Source: Actinomycetota bacterium (GTDB lineage: Bacteria; Actinomycetota; Actinomycetes; Mycobacteriales; Mycobacteriaceae). Taken from it: DNA of 64,000 bases. The translations under genes and the position numbers were made by a program. The notes under the pieces are model-generated. The model was given only the letters and a program-made list of their open reading frames with translations. It ran no database searches and was not told where the DNA came from. The first letter of the stretch is position 1, and every line of letters begins with the position of its first letter. The stretch is taken from assembly GCA_018268465.1 (NCBI GenBank), contig JAFDWN010000015.1, positions 64,887 through 128,886 of the forward strand, written 5' to 3'. Positions 1 to 64,000 of this stretch are shown piece by piece.

Positions 1-446
1 TGGGTGGCCAGGTCGAAGGCGACGGACAGCCCCTTCTGCCCGGCCGCGAGGTTGCGCCGGTAGAACGCGTTGGACTCGGCGGCGGTGGAGAACCCGGCGT
101 ACTGCCGGATCGTCCACGGCTGGTTGACGTACATCGTCGGGTACGGACCCCGCACGTAGGGCACCGCGCCGGGGAAGCTGTCCAGTGGGTAGCCGGCGGT
201 CACGGCCTCATCGCGGTCGGCGCCGGTGTAGACCGGTTTGACCTCGATCCCCTCCGGGGTCGTCCAGTCCAGCTGGTCGGGGGTGTAGCCGTGCGCCGCC
301 GCGGCCGCCGCGACGTGGTCGGCCACCGCGGCCGGGGTGGCCGCCACCCCGGCCCGGTCACCCTGCAGCGGAACGTCTTCGAAGCTGCCGATCCGCCCCG
401 TCGCACCCTGTGGTGTCGGCTGGCCGACGACATCGTTGACAGTCAC
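1..446 (-). CDS. mutB: Methylmalonyl-CoA mutase large subunit, N-terminal part
   Basis: This is the first ~148 residues of the catalytic, B12-binding subunit that interconverts methylmalonyl-CoA and succinyl-CoA in propionate metabolism. The remainder lies beyond the left edge of the window. The GTG start sits two bases after the mutA stop, so the two subunits are translationally coupled. The visible part carries the family-typical substrate-channel stretch with [10 protein letters not shown] followed by [10 protein letters not shown] and [13 protein letters not shown]. Identification is secure from these motifs and from the mutA neighbour. Confidence 0.95.
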
Positions 447-448
447 CT

Positions 449-2314
449 TCAGGCCCCCATTCGGCTGAGCAGATCCGACAATGCCTCGACCGCGTCGATC
501 TTCGCGGTGAGAAATCCGTCCGGGTGGTTCTCGGCCCCGGCGACCGCCTTCTCCGGGCCCGCCAGCAGGACGGTGGACAGCCCGGCGGCGCGCGCCGCCG
601 CGACCACGCCGGAGGTGTCGGTGCCGTAACGGGCGTCGGTGCCGCAGACGACGGCGATGCCGCTGCCGGAGTCCGACACCGCCTGCGCGACGGTGGCGGC
701 CTCCACGGTTCCCGGGTTCACCGCCTCGATACCGCCCGAGGCGAGCAGATTGGTGGTGAATGTGGTGCGGATGTTGTGTTCGGCGAGCGGCCCCAGCGGG
801 AGCAGCACCACCGTGGGGCGTGCGCCGGTCCGCTCCAGGAATCGGTCCGAGCGGTCGCGCAGCGCCTCGAAGCCGGCACCGTAGGAGCGCACCGCCGAGT
901 CTCGGGCCCCCTGCTGCGGCAGCGGCGGCTCGGCCAGGTTCGGATACTCGTTCACACCGGTCAGCGAGGTGCGGCGGTGGGCGATGTCGTCGGCACGCTG
1001 CGCGGCCACCTGCTGCACCTCGGCGACGATGTGATCGCGGGCGGCGGCGAACCCGCCGCGGGCTTCGACATCCTGGAAGTGCCGCCACGCCTGGTCGGCC
1101 AGTTCGCGAGTGAGATCCTCGACGAACCACGATCCGCCGCCCGGGTCGAGCACCCGCCCGATATGCGATTCCTCGAGTAGTAACAGCTGGGAGTTGCGGG
1201 CGATACGCCGCGCGAAACCGGGTGAGGTGCGGGGCGCGCCACCGGGGATCGCGATGTCGAAGGGATGGACGAGCACGGTGTCGGCGCCGCCCACTCCGGC
1301 CGAGAACGCCGCGAGCGTGGTGCGCAGCATGTTCACCCACGGATCACGCTGGGCCATCATCGGCAGGGAGGACACGGCGTGCACGGTGGCCGCACCCGCC
1401 TCGGGGGCGCCGACCACCTCGGCCACCCGGGCCCACAGCTGGCGGGCGGCGCGCAGCTTGGCGATGGTCGTGAACTGGTCGTCATCGGCGGCGTAGCGGA
1501 AACTGATCTGACGCAAGGCGTCGGCGACGGCGATGCCCGCGTCGGTCAGCAGCCGCAGGTAGGCCACCCCCGCCGCGACGGTGCCGGCGATCTCCCAGGC
1601 CGCGCTGGCACCGAGACCGTGGAACGCGGGTCCGTCGACGGTGATCGCCCGCACCCCGCCGTCGTAGCCGAGTGCCGTTCTGGCCGCCTCGACGACGTCG
1701 GCCGGTTCCGGAGCCGTCCGACCCGACAGCGGCGCCGTGAGTGGATCGGCACCGAGGTCCACCGACAACCGCGACCGCTGGTCGGCGTCCAGCCCGGACA
1801 GCAGGGGCAGCAGCGCCGCGGCGGCGGCCGGATAGTCGGCCCCGTCGGACTCCAGCACCACCGGCACCAGGTCGAGGAACACTCCTTCGAGCAGGCGGTC
1901 GAGTGCGTCAGGGCGGACGCCGTCAGCGCCGCCGACGCGCAACACCAGGGCGCTCACCCCTTCGGTGAGGGCCAGCAGGATGGTGCCGTTGCCGTCGTCG
2001 GTCTCCGCGCCCGCGATCGGGAACGCCTCGGCCACCTTCCACCCGGACTTCACGTCGCGCAGCGCGTCACCGCCGCGCACGAACGGCCACTGCCCCGGCA
2101 GCGACGGTTCCGGCGATTCGTCCAGCCCCGTGTACAGGGGGCGGATGGGAAACCCGTCGTAGGTGGGCGAATCCAGCAGCCGCTCCGGCTCGGGGGGCAG
2201 ATCGGCGGGGTCGCGTTTGGATCCACGGGTCAGCACCGCCGCGACGGCACCCCGCCACCGCTCACGATCAGCCTCGATGGCACCGAGCCTGGCACCGGAC
2301 CCTGTAGACGACAC
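449..2314 (-). CDS. mutA: Methylmalonyl-CoA mutase small subunit
   Basis: Non-catalytic partner of MutB in the heterodimeric B12-dependent mutase, about 621 residues, usual for actinobacterial MutA. It has the mutase barrel (approximately residues 30-400, with the [11 protein letters not shown] and [16 protein letters not shown] stretches) and a degenerate C-terminal B12-domain-like region (approximately 480-620). A TTG at 2320 would give two more residues, but the strong AGGGGGAG ribosome site directly abuts that TTG and lies six bases before the GTG at 2314, which I therefore prefer. It is divergent from the TVP38 gene and runs directly into mutB. No cobalamin riboswitch is visible in the short leader. 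Confidence 0.94.
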
Positions 2315-2459
2315 CGGCAACTCCCCCTTGTACTCGCAGTATTCGGTCGATCACCGCCCATCAGGCTAGGTGATCGGCCGCCCGCCGGTTTCTCCCGACA
2401 GACGCCACGCGGCGCTGCGGACAAGTGTTGTTAACGAATGGCCCGTAGTCTTGAAGATC

Positions 2460-3152
2460 GTGAAAACCGTCGTGACCGCGCTGCGTGCTGCAGCGACCGC
2501 CACGGCGGCGCGCCTGCCCGGACGTCGGTTTTTACCCGTACTGGCGGTCGTTGTGATACTTGTCGCAATCGCGATTCTGGTGCCGCTGCCGACCGCGGTG
2601 CAGTTGCGCGACTGGGCGACGTCGGCCGGTCCCTGGTTCCCACTGGCGTTTCTGGCCGCCCACACCGTGGTGACCGTGTTCCCGTTCCCGCGTACCGCGT
2701 TCACCCTGGCCGCGGGGATGCTGTTCGGTCCGGTCCTCGGTGTCGCGCTGGCCGTCGTGGCCAGCACCATCAGCGCGGTCATCGCGCTGCTGCTGGTCCG
2801 TGCCATCGGGTGGCAACTCAACCGGCTGGTCAACCACCCGCGCATGGATTCCCTGGACGACCAGCTACGCGAGCGCGGCTGGCCGGCGGTGATGTCGATG
2901 CGGATGATCCCCGCCGTGCCGTTCTCCATGCTCAACTACACCGCCGGCGCGTCGGCCGTCCGGGTGCTGCCCTACACGCTGGCCACGATCGCCGGCCTGC
3001 TGCCCGGTACCGCCGCGGTCGTGATCCTCGGCGACGCGCTGACGGGCAATGTCAGCCCGCTGCTGTTCCTGGTTTCGCTGTGCACGGCCAGCGTCGGCGT
3101 CGCAGGGTTGGTCTACGAGATCCGTAGGCACCGCCGGCGCCACCGCGACTGA
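2460..3152 (+). CDS. TVP38/TMEM64-family (VTT domain) inner-membrane protein
   Basis: About 230 residues with several hydrophobic helices and the VTT/SNARE-associated core: an FPFPRTAFTLAAG-type motif, then GxxxG-rich helices and a conserved RxxPxxPFSMLNYxAGAS segment. The family is linked to lipid or membrane homeostasis, but no reaction is established for this member. It is divergent from mutA and convergent with the SPFH gene, with three bases between stops. The frame is open from a GTG at 2370 (260 residues). I prefer the GTG at 2460, with GAAG just upstream, because it leaves a short N-terminus before the first helix, but this start is uncertain. Confidence 0.8.
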   Translation: MKTVVTALRAAATATAARLPGRRFLPVLAVVVILVAIAILVPLPTAVQLRDWATSAGPWFPLAFLAAHTVVTVFPFPRTAFTLAAGMLFGPVLGVALAVVASTISAVIALLLVRAIGWQLNRLVNHPRMDSLDDQLRERGWPAVMSMRMIPAVPFSMLNYTAGASAVRVLPYTLATIAGLLPGTAAVVILGDALTGNVSPLLFLVSLCTASVGVAGLVYEIRRHRRRHRD

Positions 3153-3155
3153 CGG

Positions 3156-4382
3156 TCACAGGGCGCGGTGGGCGCCTCCCGGCGGCGGACCGTCCGGCGG
3201 GGGCGCTGTGGCGCCGGTGGACGGCTGCGAGAGGCTCGGCAGCGACGACGGCAGGGTCGGCGGCGTGATCGCCGGAGCACTGGTGTTGCGGGCTTCGGCC
3301 TCGGCTTTGGCGACGGCCCGGGCGATGGCGGGGTCGGTCTGGGTGTCGAACCAGTCCGCCACCTCGTCGGCGTCGTCCTCGGGTTTGGGCAGATCGGTAT
3401 CCACCGGCGAGGGCTGATAGCGGAACACCCCGTCATCGCCGGGCGCGCCCAGCAGTTTGGTGAATCCCTGCAAGGCCGAACCGAAGTCGCTGGGCACCAC
3501 CCACACCTTGTTGGCCTCGCCCTTGGCCATCAGCGGCAGCGTCTGCAGGTACTGGTAGGCCAGCAGTTCGGGGGTGGGCCGGCCGGCCTTGATCGCCGCG
3601 AACGTCTTCTCGATCGCCTTCGCCTGCCCCTGCGCCTGCAGATACTGCGCGGCGCGTTCGCCCTGGGCCCGCAGGATCCGGGACTGCCGGTCGGCCTCGG
3701 CGGACAGGATCGCGGCCTGTTTGGCCCCCTCGGCCGCGAGGATCTGCGCCTGCTTCTGCCCCTCGGCCTGTTTGATGGATGCCTCCCGGCTGCCCTCGGC
3801 GGTGAGGATCATGGCGCGCTTCTCGCGGTCGGCGCGCATCTGCTTTTCCATCGAGTCCTGGATCGACGGCGGCGGATCGATCGACCGCAGCTCCACCCGG
3901 GCCACCCGCAGACCCCAGCGGCCGGTGGCCTCGTCGAGCACACCGCGCAACTGCCCGTTGATCTGGTCGCGTGAGGTCAGCGTCTGCTCCAGCGTCATCC
4001 CGCCCACCACGTTGCGCAGCGTGGTGGTGGCCAACTGTTCGACACCGACGATGTAGTTGCTGATCTGGTAGACCGCCGCCTGCGGGTTGGTCACCTGGAA
4101 ATAGACGACGGTGTCGATGTTGACGGTCAGGTTGTCCTCGGTGATCACCGGCTGCGGCGGGAACGACACCACCCGTTCGCGCAGGTCCACCCTGGCCCTG
4201 ATCTTGTCGATGAACGGCAGGAGCAGCGTCAGCTGCCCCGACACCGTCTTGCTGTAACGGCCGAGCCGTTCGATCACTGCGGCCTCGGCCTGGGGAATCA
4301 GCGCCACCGATTTGGCGACGACGATCGCCGCGAACACAACCAGCACGACCAGCAGGACCAGGCCGGCGACGGCACCTTCCAT
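3156..4382 (-). CDS. SPFH/Band 7 (stomatin-like) membrane-anchored protein
   Basis: A 408-residue protein: one N-terminal transmembrane helix (about 1-28), then the SPFH/Band 7 domain (AAVIERLGRYSKTVSGQL, RVDLRERVVSFPPQPVIT), then a long Ala/Glu/Gln-rich coiled coil (about 175-265) with repeated xxAEGxKQAxILxAEG units, and a Pro-rich tail. SPFH proteins oligomerise as membrane scaffolds. The NfeD-family gene lies immediately upstream on the same strand (21 bases), the classic SPFH-NfeD pairing. The tail after residue 330 (acidic, then PPPDGPPPG) is low-complexity and probably disordered. Confidence 0.92.
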   Translation of the reverse strand: MEGAVAGLVLLVVLVVFAAIVVAKSVALIPQAEAAVIERLGRYSKTVSGQLTLLLPFIDKIRARVDLRERVVSFPPQPVITEDNLTVNIDTVVYFQVTNPQAAVYQISNYIVGVEQLATTTLRNVVGGMTLEQTLTSRDQINGQLRGVLDEATGRWGLRVARVELRSIDPPPSIQDSMEKQMRADREKRAMILTAEGSREASIKQAEGQKQAQILAAEGAKQAAILSAEADRQSRILRAQGERAAQYLQAQGQAKAIEKTFAAIKAGRPTPELLAYQYLQTLPLMAKGEANKVWVVPSDFGSALQGFTKLLGAPGDDGVFRYQPSPVDTDLPKPEDDADEVADWFDTQTDPAIARAVAKAEAEARNTSAPAITPPTLPSSLPSLSQPSTGATAPPPDGPPPGGAHRAL

Positions 4383-4403
4383 GAGCGTTCTTTCCTTCCC
4401 GGA

Positions 4404-4838
4404 TCAGGGGTTCTTCCAGACCACCGCCGTGGCGCCGTCGATGTGCATGACGGTCACGTGGTCGCCCGGTTCGTAGACGTCGTGGTCATTGAGGGGACGC
4501 GCGGTCCAGATCTCGCCGTCCAGCTTGACCTGGCCCGCATGCTGGGAGATGCGGTCCAGGACCAGCGCCTGCTTACCTTCCAGCGCCTTGACGGGCTCCG
4601 GCAGCGGCGCCCCGGAGTTGAACCGCCGGCGCAGCGCGGGCCGCACCAGCACCAGCAGCAATACCGACACCACCAGGAAGACCCCGCCGTCGGCCCAGAT
4701 CGGCCAGTCCAGCAACCAGCTCGTACCGGCCGCGGCCAGTGCGCCGCCGCTGAGCATCAGCAGGAACAGATCCCCGGTCAGCGCCTCAGCCCCGGCCAGC
4801 GCAAGCGCTGCGATCAGCCAGATCAGCGGGACAGGCAT
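4404..4838 (-). CDS. NfeD-family membrane protein
   Basis: A 144-residue short-type NfeD protein: two to three N-terminal transmembrane helices (about 1-75) followed by an OB-fold domain (about 85-144, containing GKQALVLDRI, GEIWTARPL and VTVMHIDGATAVV). It partners the downstream SPFH protein, probably within the membrane microdomain complex; no protease domain is present. The start ATG is preceded by a GGGAAT stretch with little leader, so it may be translated from a very short or leaderless transcript. Confidence 0.9.
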   Translation of the reverse strand: MPVPLIWLIAALALAGAEALTGDLFLLMLSGGALAAAGTSWLLDWPIWADGGVFLVVSVLLLVLVRPALRRRFNSGAPLPEPVKALEGKQALVLDRISQHAGQVKLDGEIWTARPLNDHDVYEPGDHVTVMHIDGATAVVWKNP

Positions 4839-4882
4839 ATTCCCAGCCTATCGTGTAACCAACCCATTCCGCGGCCAACAAC

Positions 4883-4888
4883 TACACT
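4883..4888 (+). promoter_or_regulatory. Candidate -10 element, probable leaderless transcript
   Basis: TACACT lies ten bases before the ATG of the downstream gene, which would place transcription start at or within a few bases of the start codon. No Shine-Dalgarno sequence is present there. Leaderless transcripts are common in mycobacteria; this one is inferred only. Confidence 0.35.
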
Positions 4889-4897
4889 GCGGAAATC

Positions 4898-5746
4898 ATG
4901 TGGTGTCCCAGTGCAACACTCGCGGTGTGGGCCAATGCCTGGCTGGCAGGAGCGGCCGCACCCGACGATGTCCTCGACGCGCTATCACTATGGGCGCCAA
5001 AGCATTCCGTGACCGCCTACGATTCGGTGGCCGCGGGCCGCACCGGGTTGCCGTGGCCCGACCTGAACGACGCGGGCGCGGTGTCGCTGCTGCAGACGCT
5101 GCGCACGGCGGCAGGCACCGGCCTAACCGGCCCGGCGATCGGCGTGGCGCTGCCGGTACCGGGCGACGTCCGCGGGCTTCCGCCGGGCACCCAGTTCCAG
5201 CGCGATGCACTCACCTCAGGTGAGGCGCTCATCGTCACCCGGGCCGCGGCACCCGCGGTCGGTATCGTGCCCGACTTCGAATACGACGACACGCACGAGG
5301 ATTTGGACTACGATCCCGAGCCGTCGTCGCTGGCGTGGACGGTGTACTCGGTGCCCGAGATGACGGAGTCGGGCTATCTCGACCTCGGTGAGGCGGAGTA
5401 CGAGTTGCGCTCGGCGGTGCGGGCCGCGGCGAACGCGCTCGGCGCGCTGCGAGCGGGCGCGGCCGGTGCGGATGTCGCAGATCCCCGTGGGCTGGTCGAG
5501 CAGGTTCTGGAATCGGGCCGCGCACATCGGATCCCCGACCACGCACCCGAACGGGCGCGGCGGGTGCTGGAAAACGCGGCGCACATCGACGCCATCATCA
5601 CCGTCAGCTCGGGCCTCATGCCCATCGGACTGCAGTCGTCGTCGGAGATCCAGATCGCCAGCGACGCCCTCCGGCCGCTGACCGGTGTGGTGCGCTCGGC
5701 ACGGATGGCGGCCGTCAGCGCGGTGCTGCAGTCCGCCTGGCGGTGA
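4898..5746 (+). CDS. Conserved mycobacterial hypothetical protein
   Basis: A 282-residue soluble protein with no signal peptide or membrane helix. It matches my memory of the conserved actinobacterial protein found between nfeD and ferrochelatase in mycobacteria (Rv1486c position). Visible traits are an acidic middle ([17 protein letters not shown], about residues 126-142) and an Ala-rich C-terminal half. It shows no catalytic motif I can name. The gene is divergent from nfeD and convergent with hemH (15 bases between stops). No function is assigned. Confidence 0.85.
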
Positions 5747-5761
5747 TCATCGCGGCCGCCC

Positions 5762-6808
5762 TCACCGACGCGGCGGCGCCGTGCAGCAGTCGGGCGTGCA
5801 CGACACACCGTTGACGCTGAACCCAAGGGCGCGCGCCGGATTCGGCCCGAGCACCCGTTCGGGCGCTCGCCCCAGTCGCACCTCGTCGACCAGGTCGACG
5901 GCCAGCCGGGCGAATCGGCGGTCGGCGTTGGGGGTGGCCGCCCGCGCCAGCGCGACGCCCAGCTCCGCGGCGTGATCCCGCAGCTCGTGGTCGAGATCCC
6001 ACACCACCTCGATGTGGTCGGCGACAAAACCGATCGGGCACACCACGACCGCTTTGACCCCGTCCGCCGCCAGCGCCGTCACGTGGTCGGCGACATCGGG
6101 CTCCAACCAAGGGATCTGAGGCGGACCCGACCGCGACTGCCACACGAGGTCGTAATCGCCACACCCGACCGCCGCGGCGACGAGCCCGGCGGCGTAGGCC
6201 ACCTGTCCGCTGTAGAGGTTCGGACCGTCGCGCCGGTCGGCGGCCACGGGGATGGAATGCGCGGTGAACACCAGCCGCGCCGCGCCGCGCAGTTCCTCGG
6301 GCAGCGTCGCCGTCGCGGCGGCGACACCGTCGGCGAACATCGCCACGAACAACGGATGGTCGAAGTACTGGCGCAGCTTGACCAGTTCGGGGGCCCGGTC
6401 ACCGGCGGCGGCCCTGGCCCGCGCGATGTCCTCGACATACTGCCGGCAACTGGAATAGCCGCCCCACGCCGAGGTGGCGAACACCGCAGCACGACGAACA
6501 CCGTTGTCCCGCATGGCCGCAACGGTGTCCTCGGCGAAGGGCTCCCAGTTGCGGTTACCGAAGTAGACATCGAGGGGCAGCCCGCGTTCAGCCAGTTCGG
6601 CCCGGAGTTGCTCCATCAGCGCACGGTTGATGCCGTTGATCGGTGACACACCGCCGAAATGCAAGTAGTGCTCGGCCACCTCGTCGAGCCGCTGCGGCGG
6701 GATGCCGCGTCCGCGGGTGACGTTCTCCAGGAACGGCCGCACCTGGTCGACCCCTTCGGGGCCGCCGAATGACAACAGCAGCAGCGCGTCGAACTCCCCG
6801 CCCGCCAT
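5762..6808 (-). CDS. hemH: Ferrochelatase (coproporphyrin ferrochelatase type)
   Basis: A 348-residue enzyme that inserts ferrous iron into (copro)porphyrin, the late step of heme synthesis. Signatures include [10 protein letters not shown] near the N-terminus, the FTAHSIP catalytic-histidine motif, and [16 protein letters not shown]. The C-terminus has a cysteine cluster (Cys337, Cys341, Cys342), and there is a further cysteine near 147; actinobacterial ferrochelatases are known to carry a [2Fe-2S] cluster with such cysteines. It starts ten bases after the inhA stop, in the fabG1-inhA-hemH order known from mycobacteria. Confidence 0.95.
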
Positions 6809-6818
6809 CAGGCAGCCA

Positions 6819-7628
6819 TCAGAGCAACTGCGTGTGCGCGCCGCCGTCGGCGTACACGACCGTCCCCGTCGTGGCGGGCAGCCAGTCCGACAACAGGGCG
6901 CACACCGTCTTGGCGACCGGTGTGGGGTCCTTCATATTCCAGCCGATCGGAGCACGCTGATCCCAGCCCTCCTCCAGCAGCTTCATCTGGGCGCCGGCCT
7001 CGTCGCCGAGGGCGCCGCCCACGATCGCGCTCATCGCCAGCGTCCGGATCGGACCTGCGGCAACAAGATTCGATCGAACGCCGACCTTACCCGCCTCCCG
7101 CGCGACGAACCGGTTGACCGACTCCAGCGCACTCTTGGCCACCGTCATCCAGTTGTAGGCCGGCATCGCCCTGGTGGGGTCGAAGTCCATGCCGACGATG
7201 CTGCCGCCGGGATTCATGACCGGCAGCAGCGCTTTGGCCAGCGACGCGTAGGAGTACGCCGAGATGTGGATGCCCTTGGCGACATCCTCGTACGGCGCGT
7301 CGAAGAACGGGTTGATGCCCATCCCGCTCTGCGGCATGAAACCGATCGAGTGCACGGCGCCGTCGAGTTTGTTGCCCTCCCCGATCACCTCGGTGACGCG
7401 GTCGGCCAGCGTGGCGAGGTGATCCTCGTTCTGCACGTCGAGTTCGAGCAGCGGTGCGGGTGCCGGCAACCGGTCGGTGATGCGCTGGATCAGACGCATC
7501 CGGTCGAACCCGGTCAGCACCAACTCGGCTCCGGCCTCCTGGGCGACCTTGGCGATGTAGAACGCGATCGACGAGTCGGTGATGATTCCTGTGACGAGGA
7601 TCCGCTTGCCTTCGAGAATGCCTGCCAT
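6819..7628 (-). CDS. inhA: NADH-dependent enoyl-ACP reductase InhA
   Basis: Exactly 269 residues, the length of mycobacterial InhA, the FAS-II enoyl reductase for mycolic-acid precursors and the isoniazid/ethionamide target. The start [15 protein letters not shown] and the catalytic Tyr158 and Lys165 ([10 protein letters not shown]) are in place. Ile21, Ile47, Ser94 and Ile95, sites of known resistance substitutions in M. tuberculosis, carry the wild-type residues. A GGAGAAGAAG stretch precedes the ATG, and the gene follows fabG1 by 29 bases. The frame is open further upstream, but the InhA N-terminus fixes the start here. Confidence 0.98.
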
Positions 7629-7657
7629 TTGCTTCTTCTCCGTCTCTCGGTGCCTAC

Positions 7658-9482
<1,825 letters not shown>

Positions 9483-9538
9483 GTGCTGCTTGTCATTTCA
9501 TGTGTCAGTTGGTTGGTCGTGGCACTGATCGCTTCATC

Positions 9539-9668
9539 GCTGCCTTCTGCTCTTCGCGCAAGCGCTCATCGCTGCCTTCTGCTCTTCATCTACGGCTCCT
9601 CACGCAAGCGCTCGTCGCGGCGCAAGCGCTCATCGCCGCCTTCTACTCTTCGCGCAAGCGCTCATCGC
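9539..9668. repeat. Degenerate intergenic direct repeats
   Basis: Four copies of CGCAAGCGCTC(A/G)TCG (about 9557, 9603, 9621 and 9653), three of them linked by a CTGCCTTCTGCTCTTC-type spacer, fill the gap between the DUF58 and VWA genes. The last copy overlaps the DUF58 stop codon. Each core contains the self-complementary AGCGCT. Irregular spacing rules out a simple slippage array; a dispersed mycobacterial repeat family is my guess. Confidence 0.7.
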
Positions 9669-10609
9669 CCAGCCATGGCGCCGCGTCTCCGACTCGCCAC
9701 GAACCGCACCACGTCGGCGATCCAGTCCCGATCGGTGCGCAACGTCAGCAGCGGGGCATCGCAGCGGCGCAGTGTGCGAGCCACCTCGGCGCGGTGGGCT
9801 GCGGCGGCCTTCTCGAAGTCCTCCCGCAACTGTTCGTCGATCGTGTACTCGCGGGTGGTCCCGGACTCGGTGTCCTGCAGGATGACGTCGCCGACCGGGG
9901 GCAGTTCGATGTCACGCGGATCCAACACCTCGATGCCCAGCACCTCGTGCCGTCCGGCGATCGCGCGCAGCGGGCGCATCCAGTTGATCGGGCCGAGGAA
10001 GTCGCTGACGATCACCGCCATGCCGCGGCGCCGTTCGGGACGTCTAAGCGCATCGATGGCCTCGGCCAGGTTTCCGCGCACCCCCAGCGGGGCCCGCGGC
10101 GTTGTCGCGATCGCGCGCAGCAGTTCCTGCTCGTGCATGCGGCCCGACAGCGCGGGCACCCGCCGCGTGGTCTGGCCGTTGGAGATGATCGCGCCGAGCC
10201 GGTTGCCGCCACCACTGTTGAGGAACGCGATCGCCGCCGCCGCCGCGACGGCGAGGTCACGCTTCTCGCACCCCGCCGTGCCGAAGTCGAGGCTGGCCGA
10301 CATATCCACCACCAGCCACGTCTCCAGCTCGCGGTCGGCGATCATCTCCCGCACGTGCGGGGTGGTGGTCCTGGCGGTCACCGACCAGTCCATCCGGCGC
10401 ACGTCGTCACCGGGCTGGTAGATCCGTGACTCCCCCGGCTCCGAACCCGGTCCCGGGATGAGGCCGAGGTGGTCGCCGTGCAACACGCCGTCGAGCTTGC
10501 GGCGCACCGTCAGTTCCAGTTTGCGCAGCGCCGCCGACAGCGCCGGGTCCCGGATCTCGCCGCGCTGCAACGACGGCAGGTCGACCGTCCGGTCCTTGGA
10601 GCCGCTCAC
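9662..10609 (-). CDS. DUF58 domain-containing protein (MoxR-associated)
   Basis: About 315 residues. The DUF58 core is visible: GDHLG, the SRIYQPGDDVRRMDWSVTAR motif (about residues 60-80), then a VWA-like fold with the metal-site-like DMSASLDFG and VIVSDFLG. No membrane helix is seen. It is encoded between moxR and the VWA gene, as in other MoxR operons. The frame continues upstream through moxR, but the start is set at the GTG ten bases after the moxR stop, giving the normal family N-terminus. Confidence 0.92.
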   Translation of the reverse strand: MSGSKDRTVDLPSLQRGEIRDPALSAALRKLELTVRRKLDGVLHGDHLGLIPGPGSEPGESRIYQPGDDVRRMDWSVTARTTTPHVREMIADRELETWLVVDMSASLDFGTAGCEKRDLAVAAAAAIAFLNSGGGNRLGAIISNGQTTRRVPALSGRMHEQELLRAIATTPRAPLGVRGNLAEAIDALRRPERRRGMAVIVSDFLGPINWMRPLRAIAGRHEVLGIEVLDPRDIELPPVGDVILQDTESGTTREYTIDEQLREDFEKAAAAHRAEVARTLRRCDAPLLTLRTDRDWIADVVRFVASRRRGAMAGR

Positions 10610-10619
10610 CGTCGCCCGG

Positions 10620-11768
10620 TCACCGGCCGCTGCCCGCCGCCGCGGCGGCCGCGGGCACGACGGGTGGCACCGAATGGCCTTGCTGCGGAATGGCGTTGAC
10701 CTGCGGCAGGGCGACGGTCTGCAGGATCCGGTTGACGACCGTCTCCGCGGAGATCTCGTCGGCCAGCGCGTCGTAGGTGAGCACCAGCCGGTGGCGCAGG
10801 ACATCGGGGATGACCTCCACCACGTCCTGCGGGACGACGTAGTCACGGCCCCGCACCAGCGCCAGCGCGCGCGCCGCGGCGATGATCCCCAGTGACGCGC
10901 GCGGCGAGGCGCCGTAGGCGATCCACGCCCTGGCGTCAGGCATGCCGAACTTCTCAGGTTCGCGAGTGGCGGTGACGATGCGGACGACGTAGTCGACCAG
11001 AGCATGGTGCACGAAGGTGGCGGCGGCCACGTCCTGCAGGCGCAACAGGTCACCCGGGGCGAGGATCTGCTTGGGCTCGGGCGGTTTGACGCCCATGCGG
11101 TAGATGATCTCGCGTTCTTCCTCGGGCGAGGGATAGTCGATGTTGATCTTGAACAGGAAACGGTCGCGCTGGGCTTCCGGCAGCGCGTACACGCCCTCCT
11201 GCTCGATGGGGTTCTGTGTGGCCATCACCAGGAACGGCTGCGGCAGCGGGAAGGTCTTGCCGCCGATGGAGATCTTTCGCTCGGCCATGACTTCCAGCAA
11301 CGCCGACTGCACCTTGGCCGGTGCGCGGTTGATCTCGTCGGCCAGCAGGAAGTTGACGACGACAGGACCGAGTTCGATGTCGAACTCCTCCTTGCCCTGC
11401 CGGAAGATTCTCGTACCGATGATGTCGGTCGGCACCAGGTCGGGGGTGAACTGGATGCGGGCGAAGGTGCCGCCGACCACTTTGGCGAACGTCTCCACGG
11501 CCAGGGTCTTGGCCACGCCGGGGACGCCCTCGAGCAGGACGTGTCCCTTGGCCAGCAGACCCACCAGCATCCGCTCGACCAGACGATCCTGGCCCACGAT
11601 GATCCGCTTGACCTCGAAGATGGCGCGCTCGAGGGTGTGCACCTCGGACTGCAGCCCACCGTTGGCCGGTGCCGGGGGTGCCGCGTGGGCGCCGGGCGCA
11701 TACCCCTGCGCGGGGCCCGAACCGGAATACCCTCCGGCGCCCTGCGGCGGCCCACTCGGTGACGTCAT
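10620..11768 (-). CDS. moxR: MoxR-family AAA+ ATPase
   Basis: About 382 residues: a disordered Gly/Pro/Ala N-terminus (1-40), then a AAA+ domain with Walker A variant GVPGVAKT, Walker B FLLADEINRA and sensor-1 MATQNPIEQEG, and the C-terminal lid. MoxR ATPases are chaperone-like partners of VWA proteins; here DUF58 and VWA follow directly. ATG 11768 is chosen because GGGAGGATC sits seven bases upstream; a further in-frame start at 11783 lacks such a site. Confidence 0.95.
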   Translation of the reverse strand: MTSPSGPPQGAGGYSGSGPAQGYAPGAHAAPPAPANGGLQSEVHTLERAIFEVKRIIVGQDRLVERMLVGLLAKGHVLLEGVPGVAKTLAVETFAKVVGGTFARIQFTPDLVPTDIIGTRIFRQGKEEFDIELGPVVVNFLLADEINRAPAKVQSALLEVMAERKISIGGKTFPLPQPFLVMATQNPIEQEGVYALPEAQRDRFLFKINIDYPSPEEEREIIYRMGVKPPEPKQILAPGDLLRLQDVAAATFVHHALVDYVVRIVTATREPEKFGMPDARAWIAYGASPRASLGIIAAARALALVRGRDYVVPQDVVEVIPDVLRHRLVLTYDALADEISAETVVNRILQTVALPQVNAIPQQGHSVPPVVPAAAAAAGSGR

Positions 11769-11796
11769 CAACGATCCTCCCACTGTGTCTCGGTAA

Positions 11797-11821
11797 CCCC
11801 GGCGCCCTCGGGGTGCCGGGG
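11797..11821 (-). promoter_or_regulatory. GC-rich hairpin in the moxR leader
   Basis: CCCCGGC (11797-11803) pairs with GCCGGGG (11815-11821) around an 11-base loop, about 30 bases before the moxR start codon. There is no U-run, so it may be a leader structure or an attenuator-like element rather than a normal terminator. Function unknown. Confidence 0.35.
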
Positions 11822-11883
11822 CGTGTCAAGCCCGGTCGTTCGCCGCATCCGGCTCCGTCCCGGCTCAGCGCACGTCGTCAACT

Positions 11884-11902
11884 ATTCCAGGCAGTGTGGA
11901 AT
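11884..11902. promoter_or_regulatory. Inverted repeat in ripB-moxR gap
   Basis: ATTCCA and TGGAAT, perfect six-base arms seven bases apart, lie between the ripB start region side and moxR. This is upstream of moxR and downstream of nothing else on that strand except the ripB end, so it is a candidate operator for the moxR promoter. No named regulator is proposed. Confidence 0.25.
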
Positions 11903-11947
11903 CCGTCGACGTGCCCCGGCCGTCCCCACGGGTTGCTCAGCGAAAGT

Positions 11948-12634
11948 TCAGGTTTCGATGATGCGCGCGGCGTAGGGCTGCAGCCCGCCCTGCCGCACCG
12001 GGCTGACCCTCACCCTGCCCGCGCTGCCCGACGCCTCGAGCATCTGCCCGCCGCCCAGGTAGATGGCGACGTGCTGGCTGCCGCCGGGTCCCCAGAACAA
12101 CAGATCGCCGCGTTTGGCCTGGGAGATCGGCACCTTGCGGCCGGTGTCGTACTGGTCGCCGGAGTACTTCGGGATCAGCACCCCTACCCCGGCGAAGGAG
12201 AACTGGGTGAAACCCGAGCAGTCGTAGCCCACGATGTTGGCGCCGGAATCGACGCCGCGGCTGGGGCCGGTGGGTTTGCCCCCGCCCCACGAGTACGGCA
12301 CGCCCAGCTGGGTACCGCCCCGGCGGATCACGTACTCGATGGCCTGCGGACCTCGCACCCGGCCAGGAGCCACGCCGGCCTGCGCCGCGGGAGATCCACC
12401 GATGCCGATGCTGGCCAGGAACTTTCGGCCCAGATCCATGGTGGCCTGGGTGGCCTGCGCGGTCGCCGCCAGCGACGCGTTCGCAATCGCCAGCGGATCC
12501 CCGGGGGCGCCCGCACTGATCAGTTTGGGCAGGGTCGGATCCCATTGGCCGTCGTCGGGCTGGGCGGCTGCCGGGCCCGCCAACCCGATCAGCAGTGCTG
12601 CGAACGCGACGAACGCCACGATGCAACGCCGCAC
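11948..12634 (-). CDS. ripB: NlpC/P60 peptidoglycan endopeptidase RipB
   Basis: A 228-residue secreted D,L-endopeptidase that cleaves peptide stems between D-Glu and meso-DAP. It has a cleavable signal peptide (about 1-26, ending AGPAAA), then the NlpC/P60 domain with catalytic Cys139 (YDCSGF), His188 (QHVAIYLG) and Glu200. It lacks the coiled-coil segment of RipA. It is encoded four bases after ripA and shares the WDPTLP linker and catalytic core with it, so the pair is a tandem duplication that differs in the N-terminal region. Confidence 0.94.
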   Translation of the reverse strand: MRRCIVAFVAFAALLIGLAGPAAAQPDDGQWDPTLPKLISAGAPGDPLAIANASLAATAQATQATMDLGRKFLASIGIGGSPAAQAGVAPGRVRGPQAIEYVIRRGGTQLGVPYSWGGGKPTGPSRGVDSGANIVGYDCSGFTQFSFAGVGVLIPKYSGDQYDTGRKVPISQAKRGDLLFWGPGGSQHVAIYLGGGQMLEASGSAGRVRVSPVRQGGLQPYAARIIET

Positions 12635-12638
12635 TACG

Positions 12639-14075
12639 TCACCACTCGATCATCCTGGTGACGTAGGGCGTCATCCCACTGGTGCGGACGGGCGAGATCT
12701 TCACCGTCGACCCGGTGTAGGGCGCCTCGAGCATGGTGCCGTCGCCCAGGTACATCGCGACGTGCTGGCTGGCGTTCGGCCCGTAGAAGATCATGTCGCC
12801 GCGGCGCATCTGTGACGACGGGACCTTGCGGCCGGCGTTGTACTGCGACCCCGAGTAGTGGTCGAGCTTGATCCCGACACCGGCGAACATGAACAGCATC
12901 AGTCCGGAACAGTCGAAACCCACTGTGCCCGCGCCGGAGTCGATGCCGCGGCTGGCGCCCGCGGCGTTGCCGCCACCCCACGAATACGGGACACCGAGCT
13001 GAGACATCCCGCGCCGGATCACGTACTCGGTCGCCTGCCTGCCGTAGACCCGCGGGATGGCGCCGTTGGTGAAACCGCTCGGGGTCGACACCAGGCCGAG
13101 CCTCTGCAGGAAGGTGCGGCCCATGTTGGAGGTCACCTGCGCAGAGGTGGCCGTGATGCCCAGCACTGCGTTGATGATCGCGATCGGGTCGCCGCTGACG
13201 AACGCACTGGGGATCGCCGGCAGGGTCGGGTCCCACAGCGCGGTGTCCCAGCGCCCCGGCGCGGCCGGCGCACCGGGTGCGCGGTCCCAGTCCCTGGACG
13301 GAACCGCGGCCTGGGGTGCCGCGGCGGCACCCGCGGGCACGGCCGCCGCCGGCGCCGCCGGCGCCGACCAGCTGCGCACCGCATCGAGTTTGGCCTGGGC
13401 GGCAGCCCGCTCCCCGCTCAGACGGTCGAGTTCGGCTTGCTGGTCGCGGAAGGTCTCCTGTGCGGTGGTGAGCGCCGATACCGCGGTGTCCTGGCTGGCC
13501 AGGGCGTCGACGGCGGCCTGGTCGGCGTTCTGCTTGGCCAATCGGGCCGCGGACTCGCGGTTGGCCTGTTCGGTGCGGGCCCGCTGAAGGCCGGTCATCA
13601 CCTGCTGGGCACTGGCTGCCAGCGCCTGCCCCGTGGCAGCGGTGTTGAGCATGTCGGCGGGGTCGGTGGCGGTCAGATACGAACTCGAGGGCCCGCTGAC
13701 ATAGGTGGCGGCCGCGAAAGTGTCGAAGCGTTGCTGCGCGGCGGTGATAGCCGTGTTGGCGTCCGTCACGCCCTGTTGGCTGGCGTCGAGTTCGGCCTGC
13801 GCGGCGGCGGCGGCATCGCGAGCGGACTGCACGTCGACGATGGCCTTGTTGACGCTTTCCTGTTGGGTCTGGATTGCTGCGCCGAGTTCCTGCAGCTTCT
13901 GGTTGGCGTTTGCGACGGCGGCGACGAGCGAGGCGACGCTGCCGGGGGCGGCAGGCTCGGCGGCGGCGGGAACTCCGCCCGACAATGCCGTTATCGCGAA
14001 TACCCCGATGGCCAGCGGAACCGCGCAGACTCGGCCCAACGGCCGGTGATCAGAGGCGCGAGTGATGCGTCTCAT
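12639..14075 (-). CDS. ripA: NlpC/P60 peptidoglycan endopeptidase RipA
   Basis: About 478 residues: signal peptide (1-37, ending PAAAEP), a long Gln/Ala-rich coiled coil (about 45-240) which in M. tuberculosis RipA keeps the enzyme inactive until processed, an Ala/Pro-rich linker, and the catalytic NlpC/P60 domain. Cys389, His438 and Glu450 match the Cys-His-Glu triad, shifted six residues from M. tuberculosis numbering. It is needed for daughter-cell separation. I chose ATG 14075 (MRRITRAS), which fits the homologue N-terminus; a TTG at 14084 is closer to the AGGAGA site and cannot be excluded. Confidence 0.95.
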   Translation of the reverse strand: MRRITRASDHRPLGRVCAVPLAIGVFAITALSGGVPAAAEPAAPGSVASLVAAVANANQKLQELGAAIQTQQESVNKAIVDVQSARDAAAAAQAELDASQQGVTDANTAITAAQQRFDTFAAATYVSGPSSSYLTATDPADMLNTAATGQALAASAQQVMTGLQRARTEQANRESAARLAKQNADQAAVDALASQDTAVSALTTAQETFRDQQAELDRLSGERAAAQAKLDAVRSWSAPAAPAAAVPAGAAAAPQAAVPSRDWDRAPGAPAAPGRWDTALWDPTLPAIPSAFVSGDPIAIINAVLGITATSAQVTSNMGRTFLQRLGLVSTPSGFTNGAIPRVYGRQATEYVIRRGMSQLGVPYSWGGGNAAGASRGIDSGAGTVGFDCSGLMLFMFAGVGIKLDHYSGSQYNAGRKVPSSQMRRGDMIFYGPNASQHVAMYLGDGTMLEAPYTGSTVKISPVRTSGMTPYVTRMIEW

Positions 14076-14201
14076 TCGACTCAAGTCTCCTATGGCTCAA
14101 CGCGAACGTGCCGACAGGTAGGTGAGCACCCAGTGCACAGCAGTCACAAATAGAACAACTGCAACAATAGGTACCGTCTGCACCGTACGTCACATCTGAC
14201 G

Positions 14202-14239
14202 CTAAAGAAACTTTAGTCGCGAATTACATTTATGTAATT
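14202..14239. promoter_or_regulatory. Two AT-rich palindromes upstream of ripA
   Basis: CTAAAGAAACTTTAG (14202-14216; arms of six, loop three) and AATTACATTTATGTAATT (14222-14239; arms of eight, centre two) lie side by side in a strikingly AT-rich stretch of an otherwise GC-rich window. They sit about 130-160 bases upstream of ripA and just after the 3' end of the neighbouring upstream gene. They could be operators, a terminator, or both; the absence of a strong GC stem argues against an ordinary terminator. Confidence 0.5.
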
Positions 14240-14299
14240 AAACGAGTGTGACCGAATGGTGATGTTCGAATTTGCCGGGAATGCGGCGCGGCGATCGGT

Positions 14300-17901
<3,602 letters not shown>

Positions 17902-17930
17902 TTGCGGCACTGCGACAGTAAGGCGTTTCG

Positions 17931-18494
17931 TTGCCCCGGGTGACCGACGACCATCTGGCGGCACGCCGCCGCCAGATCCTCGACGGCGCGCGGCGGTGCT
18001 TCGCCGAGTACGGCTACGACAAGGCGACCGTGCGGCGGCTCGAACAAACCATCGGGCTGTCGCGCGGCGCCATCTTTCACCATTTCCGCGACAAGGACAC
18101 GCTGTTCTTCGAGTTGGCCCGCGAGGATGCCGAGCGGATGGCCGACGTGGCGTCCCGGGAGGGCCTGATCCAGGTCATGCGGGACATGCTGGCCGCCCCG
18201 GACCAGTTCGACTGGCTGGCCACCCGGCTGGAGATCGCCCGTAAGCTCCGCAACGACCCCGTGTTCAACAGGGGCTGGTCGGAGCGTTCGGCCGAACTAT
18301 CCGCGGCGACCACCGACCGTTTGCGCCGCCAGAAACAAGCCGGGCGGCTGCGCGACGACGTACCCGCCGCCGTCTTGCAGACCTACCTGGACCTGGTTCT
18401 GGACGGACTGGTGGCCCGCCTGGCGTCCGGCGACGAGCCGGAAAGGCTCAGTGCGGTACTGGATCTCGTGGAGGATTCGGTCCGGCACCGCTGA
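17931..18494 (+). CDS. acnR: TetR-family repressor of aconitase, AcnR
   Basis: A 187-residue TetR protein with a classic N-terminal helix-turn-helix (ILDGARRCFAEYGYDKATVR and LSRGAIFHHFRDKDTLFF, about residues 14-60). It lies directly downstream of acn, as in corynebacteria, where AcnR represses acn in response to citrate and metal ions. TTG 17931 has AAGGCG five bases upstream; GTG 17940 is an alternative. Sequence similarity to corynebacterial AcnR runs through the ligand domain (VRNDPVF-like, DLVEDSVRHR end). Confidence 0.9.
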   Translation: MPRVTDDHLAARRRQILDGARRCFAEYGYDKATVRRLEQTIGLSRGAIFHHFRDKDTLFFELAREDAERMADVASREGLIQVMRDMLAAPDQFDWLATRLEIARKLRNDPVFNRGWSERSAELSAATTDRLRRQKQAGRLRDDVPAAVLQTYLDLVLDGLVARLASGDEPERLSAVLDLVEDSVRHR

Positions 18495-18600
18495 GCGGAT
18501 CTCGCAGCGCACCCTCCGGGCCCCGATCCGGTGCGCATTGGTGACTTTGGTCGCACGAGACGATGACCACACAACCCTGGCAACATGCTGTGACCGTGCC

Positions 18601-18638
18601 ATGATGGGTATATACCCCTAGGGGTATATACCCATCAT
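18601..18638. promoter_or_regulatory. Perfect 38-bp palindrome before the peroxiredoxin gene
   Basis: Two 18-base arms around a central TA are exactly self-complementary. The heart of the site is TATACCCCTAGGGGTATA, the pattern associated with CsoR-superfamily repressors (copper CsoR, persulfide CstR). It ends two bases before the AAGGAG ribosome site of the peroxiredoxin, so it lies in the leader or core promoter. No csoR-like gene is in this window; the regulator assignment is inference. Confidence 0.75.
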
Positions 18639-18652
18639 GGAAGGAGTCCAGT

Positions 18653-19378
18653 ATGACCACCGCCGAGACGACCCCCGACGCGCCAGTGCTGCCGCCGAGG
18701 ATCGGCGATGCCGCACCCGAATTCACCGCGATGACCACCCAGGGCGAGATCAACTTCCCCGCCGACTACGCCGGCAAATGGGTGATCCTGTTCTCCCACC
18801 CTGCCGACTTCACCCCGGTCTGCACCAGCGAATTCATGACATTCGCCTCGATGATGTCGCAGTTCGCCGGGTACAACACCGAGCTGGTCGGCCTGTCGGT
18901 CGACGGGCTCTACAGCCATATCGCCTGGCTGCGCACCATCAAGGACAAGATCACGTTCCGCGATATGACCAACGTGGAGGTGACCTTCCCGTTGATCGAA
19001 GACATCACCATGGCGGTCGCCCGCAAGTACGGCATGATCATGCCCGGCGAGGACACCACCAAGGCCGTGCGCGCTGTCTTCGTCATCGACCCGAACGCGG
19101 TGATCCGCGCGATCGTGTACTACCCGTTGAGCCTGGGCCGCAACTTCGATGAACTGCTACGGGTCGTGAAGGCCCTGCAGACCGCCGACCACTTCCAGGT
19201 CGCTACTCCGGCGGACTGGCGGCCGGGTGATCCGGTGATCGTGCCACCCGCCGGATCCTGCGGGGTTGCCAAAGACCGGATGGGCGGCGCCGAGGACGGG
19301 GTCACCTGCGAGGACTGGTTCTTCTGCACCAAGGACCTGCCCGCCGACACAGTCGAGGCCGCCATCAAAGCGGGCTGA
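18653..19378 (+). CDS. Peroxiredoxin, Prx6/archaeal 2-Cys-like type
   Basis: A 241-residue thiol peroxidase that would reduce hydrogen peroxide or organic peroxides. The peroxidatic site is intact: DFTPVCTSEF with Thr54 and Cys57. The C-terminal domain ends with Cys203, Cys219 and Cys225; the CEDWFFC spacing (five residues between) matches archaeal thioredoxin peroxidases that recycle through C-terminal cysteines, so it may not be a simple 1-Cys enzyme. ATG with AAGGAG six bases upstream. It is transcribed alone, behind the 38-bp palindrome, and is convergent with a small HTH gene. Confidence 0.93.
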   Translation: MTTAETTPDAPVLPPRIGDAAPEFTAMTTQGEINFPADYAGKWVILFSHPADFTPVCTSEFMTFASMMSQFAGYNTELVGLSVDGLYSHIAWLRTIKDKITFRDMTNVEVTFPLIEDITMAVARKYGMIMPGEDTTKAVRAVFVIDPNAVIRAIVYYPLSLGRNFDELLRVVKALQTADHFQVATPADWRPGDPVIVPPAGSCGVAKDRMGGAEDGVTCEDWFFCTKDLPADTVEAAIKAG

Positions 19379-19389
19379 CCCGAACGGAC

Positions 19390-19581
19390 TCAGCCGCGGC
19401 GGGCCCGATGATTCGGTCCGCCGCGACTGCGCATGGTCGTACCCGACTCGCGCAACATGCTGTGGATGGACCCGTAGGATCGCCCGGTCGTCGCGACCAA
19501 CGTGCGGATGCTCGCACCGCCCTCGTAGGCGCTCCGCAGCTCGTGCATCAACTGCTCCCGGCTATTGCTGGTCTTCTTCAT
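19390..19581 (-). CDS. Small helix-turn-helix protein (Rv1473A-like)
   Basis: A 63-residue protein: a short basic N-terminus, then a helix-turn-helix of the form ELRSAYEGGASIRTLVATTG and RSYGSIHSMLRESG (about residues 12-45), and a basic RSRGGPNHRARRG tail. Such proteins occur in mycobacteria and streptomycetes; function is unknown, presumably DNA binding. The start is fixed by GTGGGAG six bases upstream of the ATG at 19581; the frame is open to 19665. It is downstream of the ABC-F gene and convergent with the peroxiredoxin. Confidence 0.8.
   Translation of the reverse strand: MKKTSNSREQLMHELRSAYEGGASIRTLVATTGRSYGSIHSMLRESGTTMRSRGGPNHRARRG
19395..19425. terminator. Hairpin at the end of convergent genes
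   Basis: CGCGGCGG (19395-19402) pairs with CCGCCGCG (19418-19425), with an inner CCGA/TCGG pairing. It overlaps the 3' end of the HTH gene and lies 17 bases after the peroxiredoxin stop. It is a candidate bidirectional terminator without a U-run. Confidence 0.4.
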
Positions 19582-19699
19582 CGACATCTCCCACTTCCGA
19601 TGCCTCGACGCATACCCAGCGTAGAAACGCTCTACACGCGGCGGGAGGATTTGACCAAACGGCACCCAGCGGACGACGTACCGGCTCCGCCGGTGGGGC

Positions 19700-21328
19700 T
19701 CAGGCGAGTTCGATCAGATCGCGGTAATCGTCGGACCAGAAGTCCTCGGTACCGTCGGGAAGCAGGACGACCCGCTGCGGATCGAGCGCCTCCGCAGCGC
19801 CGGGGTCGTGGGTGACCAGCACGACGGCGCCGACGTAGCTACGAAGCGCGTCGAGCACCTGCTCGCGGGAGGCAGGGTCGAGGTTGTTGGTCGGTTCGTC
19901 GAGTAACAGCACGTTCGCGGTCGAGGCGACCAGACCGGCCAGCGCAAGCCGGGTCTTCTCACCACCGGACAGCGTGCCCGCGGGCTGTTCGAGCTGGGCG
20001 CCGCTGAACATGAAGGCGCCCAACAATCCCCGCAGATCCTGCTCGCCGGTGTCTGGTGCCGCGTGGCGGATGTTCTCCCACACCGTCGCGGTGTCGTCGA
20101 GGGTGTCGTGTTCCTGCGCGAAGTAGCCGAGTTTGAGTCCGTGACCGGGCTCAAGTCCCCCCGCGTCGGGTGTCTCCGTCCCCGCCAGCAGCCGCAGCAA
20201 CGTCGTCTTGCCCGCGCCGTTGAGGCCGAGCACGACCACCCGCGAACCCCGGTCGATGGCCAGGTCCACCCCGGTGAAGACCTCCAGCGAACCGTAGGTC
20301 TTGGTCAGCCCCTTGACCACCAGTGGCGTACGTCCGCACGGCGCCGGTGTCGGGAACTTGATGCGGGCCACCTTGTCGGCCACCCGTTCGTCGTCGAGGG
20401 CCGCCATCATGCGGTCGGCCCGCCGCAGCATGTTCTGCGCGGCAACGGCTTTGGTGGCCTTCGCGCCCATCTTGGCCGCTTGCGTCCGAAGGGCGGCAGC
20501 CTTGCGCTCGGCGTTGGCACGTTCGCGGCGGCGGCGCTGTTCGTCGGTGGCGCGCGCGTCGAGGTATTTCTGCCAGCCCATGTTGTAGACGTCGGCCTCG
20601 CCGCGGACGGCGTCGAGGAACCACACCCGGTTGACCACCTCGGCGAGCAGGTCGACGTTATGGCTGATGACGACCAGACCGCCGGTGTGGTTGCGCAGGA
20701 AGTCCCGCAGCCAGCCGATCGAATCGGCGTCGAGATGGTTGGTCGGTTCGTCGAGAAGCAGTGTCGTCGCCGACCCGGCTCCCGAATCCGATGCCGCGAA
20801 CAGAATGCGGGCCAGTTCCACACGCCTGCGCTGCCCGCCGGACAGCGTGCGCAGCGGCTGGGTCAGCACCCGATCGGGCAGGCCGAGGCTCGCACAGATG
20901 CGCCCCGCCTCACTCTCCGCCGCGTAACCCCCGAGTGCGGCGAACCGTTCCTCCAGCTGACCGTAGCGCCGGACGGCCTTGTCCCGCGCGGCGTCGTCGG
21001 CGATCTCGGCCATCAGCACCTGCTGTTTCTCCAGGTCGGCGAGCAGCCGGTCGAGACCGCGGGCGGACAGCACCCGGTCGCGAGCGAGAACCTCGAGGTC
21101 GCCCTCCCGGGGATCCTGCGGCAGGTAACCGATGTCACCGCTGCGCGCGACGGAGCCTGCGTAGGGTTCGCCCTCGCCCGCCAGGATGCGCATGGTGGTG
21201 GTCTTGCCCGCCCCATTGCGCCCGACCAGTCCGATCCGGTCACCCGGTTGCACGCGCAGGGCCGCACCGTCGATGGCGAGCAGGGTGCGCGCTCCGGCGC
21301 GGACCTCGAGGTCCGTTGCGGTGATCAC
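19700..21328 (-). CDS. ABC-F family ATPase (ribosome-associated type)
   Basis: A 542-residue protein with two ABC ATPase domains and no membrane segment. Domain 1 (about 1-230) has GRNGAGKTT, LSGGQRRRVELA and LLLDEPTNHLD; a charged linker (about 245-300, ERANAERKAAALRTQAAKM) joins domain 2 (about 320-542) with GLNGAGKTT, LSGGEKTRLALA and LLLDEPTNNLD. This is the ABC-F architecture of translation factors and target-protection proteins. GTG 21328 has GAGGAG six bases upstream, and the length matches the mycobacterial Rv1473 orthologue. A drug-protection role cannot be told from sequence alone. Confidence 0.93.
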   Translation of the reverse strand: MITATDLEVRAGARTLLAIDGAALRVQPGDRIGLVGRNGAGKTTTMRILAGEGEPYAGSVARSGDIGYLPQDPREGDLEVLARDRVLSARGLDRLLADLEKQQVLMAEIADDAARDKAVRRYGQLEERFAALGGYAAESEAGRICASLGLPDRVLTQPLRTLSGGQRRRVELARILFAASDSGAGSATTLLLDEPTNHLDADSIGWLRDFLRNHTGGLVVISHNVDLLAEVVNRVWFLDAVRGEADVYNMGWQKYLDARATDEQRRRRERANAERKAAALRTQAAKMGAKATKAVAAQNMLRRADRMMAALDDERVADKVARIKFPTPAPCGRTPLVVKGLTKTYGSLEVFTGVDLAIDRGSRVVVLGLNGAGKTTLLRLLAGTETPDAGGLEPGHGLKLGYFAQEHDTLDDTATVWENIRHAAPDTGEQDLRGLLGAFMFSGAQLEQPAGTLSGGEKTRLALAGLVASTANVLLLDEPTNNLDPASREQVLDALRSYVGAVVLVTHDPGAAEALDPQRVVLLPDGTEDFWSDDYRDLIELA

Positions 21329-21362
21329 GCTGTACTCCTCATCGCATCGTCGTTCGGTGCCG

Positions 21363-22196
21363 TCATGGCTGTTTGGCGTCGGTGAAGACCGGGTCACGCC
21401 TCTCGGCGCGCGCAGCCACCGCCTCCTCGAAGTTGGCGGTCAGCAGTCGCACGAAAAGCTGGCCCAGACCCTCGGCCTGCATGTGCCCTTCCAGGCTCGT
21501 GGCGTCTAGTCCACTCCACAGCGTCCGCTTGGTCAACTCGGTGCCGGGCCGGGAGAATCCGGCGATCCGCTCCGCCATGGCGTAGCAGGTGTCGAGGAGG
21601 TCCGCGGCCGGGACGGTGCGCGACACGAGACCGATGCGTTCGGCCTCAGCGGCGTCCACGTCGCGGCCCGTCAGCATGATCTCGAAGGCCCGCGACGAGC
21701 CCACCGCACGCGGCAGCAGATAACTCAGCCCCAGTTCGCTGGCGGTCAGCCCGTTGTTGATGCCGGCAGCGCGGAAATAGGCGCCGTCGGCGGCAACCCT
21801 GATGTCCGCGGCCAGCGCGAGGCACAGGCCCCCGCCGATGGCCGCGCCGTTGACCGCCGCGATGACGGGCTGGTGCAGTTTGCGCAGCGTGAGGATCACG
21901 TCGTCGAGCAGTTCCATCGACCGCAGCGCATAGGTCGGTCTGGTCAGCCCGTCGACGTCGGGCACCAGACCAGCCGATTTGTGGTCGGCACCCGACGAGA
22001 ATCCGCGACCGGCACCGGTCAGCACAACCACTCGCACCGCGTTGTCGGACGTGAGTGCGCGCAGGGCGTCACGCAGCGGCACCATGACGTCGAAGGCCAT
22101 CGAGTTCATCCGCTCGGGACGGTTCAGCGTGACCAGCGCCACATGCGGACGCGGACGCTCGACCAGGATGAAAGGGTCTCCACTCACGCCCTGCAC
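21363..22196 (-). CDS. echA12: Enoyl-CoA hydratase/isomerase family protein (EchA12-like)
   Basis: About 277 residues with the crotonase fold: ALVTLNRPERMNSM, the oxyanion-hole loop GAGRGFSSGAD (about 60-70), and AAINGAAIGGGLCLALAADIRVA (catalytic Glu is not obvious at the usual position, where the sequence reads NGLTASELGLSYLLPR). It would hydrate or isomerise acyl-CoA thioesters in fatty-acid degradation. GTG 22196 is listed; GTG 22187 is an equally plausible start. It sits between trx and the ABC-F gene, as echA12 does in M. tuberculosis. Confidence 0.88.
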   Translation of the reverse strand: MQGVSGDPFILVERPRPHVALVTLNRPERMNSMAFDVMVPLRDALRALTSDNAVRVVVLTGAGRGFSSGADHKSAGLVPDVDGLTRPTYALRSMELLDDVILTLRKLHQPVIAAVNGAAIGGGLCLALAADIRVAADGAYFRAAGINNGLTASELGLSYLLPRAVGSSRAFEIMLTGRDVDAAEAERIGLVSRTVPAADLLDTCYAMAERIAGFSRPGTELTKRTLWSGLDATSLEGHMQAEGLGQLFVRLLTANFEEAVAARAERRDPVFTDAKQP

Positions 22197-22214
22197 GCTA
22201 TCGCGTGCGGGTCG

Positions 22215-22580
22215 TCAGGCTTTGTCGGCGTCGGCACCGGCGGCCATCGCCGCGTCGATGTCGAACTCCTTGACCTTCTGCACGAGATCCTCCAGCGCGG
22301 CCGCAGGCAAGGCGCCCGCCTGGTTGAACACCAGCTTGCCCTTCTTGAAGGCCATCAGCGTGGGGATCGACCGGATGTCGGCCGCCGCGGCCAACGCCTG
22401 CTCGGCCTCGGTGTCCACCTTGGCGTGCACGACGTCGGGGTGCTTCTCGGACGAGGCGGCGAACGTCGGCGCGAACGCGCGACACGGGCCGCACCAGGAC
22501 GCCCAGAAATCCACCAGCACGATCTCGTTGTCGTTGATGGTGTCGTTGAACTGCTCAGCGGTGATGTCTTGCGTTGTCAC
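22215..22580 (-). CDS. trxA: Thioredoxin
   Basis: A 121-residue thioredoxin with the active-site WCGPC at residues 29-33 and the cis-proline segment IRSIPTLMAF. It matches the M. tuberculosis thioredoxin at the same locus (Rv1471, there called trxB1, not the reductase). GTG start with AGGAG four to five bases upstream. The C-terminal ~10 residues are an Ala/Asp-rich extension. It follows the anti-sigma gene by 58 bases, so may belong to the same redox-oriented transcript. Confidence 0.94.
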   Translation of the reverse strand: MTTQDITAEQFNDTINDNEIVLVDFWASWCGPCRAFAPTFAASSEKHPDVVHAKVDTEAEQALAAAADIRSIPTLMAFKKGKLVFNQAGALPAAALEDLVQKVKEFDIDAAMAAGADADKA

Positions 22581-22638
22581 GCCTCTCCTAACGCCGCGAA
22601 CTGGACAGATGTTCCCGTATACCCCGTTGTGTCCCCTG

Positions 22639-22872
22639 TCAGCGGAACCCCCGGAAGGCGTCGAGCAGCCGGGCGCAGAAGGCCGGGTCGAGTTCGTCGT
22701 CGCGAATCCTGCCCACCGTGGCGATCGTTTCGCGGAACTGCTGCAGGTAGTTCTCGCACCCGTCGCATTCCACCAGGTGCAGGTCGAACCGCGCCCGCGT
22801 GTCGAGGTCCAGCGACCCGTCCAGGTAGGCGGTGACGAGCTCGACGATTTCGTTGCAGTTCAGTTCGCTCAT
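22639..22872 (-). CDS. Soluble zinc-finger anti-sigma factor (ZAS type)
   Basis: A 77-residue protein with the anti-sigma zinc-finger signature His32-x3-Cys36-x2-Cys39 (HLVECDGC) plus an N-terminal Cys6. It has no transmembrane helix, so it is a free cytosolic anti-sigma factor. The ATG overlaps the stop of the ECF sigma gene (ATGA), the usual arrangement for a cognate pair. HCC-type anti-sigma factors in actinobacteria often respond to thiol oxidation by zinc release; thioredoxin encoded next door fits such a cycle. The target is inferred from position. Confidence 0.85.
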   Translation of the reverse strand: MSELNCNEIVELVTAYLDGSLDLDTRARFDLHLVECDGCENYLQQFRETIATVGRIRDDELDPAFCARLLDAFRGFR

Positions 22873-23501
22873 GGCGCATCCCTCACGTAGTCCTCGAGCA
22901 CCTGCCGGATCGCCGCCCTGCCGCGGTGCAGCAGCACCCGCTGATTCGCGACGCTGATGCCGAGCAGTTCGCACACCTCACCCGATTCGAATCCGAGCAT
23001 GTCGCGCAGGGTGACCACGGTGCGCTGCCGGTACGGAAGGCGCTCCAGCTCCCTGCGCGCAACCGCGACCAGTTCGCCGGCCAGCACCGAACCCTCGGGT
23101 GTCTCGGGAAACGGCGACGGCAGTTCGTCGGCCTTCCAGTGCCCCGGGTAGGGATCGTCGGTCCCCCGGAAACGTGCCGGGTCGACGGTGCCGCCGGTGA
23201 ACGCGGCGATCGCGGCGTCGGAGTCGCGGCGCTCCCGCACGCCGCGCGCCTTGGCGATGTTGATCATCACCGTGAACAGCCACGTCCGCAGCGACGACCG
23301 TCCCTCGAATTTGTCGACGCCTTTCACCAGGGCGATCCAGGTTTCCTGCACCACCTCTTCGGCGATCTCATGGCTCGGGACATACCCGCGCGCCACCCGC
23401 AGCAGCGCGGGCGTATGCAGCTCCACCAGCCGGGCAAAAGCGGTCTCGTCGCCGGCGCGCAGCGCGGCGATCAGCTCGGCCTCGTCCACCGTTCCGGTCA
23501 T
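22869..23501 (-). CDS. ECF-type RNA polymerase sigma factor
   Basis: About 210 residues: sigma region 2 (about 15-85, with AEEVVQETWIALVKGVDKFEG and SLRTWLFTVMINIAKARG) and region 4 (about 150-205, LERLPYRQRTVVTLRDMLG, then VCELLGISVANQRVLLHRGR). Regions 1 and 3 are absent, as in ECF factors. The stop overlaps the anti-sigma start. The ATG at 23501 has no good ribosome site. The frame is open upstream into the flavodoxin gene, but the region-2 start fixes the position. I cannot name its M. tuberculosis counterpart. Confidence 0.9.
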   Translation of the reverse strand: MTGTVDEAELIAALRAGDETAFARLVELHTPALLRVARGYVPSHEIAEEVVQETWIALVKGVDKFEGRSSLRTWLFTVMINIAKARGVRERRDSDAAIAAFTGGTVDPARFRGTDDPYPGHWKADELPSPFPETPEGSVLAGELVAVARRELERLPYRQRTVVTLRDMLGFESGEVCELLGISVANQRVLLHRGRAAIRQVLEDYVRDAP

Positions 23502-23521
23502 CGGGGCCCGATCGTATCCGC

Positions 23522-24238
23522 TCAGCGGTACTCCGGGTTGGAGAAGTCGTATCGACAGCCCGCATCCCAGCCGGAACGGACGTTGCCATAGGCGGGCAAA
23601 CCGCCCGCGGCCGAGAGCATCCGCGCCGTGTGCATCAGATTCCACGTCATGAATGTGGTGTTGCGATTGGTGAAGTCGTTCTCCGGGCCGCCGGAGCCGG
23701 GATCGAGATAGGACGGCCCCGGTCCCGCCGCCCCGATCCAGCCGGCGTCGGCCTGCGGCGGGATGGTATAACCGATGTGCTGCAGTGCGTACAGCACGTT
23801 CTGGGCGCAGTGTTTGACGCCGTCCTCGTTGCCCGTGATCAAGCAACCGCCCACCCGGCCGTAATACAGGTACTGGCCGCGGTCGTTCAGAAGGTGCGAA
23901 CCGCCATAGAGCCGTTCGTGCACTCGCTTCATCACCGAACTGTTGTCCCCCAGCCAGATCGGCCCCGCCAACACCAGAATGTCGGCGGACAACACTTTGT
24001 CGAAGATTGCCGGCCAGTCGTCGGTGTCCCATCCGTGCTCGCGCATGTCCGGCCACACCCCGGTCGCGATCTCGTGGTCCACGGCCCGCACGACGTCCAC
24101 GGCGACGCCGTGTTTGGCCATGATCGAGGCACTGACGGCAATCAACCCGTCGGTATGGCTGCGTTCGGGCGAGCGTTTAAGGGTGCAGTTGATGAACAGG
24201 GCGGCAAGCCCTTCGAAGCCATGCGAATCGTCGTCCAC
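23522..24238 (-). CDS. Flavodoxin-fold NAD(P)H-dependent oxidoreductase
   Basis: About 238 residues with an NADPH-dependent FMN-reductase/flavodoxin fold: beta-1 and phosphate loop ALFINCTLKRSPERSHTDGL (residues 13-32), VLAGPIWLGDNSSVMKRVHERL (second flavin loop), and GGCLITGNEDG. No cysteine pair is present. It is a candidate quinone or FMN reductase. It lies 20 bases upstream of the ECF sigma gene on the same strand, making oxidative-stress function plausible but unproven. GTG start; the C-terminus after residue 170 is Gly/Pro-rich. Confidence 0.82.
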   Translation of the reverse strand: MDDDSHGFEGLAALFINCTLKRSPERSHTDGLIAVSASIMAKHGVAVDVVRAVDHEIATGVWPDMREHGWDTDDWPAIFDKVLSADILVLAGPIWLGDNSSVMKRVHERLYGGSHLLNDRGQYLYYGRVGGCLITGNEDGVKHCAQNVLYALQHIGYTIPPQADAGWIGAAGPGPSYLDPGSGGPENDFTNRNTTFMTWNLMHTARMLSAAGGLPAYGNVRSGWDAGCRYDFSNPEYR

Positions 24239-24286
24239 GCCGGTTAGTGGCTCGCACCGGGCGCACCGTTACGCCCGATGAAGCTC

Positions 24287-24634
24287 TCAGACGGTGAAGC
24301 CCAGCGCGCGGAGCTGTTCGCGGCCGTCGTCGGTGATCTTGTCCGGACCCCACGGTGGATTCCACACCCAGTTGATCTTGATGTCGCTGACCAGACCGGC
24401 ACCCACCAGGGCGGTGCGCGACTGGTCCTCGATCACATCGGTCAGCGGGCAGGCCGCCGACGTGAGGGTCATGTCGATGAGCGCCACCGGACCCGCCTCG
24501 CCGGCCTCCAGGTTCAGCCCGTACACCAGGCCCAGGTCGACCACGTTGATCCCCAGTTCGGGGTCGACCACGTCGCGCATCGCCTCTTCGAGGTCGGCGA
24601 GCAGTTCGTTTTCGGGCAGGGCTGTGTCGCTCAT
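24287..24634 (-). CDS. sufT: SufT-type metal-sulfur cluster assembly factor (DUF59/MIP18)
   Basis: A 115-residue DUF59 protein with the conserved DPELGINVVDLGLVYG (about 25-40), TLTSAACPLTD and NWVWNPPWGPDKIT motifs. SufT-like proteins help iron-sulfur maturation under high demand. It is the last gene of the suf operon, its ATG overlapping the sufU stop by four bases. The single cysteine in AACPL is family-typical. Confidence 0.93.
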   Translation of the reverse strand: MSDTALPENELLADLEEAMRDVVDPELGINVVDLGLVYGLNLEAGEAGPVALIDMTLTSAACPLTDVIEDQSRTALVGAGLVSDIKINWVWNPPWGPDKITDDGREQLRALGFTV

Positions 24635-25140
24635 CTGGTCTCCTCGCTAACCTGGGAAAATTCTGCGCCCGGTGCGCCGGCCTGCGCCAGGGCTCCATCT
24701 GATGCGCTGGCCTCCGCCAGCGCGGCCTTGAAAGCGGTCCAGCCCAGCAGCGCACACTTCACCCGGGCGGGGTAGCGGGCGACGCCCGCGAATGCGACGC
24801 CATCGCCGAGTACGTCCTCGTCGCCCTCGATCGTGCCGCGCGACGACACCATCTCGGTGAACGCGGCAACGGTCTTGAGCGCATCGCCGACGGTCTGGCC
24901 GATCACCTGATCGGTCAGCACGGAGGTCGACGCCTGGCTGATCGAGCAGCCCTGGCCGTCGTAGGAGATGTCGGCGACGGTCTCACCGTCGTCGCTCAGC
25001 GCCACCCGCAGGGTGACCTCGTCACCGCAGGTCGGATTCACGTGATGCACCTGCGCGGCATACGGATCACGAAGTCCGCGGTGGTGTGGCCGCTTGTAGT
25101 GATCGAGGATCACTTCCTGGTACATCTGCTCCAGCCGCAT
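24631..25140 (-). CDS. sufU: Fe-S cluster assembly sulfurtransferase/scaffold SufU
   Basis: About 169 residues, zinc-containing SufU that accepts sulfur from SufS. Metal ligands are visible as Cys38, Asp40, Cys65 and Cys129. The Gly-rich and RxxR regions of the SufU insertion are present. The C-terminus beyond residue ~143 is an unusual Ala/Ser-rich tail with two imperfect copies of ALA(E/Q)A, encoded by an imperfect DNA direct repeat. It follows sufS by 11 bases and overlaps sufT by four. Confidence 0.93.
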   Translation of the reverse strand: MRLEQMYQEVILDHYKRPHHRGLRDPYAAQVHHVNPTCGDEVTLRVALSDDGETVADISYDGQGCSISQASTSVLTDQVIGQTVGDALKTVAAFTEMVSSRGTIEGDEDVLGDGVAFAGVARYPARVKCALLGWTAFKAALAEASASDGALAQAGAPGAEFSQVSEETR

Positions 25141-25151
25141 GCACGCCCCGC

Positions 25152-26417
<1,266 letters not shown>

Positions 26418-26425
26418 TCAGCCCT

Positions 26426-27202
26426 TCAGGACGCGGACGCGGCCGCCTGCTGGGTGAACCGCACATACCCGTTGGCGTCGAGTTCCTCAGCGAGTTCGGG
26501 CCCCCCGGATTCGACGATGCGGCCGCCCATGAACACGTGGACGAACTGGGGCTGGATGTAGCGCAGGATGCGGGTGTAGTGGGTGATGAGCAGGATGCCG
26601 CCGTGCACCTCGGCGGCGTAGCGGTTCACCCCCTCGCTGACCACTCGCAGCGCGTCGACGTCCAGACCGGAGTCCGTCTCGTCGAGGATCGCGATCTTGG
26701 GCTTGAGCAATGCCAGCTGCAGAATCTCGTGCCGCTTCTTCTCGCCGCCGGAGAAGCCCTCGTTGACGCTGCGTTCGGAGAACGCCTGGTCGATCTCGAG
26801 TTCGCCCATCGCGGTCTTGACTTCCTTGACCCAGTGGCGCAGCTTGGGCGCCTCGCCGCGCACGGCGGTCGCCGCGGTGCGCAGGAAGTTCGACATCGAC
26901 ACCCCGGACACCTCAACGGGATACTGCATCGCCAGGAACAGCCCGGCGCGGGCCCGTTCGTCGACGGTCATCTCCAGCACGTCCTGGCCGTCGAGCGTGA
27001 TCGAGCCTGAGGTCACCGTGTATTTCGGGTGTCCGGCGATCGCGTACGACAACGTGGACTTCCCGGATCCGTTGGGCCCCATGATGGCGTGGGTCTCACC
27101 GGAGCGCACCGTGAGGTTGACGCCCTTGAGGATCGGGATGTCGGACCCGTCCTCTTTCGACACGACGCTGACGTGCAGGTCCTTGATCTCCAGTGTGGTC
27201 AT
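26426..27202 (-). CDS. sufC: SUF complex ATPase SufC
   Basis: A 258-residue ABC ATPase with Walker A GPNGSGKSTL (about 41-50), FSGGEKKRHEILQ signature and a Walker B ILDETDSGLD, the Asp-Glu-Thr-Asp form typical of SufC. It energises the SufBCD scaffold on which clusters are built. Its ATG overlaps the sufD stop by four bases. Confidence 0.97.
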   Translation of the reverse strand: MTTLEIKDLHVSVVSKEDGSDIPILKGVNLTVRSGETHAIMGPNGSGKSTLSYAIAGHPKYTVTSGSITLDGQDVLEMTVDERARAGLFLAMQYPVEVSGVSMSNFLRTAATAVRGEAPKLRHWVKEVKTAMGELEIDQAFSERSVNEGFSGGEKKRHEILQLALLKPKIAILDETDSGLDVDALRVVSEGVNRYAAEVHGGILLITHYTRILRYIQPQFVHVFMGGRIVESGGPELAEELDANGYVRFTQQAAASAS

Positions 27203-28485
27203 CGGTGTGTGATTCCTTCGGTCAGCTCGAGTTCGTGTTCGATGGCTTCGGTGAGGCGTTCGCGAATCTCGGGAACGGCGATCTTGGAGATGATCTCGCC
27301 GAAGAACCCGCGCACGATCAGCCGGCGCGCCTGGTCCTCGGGAATGCCGCGGGCCTGCAGGTAGAACAGTTGTTCGTCGTCGAAACGCCCGGTCGCACTG
27401 GCGTGTCCGGCCCCGACGATCTCACCCGTCTCGATCTCGAGATTGGGCACGGAATCGGCGCGGGCACCGTCGGTGAGTACCAGGTTGCGGTTGGTTTCGA
27501 AGGTGTCGGTGCCTGTCGCCGCGGCGCGGATCAGCACATCGCCCACCCACACCGTGTGCGCGTCGGGCTTTCGTGATTCCGGATCACCTTGCAGGGCACC
27601 CTTGTACGTGACGTGGGAGCGACAGTTGGGTTTCGCGTGGTCGACGAGCAGGCGGGCTTCGAAATGCTGGCCGTCGTCGGCGAAGTACAGGCCGAGCAGT
27701 TCGGCGTCGCCGCCGGGCGCGTCGTAGCGCACCCGGGCGGTCAGTCGCACCACATCGCCGCCGAGGGTGACCGCGACGTGCCGCAGCACCGCGTCCTTGC
27801 CCAACGCGGCGTGGTGGGAGCTGACGTGCACCGCGTCGTCGGCCCAGTCGGCGATCGACACAACCGTCAGGCGAGCGGATTCGTCCACCAGGAATTCGAC
27901 GTTGTCGGCGTAGGTGCCGCTGCCGCGCTGGTCGATGACGACGACGGCCTCGGCCAGTTCCTCGACGCGCACCTGCAGGTGCCCGTACGCCGTCTCGCCC
28001 GCCCCCGGCCCGGAGATGGTGATGTCGATCGGCTCGGCAATCTGCCTGTCGCGACCGACGGTCACGATCGTGGCGTTTCCGAACGATGAAAACGCCTGTG
28101 CTGCAACACGATCAGCCGGAGCTCCGACGTGACCGAGCCGAGCGTCACCACGGTGCACGGTCTCGATGGTCACACCGGGACGTTCGGTCACCTCGATCAG
28201 CGCGCTCGCGGTCGCGTGCGCGGCGCTGCCGTCGTGCAGGCCGCGCAGGCGCTTGAGCGGGGTGAACCGCCAGATCTCGTCGCGGCCGCCGGGTACCTCG
28301 AAGGCGTTGACGTCGAAGGAGGTGAAGATCTCGCCCTTGTTGGCGTTAGCCAACGTTGAGCCGGAGTTGGCGTTAGCCAACGTTGAGCCGGAGTTGGCGT
28401 TAGCCAACGTTGAGCCGGAGTTGGCGTTAGCCAACGTTGAGCCCAGCGCCGAGCCCTCGACCGCCGACGTGAGATTGGACGCCAT
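27199..28485 (-). CDS. sufD: Fe-S cluster assembly protein SufD, with expanded N-terminal repeat
   Basis: About 428 residues, SufBCD scaffold component. The core is normal: KGEIFTSFDVNAFEVPGGRDEIWRFTPL, beta-helix region, then GAGHASATGRFDDEQLFYLQARGIPEDQA near the C-terminus. Unusual is an inserted array after AVEGSALG, consisting of four copies of a nine-residue unit TLANANSGS (the last diverging to TLANANKGE). The M. tuberculosis protein, as I remember it, goes directly from AVEG to the KGEL segment. The ATG at 28485 starts one base after the sufB stop. The insertion keeps the frame and probably forms a flexible linker. Confidence 0.95.
   Translation of the reverse strand: MASNLTSAVEGSALGSTLANANSGSTLANANSGSTLANANSGSTLANANKGEIFTSFDVNAFEVPGGRDEIWRFTPLKRLRGLHDGSAAHATASALIEVTERPGVTIETVHRGDARLGHVGAPADRVAAQAFSSFGNATIVTVGRDRQIAEPIDITISGPGAGETAYGHLQVRVEELAEAVVVIDQRGSGTYADNVEFLVDESARLTVVSIADWADDAVHVSSHHAALGKDAVLRHVAVTLGGDVVRLTARVRYDAPGGDAELLGLYFADDGQHFEARLLVDHAKPNCRSHVTYKGALQGDPESRKPDAHTVWVGDVLIRAAATGTDTFETNRNLVLTDGARADSVPNLEIETGEIVGAGHASATGRFDDEQLFYLQARGIPEDQARRLIVRGFFGEIISKIAVPEIRERLTEAIEHELELTEGITHR
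28340..28443. repeat. 27-bp tandem repeat, ~3.9 copies, inside sufD
   Basis: Units start at 28340, 28367, 28394 and 28421. The first three are identical and the fourth matches over its first 23 bases. Each contains the inverted repeat TTGGC-GTTA-GCCAA. The period is a multiple of three, so the reading frame is preserved and nine residues are added per unit. Perfect identity implies recent slippage or selection on the DNA. Confidence 0.95.
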
Positions 28486-28486
28486 A

Positions 28487-29914
28487 TCAGCCCACCGCGC
28501 CTTCCATCTGCAGCTCGATGAGCCGGTTGAGTTCCAGTGCGTATTCCATCGGCAGTTCCTTGGCGATCGGCTCGACGAATCCACGCACCACCATCGCCAT
28601 GGCCTCGTCCTCGGTCAGGCCGCGGCTCATGAGATAGAACAGCTGATCCTCACTGACCTTGGAGACGGTGGCCTCATGGCCCATCGTGACGTCGTCCTCA
28701 CGGATGTCCACGTACGGGTAGGTGTCGCTGCGGCTGATCGTATCGACCAGCAGCGCATCGCATTTCACGCTCGAGCGCGATCCGTGCGCGCCCTTGTTGA
28801 CCTGGACCAGGCCACGGTAGGACGCCCGGCCGCCGCCGCGGGCCACCGACTTGGACACGATGTTGCTCGAGGTGTTGGGAGCCAGGTGCAGCATCTTGGC
28901 GCCCGTGTCCTGGTGCTGGCCCTCGCCGGCGAACGCCACCGAGAGCACCTCGCCCTTGGCATGTTCCCCAGTCATCCACACCGCCGGGTACTTCATCGTG
29001 ACCTTGGAGCCGATGTTGCCGTCGACCCATTCCATCGTCGCGCCTGCCTCCGCACGCGCCCGCTTGGTGACCAAGTTGTACACGTTGTTCGACCAGTTCT
29101 GAATGGTCGTGTAGCGGCATCGGCCACCGGGTTTGACGATGATCTCGACGACCGCCGAGTGCAGCGAATCGCTCTTGTAGATGGGCGCCGTGCAGCCTTC
29201 GACATAGTGGACGTAGGCGCCCTCGTCGACGATGATCAGCGTCCGCTCGAACTGGCCCATGTTCTCGGTGTTGATCCGGAAGTAGGCCTGCAGCGGGATC
29301 TCCACGTGCACGCCCGGGGGCACGTAGATGAACGAGCCGCCGCTCCACACCGCGGTGTTCAGCGCGGAGAACTTGTTGTCGCCGGCAGGGATCACGGTGC
29401 CGAAGTACTGCTTGAAGATCTCCGGATGCTCACGCAGACCCGAATCGGTGTCCAGGAAGATGACGCCCTGCGCCTCCAGGTCCTCGCGGATCTGGTGGTA
29501 GACCACCTCGGATTCGTACTGGGCGGCGACGCCCGCGACGAGCCGCTGCTTCTCGGCCTCCGGGATACCCAGCCGGTCGTAGGTGTTGCGGATGTCCTCG
29601 GGCAGTTCCTCCCAGGATGCGGCCTGCTTCTCCGTTGACCGCACGAAGTACTTGATGTTGTCGAAATCGATGCCGTCGAGGTTGGACCCCCAACCCGGCA
29701 TCGGCTTCTTGTCGAAGGTGCGCAGGGCGCGCAGCCGGATGTCGAGCATCCACTCGGGCTCGTTCTTCTTGGCCGAGATGTCACGCACGACGGCCTCGGA
29801 CAGGCCGCGCTGGGCGCTGGCGCCCGCCGCGTCGGAGTCGGCCCAGCCGTAGCCGTACCGGCCCAGCGAGGCGAGCGTCTCCTCCTGGGTCAAAGGCTCA
29901 GGCGTAGCGGTCAT
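28487..29914 (-). CDS. sufB: Fe-S cluster assembly protein SufB (intein-free)
   Basis: A 475-residue scaffold protein of the SufBCD complex, with [30 protein letters not shown] and the C-terminal [22 protein letters not shown], the usual full length. The M. tuberculosis orthologue carries an intein; here no insertion is present. Its ATG overlaps the sufR stop by four bases, so sufR and sufB are co-transcribed. Confidence 0.96.
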
Positions 29915-30636
29915 GTCGACGCTCCTTGTCGGATCGGGGTGGGAGGTGGCTGTGACGGGTTCGTCTCGTCACCGAGCGGGACGTGGGTGGTGCAGGCGCA
30001 GTCGCCGTTGACCAGGGTGGCCAGCCGCTGCACGTGGGTGCCCAGGATCTCGGCGAACGCCTCGCGTTCGGCATCGCAGAGTTCCGGGAATTCCTCGGCC
30101 ACATGCGACACCGGGCAGTGGTGCTGACAGATCTGCACACCGTGGACCGGGCCGCTGACCGGTGTCGTGGTCGTCGCGTAGCCCGCGTCGGTCAGTGCGG
30201 AGGCCACCCGCTCCGCGGTCGCCTCCACCCCGCCGGGGGCCTCGGTGACGTCCGCGAGGATGGTGTCGATGCGGCGCCGCGCGAAGGTTCGGATCGCGGC
30301 ATCGCCGCCGATCTCACGCAGCTGACGCATGGCTGCGACGGCGAGGTCGTCGTAAGTGTGGCCCAGTTTGGCCCGTCCGGCCGCCGTCAGCCGGTAGCGT
30401 TTGGCCGGCCGGCCCCGCCCGCTGTGCTGCCAGGTCGCCGCCGCGCTCGCCGCGGCATCGCCGGCCTCGATCAGCGCTTCGAGATGCCTGCGCACACCCG
30501 CCGCCGAGATGCCGAGCCGTTCACTGATCTGGCCGGCCGTGATCGGGCCCTCCAGCAACAGCTGGATGATGGCGGTGCGGGTATGACCGTCCGCGACGAC
30601 GCCGACAGCGGCGTGGACGTCCGGACGGATTTTCAC
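29911..30636 (-). CDS. sufR: Fe-S-sensing transcriptional repressor SufR
   Basis: A 241-residue protein with an N-terminal winged helix-turn-helix (about 15-85: [22 protein letters not shown], then [10 protein letters not shown]) and a C-terminal cysteine-rich region with Cys170, Cys174, Cys187, Cys213 and Cys215, which would ligate a [4Fe-4S] cluster. SufR represses suf when its cluster is intact. It heads the operon and the GTG overlaps a palindromic operator candidate. The extreme C-terminus is Pro-rich. Confidence 0.94.
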
Positions 30637-30649
30637 AACACCATTGTGA
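30633..30649. promoter_or_regulatory. Candidate SufR operator
   Basis: TCACAACACCATTGTGA: perfect six-base arms five bases apart, covering the sufR start codon region. The published mycobacterial SufR half-sites that I recall (TGTGA-type with a five-base spacer) resemble it. It lies between divergent sufR and mptB, so autoregulation of suf is the likely role. Confidence 0.55.
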
Positions 30650-30728
30650 CGGAATTACCCGCCAGGTTTCTAGCAAGGGCAGCCTTACATGACTCGGCGC
30701 CCGCACTGCCTGCGGCTACTCTGCTGTG

Positions 30729-32483
30729 ATGGCTCCGACCGCCGGGCGGCTGTCGTCCCTCAGCTCGTCGATCGCCGGCTGGCACGGCGACGAGCGCACC
30801 GTCAGCTCACCGCTCAACGACGCCGAACTCGTCGCGATGCGGCGCACCCGGTTGTTCGGCGCGACCGGCACGGTGCTCATGGCGATCGGGGCACTCGGCG
30901 CCGGTGCCCGTCCCGTCGTGCAGGACCCGACGTTCGGCGTGCGGCTACTCAACCTCCCCTCCCGCATTCAGACGGTGTCACTCACCATGACGACCACCGG
31001 CGCGGTGATGATGGCGCTGGCCTGGCTGATGCTGGGCCGGTTCGCACTGGGCCCGCGCCGGATGTCACGCAGCCAGCTCGACCACACGCTGCTGCTGTGG
31101 GCGCTGCCGCTGCTCATCGCACCGCCGATGTACAGCAAGGACGTCTACTCCTACCTGGCGCAGAGCCAGATCTCGCTGATCGGCCTGGACCCCTACCGGG
31201 TCGGCCCGGCGACGGGACTGGGACTCGACCACGTGTTCACACTGTCGGTGCCGAGCCTGTGGCGCGAGACACCCGCGCCGTACGGACCGCTGTTCTTGTG
31301 GCTCGGCCGGGGTATCTCGTCGCTGACCGGCGAGAACATCGTCGAGGCGGTGCTGTTGCACCGGCTCTTCGTGCTGTTCGGGGTCGGCCTGATCGTGTGG
31401 GCCACTCCCCGGCTGGCCCGGCGCTGCGGGGTTGCCGAGGTCAGTGCGCTGTGGCTGGGCCCGTGCAACCCGCTGTTGTTCATGCACCTGGTCGCGGGCA
31501 TCCACAACGAGGCACTGATGCTGGGCCTGATGCTGGCCGGCACCGAGTTCGCACTGCGCGGCGTCGACGCGACCAGCCGGCTGGTACCCGTCGGCAAGGG
31601 CGAACCGCTGCGCAGGCCGGTGGGCCGGGCGGACTGGGCGCGGTGGTATCCGCTGTCGATGTTGGTCCTGGGCACCGTCCTGATCACGATGTCCTCGCAA
31701 GTCAAACTGCCGTCGTTACTCGCCCTGGGATTCGTCGCGATGGCGCTGGCGTGCCGCTGGGGCGGCACCTTCAAGGCTTTCGTGATCGCGGGCGGGTCGT
31801 TGTCGGCGGTGTCACTGGCGGTCATGGTCTTCGTCGGCTGGGCCAGCGGGCTCGGTTTCGGCTGGCTGTTCACCCTGGGCACCGCCAACGTCGTACGCAG
31901 CTGGATGTCCCCGCCGACGCTGCTCGCGCTGGGCACCGGCCAGGTCGGGATCCTGCTGGGGCTGGGCGATCACACCACCGCCGTCCTGGGGCTGACCCGA
32001 GCGATCGGCGTCAGCATCATCGCGGTCGTCGTCACCTTGTTGCTGCTGGCGGTGTTGCGCGGAAGGCTGCACCCGGTCGGCGGTCTCGGCGTCGCACTCG
32101 GCGCGACCGTGCTGCTGTTCCCGGTGGTGCAGCCCTGGTATCTGCTGTGGGCGATCATCCCGCTGGCCGCATGGGCCACCCGGCCGGGCTTTCGCGGCGC
32201 GACCATCGCGATCACTCTGGTCGTCGGGATCTTCGGCCCGACGGCCAACGGGGACCGGTTCACCCTTTTCCAGATCGTGATGGCGACCCTGGCGAGCGCG
32301 ATCATCGTGGCGCTTCTGGTCGCGCTGACCTACCGCAGGCTGCCGTGGCGGCCGCTGCCCGATTCCGCCTCCGGCGCGGCGGGCGACGACGCCGCCGCGG
32401 CCGACGACGCCGGGCCTGCGCGGCCGCCGCTACCACCGGCGCAGCGGCCGCCGACGTCCGACGCCTACGCTGAATCCCCGTGA
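30729..32483 (+). CDS. mptB: Alpha-(1->6)-mannopyranosyltransferase MptB
   Basis: About 584 residues, a GT-C polyprenol-phosphomannose-dependent transferase that starts the alpha-1,6-mannan core of lipomannan and lipoarabinomannan at the plasma membrane. It has about a dozen transmembrane helices and the periplasmic GT-C loop (SKDVYSYLAQ near residue 145, with the acidic residue expected for GT-C catalysis). The C-terminus after ~545 is an Ala/Pro-rich disordered tail. A GTG at 30726 directly precedes the ATG. It overlaps the downstream ABC ATPase gene by four bases. Divergent from sufR. Confidence 0.92.
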   Translation: MAPTAGRLSSLSSSIAGWHGDERTVSSPLNDAELVAMRRTRLFGATGTVLMAIGALGAGARPVVQDPTFGVRLLNLPSRIQTVSLTMTTTGAVMMALAWLMLGRFALGPRRMSRSQLDHTLLLWALPLLIAPPMYSKDVYSYLAQSQISLIGLDPYRVGPATGLGLDHVFTLSVPSLWRETPAPYGPLFLWLGRGISSLTGENIVEAVLLHRLFVLFGVGLIVWATPRLARRCGVAEVSALWLGPCNPLLFMHLVAGIHNEALMLGLMLAGTEFALRGVDATSRLVPVGKGEPLRRPVGRADWARWYPLSMLVLGTVLITMSSQVKLPSLLALGFVAMALACRWGGTFKAFVIAGGSLSAVSLAVMVFVGWASGLGFGWLFTLGTANVVRSWMSPPTLLALGTGQVGILLGLGDHTTAVLGLTRAIGVSIIAVVVTLLLLAVLRGRLHPVGGLGVALGATVLLFPVVQPWYLLWAIIPLAAWATRPGFRGATIAITLVVGIFGPTANGDRFTLFQIVMATLASAIIVALLVALTYRRLPWRPLPDSASGAAGDDAAAADDAGPARPPLPPAQRPPTSDAYAESP

Positions 32484-33445
32484 CCTCCCGATCCGGTGCT
32501 GTCGGCTCCGTGCGCACGCGCTCGTCAGCGGAGCCCGTACGGCTGCGCGGGGTCACGAAACGGTACGGGTCGACGACGGCGGTCGCCGACCTCGACCTGG
32601 ACGTGCAGCGCGCCGAGGTGCTCGCCCTGCTCGGCCCCAATGGCGCGGGCAAGACCACGACCGTGGAGATGTGCGAGGGGTTCATCCGGCCCGACGCCGG
32701 CACCATCGAGATCCTCGGCATGGATCCCGCGGCGGACAACGCACGCGTGCGGGAGCGGATCGGGGTGATGTTGCAGGGCGGCGGCGGCTACCCGGCGGCA
32801 CGCGCCGGTGAGATGCTCAACCTCGTCGCCGCCTACGCCGCCGATCCGCTGGACCCGGCGTGGCTGATGGACACGCTCGGGCTCACCGAATCCGCCCGCA
32901 CCACCTACCGACGGCTCTCGGGCGGGCAGCAGCAGCGCCTGGCGCTGGCGTGCGCCGTGGTCGGCAGGCCCGAGCTGGTGTTTCTCGACGAGCCGACCGC
33001 GGGCATGGATGCCCACGCGCGGATCGTGGTGTGGGAGCTGATCGACGCCCTGCGCCGCGACGGGGTGACGGTGGTGCTCACCACCCATCAGCTGACCGAG
33101 GCCGAGGAACTGGCCGATCGGCTGGTCATCATCGACCACGGCGTCGCGGTGGCCACCGGCACGCCCGCCGAGTTGATGCGCACCGGAGCGGAGAACCAAT
33201 TGCGCTTCAGTGCGCCGCGCATGCTGGACCTCTCTCTACTCGTCTCCGCGCTGCCGGAGAGCTACAAGGCCACCGAGACCGCACCGGGCGAATACCTCGT
33301 CGAGGGACACATCGATCCGCAGGTGCTGGCCACCGTCACGGCGTGGTGTGCCCGCCTGGACGTGCTGGCGACCGACATGCGCGTCGAGCAGCGCAGCCTT
33401 GAGGATGTCTTCCTCGACTTGACGGGACGGGAGCTCCGGCCGTGA
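32480..33445 (+). CDS. ABC transporter ATP-binding protein (multidrug type)
   Basis: A 321-residue ATPase with GPNGAGKTTT (Walker A, about 52-61), LSGGQQQRLALA signature, FLDEPTAG Walker B and a C-terminal extension of the DrrA/ABC-2 class (about 235-321). GTG start overlaps the mptB stop by four bases and its stop overlaps the permease start by four. Substrate unknown; its position beside mptB and ctaA is conserved in mycobacteria (Rv1458c). Confidence 0.92.
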   Translation: MTSRSGAVGSVRTRSSAEPVRLRGVTKRYGSTTAVADLDLDVQRAEVLALLGPNGAGKTTTVEMCEGFIRPDAGTIEILGMDPAADNARVRERIGVMLQGGGGYPAARAGEMLNLVAAYAADPLDPAWLMDTLGLTESARTTYRRLSGGQQQRLALACAVVGRPELVFLDEPTAGMDAHARIVVWELIDALRRDGVTVVLTTHQLTEAEELADRLVIIDHGVAVATGTPAELMRTGAENQLRFSAPRMLDLSLLVSALPESYKATETAPGEYLVEGHIDPQVLATVTAWCARLDVLATDMRVEQRSLEDVFLDLTGRELRP

Positions 33446-34224
33446 CGCCACCCCTGAATCGCTTCGCCCCGGGCACGTTCACTCCGGATCCCCGGCCGGC
33501 GCCGGTGCCCAGGATGCTGGCCGCGCAGTTCGGCCTTGAGCTCAAACTGCTGCTGCGCAACGGCGAGCAGCTGCTGCTGACGATGTTCATCCCGATCACG
33601 CTGCTGGTGGGTCTGACGCTGTTGCCGCTGGGTTCGTTCGGACCCAACCGGGCCGCGACGTTCGTGCCGGCGATCATGGCGCTGGCGGTGATCTCGACGG
33701 CGTTCACGGGACAGGCCATCGCGGTGGCGTTCGACCGCCGTTACGGTGCGCTGAAGCGCCTCGGCGCCACCGCGCTGCCCGTGTGGGGGATCATCGCGGG
33801 CAAGTCGCTGGCGGTGGTGACAGTGGTATTCCTTCAGGCGATCCTGCTGGGCGCGATCGGCGTCGCACTGGGCTGGCGGCCACCGATCGCGGGGCTGGCA
33901 CTCGGCGCGGTGGTCATCGCGCTGGGCACCGCGGGTTTCGCGTCGCTGGGGCTGTTGCTGGGCGGCACGCTGCGCGCCGAGATCGTGCTCGCCGTCGGCA
34001 ACCTGCTGTGGTTCGTGTTCGCGGGGCTGGGCGCACTGACGCTGGAGGGCGGGCTCGTCCCCGGCGCCCTGCGCTGGATCGCACGGCTGACCCCGTCGGG
34101 CGCGCTGACCGAATCGCTGACCCGGGCGTTGACCCTGTCGGTGGACTGGTTCGGGCTGGCGGTCCTGGCCGTCTGGGGCGGGGTCGCCGCGGTGTGCGCG
34201 CTGCGCTGGTTCCGCTTCACCTGA
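33442..34224 (+). CDS. ABC-2 type transporter permease
   Basis: A 260-residue permease with six predicted transmembrane helices (from about residue 40), partner of the ATPase just upstream, GTG start in a four-base overlap. ABC-2 permeases export lipids, glycans or drugs. It ends eight bases inside the convergent PhlG-like gene. The cargo is unknown; the mptB context suggests an envelope component. Confidence 0.9.
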   Translation: MTPPLNRFAPGTFTPDPRPAPVPRMLAAQFGLELKLLLRNGEQLLLTMFIPITLLVGLTLLPLGSFGPNRAATFVPAIMALAVISTAFTGQAIAVAFDRRYGALKRLGATALPVWGIIAGKSLAVVTVVFLQAILLGAIGVALGWRPPIAGLALGAVVIALGTAGFASLGLLLGGTLRAEIVLAVGNLLWFVFAGLGALTLEGGLVPGALRWIARLTPSGALTESLTRALTLSVDWFGLAVLAVWGGVAAVCALRWFRFT

Positions 34225-34840
34225 TCGCGGCGGCCCGCAGCCCCGGCAGCAGGTGCTCCAGCTGTCCCACCTCCTCGATGTTGTGGCGCACCCAGGCGCG
34301 CAGCATCGGCTCGGGGAATCGGCGCCGCAGCGCCAGGTTGACCGGCGTCATGGCCAACGAGCGCGCACCAATGTCGAGGACGCTGACATAGTGCGTCCCG
34401 TCGCTGCCGTGGGACCAGGTGTGTTCGAGCTGGAAGACGATCACCCCCGCGACGCGCTGCACCAGGCGGATGCCGGTCTCGTCCAGTTTCTCGACCCGGT
34501 CGACGACGTCGACTCGGTATTCGGGACGGCCTCCGAACGCCTCAACGATGCGAAAGCGTGCACCCTCGGCGGCCCCGCCGCCGGGTGCGGGCCGCGCGAG
34601 CTCCCAGGCGATGTGGTCCACCGGATGCCACGCCAGGTAGCGGGGTACGACAGCGCCGCCGTACGTCATGGTTCCGTCGAGGTGGCTGAACCAGTCCAGC
34701 AGCATGGCGGGTGTGACATCGGCCAGCGGGCGGTGGTCGATCGTCACCCGCCTGCGGTGGTGGGCGGCGCTGCCGTAGGTCACGGTGGCGCTGTCGACGG
34801 TACGGAGCGGGAAGAGAATCGGTTGGGGCGCCGGTGACAT
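34217..34840 (-). CDS. PhlG-like (DAPG/phloretin hydrolase family) protein
   Basis: A 207-residue protein resembling the 2,4-diacetylphloroglucinol/phloretin hydrolase family, which cleaves C-C bonds of acylated phenols with a metal. Expected traits are visible: YLAWHPVDHIAWE (metal-binding-type His), VFQLEHTWSH, and the C-terminal RHNIEEVGQLEHLLP, which follows the HxxEE-L-LP family pattern. The ATG has AGAAGGG six bases upstream. It is divergent from a TetR gene whose operator lies between them, so the TetR probably regulates it. Substrate is unknown; the family call is moderate in strength. Confidence 0.7.
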   Translation of the reverse strand: MSPAPQPILFPLRTVDSATVTYGSAAHHRRRVTIDHRPLADVTPAMLLDWFSHLDGTMTYGGAVVPRYLAWHPVDHIAWELARPAPGGGAAEGARFRIVEAFGGRPEYRVDVVDRVEKLDETGIRLVQRVAGVIVFQLEHTWSHGSDGTHYVSVLDIGARSLAMTPVNLALRRRFPEPMLRAWVRHNIEEVGQLEHLLPGLRAAAIR

Positions 34841-34900
34841 GTCGAACCCTTCTAGATACGGATACGTTTCTTACATGCCGAGGTTAGGTGGTTGCATTAG

Positions 34901-34916
34901 GATACGCAAGCGTATC
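34901..34916. promoter_or_regulatory. TetR operator palindrome
   Basis: GATACGCAAGCGTATC, seven-base arms with a two-base centre, overlaps a -10-like TAGGAT (34898-34903) ahead of the tetR gene. Two direct GATACG half-sites at 34855-34866 lie near the PhlG-like start. Together they suggest one TetR controls both divergent genes. Confidence 0.65.
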
Positions 34917-34939
34917 TTTAACGGGATTCGAGGAGGACC

Positions 34940-35569
34940 ATGCGGCGACGCCGGGGTGAGGAACTGGACACGGCCATCCGTACGGCGGTCATGACGCTGC
35001 TGACCCGGGGCGGCCCGGCGGCCGTGACGATGGAGGCCGTCGCCGCGGCCGCCCAGACCAGCAAGCCGGTGCTGTACCGGCGCTGGCCCGACAGCCGCGC
35101 CCTGCTGCGGGACGCACTGCTGCGCACGGCGGTCGCGGAGGTGCCGCATTCCGACACCGGCAGCTACCGCGGCGACATGCTCACGGTCCTGCGCGGCTGG
35201 GCGGCGCTGTTCACCGGTCCGCATGCCCCCGCCGTGCGGGCCGTCATCGCGGCCATGACGCACGACGCCGACCTGGCGGAGGCATTCCGGGCGGATGTGA
35301 TCGGCTGGCGTAAGGAGGAGATGGCCGCCCTGCTGGCCCGGGGTGTCGCACGCGGGGACGTCCGATCCGACGTACCCGTCGACATCGCCCGCGAACTCGG
35401 GCAGAGCGTGCTGTGGCACCGGCTGCTCGTCACGGGCGACCCCATCACCGACGAACTGGTGGTACGGATCGTCGACGAGGTGCTGGTACCCCTGACCGCG
35501 CCGAACGAGAAGTCTGGGTCGCTGACGTCGCCGCCAAGCGACCCAGACTGCGCGTTCGGCGGGGGCTAG
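34940..35569 (+). CDS. TetR-family transcriptional regulator
   Basis: A 209-residue TetR protein; helix-turn-helix at about residues 26-55 (VTMEAVAAAAQTSKPVLYRRWPDSRALL), then a TetR_C ligand domain. The start has GAGGAGG six bases upstream. It is divergent from the PhlG-like hydrolase with a palindromic operator in between, so likely autoregulated and responding to the hydrolase substrate. The last ~25 codons encode an unrelated-looking Ser/Pro tail formed by a large DNA hairpin. Confidence 0.88.
   Translation: MRRRRGEELDTAIRTAVMTLLTRGGPAAVTMEAVAAAAQTSKPVLYRRWPDSRALLRDALLRTAVAEVPHSDTGSYRGDMLTVLRGWAALFTGPHAPAVRAVIAAMTHDADLAEAFRADVIGWRKEEMAALLARGVARGDVRSDVPVDIARELGQSVLWHRLLVTGDPITDELVVRIVDEVLVPLTAPNEKSGSLTSPPSDPDCAFGGG
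35501..35559. terminator. Large hairpin at the 3' end of tetR
   Basis: Inner arms AGTCTGGGTCGCT (35511-35523) and AGCGACCCAGACT (35537-35549) are perfect over 13 bases, with outer CCGAACG/CGTTCGG arms. It lies within the tetR reading frame, just before the ctaA promoter. It may terminate tetR transcription before ctaA, or be a mobile palindromic repeat unit captured by the gene. Confidence 0.5.
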
Positions 35570-35573
35570 CCCT

Positions 35574-35588
35574 ACTACGTCGTGTAGT
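35574..35588 (+). promoter_or_regulatory. BlaI-like dyad in the ctaA promoter
   Basis: ACTACGTCGTGTAGT, five-base arms ACTAC/GTAGT with a five-base spacer, overlaps the expected -35 position of a promoter whose -10 is TACGAT (35600-35605). The TACTAC/GTAGTA dyad is the BlaI-family core. As I recall, the M. tuberculosis BlaI regulon includes the orthologous ctaA-type gene. Confidence 0.55.
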
Positions 35589-35612
35589 GAGGGGTCCTCT
35601 ACGATCGGGGCC

Positions 35613-36581
35613 GTGCCCGTCGGACGACTTTTCCAGCGGCTGGTCGACCTGCTGCCGATGCCGAGCCTGCGGGCCCAGCGCCTCATCGCCGCCGCAGTCA
35701 TCCTCACCCAGGGCGGCATCGCCGTCACCGGGGCGATCGTGCGCGTCACCGCCTCCGGGCTGGGCTGCCCGACCTGGCCGCAGTGCTTTCCCGGCAGTTT
35801 CACCCCGGTGCCCGTCGCCGAGGTTCCGGTCATCCACCAGGTCGTCGAATTCGGCAACCGCATGCTCACGTTCCTGGTGGTCTTCACCGCCATCCTCGCG
35901 GTCCTGGCGGTCACCCGCGCGCGACGGCGCCGCGAAGTGCTCGTCTACGCCTGGCTGATGCCGGCCTCGACCGTGGTGCAGGCGGTGATCGGCGGCATCA
36001 CCGTCCTCACCGGCCTGCTGTGGTGGACAGTGGCGATCCATCTGCTGGCATCGATGACGATGGTCTGGCTGGCGGTCCTGCTCTACGTGAAAGTCGGCGA
36101 ACCCGACGGGCCGGCCGGAACGGTGGTGACCGGGCTGGTGGTCCCCCGGCCGCTGCGTCAGCTCACATTGCTGAGCGGGCTGGCCCTGGCCGCCGTGCTG
36201 GTGACGGGGACGCTGGTCACGGGGGCGGGCCCGCACGCCGGCGACAAGAGCGCCGATCAGCCGGTGCCCAGGCTGCAGGTGGAGATCACCACACTGGTAC
36301 ACCTGCACTCGTCGCTGCTGGTGGCCTACCTCTCGCTGCTCGTCGGGCTCGGCTTCGCGCTGCTGGCGGTGCGGGCGCCACACCCGGTGCGCGTGCGGCT
36401 GGCGGTGCTGGTGGCGCTGGTGTGCGCACAGGGATTGATCGGCGTCGTCCAGTTCGCGACAGGAGTTCCGGCCGTACTGGTCGCGGTGCACGTTGCCGGC
36501 GCCGCCGCGTGCACGGCCGCCACCTCCGCGTTATGGGCGTCGATGCGAGAACGGACCGAGGCCCAGCCGGTCCAGGGCTGA
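35613..36581 (+). CDS. ctaA: Heme A synthase CtaA (COX15 family)
   Basis: A 322-residue membrane enzyme converting heme O to heme A for cytochrome aa3 oxidase. About eight transmembrane helices. Family residues are seen: GGIAVTGAIVRVTASGLGCPTWPQC (Cys pair in the first loop), EFGNRMLT, HLLASMTMVW, and paired histidines in THLHSSL-type and VAVHVAG segments. GTG 35613. Its last 51 bases overlap the convergent ATP-grasp gene. ctaB (heme O synthase) lies 2 kb away. Confidence 0.93.
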   Translation: MPVGRLFQRLVDLLPMPSLRAQRLIAAAVILTQGGIAVTGAIVRVTASGLGCPTWPQCFPGSFTPVPVAEVPVIHQVVEFGNRMLTFLVVFTAILAVLAVTRARRRREVLVYAWLMPASTVVQAVIGGITVLTGLLWWTVAIHLLASMTMVWLAVLLYVKVGEPDGPAGTVVTGLVVPRPLRQLTLLSGLALAAVLVTGTLVTGAGPHAGDKSADQPVPRLQVEITTLVHLHSSLLVAYLSLLVGLGFALLAVRAPHPVRVRLAVLVALVCAQGLIGVVQFATGVPAVLVAVHVAGAAACTAATSALWASMRERTEAQPVQG

Positions 36582-37469
36582 TTCGACGGCCAGCGCGAAG
36601 TCACGCTGGCGCAGCGCCCTGGCGGAGGCGCCGATCTGGCGCCAGCCCAGCGACGGTTCGACGAGTTCCAGCTCCAGCACGCGCGGGTCGTCGACACCAC
36701 CCAGCACGTCCACGCGGGCGTAGAGGAGGTCGGCGGGCCCGAGACCGAACCGCGCCGCGACCGCCGACAGTGCCGCATGCCCGATATCCCACAGCTCGAA
36801 GTCCGGCTCCGCCGGGCTCAGCGACTCCTCGGCGTAGGTGCCGGACTCGTCGAACACCGGGGTGCTCCCGGCCGGCGGCAGCATCGGCCCCTTGGTGAAC
36901 GCGTGGGACTGCCGGCCCGCCACGAACACCAGGGCAGTCTCGCCGTCCTGCACCCGCGGGTCGTAGGGCTGCACCAGCACCGTACGGCCCTCGCTGTGCA
37001 GCACGGCCGCGTGTGCGCGCGCCGGCGCGGCGGCGGTGAACCGCTGCGCCCCCACCGACCCGGCGCCCACCGCCGGCTTGACGACCACCTCGCCGTCGGG
37101 AACCTCGACCTGCTCCCCCGGCGCGAAGAACCGGCCCGGCACCACTGGCACGCCCACCCTCGCGAGGTCGTCGAGATAGCGCTTGTCGCTGTTCCACGCC
37201 ACGATCGGCACCGGATTGAGCAGGTTGCGCACGCGCCGCGTCCAGGCCAGGAATTCGTCGAGCCGGTCGATGTAATCCCATGTCGCGCGCAGGACCACCA
37301 GGTCGGCGTCGAGGGTGGCCGGGTCGTCCCACGACAGCCAGCGGGCGTGCAGGCCGCGCTCACGCAGTGCCGCGACCAACCCCGCGTCGTCGCCGTCGCC
37401 TTCGGGTAGCGCCGGGCAGCCGGCGAGCACGATGCGAGGATGGAACACGTCCGGCCGGGCCAGTTTCAC
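36531..37469 (-). CDS. ATP-grasp domain protein
   Basis: A protein of 312 residues; the central and C-terminal regions show the ATP-grasp fold (about 100-300): VAWNSDKRYLDDLARVGVPVVPG, GEVVVKPAVGAGSVGAQRF (nucleotide lysine and Gly loop), VLVQPYDPRVQDGETALVFVAG, and ELELVEPSLGW (metal-binding acidic residues). It may be an amino-acid or peptide ligase; the substrate is unknown. GTG 37469 chosen; GTG 37487 possible. Divergent from qor and overlapping the ctaA end by 51 bases. Confidence 0.85.
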   Translation of the reverse strand: MKLARPDVFHPRIVLAGCPALPEGDGDDAGLVAALRERGLHARWLSWDDPATLDADLVVLRATWDYIDRLDEFLAWTRRVRNLLNPVPIVAWNSDKRYLDDLARVGVPVVPGRFFAPGEQVEVPDGEVVVKPAVGAGSVGAQRFTAAAPARAHAAVLHSEGRTVLVQPYDPRVQDGETALVFVAGRQSHAFTKGPMLPPAGSTPVFDESGTYAEESLSPAEPDFELWDIGHAALSAVAARFGLGPADLLYARVDVLGGVDDPRVLELELVEPSLGWRQIGASARALRQRDFALAVESALDRLGLGPFSHRRP

Positions 37470-37502
37470 ACCCGGGATAGTAGACACGCGAGGATGGTCA
37501 GC

Positions 37503-38477
37503 ATGTACGCGATCGAAATCACCGAGGTCGGCGGCCCCGAGGTCCTGACCTACGTCGAGAAGGAGCGACCCGCACCCGGCCCCGGCCAGGTCTTGATCAA
37601 GGCCGAGGCGATCGGGGTGAACTTCATCGACACGTACTTCCGGTCCGGGCTGTACCCGCGGGAGGTGCCCTTCGTGGTCGGCTCCGAGGTATGCGGAACC
37701 GTCGAAGCCGTCGGTGCGGACGTCGCCGCCCTGCAGGTCGGCGACCGCGTGGTCACCGACAAGGCGCTGGGTTCCTACGCCGAGTACTGCCTGGCGCCAG
37801 CAGACTTCGTCGCCTATGTGCCCGACGCCGTGAGCGCGGAGGTGGCGGCCTCGTCGCTGCTCAAGGGGATGACGGCGCACTACCTGATCAAATCGGTGTA
37901 TCCGGTGCAGCAGGGTGACACCGTGCTGCTGCATGCGGGCGCCGGCGGCGTGGGGCTGATCCTGACGCAGTGGGCCACCAGCCTGGCCGCTCGGGTCATC
38001 ACGACGGTATCGGCGCCGCACAAGGCGGAGTTGTCCCGCCGGGCGGGTGCGGTGGAGGTGCTCGACTACCCGGTCGACCCGCAGGAGTTCGGCGCGACGA
38101 TCCGCGAGCTCACCGACGGCCACGGGGTGGCCGCGGTCTACGACGGGGTCGGCGCCGCGACGTTCGACGCCAGCCTGGCCAGCCTGGCCGTCCGCGGCAC
38201 ACTGGCGTTGTTCGGGGCGTCCAGCGGGCCTGTGCCGCCGGTGGATCCGCAGCGGCTCAACGCCGCCGGCTCGGTCTACCTGACCCGGCCCAATCTGGCG
38301 CATTTCACCCGCACCCCCGACGAATTCGCGTGGCGTGCCGGGGAGTTGCTCGACGCCATCGCCTCCGGCACCCTCACGGTCACCGTCAGCGAGCGCTACC
38401 GGCTCGCCGACGCCGAACAGGCCCACCGCGACCTGCAGGGCCGCAAGACCGTGGGCTCGGTGGTGCTCACCCCGTGA
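37503..38477 (+). CDS. qor: Quinone oxidoreductase (zinc-free MDR family)
   Basis: A 324-residue NADPH:quinone reductase: N-terminal GroES-like domain with GVNFIDTYFRSGLYP, Rossmann motif HAGAGGVGLILTQWA (about 148-162), and VYDGVG. No zinc-ligand cysteines of alcohol dehydrogenases are seen. The start is MYAIEI at 37503, GAGG nine bases upstream, equal to the M. tuberculosis orthologue; starts at 37440 or 37494 would add residues. Convergent with ctaB. Confidence 0.94.
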   Translation: MYAIEITEVGGPEVLTYVEKERPAPGPGQVLIKAEAIGVNFIDTYFRSGLYPREVPFVVGSEVCGTVEAVGADVAALQVGDRVVTDKALGSYAEYCLAPADFVAYVPDAVSAEVAASSLLKGMTAHYLIKSVYPVQQGDTVLLHAGAGGVGLILTQWATSLAARVITTVSAPHKAELSRRAGAVEVLDYPVDPQEFGATIRELTDGHGVAAVYDGVGAATFDASLASLAVRGTLALFGASSGPVPPVDPQRLNAAGSVYLTRPNLAHFTRTPDEFAWRAGELLDAIASGTLTVTVSERYRLADAEQAHRDLQGRKTVGSVVLTP

Positions 38478-38493
38478 GCGCGGCGCGGGGTGG

Positions 38494-39411
38494 TCAGCCG
38501 AGCAGCGTCGGCAGCGCGAGCGCCGAGTCGACCGCCAGTGCGCAGAACACCACGGCGAGGTAATTGTTGGACTGCAGGAACAGCCGCAGCGGTTTGACCG
38601 GCTGACCCTTGCGCACACCCGCGTAAAGCTGGTGTGCCATGAGCAGGAACCACGCCCCCGCCAGGCCGGCGACGGCCGCGTACAACCAGCCGGCAGCCAG
38701 GGTGAGCACCAGCGTCGACAGCACGGTCAGCCACGTGTAGATCACGATCTGGGTGGTCACCTGGCGCTCGGTGGCGACCGCGGGCAGCATCGGCACGCCG
38801 GCGGCTCGGTAGTCGTCCTTGTAGCGCATCGCCAGCGCCCAGGTGTGCGGCGGCGTCCAGAAGAAGATGATCGCGAACATCACCAACGCGGGCCACTGGA
38901 TGGTGCCGGTGACCGCCGACCAGCCGATCATCACCGGCATACAGCCGGCCGCGCCGCCCCACACCACATTCTGCGGGGTGCGGCGCTTGAGCAGCAGCGT
39001 GTACACGAAGACGTAGAACAGGATCGTGGCGATGGCCAGCAGGCCCGACAGCAGGTTGGTGGTCCACCACAACCAGCCGAACGAGACGGCGCTGAGCACC
39101 AGACCGTAGATCAGGGCGTGGCTGGTCGGCACGCTGGCGCGGGCCAGCGGCCTGCGGGCGGTGCGCTTCATGACCTTGTCGATGTCCGCGTCGGCGACGC
39201 AGTTGAGCGTGTTGGCGCCGGCCGCCGCGAGCATCCCGCCGACCAGGGTGTTCAGGATCAGCAGTGGATCAACGGTCCCGCGATCGGCCAGCAGCATCGC
39301 CGGGATCGCCGTCACGAGCAGCAGTTCGATAACCCGCGGCTTCGTGAGCGCCAGGTAGGCCAGGAGCGTGGACTGTATTCGGCTCGGCGCAACGCGCTGG
39401 CGAATGCTCAC
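38494..39411 (-). CDS. ctaB: Heme O synthase CtaB (protoheme farnesyltransferase)
   Basis: A 305-residue UbiA-family membrane prenyltransferase that adds farnesyl to heme B. The first Asp motif region is [21 protein letters not shown] (about 70-90), a second conserved loop is [16 protein letters not shown]. About nine transmembrane helices. GTG start. Product goes to CtaA for heme A. Divergent from tkt, with ~200 bases between. Confidence 0.95.
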
Positions 39412-39569
39412 GCAAATAACTCCTCAAGGTTCGCGGGCAGCAGCGCGCAGCTTCTACTACAGACGATGGTAGACCGCGCGCCGATCTGCCCGACACCGCA
39501 GGGTCCCCAACAGGTGAACGCGGGGGCAATGCTGCCCGACGCGGCCTGCACCCGTAAAGCATCCCGCAC

Positions 39570-39575
39570 TAGGGT
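39570..39575 (+). promoter_or_regulatory. Candidate -10 of the tkt operon
   Basis: TAGGGT lies 38 bases before the tkt GTG, with AGGAG at 39601-39605 as ribosome site. No convincing -35 is seen. It is the only good -10 in the ctaB-tkt gap on this strand. Confidence 0.35.
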
Positions 39576-39612
39576 AAGGGGGATCATCTTGTCGACACCG
39601 AGGAGTGAGCGC

Positions 39613-41706
39613 GTGACCGCCCTGGAAGAGATTTCTGCCCTCACCCGCCCGAACCATCCCGACGATTGGACCGACCTGGATTCGACCGCTGTCGACACCG
39701 TCCGGGTGCTGGCGGCGGATGCGGTGCAGAAGGTCGGCAACGGCCATCCCGGGACGGCGATGAGCCTCGCCCCGCTGGCGTACACGCTGTTCCAGCGGCA
39801 GATGCGCCACGATCCCAGCGATACGCACTGGCTCGGCCGCGACCGGTTCGTGCTGTCCTGCGGGCACAGCAGCCTGACCGTGTACCTGCAGCTGTATCTG
39901 GGCGGGTTCGGTCTGGAGCTCTCGGATATCGAGGCGCTGCGCACGTGGAAGTCCAAGACGCCCGGCCACCCGGAATTCCGCCACACCAAGGGTGTGGAGA
40001 TCACCACCGGCCCCCTCGGTCAGGGCCTCGCGTCGGCGGTGGGCATGGCGATGGCCTCGCGGTACGAACGCGGCCTGTTCGATCCGGACGCGCCGCCCGG
40101 GGAGAGCCCGTTCGACCACTACATCTACGTGATCGCCTCGGACGGTGACATCGAAGAGGGCGTCACCAGCGAGGCGTCGTCGCTGGCCGGCACCCAGCAG
40201 CTCGGCAACCTGATCGTCTTCTACGACAACAACAAGATCTCCATCGAGCACGACACCGACATCGCGCTCTCGGAGGACGTCGCGGCCCGCTACCGCGCCT
40301 ACGGCTGGCACGTCCAGGAGGTCGACGGCGGCGAGAACGTCGCGGGCATCGAGGAGGCGATCGCCGCGGCGAAGGCCGTGACGGATAAACCGTCGTTCAT
40401 CTCGCTGCGCACGATCATCGGCTATCCGGCGCCGACGAAGATGAACACCGGCGGCGTGCACGGCTCGGCGCTGGGGGCCGACGAGGTGGCCGCCACCAAG
40501 CGGGTGCTCGGCTTCGATCCGGACAAATCCTTCGAGGTGCGAGACGACGTCATCGCCCACACCCGCGAGCTGGTCGAACGCGGCAAAGAGGCCCACGACA
40601 AGTGGCAGGGCGAATTCGACGCGTGGGCGCAGCGCGAGCCGGAGCGCAAGGCGTTGCTCGACCGGCTGCTGGCCCACGAAATGCCCGAAGGCTGGGATGC
40701 GGATCTGCCCTACTGGGAGCCCGGCTCCAAGCCGCTGGCCACCCGCGCCGCCTCGGGCGCGGTGCTGGCGGCGGTCGGGCCGAAGCTGCCCGAGCTGTGG
40801 GGTGGTTCCGCGGACCTGGCGGGCAGCAACAACACCACCATCAAGGGTGCGAACTCCTTCGGTCCGCCGTCGATCTCGACCGAAGACTGGAACGCCACGT
40901 GGTACGGCCGGACGCTGCACTTCGGCATCCGCGAGCACGCGATGGGTTCGATCCTGTCCGGCATCGTGCTGCACGGGCCCACCCGGGCCTACGGCGGAAC
41001 TTTCCTGCAGTTCTCGGATTACATGCGCCCCGCGGTGCGTTTGGCATCACTGATGGACATCGACACCATCTACGTGTGGACCCACGACTCGATCGGCCTG
41101 GGTGAGGACGGCCCCACCCATCAGCCGATCGAGCATCTGGCCGCGCTGCGCGCCATCCCGAACCTATCGGTGGTGCGCCCGGGTGACCCGAACGAGACCG
41201 CCTACGCGTGGAAGACGGTTCTGGAGCGCGGCGCCAGCTCCGGGCCGGTCGGTTTGATCCTGACCAGGCAGGGCATACCGGTGCTGGAGGGCACCAGCGC
41301 CGACGGGGTGGCCAAGGGCGGCTACGTCCTCGGTGGCGGCGACCCATCCGAGGATGCGGACGTCATCATCATCGCCACCGGCTCGGAGGTGCAGCTCGCC
41401 GTCGAGGCGAAGGAACTGTTGGCGCAGAAGGACATCGTCGCCTACGTGGTGTCGATGCCGTGCGTGGAATGGTTCGAGAGCCAGCCCAAGGAATACCGCG
41501 ACGCGGTGCTCCCACCGGGTGTGTCGGCCCGGGTCGCGGTCGAAGCCGGCATCGCGATGCCCTGGCACAAGTTCGTCGGCGACACCGGCGAGATCGTCTC
41601 GATCGAGCACTACGGCGAGTCCGCAGACGACAAAACACTGTTCCGCGAATTCGGGTTCACCCCGGAAGCCGTCGCCGCCGCAGCGGAACGTGCGTTGGAG
41701 AACTAG
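39613..41706 (+). CDS. tkt: Transketolase
   Basis: A 697-residue ThDP enzyme of the pentose phosphate pathway. [19 protein letters not shown] near the start, ThDP-binding [18 protein letters not shown]-type motif with [13 protein letters not shown], and second-domain [11 protein letters not shown], then [21 protein letters not shown] 39613 with AGGAG seven bases upstream. The frame is open for 400 codons upstream, but that stretch is antisense to ctaB. First gene of tkt-tal-zwf-opcA-pgl. Confidence 0.96.
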
Positions 41707-41729
41707 ACAACTAACCGAAAGAGCAAGCG

Positions 41730-42848
41730 ATGACTCAGAATCCGAATCTCGCGGCGCTGTCCGCCGCCGGCGTCTCCGTATGGCTCGACGATCTGTCCCG
41801 TGAGCGGTTGCAGACGGGCAATCTCCAGCAGCTCATCGACACCCGCAGTGTCGTGGGTGTGACCACCAACCCGTCGATCTTCCAGGCCGCCCTGTCCAAG
41901 GGTGATGCCTACGACGCGCAGGTCGCCGAACTCGCCGAACGCGGCGCCGACGTCGACGCCACCATCCGCACGGTGACGACCGACGATGTCCGCAACGCGT
42001 GCGACGTGCTCGCCAAGCAGTACGAACTGTCCGACGGAGTGGACGGCCGGGTGTCGATCGAGGTCGACCCGCGGCTGGCTCATGAGACCGACAAGACGAT
42101 CCTGCAGGCCGTGGAGCTGTGGAAGATCGTCGACCGCCCGAACCTGCTGATCAAGATTCCCGCCACCCTCGCGGGTCTGCCCGCGATCACCGCGGTCATC
42201 GCCGAGGGCATTTCGGTCAACGTGACGCTGATCTTCTCCGTCGAGCGCCATCGCGCGGTGATGGACGCCTACCTCGCCGGCCTGGAAGCGGCCGGGCAGG
42301 CGGGTCACGACCTGTCCAAGATCCACTCGGTGGCCTCGTTCTTCGTCTCCCGGGTGGACACCGAGATCGACAAGCGGCTGGAGGACATCGGCTCGCCGGA
42401 GGCACTCGCCCTGCGCGGCCAGGCCGGCGTCGCCAACGCGCGGCTCGCCTACGCCGCCTACGAGGAGGTGTTCGTCGGCGGAGCGCGGTTCGAGGCGCTC
42501 AAGGCGTCGGGGGCCCGCGTGCAGCGGCCCCTGTGGGCGTCGACGGGCGTGAAGAACCCGGACTATTCCGACACCCTCTACGTCACCGAACTGGTCGCCC
42601 CCAACACGGTGAACACCATGCCGGAGAAGACGATCGAGGCCGTCGCCGACCACGGCGTGGTCACCGGCGACACGGTCACCGGCACGGCGGGCGCCGCGCA
42701 GGGGATCTTCGACAAGCTCGCCGCCGCCGGTATCGACCTCCCGGATGTGTTCCGCCTCCTGGAGGACGAAGGCGTCGACAAGTTCGAGAAGTCGTGGCAG
42801 GAGCTGCTCGAGGCCACCGCGGGCCAGCTGGCCGCCGCCAAGAAATGA
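41730..42848 (+). CDS. tal: Transaldolase
   Basis: A 372-residue transaldolase with the Schiff-base lysine region [16 protein letters not shown] and early [15 protein letters not shown] (about 45-60). The middle has [15 protein letters not shown] with the second lysine. It lies 23 bases after tkt, and its stop overlaps the zwf start (ATGA). Type matches actinobacterial long transaldolases. Confidence 0.96.
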
Positions 42849-44398
42849 CCTCGGAAACCGAGAGCGGCGCGCCGTCGGACTGGCGAAATCCCCTGCGCGA
42901 CAAGCGCGACAAGCGCATGCCGCGTATCGCGGGGCCGTGCGCTGTGGTGATCTTCGGCGTCACCGGCGACCTGGCGCGCAAGAAGCTGATGCCGGCGATC
43001 TACGACCTCGCCAACCGCGGCCTGCTCCCCGCGTCGTTCTCACTGGTCGGCTTTGCCCGAAGGGATTGGGACGACACGGATTTCGGCAAGATCGTCTACG
43101 ACGCGGTGAAACAGCACGCGCGTACGCCGTTCCGCCAGGAGGTGTGGGACCGGTTGGCCGAGGGGTTCCGGTTCGTCCAGGGCACCTTCGACGACCCCGC
43201 GGGGTACCAGCGGCTGGCTGAGACGTTGGAGAAACTCGACGCCGAACGCGGCACCGGCGGCAATCACGCCTTCTACCTGTCGATTCCGCCGAATGCCTTC
43301 CCCGTGGTGTGCGAACAGCTGCACACATCGGGGCTGGCCCGCCAGCAGGATCACCGGTGGAGCCGAGTGGTGATCGAGAAACCGTTCGGTCACGATCTCA
43401 AGAGCGCGTGCGAGCTCAACAAGGTGGTCAACTCCGTCTTTCCCGAGGAGAGTGTGTTCCGCATCGACCACTACCTGGGCAAGGAGACGGTGCAGAACAT
43501 CCTGGCATTGCGGTTCGCCAACGAACTGTTCGAACCGGTGTGGAACGCGCACTACGTGGACCACGTGCAGATCACCATGGCCGAGGACATCGGTCTGGGT
43601 GGACGCGCCGGCTATTACGACGGCATCGGCGCGGCCCGCGACGTGATCCAGAACCACCTGCTGCAGCTGCTGGCGCTCACCGCGATGGAGGAGCCGGTGA
43701 GCTTCCAGCCGCACGAACTGCAGGCCGAGAAGATCAAGGTGCTCTCGGCGGTGAAACTGGCACAGCCGCTGGACGAGACCACGGCGCGGGGTCAGTACGC
43801 GGCGGGCTGGCAGGGCGACCAGAAGGTCGTCGGCCTGCTCGACGAGGACGGGTTCTCCAAGGACTCCACCACCGAGACCTACGCGGCGATCACACTCGAG
43901 GTCGACAGCCGCCGCTGGGCCGGGGTGCCATTCTACCTGCGCACCGGAAAACGACTGGGGCGCAGGGTGACCGAGATCGCGCTGGTGTTCAACAGGGCGC
44001 CGCATCTGCCGTTCGACGAGACGATGACCGAGGATCTGGGCAAGAACGCCCTGGTGATCCGGGTGCAGCCGGACGAGGGCATCACGCTGCGGTTCGGTTC
44101 GAAGGTGCCCGGCAGCGCCATGGAGGTCCGCGATGTGAACATGGACTTCTCCTACGGGTCCGCGTTCGCCGAGGATTCGCCCGAGGCGTACGAACGGCTG
44201 ATCCTCGATGTGCTGCTGGGTGAGCCCTCGCTGTTCCCGGTCAACGCCGAGGTCGAATTGTCTTGGCAGATCCTCGATCCGGTGCTCGAGCGCTGGGCGG
44301 CGCAGGGGAAACCCGATCCGTACGAGTCGGGCACGTGGGGCCCCACGTCGGCCGACGAGATGTTGCAGCGCACCGGAAGGGAATGGAGGCGGCCCTGA
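42845..44398 (+). CDS. zwf: Glucose-6-phosphate 1-dehydrogenase
   Basis: About 517 residues. NADP-binding [17 protein letters not shown] (about 35-51), the substrate motif [13 protein letters not shown] with the catalytic His region, and [10 protein letters not shown]. First oxidative step of the pentose phosphate pathway. ATG overlaps the tal stop by four bases; the opcA ATG begins the base after its stop. OpcA is its assembly partner. Confidence 0.97.
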
Positions 44399-45343
44399 AT
44401 GATCGTCGACCTGCCCGCGACGACGACGAACGACGTCAACAAGAAAATCACCGGGTTGCGCGAGGAGGGTGGCGCACTCACCCTCAGCCGCGTGCTGACA
44501 CTCGTGATCGCACCGAATACCGCTGAGCTGGTCGAGGATTCGATCGAAGCGGCGACATTCGCCAGCCGCGAGCACCCGTGCCGGGTGATCGTGGTGGCAC
44601 CGGGCGACCGCGATGCCGCCGAACCGCGGCTCGATGCCCAGCTGCGGGTCGGTCACGACGCCGGCGCCGGTGAGGTGGTGGTACTGCGGCTCTCCGGTCC
44701 GCTGGCCGATCATGCCAGCAGCGTCGTCCTGCCGTTCCTGTTGCCCGACACCCCGGTGGTGGCGTGGTGGCCCGAGGTGGCGCCCCGCGTTCCCGCCGAG
44801 GACCCGCTCGGCAAACTGGCCGTCCGGCGCATCACCGACGCGACCAACGGCGCCGATCCGCTGGCGTGCATCAAGAGCAGGCTGGAGGGATACACCGTCG
44901 GCGACACCGACCTGGCGTGGAGCCGGGTCACCTACTGGCGGGCGCTGCTGACGTCGGCACTGGATCAGCCCCCGTACGAACCGGTGACGTCCGCACTGGT
45001 GTCGGGGCTCAAGGATGAGCCCGCGCTGGACATCATGGCCGGCTGGCTGGCCAGCCGGATCGACGGTCCCGTGCGCCGCGCTGTCGGGCCGCTCAAGGTC
45101 GAACTGGTCCGGCCGACCGAGACGATCACGCTCAGCCGCCCCCAGACCGGGGTCACCGCGACGCTGACCCGCACCGCCAGACCCGATTCGCATCTGCCGC
45201 TCGCCCGCCGCGACACCAAGGAGTGCCTGGCCGAGGATCTGCGCAGGCTCGACGCCGACGAGATCTATTTCGGCGCGCTGCAGGGCCTGGACAAGGTGCA
45301 GTACGTGCCGGAAAGCGAAAACGACGCAGGCGGGGATCGTTGA
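44399..45343 (+). CDS. opcA: Glucose-6-phosphate dehydrogenase assembly protein OpcA
   Basis: A 314-residue protein, OpcA type, required for G6PDH activity or oligomerisation in actinobacteria and cyanobacteria. Conserved stretches include [28 protein letters not shown], and [19 protein letters not shown] near the C-terminus. It sits between zwf and pgl with zero- to one-base spacing. Confidence 0.93.
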
Positions 45344-46080
45344 TGGGCACCGTGATCGAGCGGTATCCCGACGGTGCGGCACTGGTGGCGGCGGCGGGTG
45401 ACCGCCTGCTCGGCGCGATCAGCGCGGCGATCGCGGCCCGCGGCCAGGCGCTGATCGTGCTCACCGGCGGCGGCACCGGGGTGGGGATGCTCAAACGCGC
45501 CGGCGCACGCGCCGATGAGATCGACTGGTCGAAGGTGCATCTGTTCTGGGGTGACGAGCGGTATGTGCCCGAGGGCGATCCCGATCGCAACGACGGGCAG
45601 GCGCGCGAGGCCCTGCTCGACCACATCGGCATTCCGGCCGCCAACGTGCACGCGATGCCCGCCAGCGACGGAGAGTTCGGCGACGACATCGACGCCGCCG
45701 CGCTGGCCTACGAGCAGGTGCTCGCCGCCAACGCCGCACCGGGCGAGGCCGCACCCGATTTCGACGTCCACCTGTTGGGGATGGGCGGCGAGGGCCACAT
45801 CAACTCGCTGTTCCCGGACACCGCGGCGGTGCTCGAGACGCGCAGGCTGGTCGTCGCGGTCACCGACTCCCCCAAACCGCCGCCGCGCCGGATCACGCTG
45901 ACCCTGCCCGCGGTGCGCCGTTCGCGTGAGGTCTGGCTGGTCGTGTCGGGAGCGGCGAAGGCCGATGCGGTGGCCGCCGCGGTGGGGGGCGCACAGCCGG
46001 TGGATGTGCCGGCCGCGGGTGCGGTCGGCACGGAGGCCACGGTGTGGCTGCTGGACGAGGACGCCGCCGCCGGGCTCTGA
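45343..46080 (+). CDS. pgl: 6-phosphogluconolactonase
   Basis: A 245-residue PGL/DevB-type enzyme: [11 protein letters not shown] (about 37-47), [17 protein letters not shown] (about 66-82), and [15 protein letters not shown] (about 145-159) with the catalytic His. Hydrolyses 6-phosphogluconolactone after G6PDH. Last gene of the operon, ATG overlapping the opcA stop by one base. Confidence 0.96.
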
Positions 46081-46083
46081 CGC

Positions 46084-46230
46084 CTACGGGCGCACGGAGC
46101 TGTCGCGTTTGTCCTCACCCCGGTCGTCGGACTGCCCGTCGGCGTAGCCCGCGGCGTATTCGCCACTGCGGCGCGTGAGGTCTTCGGTGCCGGATGGCCG
46201 TGCGGTGCTTCGGCAATAGCTGTGCTGCAC
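46084..46230 (-). CDS. Possible small protein, unassigned
   Basis: A 48-codon frame (GTG 46230 to TAG 46084) with coding-like composition and a charged C-terminus, GEYAAGYADGQSDDRGEDKR. No ribosome site is seen and the start is uncertain. It fills most of the gap between the convergent pgl and amidohydrolase genes. It could be the C-terminal remnant of a larger gene. Weakly supported. Confidence 0.3.
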   Translation of the reverse strand: MQHSYCRSTARPSGTEDLTRRSGEYAAGYADGQSDDRGEDKRDSSVRP

Positions 46231-46254
46231 GAGAATCAGACGGCGGGCGCCGCA

Positions 46255-46272
46255 CGGGGGTTCCCTCCCCCG
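46255..46272. terminator. Short hairpin after the amidohydrolase gene
   Basis: CGGGGG (46255-46260) pairs with CCCCCG (46267-46272) with a six-base loop, eight bases after the amidohydrolase stop in its direction of transcription. No U-run. Candidate terminator only. Confidence 0.4.
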
Positions 46273-46279
46273 ACGGCCC

Positions 46280-47554
46280 TCAGGAGAGCGCGTTCTTGAC
46301 GACGACGCCGTCCTTGACGATCAGCGCGAGAGTGGCGGCCGGGTCGCCGAGCACCTGCAGATCCACCGTCGGGTCGCCGTCCACCAGCAGGAAGTCGGCC
46401 CATGCGCCGGCGGTGATCTCCCCGAATCGGGCCGCCCGGTAGGGGTCTCGTTCGCCGGCCAGCCGGCACAGTGCCGCGTTACCCGACGTCACGATCTTCA
46501 GCGCCTCAACGGTGGTGAAGTACCTGCCGAGGCGCGTGACCATCTCGCTCTGCCGGTCGGCGCGGTCCGGTTCGAACAGCAGGTCGGTGCCCCAGCCGAC
46601 GTTGACGCCGTGTTTGCGTGCCCACCGGTACACCCGGTCGGTGCCGCCGCAGATCTCGCGGTTCTTCGCCGCGCTCTCCGGGGCCAGGAATCCGTGGTCG
46701 TCCTCGGCGAAGGGCTGTGTGGACAGCCAGACCTCCCGCTCGGCGAGCATGGCGATCGTCGCCTCGTCGGCCAGGTGTCCGTGCTCGATGGACGCCACCC
46801 CCGCGTCGACCGCCCGGTGGATGCCGGGCACGGTGTACACGTGGGCGGCTACATAGGTGCCGTAGTCGGCGGCCGCGTCGACGGCGGCGCGCAGCTCGCT
46901 TGGTGTGAACTGCACCGTGGACAGGGGGTCGTACGGTGACGCGGCGCCGCCACCGACCATCATCTTGATCTGGGTCGCACCCCGTTTGAGCTGTTCGCGC
47001 ACGGCGGCCAATACCCGGTCCACGCCGTCGGCGACCCGCAGGAAGCCGATGGTCTCCGCCCTCGATTCCGCGCCGCCCAGCGCGGTCGGCCGTTCGAAGA
47101 CGGGCCCGAAATCGCCGTGCCCGGACGTCTGGGAGATACCCGCCTGGCTGGAGTAGATCCGCGGACCCAGTGCGGGATCGCCGTCGACGACGTTGCGGAT
47201 GCCGACGGTGTCGCCGGCCATGTCGCGCACGCAGGTGAAGCCGCGCAGGAGTGTGTCCCTGGCACGGGCAAGGGTGGACGCGGCAATCTGCGTTTGCGTC
47301 GCTGTCATCAGGTCCGTCAGGGAGTTGGCCATTCCGACGAGGTGGACGTGCGCGTCGGTCATGCCGGGCATCAGCACCCGGCCCGCCCCGTCGATGACGA
47401 CATCCACGCCGGTTTCGCTGATCGGCGAGGTCTCGACGGCCTCGATGGTGGGGCCGCGGACGAGAACGTGGCCGGGATGGACGCGGTCCCGAAGACCGTC
47501 GAATATTTGCACATTCTTGACCAGCAAGCACTGTTGGTCTGCGGGCCCGGCCAT
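46280..47554 (-). CDS. Metal-dependent amidohydrolase family protein
   Basis: A 424-residue amidohydrolase: first metal motif His69-x-His71 (DAHVHLVGM), a Lys-bearing loop KMMVGGGAASPYD, AAHVYT and SIEHGHLADE (metal histidines), then NVGWGTDLLFEPD (Asp) and the C-terminal composite-barrel strand ADFLLVDGDP. It resembles imidazolonepropionase/prolidase-like dipeptidase members, substrate unknown. ATG 47554; the frame continues upstream into lutC but without a plausible start. It follows lutC by 32 bases on the same strand. Confidence 0.9.
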   Translation of the reverse strand: MAGPADQQCLLVKNVQIFDGLRDRVHPGHVLVRGPTIEAVETSPISETGVDVVIDGAGRVLMPGMTDAHVHLVGMANSLTDLMTATQTQIAASTLARARDTLLRGFTCVRDMAGDTVGIRNVVDGDPALGPRIYSSQAGISQTSGHGDFGPVFERPTALGGAESRAETIGFLRVADGVDRVLAAVREQLKRGATQIKMMVGGGAASPYDPLSTVQFTPSELRAAVDAAADYGTYVAAHVYTVPGIHRAVDAGVASIEHGHLADEATIAMLAEREVWLSTQPFAEDDHGFLAPESAAKNREICGGTDRVYRWARKHGVNVGWGTDLLFEPDRADRQSEMVTRLGRYFTTVEALKIVTSGNAALCRLAGERDPYRAARFGEITAGAWADFLLVDGDPTVDLQVLGDPAATLALIVKDGVVVKNALS

Positions 47555-47586
47555 CGTTCCATCATCCCGCCGACGGCGCGATCGGG

Positions 47587-48249
47587 CTATCCCACGACGA
47601 TGACCGACAACGTGCGCGGTCCGTGCACCCCCTCCACCCGGTCCAGTTCGATATCGCTGGTTGCGCTCGGTCCGCTGATCCACGTGAGCGGTCGGGTATG
47701 GGACCCCGACCGGATGAGACGCTGGACCGCCTCCGGCACGTCGCCGACGATCTGCTCGACGGTGACGATGCAGACGTGGACGTCGGGTACGAGGCTGGTG
47801 GCGCGCCGGCCCTGGCCGGGACCGTGATCCAGGACGATCGTTCCGGTGTTCGCGATGGCCACCGTCGCGGTGGTGACCACGGCGTCGATCCCGTCGAGGT
47901 CGTCGGGGGTGAGGCGGTCGTCGGTCAGCCATCCGGCGGAGATCTCACCGGCGCAGGTTTCGCGCACGGCGTCGTCGGCGATCACTGTGGTGGCTCCGGC
48001 CCGTGCCAGCGCGGCGGCGACGGCCATGCCGACATCGCCTGCGTCGACACGGTCGACGATGGCGCGATAGTCCACGGTGCGCTCGATGAAACGCTCCACG
48101 ATGTCGAGTTCACCGGTGCCGACGGGTTGTCCGTAGGTCCACGGCACGGCGACCTCGGTGTCGGCGGGCCGGTCTGCCAGCGCCGTCCGGATGCGGCCCA
48201 GGATCTCCGCACGCGCGGATCCGTCGCCGGCGCGGTGGGTGTCGGTCAT
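47587..48249 (-). CDS. lutC: Lactate utilization protein C (LUD domain)
   Basis: A 220-residue LUD-domain protein with VVTTATVAIANTGTIVLDHGPGQGRRATSLVPDVHVCIV (key segment about residues 122-160), typical of LutC. With LutA and LutB it oxidises L-lactate to pyruvate. ATG overlaps the lutB stop by four bases. The frame continues upstream, which is antisense noise from lutB. Confidence 0.93.
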   Translation of the reverse strand: MTDTHRAGDGSARAEILGRIRTALADRPADTEVAVPWTYGQPVGTGELDIVERFIERTVDYRAIVDRVDAGDVGMAVAAALARAGATTVIADDAVRETCAGEISAGWLTDDRLTPDDLDGIDAVVTTATVAIANTGTIVLDHGPGQGRRATSLVPDVHVCIVTVEQIVGDVPEAVQRLIRSGSHTRPLTWISGPSATSDIELDRVEGVHGPRTLSVIVVG

Positions 48250-49751
48250 TTCTGCTCCTCGCGTCCGCCGTCGGTCCGCTTCCACCAGGACCGGAATGAT
48301 TCCGTCGGGGGGACGGGGACATCCCGCGCCCCCGACCAGATGCTGGCCGGCCAGGGCAGCGATCGCAGCACCTGTTTGCGGCCCAGCAGCCGGCTCCGCA
48401 ACGCCTTGCCGCCCGCGCCGGCGACCGATTCCGCCGCCTCGAGCCGGCGGTGGTCGCCGAACATCCAGCTCGCCGCCTTCATGGCGACCTCCTCGGCCGA
48501 CGGGATCCCGCCGCGCTTCTCGTCGACGACCCGGGTACGCAGGTGCACCAGCAGCGACGGGATGTCGATGCGCACCGGACACACGTCGAAACACGCCCCG
48601 CACAGACTCGACGCGTACGGCAGCGATTTGTCCACTTCGCTTGCGGTGCCCCGCAATTGGGGTGTCAGCACCGCCCCGATCGGACCGGGGTACACCGAGC
48701 CGTAGGAGTGCCCGCCGGCCCGCTCGTAGACCGGGCACACGTTCAGGCATGCCGAGCAGCGGATACAGCGCAGCGCCTGACGTCCCAGCGTGTCCGCCAG
48801 CACGTTGGTGCGGCCGTTGTCGACGAGCACGATGTGCACGTCACCGGGTCCGTCGCCGGCGGCGGTACCCGTCCAGATCGAGGTGTAGGGGTTCTCCCGT
48901 TCTCCGGTGCTGCTGCGCGGCAGTACCTGCAGGAACACCTCGAGATCCTGCCAGGACGGCAGCACCTTCTCGATGCCGACGACCGAGATCAACGTCTCGG
49001 GAAGGCTCAGGCACATCCGGCCGTTGCCCTCCGATTCCACGACGACGAGGCTGCCGGTGTCGGCGATCGCGAAGTTCGCACCCGAGATCGCCACCCTGGC
49101 GCGCAGGAACTTCTCCCGCAGGTGCAGCCGCGCGGCCTCGGCCAGCCGGCGGGGCTCGTCGGTCAGGTCGGCGGGTGCGGGCCTGCCGACCTTGCCCATC
49201 TCCCGCAGGAAGATCTCCCGCACCTCCGCACGGTTGCGGTGGATCGCGGGCACCAGGATGTGGCTGGGCCAGTCGTCACCCAGCTGCACGATGAGTTCGG
49301 CGAGGTCGGTCTCCCACGCGGATATCCCCGCGGCGTCGAGCGCCTCGTTGAGTTCGATCTCCTGGGTGGCCATCGACTTGACCTTGACCACCTCGTCGGT
49401 GTCCCTGGCCTTGACGAGGCCGACGACGATCCGGTTGGCCTCCTCGGCGTCGCGGGCCCAGTGCACCGTGGCGCCCGCCGCGGTGGCGTTGGCCTCGAAG
49501 GCCTCCAGGTGTTCGTCGAGTCGCAGCAGCGCCCGGTCCTTGATGGCCTCCGCGGCCAGCCGCAACTCCTCCCAGTTGTCCAGTTCGCCGACGACCTGGG
49601 CGCGTTTGCTGCGGATGATGCCGGTGGCGTGGGCGAGGTTGCGGCGCTGGACCGAGTTCCCGAGGGCGGCCCTGGCCGCTTCCTGGAATTTGGGCATTCC
49701 CAGGAATGCCGACGTCACCCCGACGTGCGGATGTCCCTGCTGCAGTGTCAT
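48246..49751 (-). CDS. lutB: Lactate utilization protein B, iron-sulfur subunit
   Basis: About 501 residues: an N-terminal LUD-like domain with KVKSMATQEIELNEAL (about 115-130), then two ferredoxin-like clusters CIRCSACLNVCP and CGACFDVCP (about 360-425). LutB carries electrons in lactate oxidation. The C-terminus has WPASIWSGARDVPVPP and a DUF162-type tail. ATG 49751 overlaps the lutA stop. Confidence 0.94.
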   Translation of the reverse strand: MTLQQGHPHVGVTSAFLGMPKFQEAARAALGNSVQRRNLAHATGIIRSKRAQVVGELDNWEELRLAAEAIKDRALLRLDEHLEAFEANATAAGATVHWARDAEEANRIVVGLVKARDTDEVVKVKSMATQEIELNEALDAAGISAWETDLAELIVQLGDDWPSHILVPAIHRNRAEVREIFLREMGKVGRPAPADLTDEPRRLAEAARLHLREKFLRARVAISGANFAIADTGSLVVVESEGNGRMCLSLPETLISVVGIEKVLPSWQDLEVFLQVLPRSSTGERENPYTSIWTGTAAGDGPGDVHIVLVDNGRTNVLADTLGRQALRCIRCSACLNVCPVYERAGGHSYGSVYPGPIGAVLTPQLRGTASEVDKSLPYASSLCGACFDVCPVRIDIPSLLVHLRTRVVDEKRGGIPSAEEVAMKAASWMFGDHRRLEAAESVAGAGGKALRSRLLGRKQVLRSLPWPASIWSGARDVPVPPTESFRSWWKRTDGGREEQK

Positions 49752-50515
49752 GCCGGGTCCCCTTCGGTAGACGCCAGGATTTCGGCCAGGTGCATCACCC
49801 GCATACCCGAGCGCTGGCGCGACAGCATCCCGCCGATGTGGGCCAGGCACGAATTGTCGCTGGCAACAAGCACTTCGGCCTGCGTGTCACGCACGTTGCG
49901 GGCCTTGTCGGCCCCCATGGCCACCGAGGTGTCGGCGTTCTTCATCGCGAATGTGCCGCCGAACCCGCAGCATTGGTCGGCCCCGGGCAGCTCGACGAGG
50001 TCGATCCCGCGCACCGCCCGCAGCAGCTGCAGCGGACGGTCGCCGACCCGCAGCATGCGCAGCGAGTGACAAGTCGGGTGATAGGTGACCCGGTGCGGGA
50101 AATAAGCCCCGACGTCGGTGACGCCCAGCACGTCGACCAGGAACTCGCTGAGCTCGTAGACCCGCAGTGCCACGGTGTCGACCTCGGTGCGCAGCGCGGC
50201 ATCCCCGCTGCGGGCGGCGACGTCGCGGTGCTGGTGGCGCACCGACCCGACACACGACCCCGACGGGGCGACGATCGCGTCGTAGCCGGCGAATGTCTCG
50301 ACGAACGTGCGGACCGCAGGCTCGGCTTCGGCGGCGTAACCGGTGTTGGTGAACATCTGGCCGCAGCAGGTCTGCTCGACCGGGAAGTCGACGTCACACC
50401 CCAGCCGGCGCAGCAGGCGTACGACGGCCTTGGGCGTGTCCGGCCACATCATGTCGTTGAAACATGTTGCGAACAAAGCGACCTTCTGCACCGTGGTCCT
50501 CGTCTCGGTCGTCAT
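49748..50515 (-). CDS. lutA: Lactate utilization protein A (CCG-domain)
   Basis: A 255-residue protein with two CCG cysteine-rich domains: CDVDFPVEQTCCGQMFTNTG and GADQCCGFGGTFA. The CCG pairs bind iron-sulfur clusters. It is encoded between the permease and lutB, with overlaps of one and four bases. Start ATG 50515. Confidence 0.94.
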   Translation of the reverse strand: MTTETRTTVQKVALFATCFNDMMWPDTPKAVVRLLRRLGCDVDFPVEQTCCGQMFTNTGYAAEAEPAVRTFVETFAGYDAIVAPSGSCVGSVRHQHRDVAARSGDAALRTEVDTVALRVYELSEFLVDVLGVTDVGAYFPHRVTYHPTCHSLRMLRVGDRPLQLLRAVRGIDLVELPGADQCCGFGGTFAMKNADTSVAMGADKARNVRDTQAEVLVASDNSCLAHIGGMLSRQRSGMRVMHLAEILASTEGDPA

Positions 50516-52212
50516 CAGGGCAGCATCCAGGACAGCACAGTCGACTGTAGGCCGACGAGCAGACACAACACCGCAAGCATGCCGAGGCTCCACCAGATCA
50601 CCTTGCGGAAGATGTCCGATTCGCGACCCAGCAGACCGACAGCGGTGGCCGCGATGGTGAGGTTCTGCGGGCTGATCATCTTGCCGACCACACCGCCGGA
50701 GGTGTTGGCGGCGACCAGCAGGGTCGGGTCGATGCCTGCGTGCTGGGCTGCGGTCTGCTGCAGGGTGGCGAACAGCGCGTTGGCGCTGGTGTCCGAACCG
50801 GTGACGGCGGTGCCGAGCCAGCCGAGGATCGGCGAGAGGAATGCGAACACGGCGCCGGTGCCCGCGATCCACGTGCCGATGGTGATCGTCTGCCCGGACT
50901 GGTTCATCACGTAGGCCAGCGCGAGCACCGAGGCGACGGTCAGGATGGAGAATTTGAGTTTGACGAGGTTGTGGGCGTAGACACGGGCGGCGTCGAGCAG
51001 CGACACGCGGTACACGATGGCGACCACGATGCCCGAGAGCAGCAGCAACGAGCCGGGCGAGGACAGCCAGCCGAGGGTGTAGACGGTCGAGGTCGACACC
51101 TTGCCCGCGGCGGTCAGGACGTTTCCGTCCAGTCCGGGCCACGGGATCTTCGCGTCGGTGCTCGCCAGCCAGCTCTTGATCGGCGCCCACAGCTTGGCGG
51201 CGGAGAACACGGCGATGACCAGCAGGTACGGGAAGAGCGCCAGGAGTACCCGGGCGGGGGTCAGCGCGACGCTGGTGCTGGTGTCGACGGTGGGTTCGGT
51301 GGCGACGCGGCTCGGGGACACCGGCATCGGGGTCGGATCGCCCGGCTGCCCCTCGGAGCGGCGCTCGGCGAGCATCGCCTCACGGACCTCTGCGGTTCCG
51401 GTGGGACGCCAGACGCGCAGCATGAGCACGGCGGCGGCCAATCCGGCCAGCGAGGCGACCACGTCGGTGAGCTCCACCGAGATCCAGTTGGCCGAGACGA
51501 ACTGGGCGATGGCGAAGGTGACGCCCACCACGAGCGCGATCGGCCAGGTCTGGCGCAGTCCGCGGCGTCCGTCGGCGAGCAGGACCAGGATGAGCGGGAC
51601 GAACAGGGCCAGCAGCGGGGTCTGGCGACCGACGACGGCACCGATTTCGGTGTAGTCGATACCGGTGAGGTTGCCCGCGGTGATGATCGGGATCGCGATG
51701 GCACCGAAGGCGACGGGCGCGGTGTTGGCGACCAGCACCACGACGGCGGCGCGCATCGCGGTGAACCCGATCGACATGAGCATGACGCCGGTGATGGCCA
51801 CCGGCGCACCGAAGCCTGCCAGGGCCTCCAGCAGGCCGCCGAAGCAGAACGCGATGATGATGGCCTGCACGCGTGGGTCGTCGGAGATGGTGTCGATGAC
51901 CCGGCGCAGGTCCTCGAACCGGCCGCTGGTCACCGTCAGCTCATAGAGCCAGATGGCGTTGAGGACGATCCACATGATGGGGAACAGCCCGAAAACGAAT
52001 CCCTCGGTGGCCGACAGCCCGGCGAGGTGCACCGGCATGCCGTAAGCGGCGATGGCCACGACGAGCGCGACGGCCAGTGCGCTCAGGCCCGCCCAGTGGG
52101 CCTTCCATTTCAGGACGCCGAGCGTCACGAACACGGTCAGCAGCGGCAGAAACGCCACCAGCGATGACCAGAACAGGCTGTCGCCGATCGGGGCGAGGTC
52201 GGGTTGGAACAT
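50515..52212 (-). CDS. lctP: L-lactate permease (LctP/GlcA family)
   Basis: A 565-residue transporter with about 13 transmembrane helices and the family motifs FCFGGLLEALAGFGAPVAITG and LTGSDTSANALFATLQ-type near the C-terminus (here TAVTGSDTSANALFATLQ), then ISPQNLTIAATAVGL. Imports lactate for LutABC. ATG 52212 with AAGGGAG eight bases upstream; divergent from lldR. Confidence 0.93.
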   Translation of the reverse strand: MFQPDLAPIGDSLFWSSLVAFLPLLTVFVTLGVLKWKAHWAGLSALAVALVVAIAAYGMPVHLAGLSATEGFVFGLFPIMWIVLNAIWLYELTVTSGRFEDLRRVIDTISDDPRVQAIIIAFCFGGLLEALAGFGAPVAITGVMLMSIGFTAMRAAVVVLVANTAPVAFGAIAIPIITAGNLTGIDYTEIGAVVGRQTPLLALFVPLILVLLADGRRGLRQTWPIALVVGVTFAIAQFVSANWISVELTDVVASLAGLAAAVLMLRVWRPTGTAEVREAMLAERRSEGQPGDPTPMPVSPSRVATEPTVDTSTSVALTPARVLLALFPYLLVIAVFSAAKLWAPIKSWLASTDAKIPWPGLDGNVLTAAGKVSTSTVYTLGWLSSPGSLLLLSGIVVAIVYRVSLLDAARVYAHNLVKLKFSILTVASVLALAYVMNQSGQTITIGTWIAGTGAVFAFLSPILGWLGTAVTGSDTSANALFATLQQTAAQHAGIDPTLLVAANTSGGVVGKMISPQNLTIAATAVGLLGRESDIFRKVIWWSLGMLAVLCLLVGLQSTVLSWMLP

Positions 52213-52251
52213 CTATCGGACTCCCTTGGGGCTGTTCGGAGGAACCTCTTA

Positions 52252-52264
52252 GTGGTCTGACCAC
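52252..52264. promoter_or_regulatory. LldR operator
   Basis: GTGGTCTGACCAC, a perfect dyad, contains TGGTCTGACCA, which fits the corynebacterial LldR consensus TNGTNNNACNA exactly. It lies in the gap between lctP and lldR. A second overlapping dyad CCACACTGTGG follows at 52261-52271. Confidence 0.7.
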
Positions 52265-52387
52265 ACTGTGGTTGGTACGCTAAGGGTGATTGGGTTCACA
52301 GTCAAGCCCGGCGTGTGTCTGGTACCGCACACTTACCGACCGGGCCGGGTGCGGACCCGTCACCCCAGGAGTACGACGTGGTAAGGA

Positions 52388-53158
52388 ATGACCATGACCG
52401 AGGCCGCCGACACCGGCAGTTCCGTTCCCGCACCGCAGTGGCGTCCCGTGACGCGCGCCCGATCGCATGAGCTTGTCGTCGAGGCCGTCGAGAACCAGAT
52501 CATGAGCGGCGCGCTCAAGGTGGGTGACCCGTTGCCGCCCGAGCGCGAACTGGCCGCCCGGCTGCAGGTCAGCCGGGCCGGCGTGCGGGAGGCGATCCGG
52601 GTGCTCGAAGCCCAGGGCGTGGTGACGTCCAGTGTCGGGGCCGGCCGGGATGCCGGCACCTTCATCGCCGCGATGCCCAGTGCCGCCCTCACCAAATTCC
52701 TGCGCCTGCACGTCGCGCTGTCGAACTTCCCGATGGCCGACATCGTCGACGCGCGCGTCATGCTCGAACGCAACAGCGCGGTGCTGGCCGCCGCGAACGC
52801 CGGTGCGGAGGAACTGACGGCCATGCACGAACCGCTGACCCGGATGGACATCCCCGGCTCGGACTGCGAACCGTTCAACGACGCCGACACCGCATTCCAC
52901 GTGGCGATCGCCGAAGCCGGTGGTAACCGCCTGGTCGCCGACATGACGGTGGCGATCAGGGCGTCGCTGCGCGCACCCATCCTGGCGGCGATGCGCCAGG
53001 TTCCCGACTGGCCCGCGATGGCCCGCAGATTGCAGTCAGAGCACCGTGCGATCTACGCGGCCATCCGGGGCGGCGACGGGCAGCTGGCCGCCGACCTCAC
53101 CGAACGGCACATCCGGGGTGCATTCGACGCGCTCCCGGCGATGCACGACGGTGCGTAG
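52388..53158 (+). CDS. lldR: GntR/FadR-family regulator, LldR-like
   Basis: A 256-residue FadR-subfamily regulator: winged HTH (about 24-90, VVEAVENQIMSGALKVGDPLPPERELA, then SRAGVREAIRVLEAQG) and an all-helical FCD ligand domain with the metal residues ARVMLE, HVAIAEAGGN and EHRAIYAAIRGG. It is divergent from the lactate permease gene. ATG 52388 is listed; ATG 52394 is better spaced from AAGGA. Predicted lactate-responsive repressor. Confidence 0.88.
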   Translation: MTMTEAADTGSSVPAPQWRPVTRARSHELVVEAVENQIMSGALKVGDPLPPERELAARLQVSRAGVREAIRVLEAQGVVTSSVGAGRDAGTFIAAMPSAALTKFLRLHVALSNFPMADIVDARVMLERNSAVLAAANAGAEELTAMHEPLTRMDIPGSDCEPFNDADTAFHVAIAEAGGNRLVADMTVAIRASLRAPILAAMRQVPDWPAMARRLQSEHRAIYAAIRGGDGQLAADLTERHIRGAFDALPAMHDGA

Positions 53159-53161
53159 CGG

Positions 53162-55969
53162 CTAACCGCTGTTGCGCAGGGCGGTCGCCAGGCCGCTCAT
53201 CGTCAACAGGATGCCCCGCTTCACCAGGTCCTCGGTCTCGCCGGCGCGGTATCGGCGCAGCAGTTCCACCTGCAGGTGATTGAGCGGCTCCAGGTAGGGG
53301 AACCGGTTGAACACCGACCGGGCCAGCGCCGGGTTGTCGGCCAGCAGGTCGTCGTGCCCGGTGATCAATTCGTGCATCCGGATGGTGCGCGCGTGCTCGG
53401 CGACGATCTTGTCGAACACCCGGCTGCGCAGTTCCTCGTCCTCGACGAGTTCGGAATACCGCGCGGCCAGCCCGAGATCTGACTTCGCCAGCACCTGGGC
53501 CATGTTGGACAGCACGGTGCGGAAGAACGGCCAGCGCCGGTAGAGATCCTGCAGCACCCGCAGCCGGGCGCCCTCGTCGGGCCCCTCGGAGATGAACTGC
53601 TCGAACGCCGACCCGGTGCCGTACCAGCCGGGCAGCATCACCCGCGATTGGCTCCACGCCAGCACCCACGGGATCGCGCGCAGATCCGCGATCGACGTGG
53701 TGGGTTTGCGTGAGGTGGGCCTGCTGCCGATATTGAGCGCGCCGATCTCGCTGACCGGTGTGGACGCCTTGAAGTACTCGACGAAACCTGGCGTCTCATG
53801 GACTAATTCGGCATAGGCGCGTTGTGCGCGGGCCGCCAGGTCGTCGAGCAGTTCGTAGGCCGGGCCCGCGGCGTCGCCCAGACCCTCGACGTCGAGCAGT
53901 GTCGACTCCAGCGTGGCCGCGACCAGGGTCTCGAGATTGCGGCGCGCGATCCGCGGTTCGGCGTACTTCGCGGCGATGACCTCACCCTGCTCGGTGATCC
54001 GCAGGGACCCGTTGACCGCACCCGGCGGCTGGGCGAGGATCGCGTCGTAGCTGGGGCCGCCGCCGCGGCCCACGGTGCCGCCGCGACCGTGGAAGAGCCG
54101 CAACCGGATACCCGTTTTCTGGGCCATCTCCACGAGGTCCAGTTCGGCGCGGTAGAGGGCCCAGTTGGCCGCGAGGTAGCCACCGTCCTTATTGGAGTCG
54201 GAGTAGCCGAGCATGACCTCCTGGCTGTCCCCGCGTGCCTCGACCAGCGCGCGGTACAGCGGGAGGTCCAGGACGGCCTCCATGATCGACGCGCCGCGCT
54301 GCAGGTCGTCGATGGTCTCGAAGAGCGGGACGATGCCGACGGGCGCGTACGGCGCCGCCGCGGGCGACGCGTCGAGCAGCCCGGCCTCCTTGAGCAGCAG
54401 CGCCGCCTCGAGCATGTCCGACACCGACTGACACATCGAGATGATGTAGTTGGGGACCGCCTGCGGGCCGAAGACGTGGACGGCACGCGCCGCGGCCCGC
54501 ACGATCCCCAGTTCCTTGTGGGCCAGCTCGGACAGGTCGGCGCCGTCGCCGACGAGCGGGCGCCGGGTGCTGAGTTCGCCGACCAGCAGCTCGACGCGGT
54601 CCGGTTCGGGCAGCGACCGGTAGTCCGGATGGACGCCCGCCCATGCCAGCAGCTCTGCCACAACCTCCTCGTGTACATCGGAGTTCTGCCGCATATCCAG
54701 ACCGGATAGGTGGAATCCGAAGACGCGCACGGCTTCCCGCAGCCGCGCCAGCCGATCGTCGGCCAGCACCCGGCTGCCGTTGGCGCGCAACGAGGCATCG
54801 ACGACGTCGAGGTCGGCGAGCAGTTCGGCGGGCGTCTCGTACCGCTGCAGTCCCAGATCCAGCACGTGCTCGGGCTGGCGATCGAGGATCTCGGCGGAGG
54901 TTGCCGTCAGGCGGCCGTGGATGACGCGCAGCGCCCGGCGGTAGGGTTCGTCGGAGCGCACGGGTTCGTCACAGGCGCCGGCCAGCGCGGCCAGTTCGTC
55001 GTTGATGTGCACCAGCCGCACCGACATCGACAGTTCCTGCTCGAGCGCGGTGATCTCGGCGAAATAGTGCTGCAAGGCGGTGTAAGCCGCGCTGGAGGTG
55101 GCCAGCCGCACGACGTCGGCGGTCACGTTGGGGTTGCCGTCGCGGTCCCCGCCGATCCACGAACCGGGGCGCAGGATCGGCTCATCGAGGAGGTGCGCAC
55201 CGGGCCAGCGGGCGGCGAACGCGGCCCGTACCTCGGCGTTGACCTGCGGAATGACCTCGAAGAACGCGGCCGGGTAGTACCGCAGCCCGGTCTCGATCTC
55301 GTCCTGGATCTTCAAGCGGGACAACCGGATCACCGCGGTCTGCCACAGCGTGAGGATGTTGCGGCGCAATTCCTGTTCGATGTCGCGGCCGTCGGCGGTC
55401 TCGGTGTGGCCGCCGGCGCGCAGCCGCATGAGTTCGGTGACGCGGTGTTGGGTGTCGAAGACCGTCCGGCGGCGGGTTTCGGTGGGGTGAGCGGTGATCA
55501 CCGGTGACACCAACGCCCCGGTCAGCGCTTCGGACACGCGTTCGACGTCCAGGTCGGCCGAGTCGAGTTTGCCGCACGTCGCGGCCAGGCTGCTGTTCTG
55601 CGGCGGTTCGCCCGCGCGGACGTGGACGGCGCGGCGGCGCTCGCGGTGGATGTCCTCGGCCACGTTGGCCAGCAACGCGAAGTGGGTGAACGCGCGGATC
55701 ACGGGGACGGCCTGGTGGACGTCGATGCCGTCGAACATGCGGGCCAACTCGGCGCGGTCGATCTCGGATCTGCGCACCCGGAACGACGCCACCCGGGCTC
55801 GTTCGATGAGTTCGAACACCGCATCGCCGTTCTGCTCCCGCACTGTGTCGCCGAGGATCGCGCCCAGCAGGCGGATGTCCTCGCGCATGGGTTCGGTCGC
55901 CTCACGCCCGACCTGCGTGCGTAACACCGCGCCGATGGGTTCCAGGGCCAGATCGGACTGCTCAGCCAT
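53162..55969 (-). CDS. ppc: Phosphoenolpyruvate carboxylase
   Basis: A 935-residue anaplerotic enzyme forming oxaloacetate from PEP and bicarbonate. Catalytic His in TAHPTETRR (about 160), [19 protein letters not shown] and [14 protein letters not shown] (about 590-650) active-site loops, and the C-terminal allosteric tail ending LRNSG. It reads toward lldR with three bases between stops. In M. tuberculosis ppc lies elsewhere, so its position beside secG/tpiA is a lineage feature shared with other fast growers (inference). Confidence 0.96.
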
Positions 55970-56020
55970 GCGTCCAGTATCGGCGTAGGCCTTGACGGCC
56001 GCATGGCGAGGGCGTGACGG

Positions 56021-56449
56021 TCATGCCGCCAGCAGCAGGAGTACGGCCATCGCGACCACGACCACCACGGCGGCTGCGACGGCGGTGCCCGCGACGACAC
56101 CGACCCCGTTGTATGCCTGCGGGGGTGGCCCCAGCGAGCCACGACTGAAGGCCCACAACGGGGCCCGGTAGTGCAGGTCCACCACCCGTCCGGGAGGGAC
56201 GTCCACCGCGTAGTCCGCGGGACCGACGCGGGGCGGCAGGAGGTAGGGGGTGTACACGTGCACGTGATACCGGCCGGGATGCAGCGGTACGACGGTGCGG
56301 CCCCAGCCGGCCCAGGTGATCGGGTGGCCGTTGACCCAGACCCTGGGTTTCACGAACGCGAACTGCCACGCCAGCGGGAAATACTCGGCGGTGAGGGCGA
56401 TCCCCTGCCACGGGCCGTATCCGGGGCCCCAGCCCTGCTCAGGCTGCAT
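56021..56449 (-). CDS. Hypothetical protein with one C-terminal membrane helix
   Basis: A 142-residue protein: WPGxx N-terminus with many Gly/Trp/Tyr, PEGA-like middle segment (VWVNGHPITWAGWGRTVVPLHPGRYHVHVYTPYLLPP) and a hydrophobic C-terminal helix (about 118-142). No signal peptide. It precedes ppc's neighbour and follows secG by 16 bases on the same strand. Tail-anchored orientation is inferred. Function unknown. Confidence 0.72.
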   Translation of the reverse strand: MQPEQGWGPGYGPWQGIALTAEYFPLAWQFAFVKPRVWVNGHPITWAGWGRTVVPLHPGRYHVHVYTPYLLPPRVGPADYAVDVPPGRVVDLHYRAPLWAFSRGSLGPPPQAYNGVGVVAGTAVAAAVVVVVAMAVLLLLAA

Positions 56450-56465
56450 GACCGGGCCGGGTTGC

Positions 56466-56699
56466 TCAGCTGTACTTGATCTGCAGCGCCATGCCGATGA
56501 TCGAGACCAGCCAGATCCCGGTGACGAATAGGGTCAGCCGGTCGAGGTTCTTCTCGACGACCGTAGATCCGGACAGGCTGGACTGCACGCCGCCGCCGAA
56601 CAGGGTCGACAGACCGCCGCCCTTGGCTCGATGCAGCAGCACCAGCAGTACCACCAGCACACTGGTGATCACCAGCACGATCTGCAGGGCCAATTCCAT
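56466..56699 (-). CDS. secG: Preprotein translocase subunit SecG
   Basis: A 77-residue protein with two transmembrane helices (about 4-24 and 56-75) and the conserved intervening loop LLHRAKGGGLSTLFGGG. Component of the SecYEG channel. Sits between tpiA and the hypothetical gene, the conserved gap-pgk-tpiA-secG order. Confidence 0.94.
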   Translation of the reverse strand: MELALQIVLVITSVLVVLLVLLHRAKGGGLSTLFGGGVQSSLSGSTVVEKNLDRLTLFVTGIWLVSIIGMALQIKYS

Positions 56700-56730
56700 G
56701 GCGGTCAGCCTACACGGACGTGACTCGGGC

Positions 56731-56761
56731 GCGGATACCGACGGCCGGCGTCGGTATCCGC
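56731..56761 (-). terminator. Hairpin between tpiA and secG
   Basis: Perfect 12-base arms GCGGATACCGAC (56731-56742) and GTCGGTATCCGC (56750-56761), loop seven, 12 bases after the tpiA stop. No U-run. A likely terminator or processing site that can separate secG from the glycolytic genes. Confidence 0.6.
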
Positions 56762-56772
56762 CCCGACATCAC

Positions 56773-57558
56773 TCAGGGCAGTGGCCCGCCGGCGGCGATC
56801 GCCGAGAGGGTGGCGAACTGCTCACCGTCCAGCGACGCTCCCCCGACCAGCGCACCGTCGATATCGTCCTGCGCGACGATCTCACCGACGTTCTTGGCAT
56901 TCACCGAGCCGCCGTAGAGCACCCGGATGCCTGCCGCGGCGTCAGCCGATGCCAGTGCCGCCAGCTCCTTGCGGATGGCCGCACACACCTCCTGGGCGTC
57001 GGCGGCGCTGGCGACGCGACCGGTTCCGATCGCCCATACCGGTTCGTAGGCGATGACGGACTGGCCGATCTGCTCGGCCGACAGCCCCGCCAGCGAACCG
57101 CGCAACTGCTCGACGTTGTAGGCCACGTGGTCGCCGGCCTCGCGGACGTCGAGATGTTCGCCGATGCACACGATCGGCACGAGTCCGTGCTTGAACGCTG
57201 CCGCGGCCTTGGCCGCGACCAGTGCGTCGTCCTCGTGGTGGTAGGTGCGCCGCTCGGAGTGCCCGACGACGACGAAGGTGCAGCCGAGCTTGGCCAGGAA
57301 CGCGCCGCTGATCTCGCCGGTGTAGGCGCCCGCATCGTGCTGCGAGACGTCCTGCGCGCCATAGGTCAGCCGCAGCTTGTCCCCGTCGACGAGGGTCTGC
57401 ACGCTACGCAGGTCGGTGAACGGCGGGACGACGGTCACGTCGACCTTGTCGAAATACTTGTCCGGCAACGCGAACGCGATCTTCTGCACCAGGGCGATGG
57501 CCTCGAAATGGTTGAGGTTCATCTTCCAGTTGCCCGCGATGAGCGGTTTACGCGCCAC
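56773..57558 (-). CDS. tpiA: Triosephosphate isomerase
   Basis: A 261-residue TIM barrel: GNWKMN (Lys), VGHSERR (His), [11 protein letters not shown] (catalytic Glu) and YGGSVNAKN phosphate loop. GTG start. It follows pgk by 40 bases. Confidence 0.97.
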
Positions 57559-57598
57559 GGCCGTGACCCCCTCGGGCGAAGAGCATCAGTTCAGTCTC

Positions 57599-58822
57599 CT
57601 AGGAATCCAGTACGTCGATACCGGGCAACGTCTTGCCTTCGAGGTATTCGAGCGATGCGCCGCCACCGGTGGAGATGTGGCTGAACCCGTCCTCGGGCAG
57701 ACCGAGCTGGCGGACCGCCGCAGCGGAGTCACCGCCGCCGACCACGCTGAAGGCACCTTTGCCCGTTGCGGTGATGATCGCCTCGGCCACACCCTTGGTG
57801 CCCGCCGCGAACGCCGGGAACTCGAACACACCCATCGGCCCGTTCCAGAAGACGGTCTTGGCGTTGGACAGCAGCGCGGCGAAGCGCTTGACCGACTCGG
57901 GGCCGATGTCGAGACCCATCTTGTCTGCCGGAATGGCTTCTGCCGAAACGGTTTCCGGCGCAGAGTCGGCCGCGAACTTCTCGGCCACCACGATGTCGAC
58001 GGGCAGGTGGATGACGTCGCCGTATTCGTCGAGCAGCTTCTTGCAGGTCTCCACCATTTCCGGCTGCAACAGCGACGAGCCGACCGAAAGACCTTGGGCA
58101 GCAAGGAATGTGAAGCACATTCCACCGCCGATGATCAGACTGTCGGCTTTGGTGGCCAGATTCTCGATGACCGCGAGCTTGTCGGACACTTTGGAACCAC
58201 CCAGCACCACCGCGTACGGCCGCTCGCTGGACTCGGTCAGCTGCCGTAGCACCGTCACCTCGGCGCCCACCAGATTGCCCGCGAAATGCGGGAGCAGCTT
58301 GGCGACGTCGTAGACCGAGGCCTGTTTGCGGTGCACCACACCGAAGCCGTCGGATACGAACGCGGCGCCGGAGCCTTCACCGCCGACCAGTTCGACCAGG
58401 GCCTTGGCCAGCGATCCGCGGTCGGTCTCGTCCTTGCTGGTCTCGCGCGGGTCGAACCGGATGTTCTCCAACAGCAGGATGTCGCCGTCGGTGAGGCCCT
58501 CGGCGCGAGCCAGTGCATCGCTGCCGACGACGTCGCCGGCGAGCTGGACGTGGCGCCCAAGCCGCTCCCCCAGCTCCTTGGCCACCGGGGCCAGCGAGAA
58601 CGCGGGGTCGGGTGCACCTTTGGGGCGGCCCAGATGCGCGGTGACGATCACCTTGGCCCCGGCATCGGACAGCGCCTTCAGTGTCGGCAGCGACGCGATG
58701 ATCCGGCCCGGGTCGGTGATGGTGCGGGCGTCGTCCAGCGGCACGTTGAAGTCGGAGCGCACCAACACGCCCCGACCCGAAACCCCTTCTGCCAGAAGAT
58801 CGTCGAGCGTCTTGACACTCAT
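57599..58822 (-). CDS. pgk: Phosphoglycerate kinase
   Basis: A 407-residue kinase: [14 protein letters not shown] (about 18-31), [29 protein letters not shown] and the C-terminal [13 protein letters not shown] nucleotide loop. Second gene of gap-pgk-tpiA, three bases after gap. Confidence 0.97.
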
Positions 58823-58825
58823 CGA

Positions 58826-59896
<1,071 letters not shown>

Positions 59897-60033
59897 TTAC
59901 TCGGCCGCCAGCCTAGTGGTGCACCAGAGAAGGCGCCCGGTTTGGGTGGCCCAATTAAACCGCGAACAGTTAGGTATTCACCCAAGTCCGCAACATCCAC
60001 AGAAGCGGACATGAACCGGACACAACTCCACGG

Positions 60034-60747
60034 TCAATGCACCGCGACCCGCTGATCGGCGTAGGGATTGCCCAGCCAGGTGCGGCGCATCCGCTGCAGT
60101 GTCCCGTCGCGCTCGAGCGCGGATTGCGCCGCACCGATTCGCCGGAGCCGGTCGCGGTCGGTGCGGCCGACAGCGACGGCGATCTCTTCCACGGTGATGC
60201 CGCGCTGGACGACGTCCACGCCCGCCAGCGGTTTGACGAGTTCGGTGAGCACGGGCGCCAGTTTCATCACCACGTCGCAGCCGCCGGTCGTCAGGTCGGC
60301 CAGCGCGGTGTGGATGCTGCCGTAGTCGTAGACGCGGACCCGGCCCGCCCTGCCGTCGGCGACGAGGCGTTCGGCGACCGCCACACTGGTGTTTCCCCGC
60401 TGCACTCCGATGGTCAGACCATCGAGGTGGTCGACCGAAGCCACGTGTGGCAGCCGCCGGGTGTCCACGGCGATGGCCTGTCCGGAAATGAGGTAGGGCG
60501 GTGCGAACGCCGCCTGCTGCTGCCGCTGCGGTGTGACCGTGGTGCCCGCGGTCACACAGTGGTAGGTGCCCGCGGCCAGACCCGCGAAGATGCCGTCGAA
60601 ATCGGCTCCGCCGTATGGCACGAACTCGACGGTGGCGCCGAGTTCGCGCCCGATCGCCGCCATCAGTTCGATGTCCAGACCGCTGCCCCCGGGCATGCCG
60701 TTGAACGGCGGATCGGGAAGGGCGATACCCACCTTCAACGTCGGCAT
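60034..60747 (-). CDS. Solute-binding protein family 3-like, no signal peptide
   Basis: A 237-residue protein of the type II periplasmic-binding fold (LDIELMAAIGRELGATVEFVPYGGADFDGIFAGLAAG, VTAGTTVTPQRQQQAAFAPPYL, LTIGVQRGNTSVAVAERL). Normal family members are exported lipoproteins with an ABC permease; this one begins at MPTLKVGIALPDPPF with no hydrophobic leader, no in-frame upstream start and no transporter genes near. It may be a cytosolic sensor or a degraded remnant. Ligand unknown. Confidence 0.75.
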   Translation of the reverse strand: MPTLKVGIALPDPPFNGMPGGSGLDIELMAAIGRELGATVEFVPYGGADFDGIFAGLAAGTYHCVTAGTTVTPQRQQQAAFAPPYLISGQAIAVDTRRLPHVASVDHLDGLTIGVQRGNTSVAVAERLVADGRAGRVRVYDYGSIHTALADLTTGGCDVVMKLAPVLTELVKPLAGVDVVQRGITVEEIAVAVGRTDRDRLRRIGAAQSALERDGTLQRMRRTWLGNPYADQRVAVH

Positions 60748-61057
60748 CCCCCGACCGTAGGGCGCTGGACGCCCGTACGCCAGCGCCGCCCGCCTTGCTC
60801 ATGCCAAAACTGTTGAGAGCCAACTAGATAACGAGGACCTCCGCGACCGGCGCGCCGATGTCGGCCGACGGGCACGGCAGGCGCGCGGGCCGGCCCGTGT
60901 ACCGCACCGGTGGCGTACTCTCAGCTGTGCCGGCCACGCCTGCATCCGGGGACGCGATGTCGCGACCAAACTACGACATCTCATATTCGCCAATCGGCAG
61001 TCGGCCTCGGTCCCGCCGACAATAATGGCCCGCGTACTCATCGAGGGAGGATTGCTC
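60748..61057. other. Divergent intergenic region, no gene
   Basis: About 310 bases between the solute-binding gene and the SDR gene. It holds a GGCGCTGG/CCAGCGCC hairpin (60761-60787), a -10-like CATATT near 60988, and the GAGGGAGG ribosome site of the SDR gene. No tRNA or conserved element was recognised. Confidence 0.5.
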
Positions 61058-61897
61058 GTGACCACAACCGTCGATCAGGTCGGTGAATCGGAGTCAGACG
61101 CGTTCCGTGGCGGCAAATTGCGCGGCCGTGTCGCCTTCGTCACGGGCGGCACCCGAGGTATCGGCGCATCGATCAGCAAAAGCCTCGCCGGCCAGGGCGC
61201 CACGGTGGCGGCCGGTTACGGCAGGAACACCGTGCAGGCAGAGAAGTTCCTCGCCGAACTCACCGCCGCCAGCGACGATGCCGAAGTCAGCATCCATCAG
61301 GGCGACGTGGGCTCCGCCGCGGACTGCCGCAGGACCATCCAAGAGGTGATCGACCAGCACGGCCGCCTGGACATCCTGATCAACAACGCGGGCATCACCG
61401 CCGACAAGACGGTGGCCAAGATGACCGAGGACGACTGGGACAAGGTGATCTCGGTCAACCTGTCCGGGGCGTTCTACCTCGCTCAGGCCGCCCTCAATCA
61501 CATGCTCGAACGCGGCACCGGCCGGATCGTCATGGTGTCCTCGGTCATCGGCGAGATGGGGGCCATCGGCCAGGCGAACTACGCCGCATCGAAGTCCGGA
61601 CTGTTCGGTCTGACGAAAACCCTTGCGCGCGAGGCATGTTTCCAGCTCGCCCGGGCCGGCAAGCTGACCGAGGACGGCATCGGCGTCACCGTGAATACGA
61701 TCACACCCGGCTTCGTGGAGACCGAGATGATCGAGTCGATTCCCGATAAGGTGCTCGAACGCATCAAGGGCACGATCCCGATGAACCGGTTGGCCAAACC
61801 CGACGAGATCGCGCGGGTGGTGCATTTTCTGTCCGCCGACGCATCCGGCTACATCACCGGGCAGATCTGGGGCGTGAACGGAGGTCTGGATATGTGA
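61058..61897 (+). CDS. SDR-family ketoacyl reductase (acetoacetyl-CoA/PhaB-like)
   Basis: A 279-residue classical SDR: TGGTRGIG (residues 29-36), NNAG (109-112), Ser161/Ser162, Tyr175 and Lys179, so complete and active-looking. The N-terminal ~20 residues are an extra charged segment. It includes a longer AREACFQLARAGKLTEDGIGV insertion than FabG1. GTG 61058 has GAGGGAGG seven bases upstream; the ATG at 61025 would add 11 residues. It lies 80 bases before the ketosynthase III gene on the same strand and probably reduces its beta-keto product. Confidence 0.88.
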   Translation: MTTTVDQVGESESDAFRGGKLRGRVAFVTGGTRGIGASISKSLAGQGATVAAGYGRNTVQAEKFLAELTAASDDAEVSIHQGDVGSAADCRRTIQEVIDQHGRLDILINNAGITADKTVAKMTEDDWDKVISVNLSGAFYLAQAALNHMLERGTGRIVMVSSVIGEMGAIGQANYAASKSGLFGLTKTLAREACFQLARAGKLTEDGIGVTVNTITPGFVETEMIESIPDKVLERIKGTIPMNRLAKPDEIARVVHFLSADASGYITGQIWGVNGGLDM

Positions 61898-61977
61898 TGC
61901 CGCCCGTCGGCTCACAGGGGCCCCTCTCCCTCCAACACCCGAAACCGCAAAACCCCTCATCGATAAGGTGGTAGCAA

Positions 61978-63933
61978 GTGCCTGCGTTTGAATTGAACAA
62001 GCACGGCAAACTCGTCTTTCCCGCAAACTGCTTTCCCGACCTCGACTTCTCCACCTTCGACAGCCTCGACCAGCTCGAAGCCGTCATCCAGCGCGATTTC
62101 GATTCGAAGGCGCCGACAGGCAGCGAGATCCTGGAGCGGATCAAGACCGGCGGATACACCTCGAAGTTCGAGTTGATGCGCGATATGGCCCTCAATCTGT
62201 TCTGGGCCAACCGTTTCAAGATCACGATGTATGAGGTGCAGCCGACCAGGTGGGCCGACGTGCCGCGGCGTCGCGACGACGTCTTCGTCCCGATTCAGAC
62301 CCCGTGGCAGGACCGGGAGACGAAGGTCTCCTCGGTGTTCTCCGCGTATCCGAATCTGGCCGCGCAATGGGACGACGAGGCCGAAGACCGCATCTTCGAC
62401 ATCCTCTTCGACGTGTTCGCCCATCGGCGCAACCACGCGACCAAGCTGTCGGCCATCATCCCCACCGTCGCCGAGCTGTGCGCGGACCCTGCGAATCAGA
62501 CGCTGCGGCTGAACAAGTACGACCCGGACTTCCGGCGCTACAGCTACCGCGAGATCATCGACTGCGACGAGGATGTCGCCGAGCTGGAGGCCCTGCGCCG
62601 CTGGTCGATGGTGCTGCACAATCAGTACCCGTGGTCGCGCAGCGACGCGGCGCTCACGCCGGTGGGCGAACTGCGCGACGACGACTACATCGTCGTATTC
62701 CACCCGCGGGACCGCGAGGTCGCCAACTTCCTGTCCCGCGTCAACTCGGGCCAGGCCCCGGCGAAGCCCAAGGCCGCCGCGGCCAAGGTGGAACCGGTCG
62801 CGCCCGCGCGCGCGTATGCCCCGATCGACGTGCGCAACGACCTGAAGGTCGTGCCGCACATCAAGGCGATCGCCGCGGTGCACGGTGAACAGGTGTGCAG
62901 CAACGAGGACCTGATCCGGAACAGCGCCTACAACTGGTCGCCGATGTCGGCCGACGAGATCAGCTCGAAAACCGGTATCGAGCAACGTCGTTACACGTGG
63001 AGCAGCCTCGAGGAGATCTCGTTGCGGGCGGCCAGGGCGGCGCTGACGCACGCCGGCGTCGGGCCCGAGGAGGTGGGTGCGGTGATCGTGTGCACCTGCA
63101 CCAGCTCCCGGCTCATCCCGTCGATCGCGGCCTGGCTGTCGGGCCAGTTGGGTATCCAGCAGACGCACTGCTCGTTCGACCTCGTCGCCGCGTGCGCCGG
63201 GCTCAGTTACGGCCTCGCCGAGGCGTCACGGGTGCTGCAGACGGTCCAGCGCCCCGTGCTGCTGGTGTGCTCGGAGAAGTTCTCCGACAAGATCGGCAAT
63301 GTCCGCCCGTCGCGGATGATCTTCGGCGACGGCGCGTCGGCCATCGTCCTCGCACCGGCACCCGAGGGCACGCCGCCGGATATCGAGTTCATGCAGACCT
63401 ACGCCAGCGGCCCGATCAGCCAGGTGAACTCCATCCTGTGGCCCAACCCCGCGTTCGCCAACAACATCACGGTGTTCGGCCCCGAGGTGAAGTCGCTGGC
63501 CGGCCGCTACCTGCGCCAGATGCTCGAGGACATCCGGGCATTGCCCGACCCGGACGGGGCGGCGGAATCGCTGCTGGCCAGCATCGAACTGATCATCCCG
63601 CACCAGGCGAACAAGACGATGGTCATCGAGTTGGCCGCCGCCGCCGGAATCACGGCCGACCAGTTGTATTTCAACATCGAGCAGGTCGGCAACGCGTCCT
63701 CGGCGAGCATCCCGCTGGCCATCCACGACGCTGTGCGCGACGGCGTGATCAACAAGCCGACCCGCGTCTTCGCACCCGGCTTCGGCGCGGGCGCGGTCGC
63801 CGGATACTCCATCCTGCGTATCGATCCCGCCGTCGTCACCTCCGAGGATGCGGCATCGAGCGGTGAGAGCACGATGGTGCCGGATTCCGCGCCGACGCCG
63901 TCGGGCAACGACGTGGCGCTGGCGTTCGGCTGA
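61978..63933 (+). CDS. Ketoacyl synthase III with unknown N-terminal domain
   Basis: A 651-residue two-part protein. Residues ~1-255 form a domain with no motif I recognise (rich in Asp/Arg/Trp). A short Ala/Pro/Lys-rich linker (~258-280) follows. Residues ~282-617 are a ketosynthase III (FabH-like) domain with complete Cys406-His542-Asn572 triad (VAACAGLSYG, IPHQANKTM, EQVGNASSAS). The end (620-651) is a Ser/Asp/Pro tail. FabH is normally about 330 residues and free-standing, so this is a fusion. GTG start with AAGGTGG seven bases upstream. Pairs with the SDR gene. Confidence 0.9.
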   Translation: MPAFELNKHGKLVFPANCFPDLDFSTFDSLDQLEAVIQRDFDSKAPTGSEILERIKTGGYTSKFELMRDMALNLFWANRFKITMYEVQPTRWADVPRRRDDVFVPIQTPWQDRETKVSSVFSAYPNLAAQWDDEAEDRIFDILFDVFAHRRNHATKLSAIIPTVAELCADPANQTLRLNKYDPDFRRYSYREIIDCDEDVAELEALRRWSMVLHNQYPWSRSDAALTPVGELRDDDYIVVFHPRDREVANFLSRVNSGQAPAKPKAAAAKVEPVAPARAYAPIDVRNDLKVVPHIKAIAAVHGEQVCSNEDLIRNSAYNWSPMSADEISSKTGIEQRRYTWSSLEEISLRAARAALTHAGVGPEEVGAVIVCTCTSSRLIPSIAAWLSGQLGIQQTHCSFDLVAACAGLSYGLAEASRVLQTVQRPVLLVCSEKFSDKIGNVRPSRMIFGDGASAIVLAPAPEGTPPDIEFMQTYASGPISQVNSILWPNPAFANNITVFGPEVKSLAGRYLRQMLEDIRALPDPDGAAESLLASIELIIPHQANKTMVIELAAAAGITADQLYFNIEQVGNASSASIPLAIHDAVRDGVINKPTRVFAPGFGAGAVAGYSILRIDPAVVTSEDAASSGESTMVPDSAPTPSGNDVALAFG

Positions 63934-63940
63934 CACAACG

Positions 63941-63980
63941 GGCGTTCGGCCGCCTCCCGATGTGGAGGTGGTCGAACGCC
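63941..63980 (+). terminator. Terminator after the ketosynthase gene
   Basis: Seventeen-base arms (63941-63957 and 63964-63980), two of the pairs being G-U wobbles, with a six-base loop, eight bases after the stop. GGCGTTCGGC also occurs as a direct repeat at 63921-63930, at the end of the coding sequence. Likely ends the SDR-ketosynthase transcript. Confidence 0.6.
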
Positions 63981-64000
63981 GAATGTGAACTGGCTGCGAG

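Follow-up and report, generated by a model that had tools for sequence, protein, structure and literature searches.

The two genes at the end of the window (the whole 64,000-nucleotide stretch of DNA that was analysed) encode an SDR ketoreductase and a fusion protein carrying a KAS III domain. With a probability of roughly 0.7, the fusion is an acetoacetyl-CoA (3-ketoacyl-CoA) synthase that is driven by malonyl-CoA and dedicated to a locus for PHA storage. The gene content of the locus, the conservation of the fusion and its intact catalytic residues were observed directly.

In the proposed pathway, a single-chain ACC would carboxylate acetyl-CoA to malonyl-CoA. Cys406 of the fusion would accept acetyl (or propionyl) from its CoA, and His542 and Asn572 would aid its decarboxylative condensation with malonyl-CoA, giving acetoacetyl-CoA (or 3-ketovaleryl-CoA). 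The SDR would then reduce the 3-ketoacyl-CoA to (R)-3-hydroxyacyl-CoA, to be polymerised by PhaC on granules coated by a phasin-like protein. The ATP spent by the ACC would pull the condensation, which is unfavourable via thiolase. The substrates, CoA rather than ACP as the carrier and the flux into PHA are what we infer for this pathway.

An earlier note on this DNA had described a condensing enzyme and ketoreductase with an unrecognised N-terminal domain, and this description was retained. Its reading of the two genes as a compact pathway was given up, as these genes form one end of a seven-gene PHA-type locus. The beta-hydroxy acid that it suggested as one product is probably right in type (beta-hydroxyacyl), while nothing was found in favour of a methyl ketone.

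Gene layout and the KAS III domain

Both open reading frames described earlier were recovered on the forward strand, with the SDR stop at 61897 and the fusion at 61978–63933, encoding 651 aa from a GTG start. For the SDR, the longest frame begins at 61025 (290 aa), but the GTG at 61058 better matches the N-termini of homologues. The gene was therefore placed at 61058–61897 and annotated as acetoacetyl-CoA reductase (PhaB/FabG)-like from family models, motifs and these N-termini. The best NCBIfam model among those listed was TIGR01829, acetoacetyl-CoA reductase, at 271.2 bits and thus under its cut-off of 302.1. The Ser-Tyr-Lys triad noted before is intact (S173-Y186-K190, counted along the 290-aa frame) and accompanies the cofactor motif TGGTRGIG, and the extra N-terminal tail was confirmed as a tail that varies among homologues.

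Relatives of the fusion were encoded on 153 contig stretches, of which 80 were retained, each matching at least query residues 4–616, so that a frame or assembly artefact can be dismissed. Two alignments including the window sequence, of 52 and 45 rows, were made from rows picked from the loci for spread. The fusion consists of a conserved N-terminal domain (residues 1–257, 61978–62748), an Ala/Pro-rich linker (258–290, 62749–62847), the KAS III domain (291–616, 62848–63825), a variable and probably disordered linker (617–642, 63826–63903) and a conserved C-terminal peptide, GNDVALAFG (643–651, 63904–63930), all on the forward strand. Mean pairwise identity in the 45 rows was 61% over residues 1–257, 36% over 258–282 and 71% over 291–616. 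The Ala/Pro linker of the earlier note is borne out by this low identity and by a drop in pLDDT around residues 261–270 of the structure models. Matches to plasmid records (n=20) each covered only 42–45% of the fusion query, in the KAS III part.

An RNA hairpin 3' of the fusion gene (63941–63980, forward strand; 17 bp, −36.3 kcal/mol, z −6.2, equalled by 0 of 200 shuffles) is a probable terminator between convergent genes. A terminator scan of the region found nothing, because this hairpin is without a T-tract. Of the promoter and strong terminator previously attributed to the pair, the terminator thus stands on folding energy, whereas a promoter scan found none of sigma-70 type.

The Cys-His-Asn site is complete, as the earlier note had it: Cys406 (63193–63195), His542 (63601–63603) and Asn572 (63691–63693) are invariant in 45 of 45 aligned rows and align with the Cys, His and Asn of the five solved FabH proteins listed. 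Among these five, the 4x9k sequence, titled C113A, has Ala at the Cys position. The fusion passes the Pfam cut-offs for both KAS III domains (ACP_syn_III, 43.1 bits against 24; ACP_syn_III_C, 70.8 bits against 26.6).

With FabH as its nearest fold, the fusion could be a FabH-type enzyme that acts on malonyl-ACP and primes fatty acid or polyketide synthesis, serving lipid and not PHA. We consider this unlikely, as the fusion scores 148.7 bits against the fabH model TIGR00747 (cut-off 292.1), far below the family threshold, and the same genome holds other matches to this model, one outscoring the fusion and none at cut-off. The ACP-docking position, taken as that of R249 in E. coli, holds Thr in 44 of 45 fusion rows (motif PHQANKT) and Arg in the five solved FabH listed. 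This last argument is weak, since KAS III of A. baumannii, in the available part of its description (PMC8036411), has Asn at this position and yet binds ACP.

The PHA-type locus and its distribution

The remaining genes of the locus start ~33 bases past the end of the window. There the genome encodes a PhaZ-like hydrolase, PhaC, an XRE regulator, a phasin-like protein and ACC. PhaC was identified as a PHA synthase by its PhaC_N domain (191.6 bits, cut-off 23.7; E 1.2e-56), and reached 594.4 bits against the class I model TIGR01838, just under the cut-off of 622.65. The phasin-like protein (95 aa) matched no family; its counterpart in a distant actinobacterium (G307) matched Phasin_2 at E 8e-4, below cut-off. 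ACC is a single chain of 1837 aa with BC, BCCP (ESMKMET, with the biotin Lys), ACC_central and CT domains. Reading through the ORF lists of the locus by eye revealed neither an ACP nor a FAS gene, which agrees with the earlier placement of the pair outside FAS and PKS operons; with PhaC and a depolymerase-like gene as neighbours, this also argues against lipid priming. A phaA-type thiolase was likewise not found at the locus: with one thiolase as tblastn query, none of 84 loci gave a hit at E 1e-10. This query, from locus L135, recovered only itself, and distant thiolases could escape this locus-level search.

The ACC itself can be read both ways. In the available part of PMC6491548, a single-chain bacterial ACC acts on acetyl-CoA and propionyl-CoA, and that of S. 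erythraea supplies fatty-acid synthesis, which would suit an enzyme of lipid initiation. So would a 48%-identical ACC of another mycobacterium, which adjoins a giant protein that is FAS/PKS-like by eye.

The PHA storage reading draws support from the recurrence of the gene set. The distant actinobacterium named above carries an SDR (39% identical), PhaC, a phasin-like gene, XRE, the fusion and ACC within ~11 kb. Among 80 related loci, tblastn found ACC nearby in 55, PhaC nearby in 29 (in 20 of these just 38–47% identical to that of our genome) and an SDR near the fusion in 50 (37 at at least 63% identity, 13 at 43–55%); these neighbour counts rest on tblastn, and the ORF-caller output includes shadow ORFs. 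A match over most of PhaC_N was present in 46 of 50 fusion genomes picked from the 80, and PhaC at E 1e-20 or better in 36 of 346 genomes of a phylum sample that included two fusion carriers, two samples that differ in make-up and in which kinship was ignored. In a sample of 198 genomes of the same genus, the fusion occurred in 3 (our genome included), ACC (identity 72% or higher) in these 3 and one other, and PhaC in 35, among them the 3 fusion carriers. A gene this sporadic is not essential in the genus, a further point against lipid priming.

The association is incomplete. At 30 of the 80 loci no SDR exceeded the threshold, some of them ended by contig ends, and in many Geodermatophilaceae the SDR is located beyond ACC. 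The SDR is also missing at three close mycobacterial loci (L005, L006, L008), so the ketosynthase and reductase, treated as a unit in the earlier note, are in part found apart. One genome (G455, 89% complete) has an ACC orthologue, yet it does not appear in the fusion or PhaC hits, and neither gene is present on its 13-kb contig. These three loci and this genome reduce our confidence in the PHA reading. Of the 49 loci flanked by 9 kb or more in each direction, 11 had neither ACC nor SDR nor PhaC (six Actinomycetospora, two Rokubacteria, L004, L051 and L055).

Among Rokubacteria, the N-terminal domain was found in 38 of 95 genomes and PhaC in none of the 95 at E 1e-20, while 21 rokubacterial loci had no ACC, no PhaC and one weak SDR match (31%). 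The enzyme therefore serves something else there and is not bound to PHA everywhere; a fusion that occurs without PhaC also fits lipid priming.

In a variant that overlaps the PHA reading, the product of the fusion would be a particular PHA monomer, such as 3-hydroxyvalerate (from propionyl-CoA) or a unit that is longer or branched. The N-terminal domain would pick the starter, and plain acetoacetyl-CoA would come from a thiolase elsewhere. The available parts of two papers describe the PHA that Rhodococcus makes from single unrelated carbon sources as often rich in 3HV (PMC7502451) and a bacterial single-chain ACC as accepting propionyl-CoA too (PMC6491548), and R. ruber and R. aetherivorans hold the fusion, ACC and SDR. 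Nevertheless, the sequence points to no particular starter and C4 fits PhaC and the reductase as well as C5, so that we regard this variant as doubtful.

The N-terminal domain and the C-terminal peptide

The earlier note recognised no family in the N-terminal domain, and the searches agreed. Residues 1–257 are covered by no Pfam or NCBIfam family, the best Pfam E-value among 52 homologues being 0.058. PDB sequences gave nothing below E 0.7 with a single sequence or a profile, and PHROGs gave nothing. Foldseek against the PDB and viral models, with VIA-align as a second look, returned zero fold matches, and an absent match in these two sets is not proof of a new fold. Membership of a known FabH-fusion family, which would have overturned the earlier description, did not emerge from these family and structure searches. 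The model of residues 1–287 (pLDDT 90.4, pTM 0.83) predicts an alpha/beta fold for the domain. No clear stand-alone copy was seen among the relatives found. A few shorter frames, in G661, G684, G655, G652 and G641, may be disrupted genes, genes cut by a contig end or genuine lone copies.

As the domain stays with the KAS domain also in the absence of PHA genes, it is probably a working part of the KAS enzyme. Nothing was found in favour of the roles once suggested for it, as acyl supplier, loader or hydrolase. Its many invariant polar residues (R39, D40, K44, R68, D69, R79, R91, D94, E136, E204 and R208 in 52 rows) might mean, in line with the earlier note, that it is catalytic alone, for example as a decarboxylase or in acyl transfer, the pair yielding a soluble product beside PHA genes that are chance neighbours. 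We judge this very improbable, because chance neighbourhood is at odds with recurrence in distant genomes and neither an enzyme family nor a fold matches.

The C-terminal peptide follows a tether with pLDDT <50 from residue 624 and 34% identity over residues 620–644. Judged by a strict pattern, a "DDVxxAFG"-like peptide ends 74 of the 80 fusions from outside Rokubacteria, or 76 when two near variants are allowed, and 0 of 21 rokubacterial ones. In a tree made by a quick method, with outgroups too distant for a usable root, the rokubacterial rows cluster together as a single group, and the presence or absence of the tail needs several changes. The peptide may be a docking tag; docking to ACC or the granule is speculative.

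Returning to PHA storage, we tentatively propose a natural, thiolase-free PHA assembly driven by malonyl-CoA, a conjecture in which an N-terminal domain of new fold would make KAS III a committed acetoacetyl-CoA (3-ketoacyl-CoA) synthase. The C-terminal 8–9 residue peptide on its disordered tether would dock the enzyme to its own ACC or the granule, keeping malonyl-CoA from fatty-acid synthesis, and lineages without PHA would keep the enzyme without the tag.

Comparison with known systems

The phaCAB operon of Cupriavidus type is the reference PHA gene set. The locus resembles it, and Rhodococcus phaC-phaZ loci, in PhaC, reductase, phasin-like and depolymerase-like genes and a regulator, but here a KAS III fusion and ACC occur and no phaA thiolase was found at the locus. 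According to the available parts of PMC7502451 and PMC2667194, Rhodococcus makes 3HV-rich PHA, and in R. ruber and RHA1 the phaC loci are without ketothiolase and reductase genes. For the supply of 3-hydroxyacyl-CoA in PHA-storing actinobacteria such as Rhodococcus, the locus offers named candidate genes. If the proposal is true, an ATP-driven route would permit storage at low acetyl-CoA, and propionyl-CoA as starter could account for 3HV-rich polymer. It would also be the natural counterpart of a route so far found described only as engineered; titles and abstract openings, with subscription literature mostly outside their scope, gave no description of a natural KAS III and ACC PHA locus. Two features of the fusion are also of interest: an N-terminal domain that is conserved and modelled with confidence but had no relative in the searches, and a tail that may serve as a docking tag.

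Saccharopolyspora SACE_4237, compared through the available description (PMC6491548), is likewise a bacterial one-chain ACC of ~200 kDa with BC, BCCP, central and CT domains, but is essential for fatty-acid synthesis, whereas the ACC here occurs sporadically in its genus and is linked to a PHA locus. FabH of type II fatty-acid synthesis shares the fold (TMt 0.76–0.86 among the 50 matches listed), the triad and 23–30% identity; unlike the fusion, it is without the ~257-residue N-terminal domain or the C-terminal peptide, has Arg and not Thr at the docking position and lies in another gene context.

NphT7 of Streptomyces sp. CL190 is, in the available part of PMC5432608, a FabH homologue and an acetoacetyl-CoA synthase using malonyl-CoA, said to be without the docking arginine. 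It keeps the Cys-His-Asn triad and catalyses the reaction proposed for the fusion. Its gene belongs to a mevalonate cluster and that of the fusion to a PHA-type locus. By this published description, its triad numbers (115, 256 and 286) leave no space for an N-terminal domain like that of the fusion. The AGGSR motif of NphT7, whose role is only suggested in that part of the paper, is missing from the fusion sequence. PHB made in sugarcane with an acetoacetyl-CoA synthase, cited in the same part of PMC5432608, has the chemistry proposed here; it was built by engineers, whereas the gene set described here is natural and inherited.

The locus beyond the window edge

The gene for the 651-aa ketosynthase III fusion (61978-63933, plus strand) ends 67 bases before the window does, and the continuation was read from stretch L083 of the same contig (G000:C6:118000-137999, G000 being the own genome). 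Just past the window end (64000) lie two N bases (L083:10888-10889), enclosed by a perfect 22-nt inverted repeat at L083:10866-10913, so that the join of the contig could be doubted here. The repeat may be another terminator or a hairpin that is difficult to assemble. The join is supported by the related loci L005 and L006, which share the gene order fusion, PHA synthase (PhaC), XRE, phasin-like protein, acetyl-CoA carboxylase (ACC). The contamination estimate of the own genome is 5.86%; the locus is nevertheless recurrent in other Mycobacteriaceae.

On the minus strand, a PhaZ-like alpha/beta hydrolase ending at L083:10920 had poly(3-hydroxyalkanoate) depolymerase as its best NCBIfam model, with a score under the cut-off (132.5 of 250.6 bits). 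Next along the contig, also on the minus strand, come PhaC (L083:11663-13483), an XRE-type regulator (L083:13532-13918) and a 95-aa phasin-like protein (L083:13969-14256). The last did not itself match any family, and was named from its gene place and its counterpart in G307, a genome of the phylum sample in which the ketoreductase (SDR), PhaC, phasin-like protein, XRE, fusion and ACC are packed in ~11 kb. The single-chain carboxylase (1837 aa, L083:14463-19976, plus strand) comprises biotin carboxylase, biotin carrier (ESMKMET from 624), ACC_central and carboxyltransferase parts.

At the other end, an SBP_bac_3 solute-binding-protein-like gene (60034-60747, minus strand, 237 aa by the listed ORF) is divergent from the SDR gene. 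Elsewhere in the own genome, a second, more distant PhaC (G000:C8:47283-47789, in L110; 38% identical over 487 aa) adjoins an ORF resembling, by eye, an acyl-CoA-synthetase.

Distribution of the fusion and its neighbours

Relatives were encoded in 153 contig stretches found by scanning genome contigs, and the best 80 of these formed the locus set L003-L082. These best 80 comprise Mycobacteriaceae, Millisia, Rhodococcus, Geodermatophilaceae, Pseudonocardia and Actinomycetospora, together with Rokubacteria and some MAGs of other groups. Occurrence is sporadic: with the own genome counted, the fusion was found in 2/61 genomes, in 3/198 of the own genus and in 2/346 of a spread phylum sample. At the order level, a sample built around a Geodermatophilus had it in 10/121, and the rokubacterial phylum in 38/95, a few as fragments only. 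The genus sample includes Mycolicibacterium hodleri, recognised by PhaC coordinates identical to those in the L003 genome, so that the window comes from a mycobacterium, broadly defined.

Neighbours were counted by tblastn with own-genome proteins as queries. Among the best 80 of 153 loci, ACC was present in 55, SDR in 50 (37 at ≥63% identity, 13 at 43-55%), PhaC nearby in 29 (9 at ≥69%, 20 at 38-47%), the regulator in 9 and the phasin-like protein in 5; the PhaZ-like hydrolase was found in 11 loci beyond the own, 9 of them at ≥48% identity. Where the flanks extended ≥9 kb in both directions (49 loci), ACC was present in 34, SDR in 33 and PhaC in 19; ACC and SDR occurred together in 29, all three in 15 and none in 11. 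By tblastn, SDR was absent at the locus in the close relatives L005, L006 and L008, and all three were absent at the Millisia locus (L004). One thiolase query gave no match in 84 loci, the search covering loci rather than whole genomes.

In a mycobacterial MAG (L005:1273-4023), ORFs 5' of the locus resemble, by eye, pmo/hmo particulate monooxygenase genes, with counterparts in a second locus. Downstream of ACC in M. hodleri (L003:20285-21868), a 101-aa protein accompanies a 394-aa protein resembling a class III PHA synthase/depolymerase (TIGR01836, 126.8 of 365.3 bits; DUF3141).

PhaC was also sought genome-wide in 50 fusion genomes picked from the 80. PhaC_N matches occurred in 47, of which 46 were counted because the match of L080 was short and weak; the four counted as lacking it were L058, L078, L079 and L080. 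The spread sample of the phylum had a match in 59/346 genomes at E 1e-3 and 36/346 at E 1e-20, a between-sample comparison that ignores relatedness. Within the own genus, PhaC was found in 35 genomes, all three fusion genomes among them. ACC at ≥72% identity was found in four genomes, three of them the fusion genomes, and seven further genomes had distant homologues (27-37% identity). The fourth of these ACC genomes, G455 (89% complete), yielded no fusion or PhaC match, and neither gene lies on its 13-kb contig with ACC. Another mycobacterium (L107, G036:C6, 6256-11772) has a single-chain ACC, 48% identical, adjoining a very long protein that appears FAS/PKS-like by eye; several pathways may each draw their malonyl-CoA from a dedicated single-chain ACC.

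The C-terminal tail and the N-domain

Past the KAS domain, a variable and probably disordered stretch precedes a conserved C-terminal end, whose commonest letters are S, D/E, D, V/M, R/Q, x, A, F, G. A strict pattern matched this tail in 74 of 80 fusions from outside Rokubacteria, a set made up of 77 from L003-L082 together with L085, L109 and the fusion of the window itself; two near variants bring the count to 76. Among the 74, F is conserved in 74, A in 71 and G in 64. It was absent from L010, L024 and L041 (Rhodococcus), from L057 (Blastococcus) and from all 21 rokubacterial fusions examined. On the tree, the tail label needs 5-6 changes, and branches with good support account for no fewer than 4-5 of them. 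The simplest reading is a docking peptide for ACC or the granule; a strict need for it is disfavoured, since the enzymes of L010, L024 and L041 are tail-less yet stand beside ACC and SDR.

In the rokubacterial phylum sample, PhaC was found in 0/95 genomes at E 1e-20, and ACC and PHA genes were not found around the fusion in the 21 loci read. There the N-domain and KAS domain remain joined although ACC, PhaC and the tail are missing. The N-domain is therefore more likely to contribute to how the synthase works, perhaps in substrate choice, assembly or gating, than to be a PHA-specific tag. The surroundings of the rokubacterial fusion (L134-L151, L078-L080) are varied, and some genomes have two or three matches.

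A proposed route to PHA and known condensing enzymes

The fusion is predicted to make 3-ketoacyl-CoA from malonyl-CoA; if it does, the locus covers all steps from acetyl-CoA to PHA. A bacterial single-chain ACC carboxylates both acetyl- and propionyl-CoA (PMC6491548). 3HV-rich PHA occurs in Rhodococcus, and in R. ruber and RHA1 the pha loci are noted as being without ketothiolase and reductase genes (PMC7502451, PMC2667194). By tblastn, R. ruber and R. aetherivorans carry the fusion, ACC and SDR, which could fill this gap.

At the aligned ACP-docking position, the fusion family has Thr in 44 of 45 rows and all five solved FabH shown have Arg, which we take to be E. coli R249. In A. baumannii, Asn at this position still permits ACP binding (PMC8036411), and the change to Thr is therefore a hint only. 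NphT7, the FabH-homologous acetoacetyl-CoA synthase of Streptomyces sp. CL190, is reportedly without the arginine needed for ACP binding (PMC5432608), and the first reaction proposed for the fusion is the one known for NphT7. That reaction is described as irreversible, with an estimated energy of -0.9 against an unfavourable ~+7 kcal/mol for the thiolase reaction (PMC5432608).
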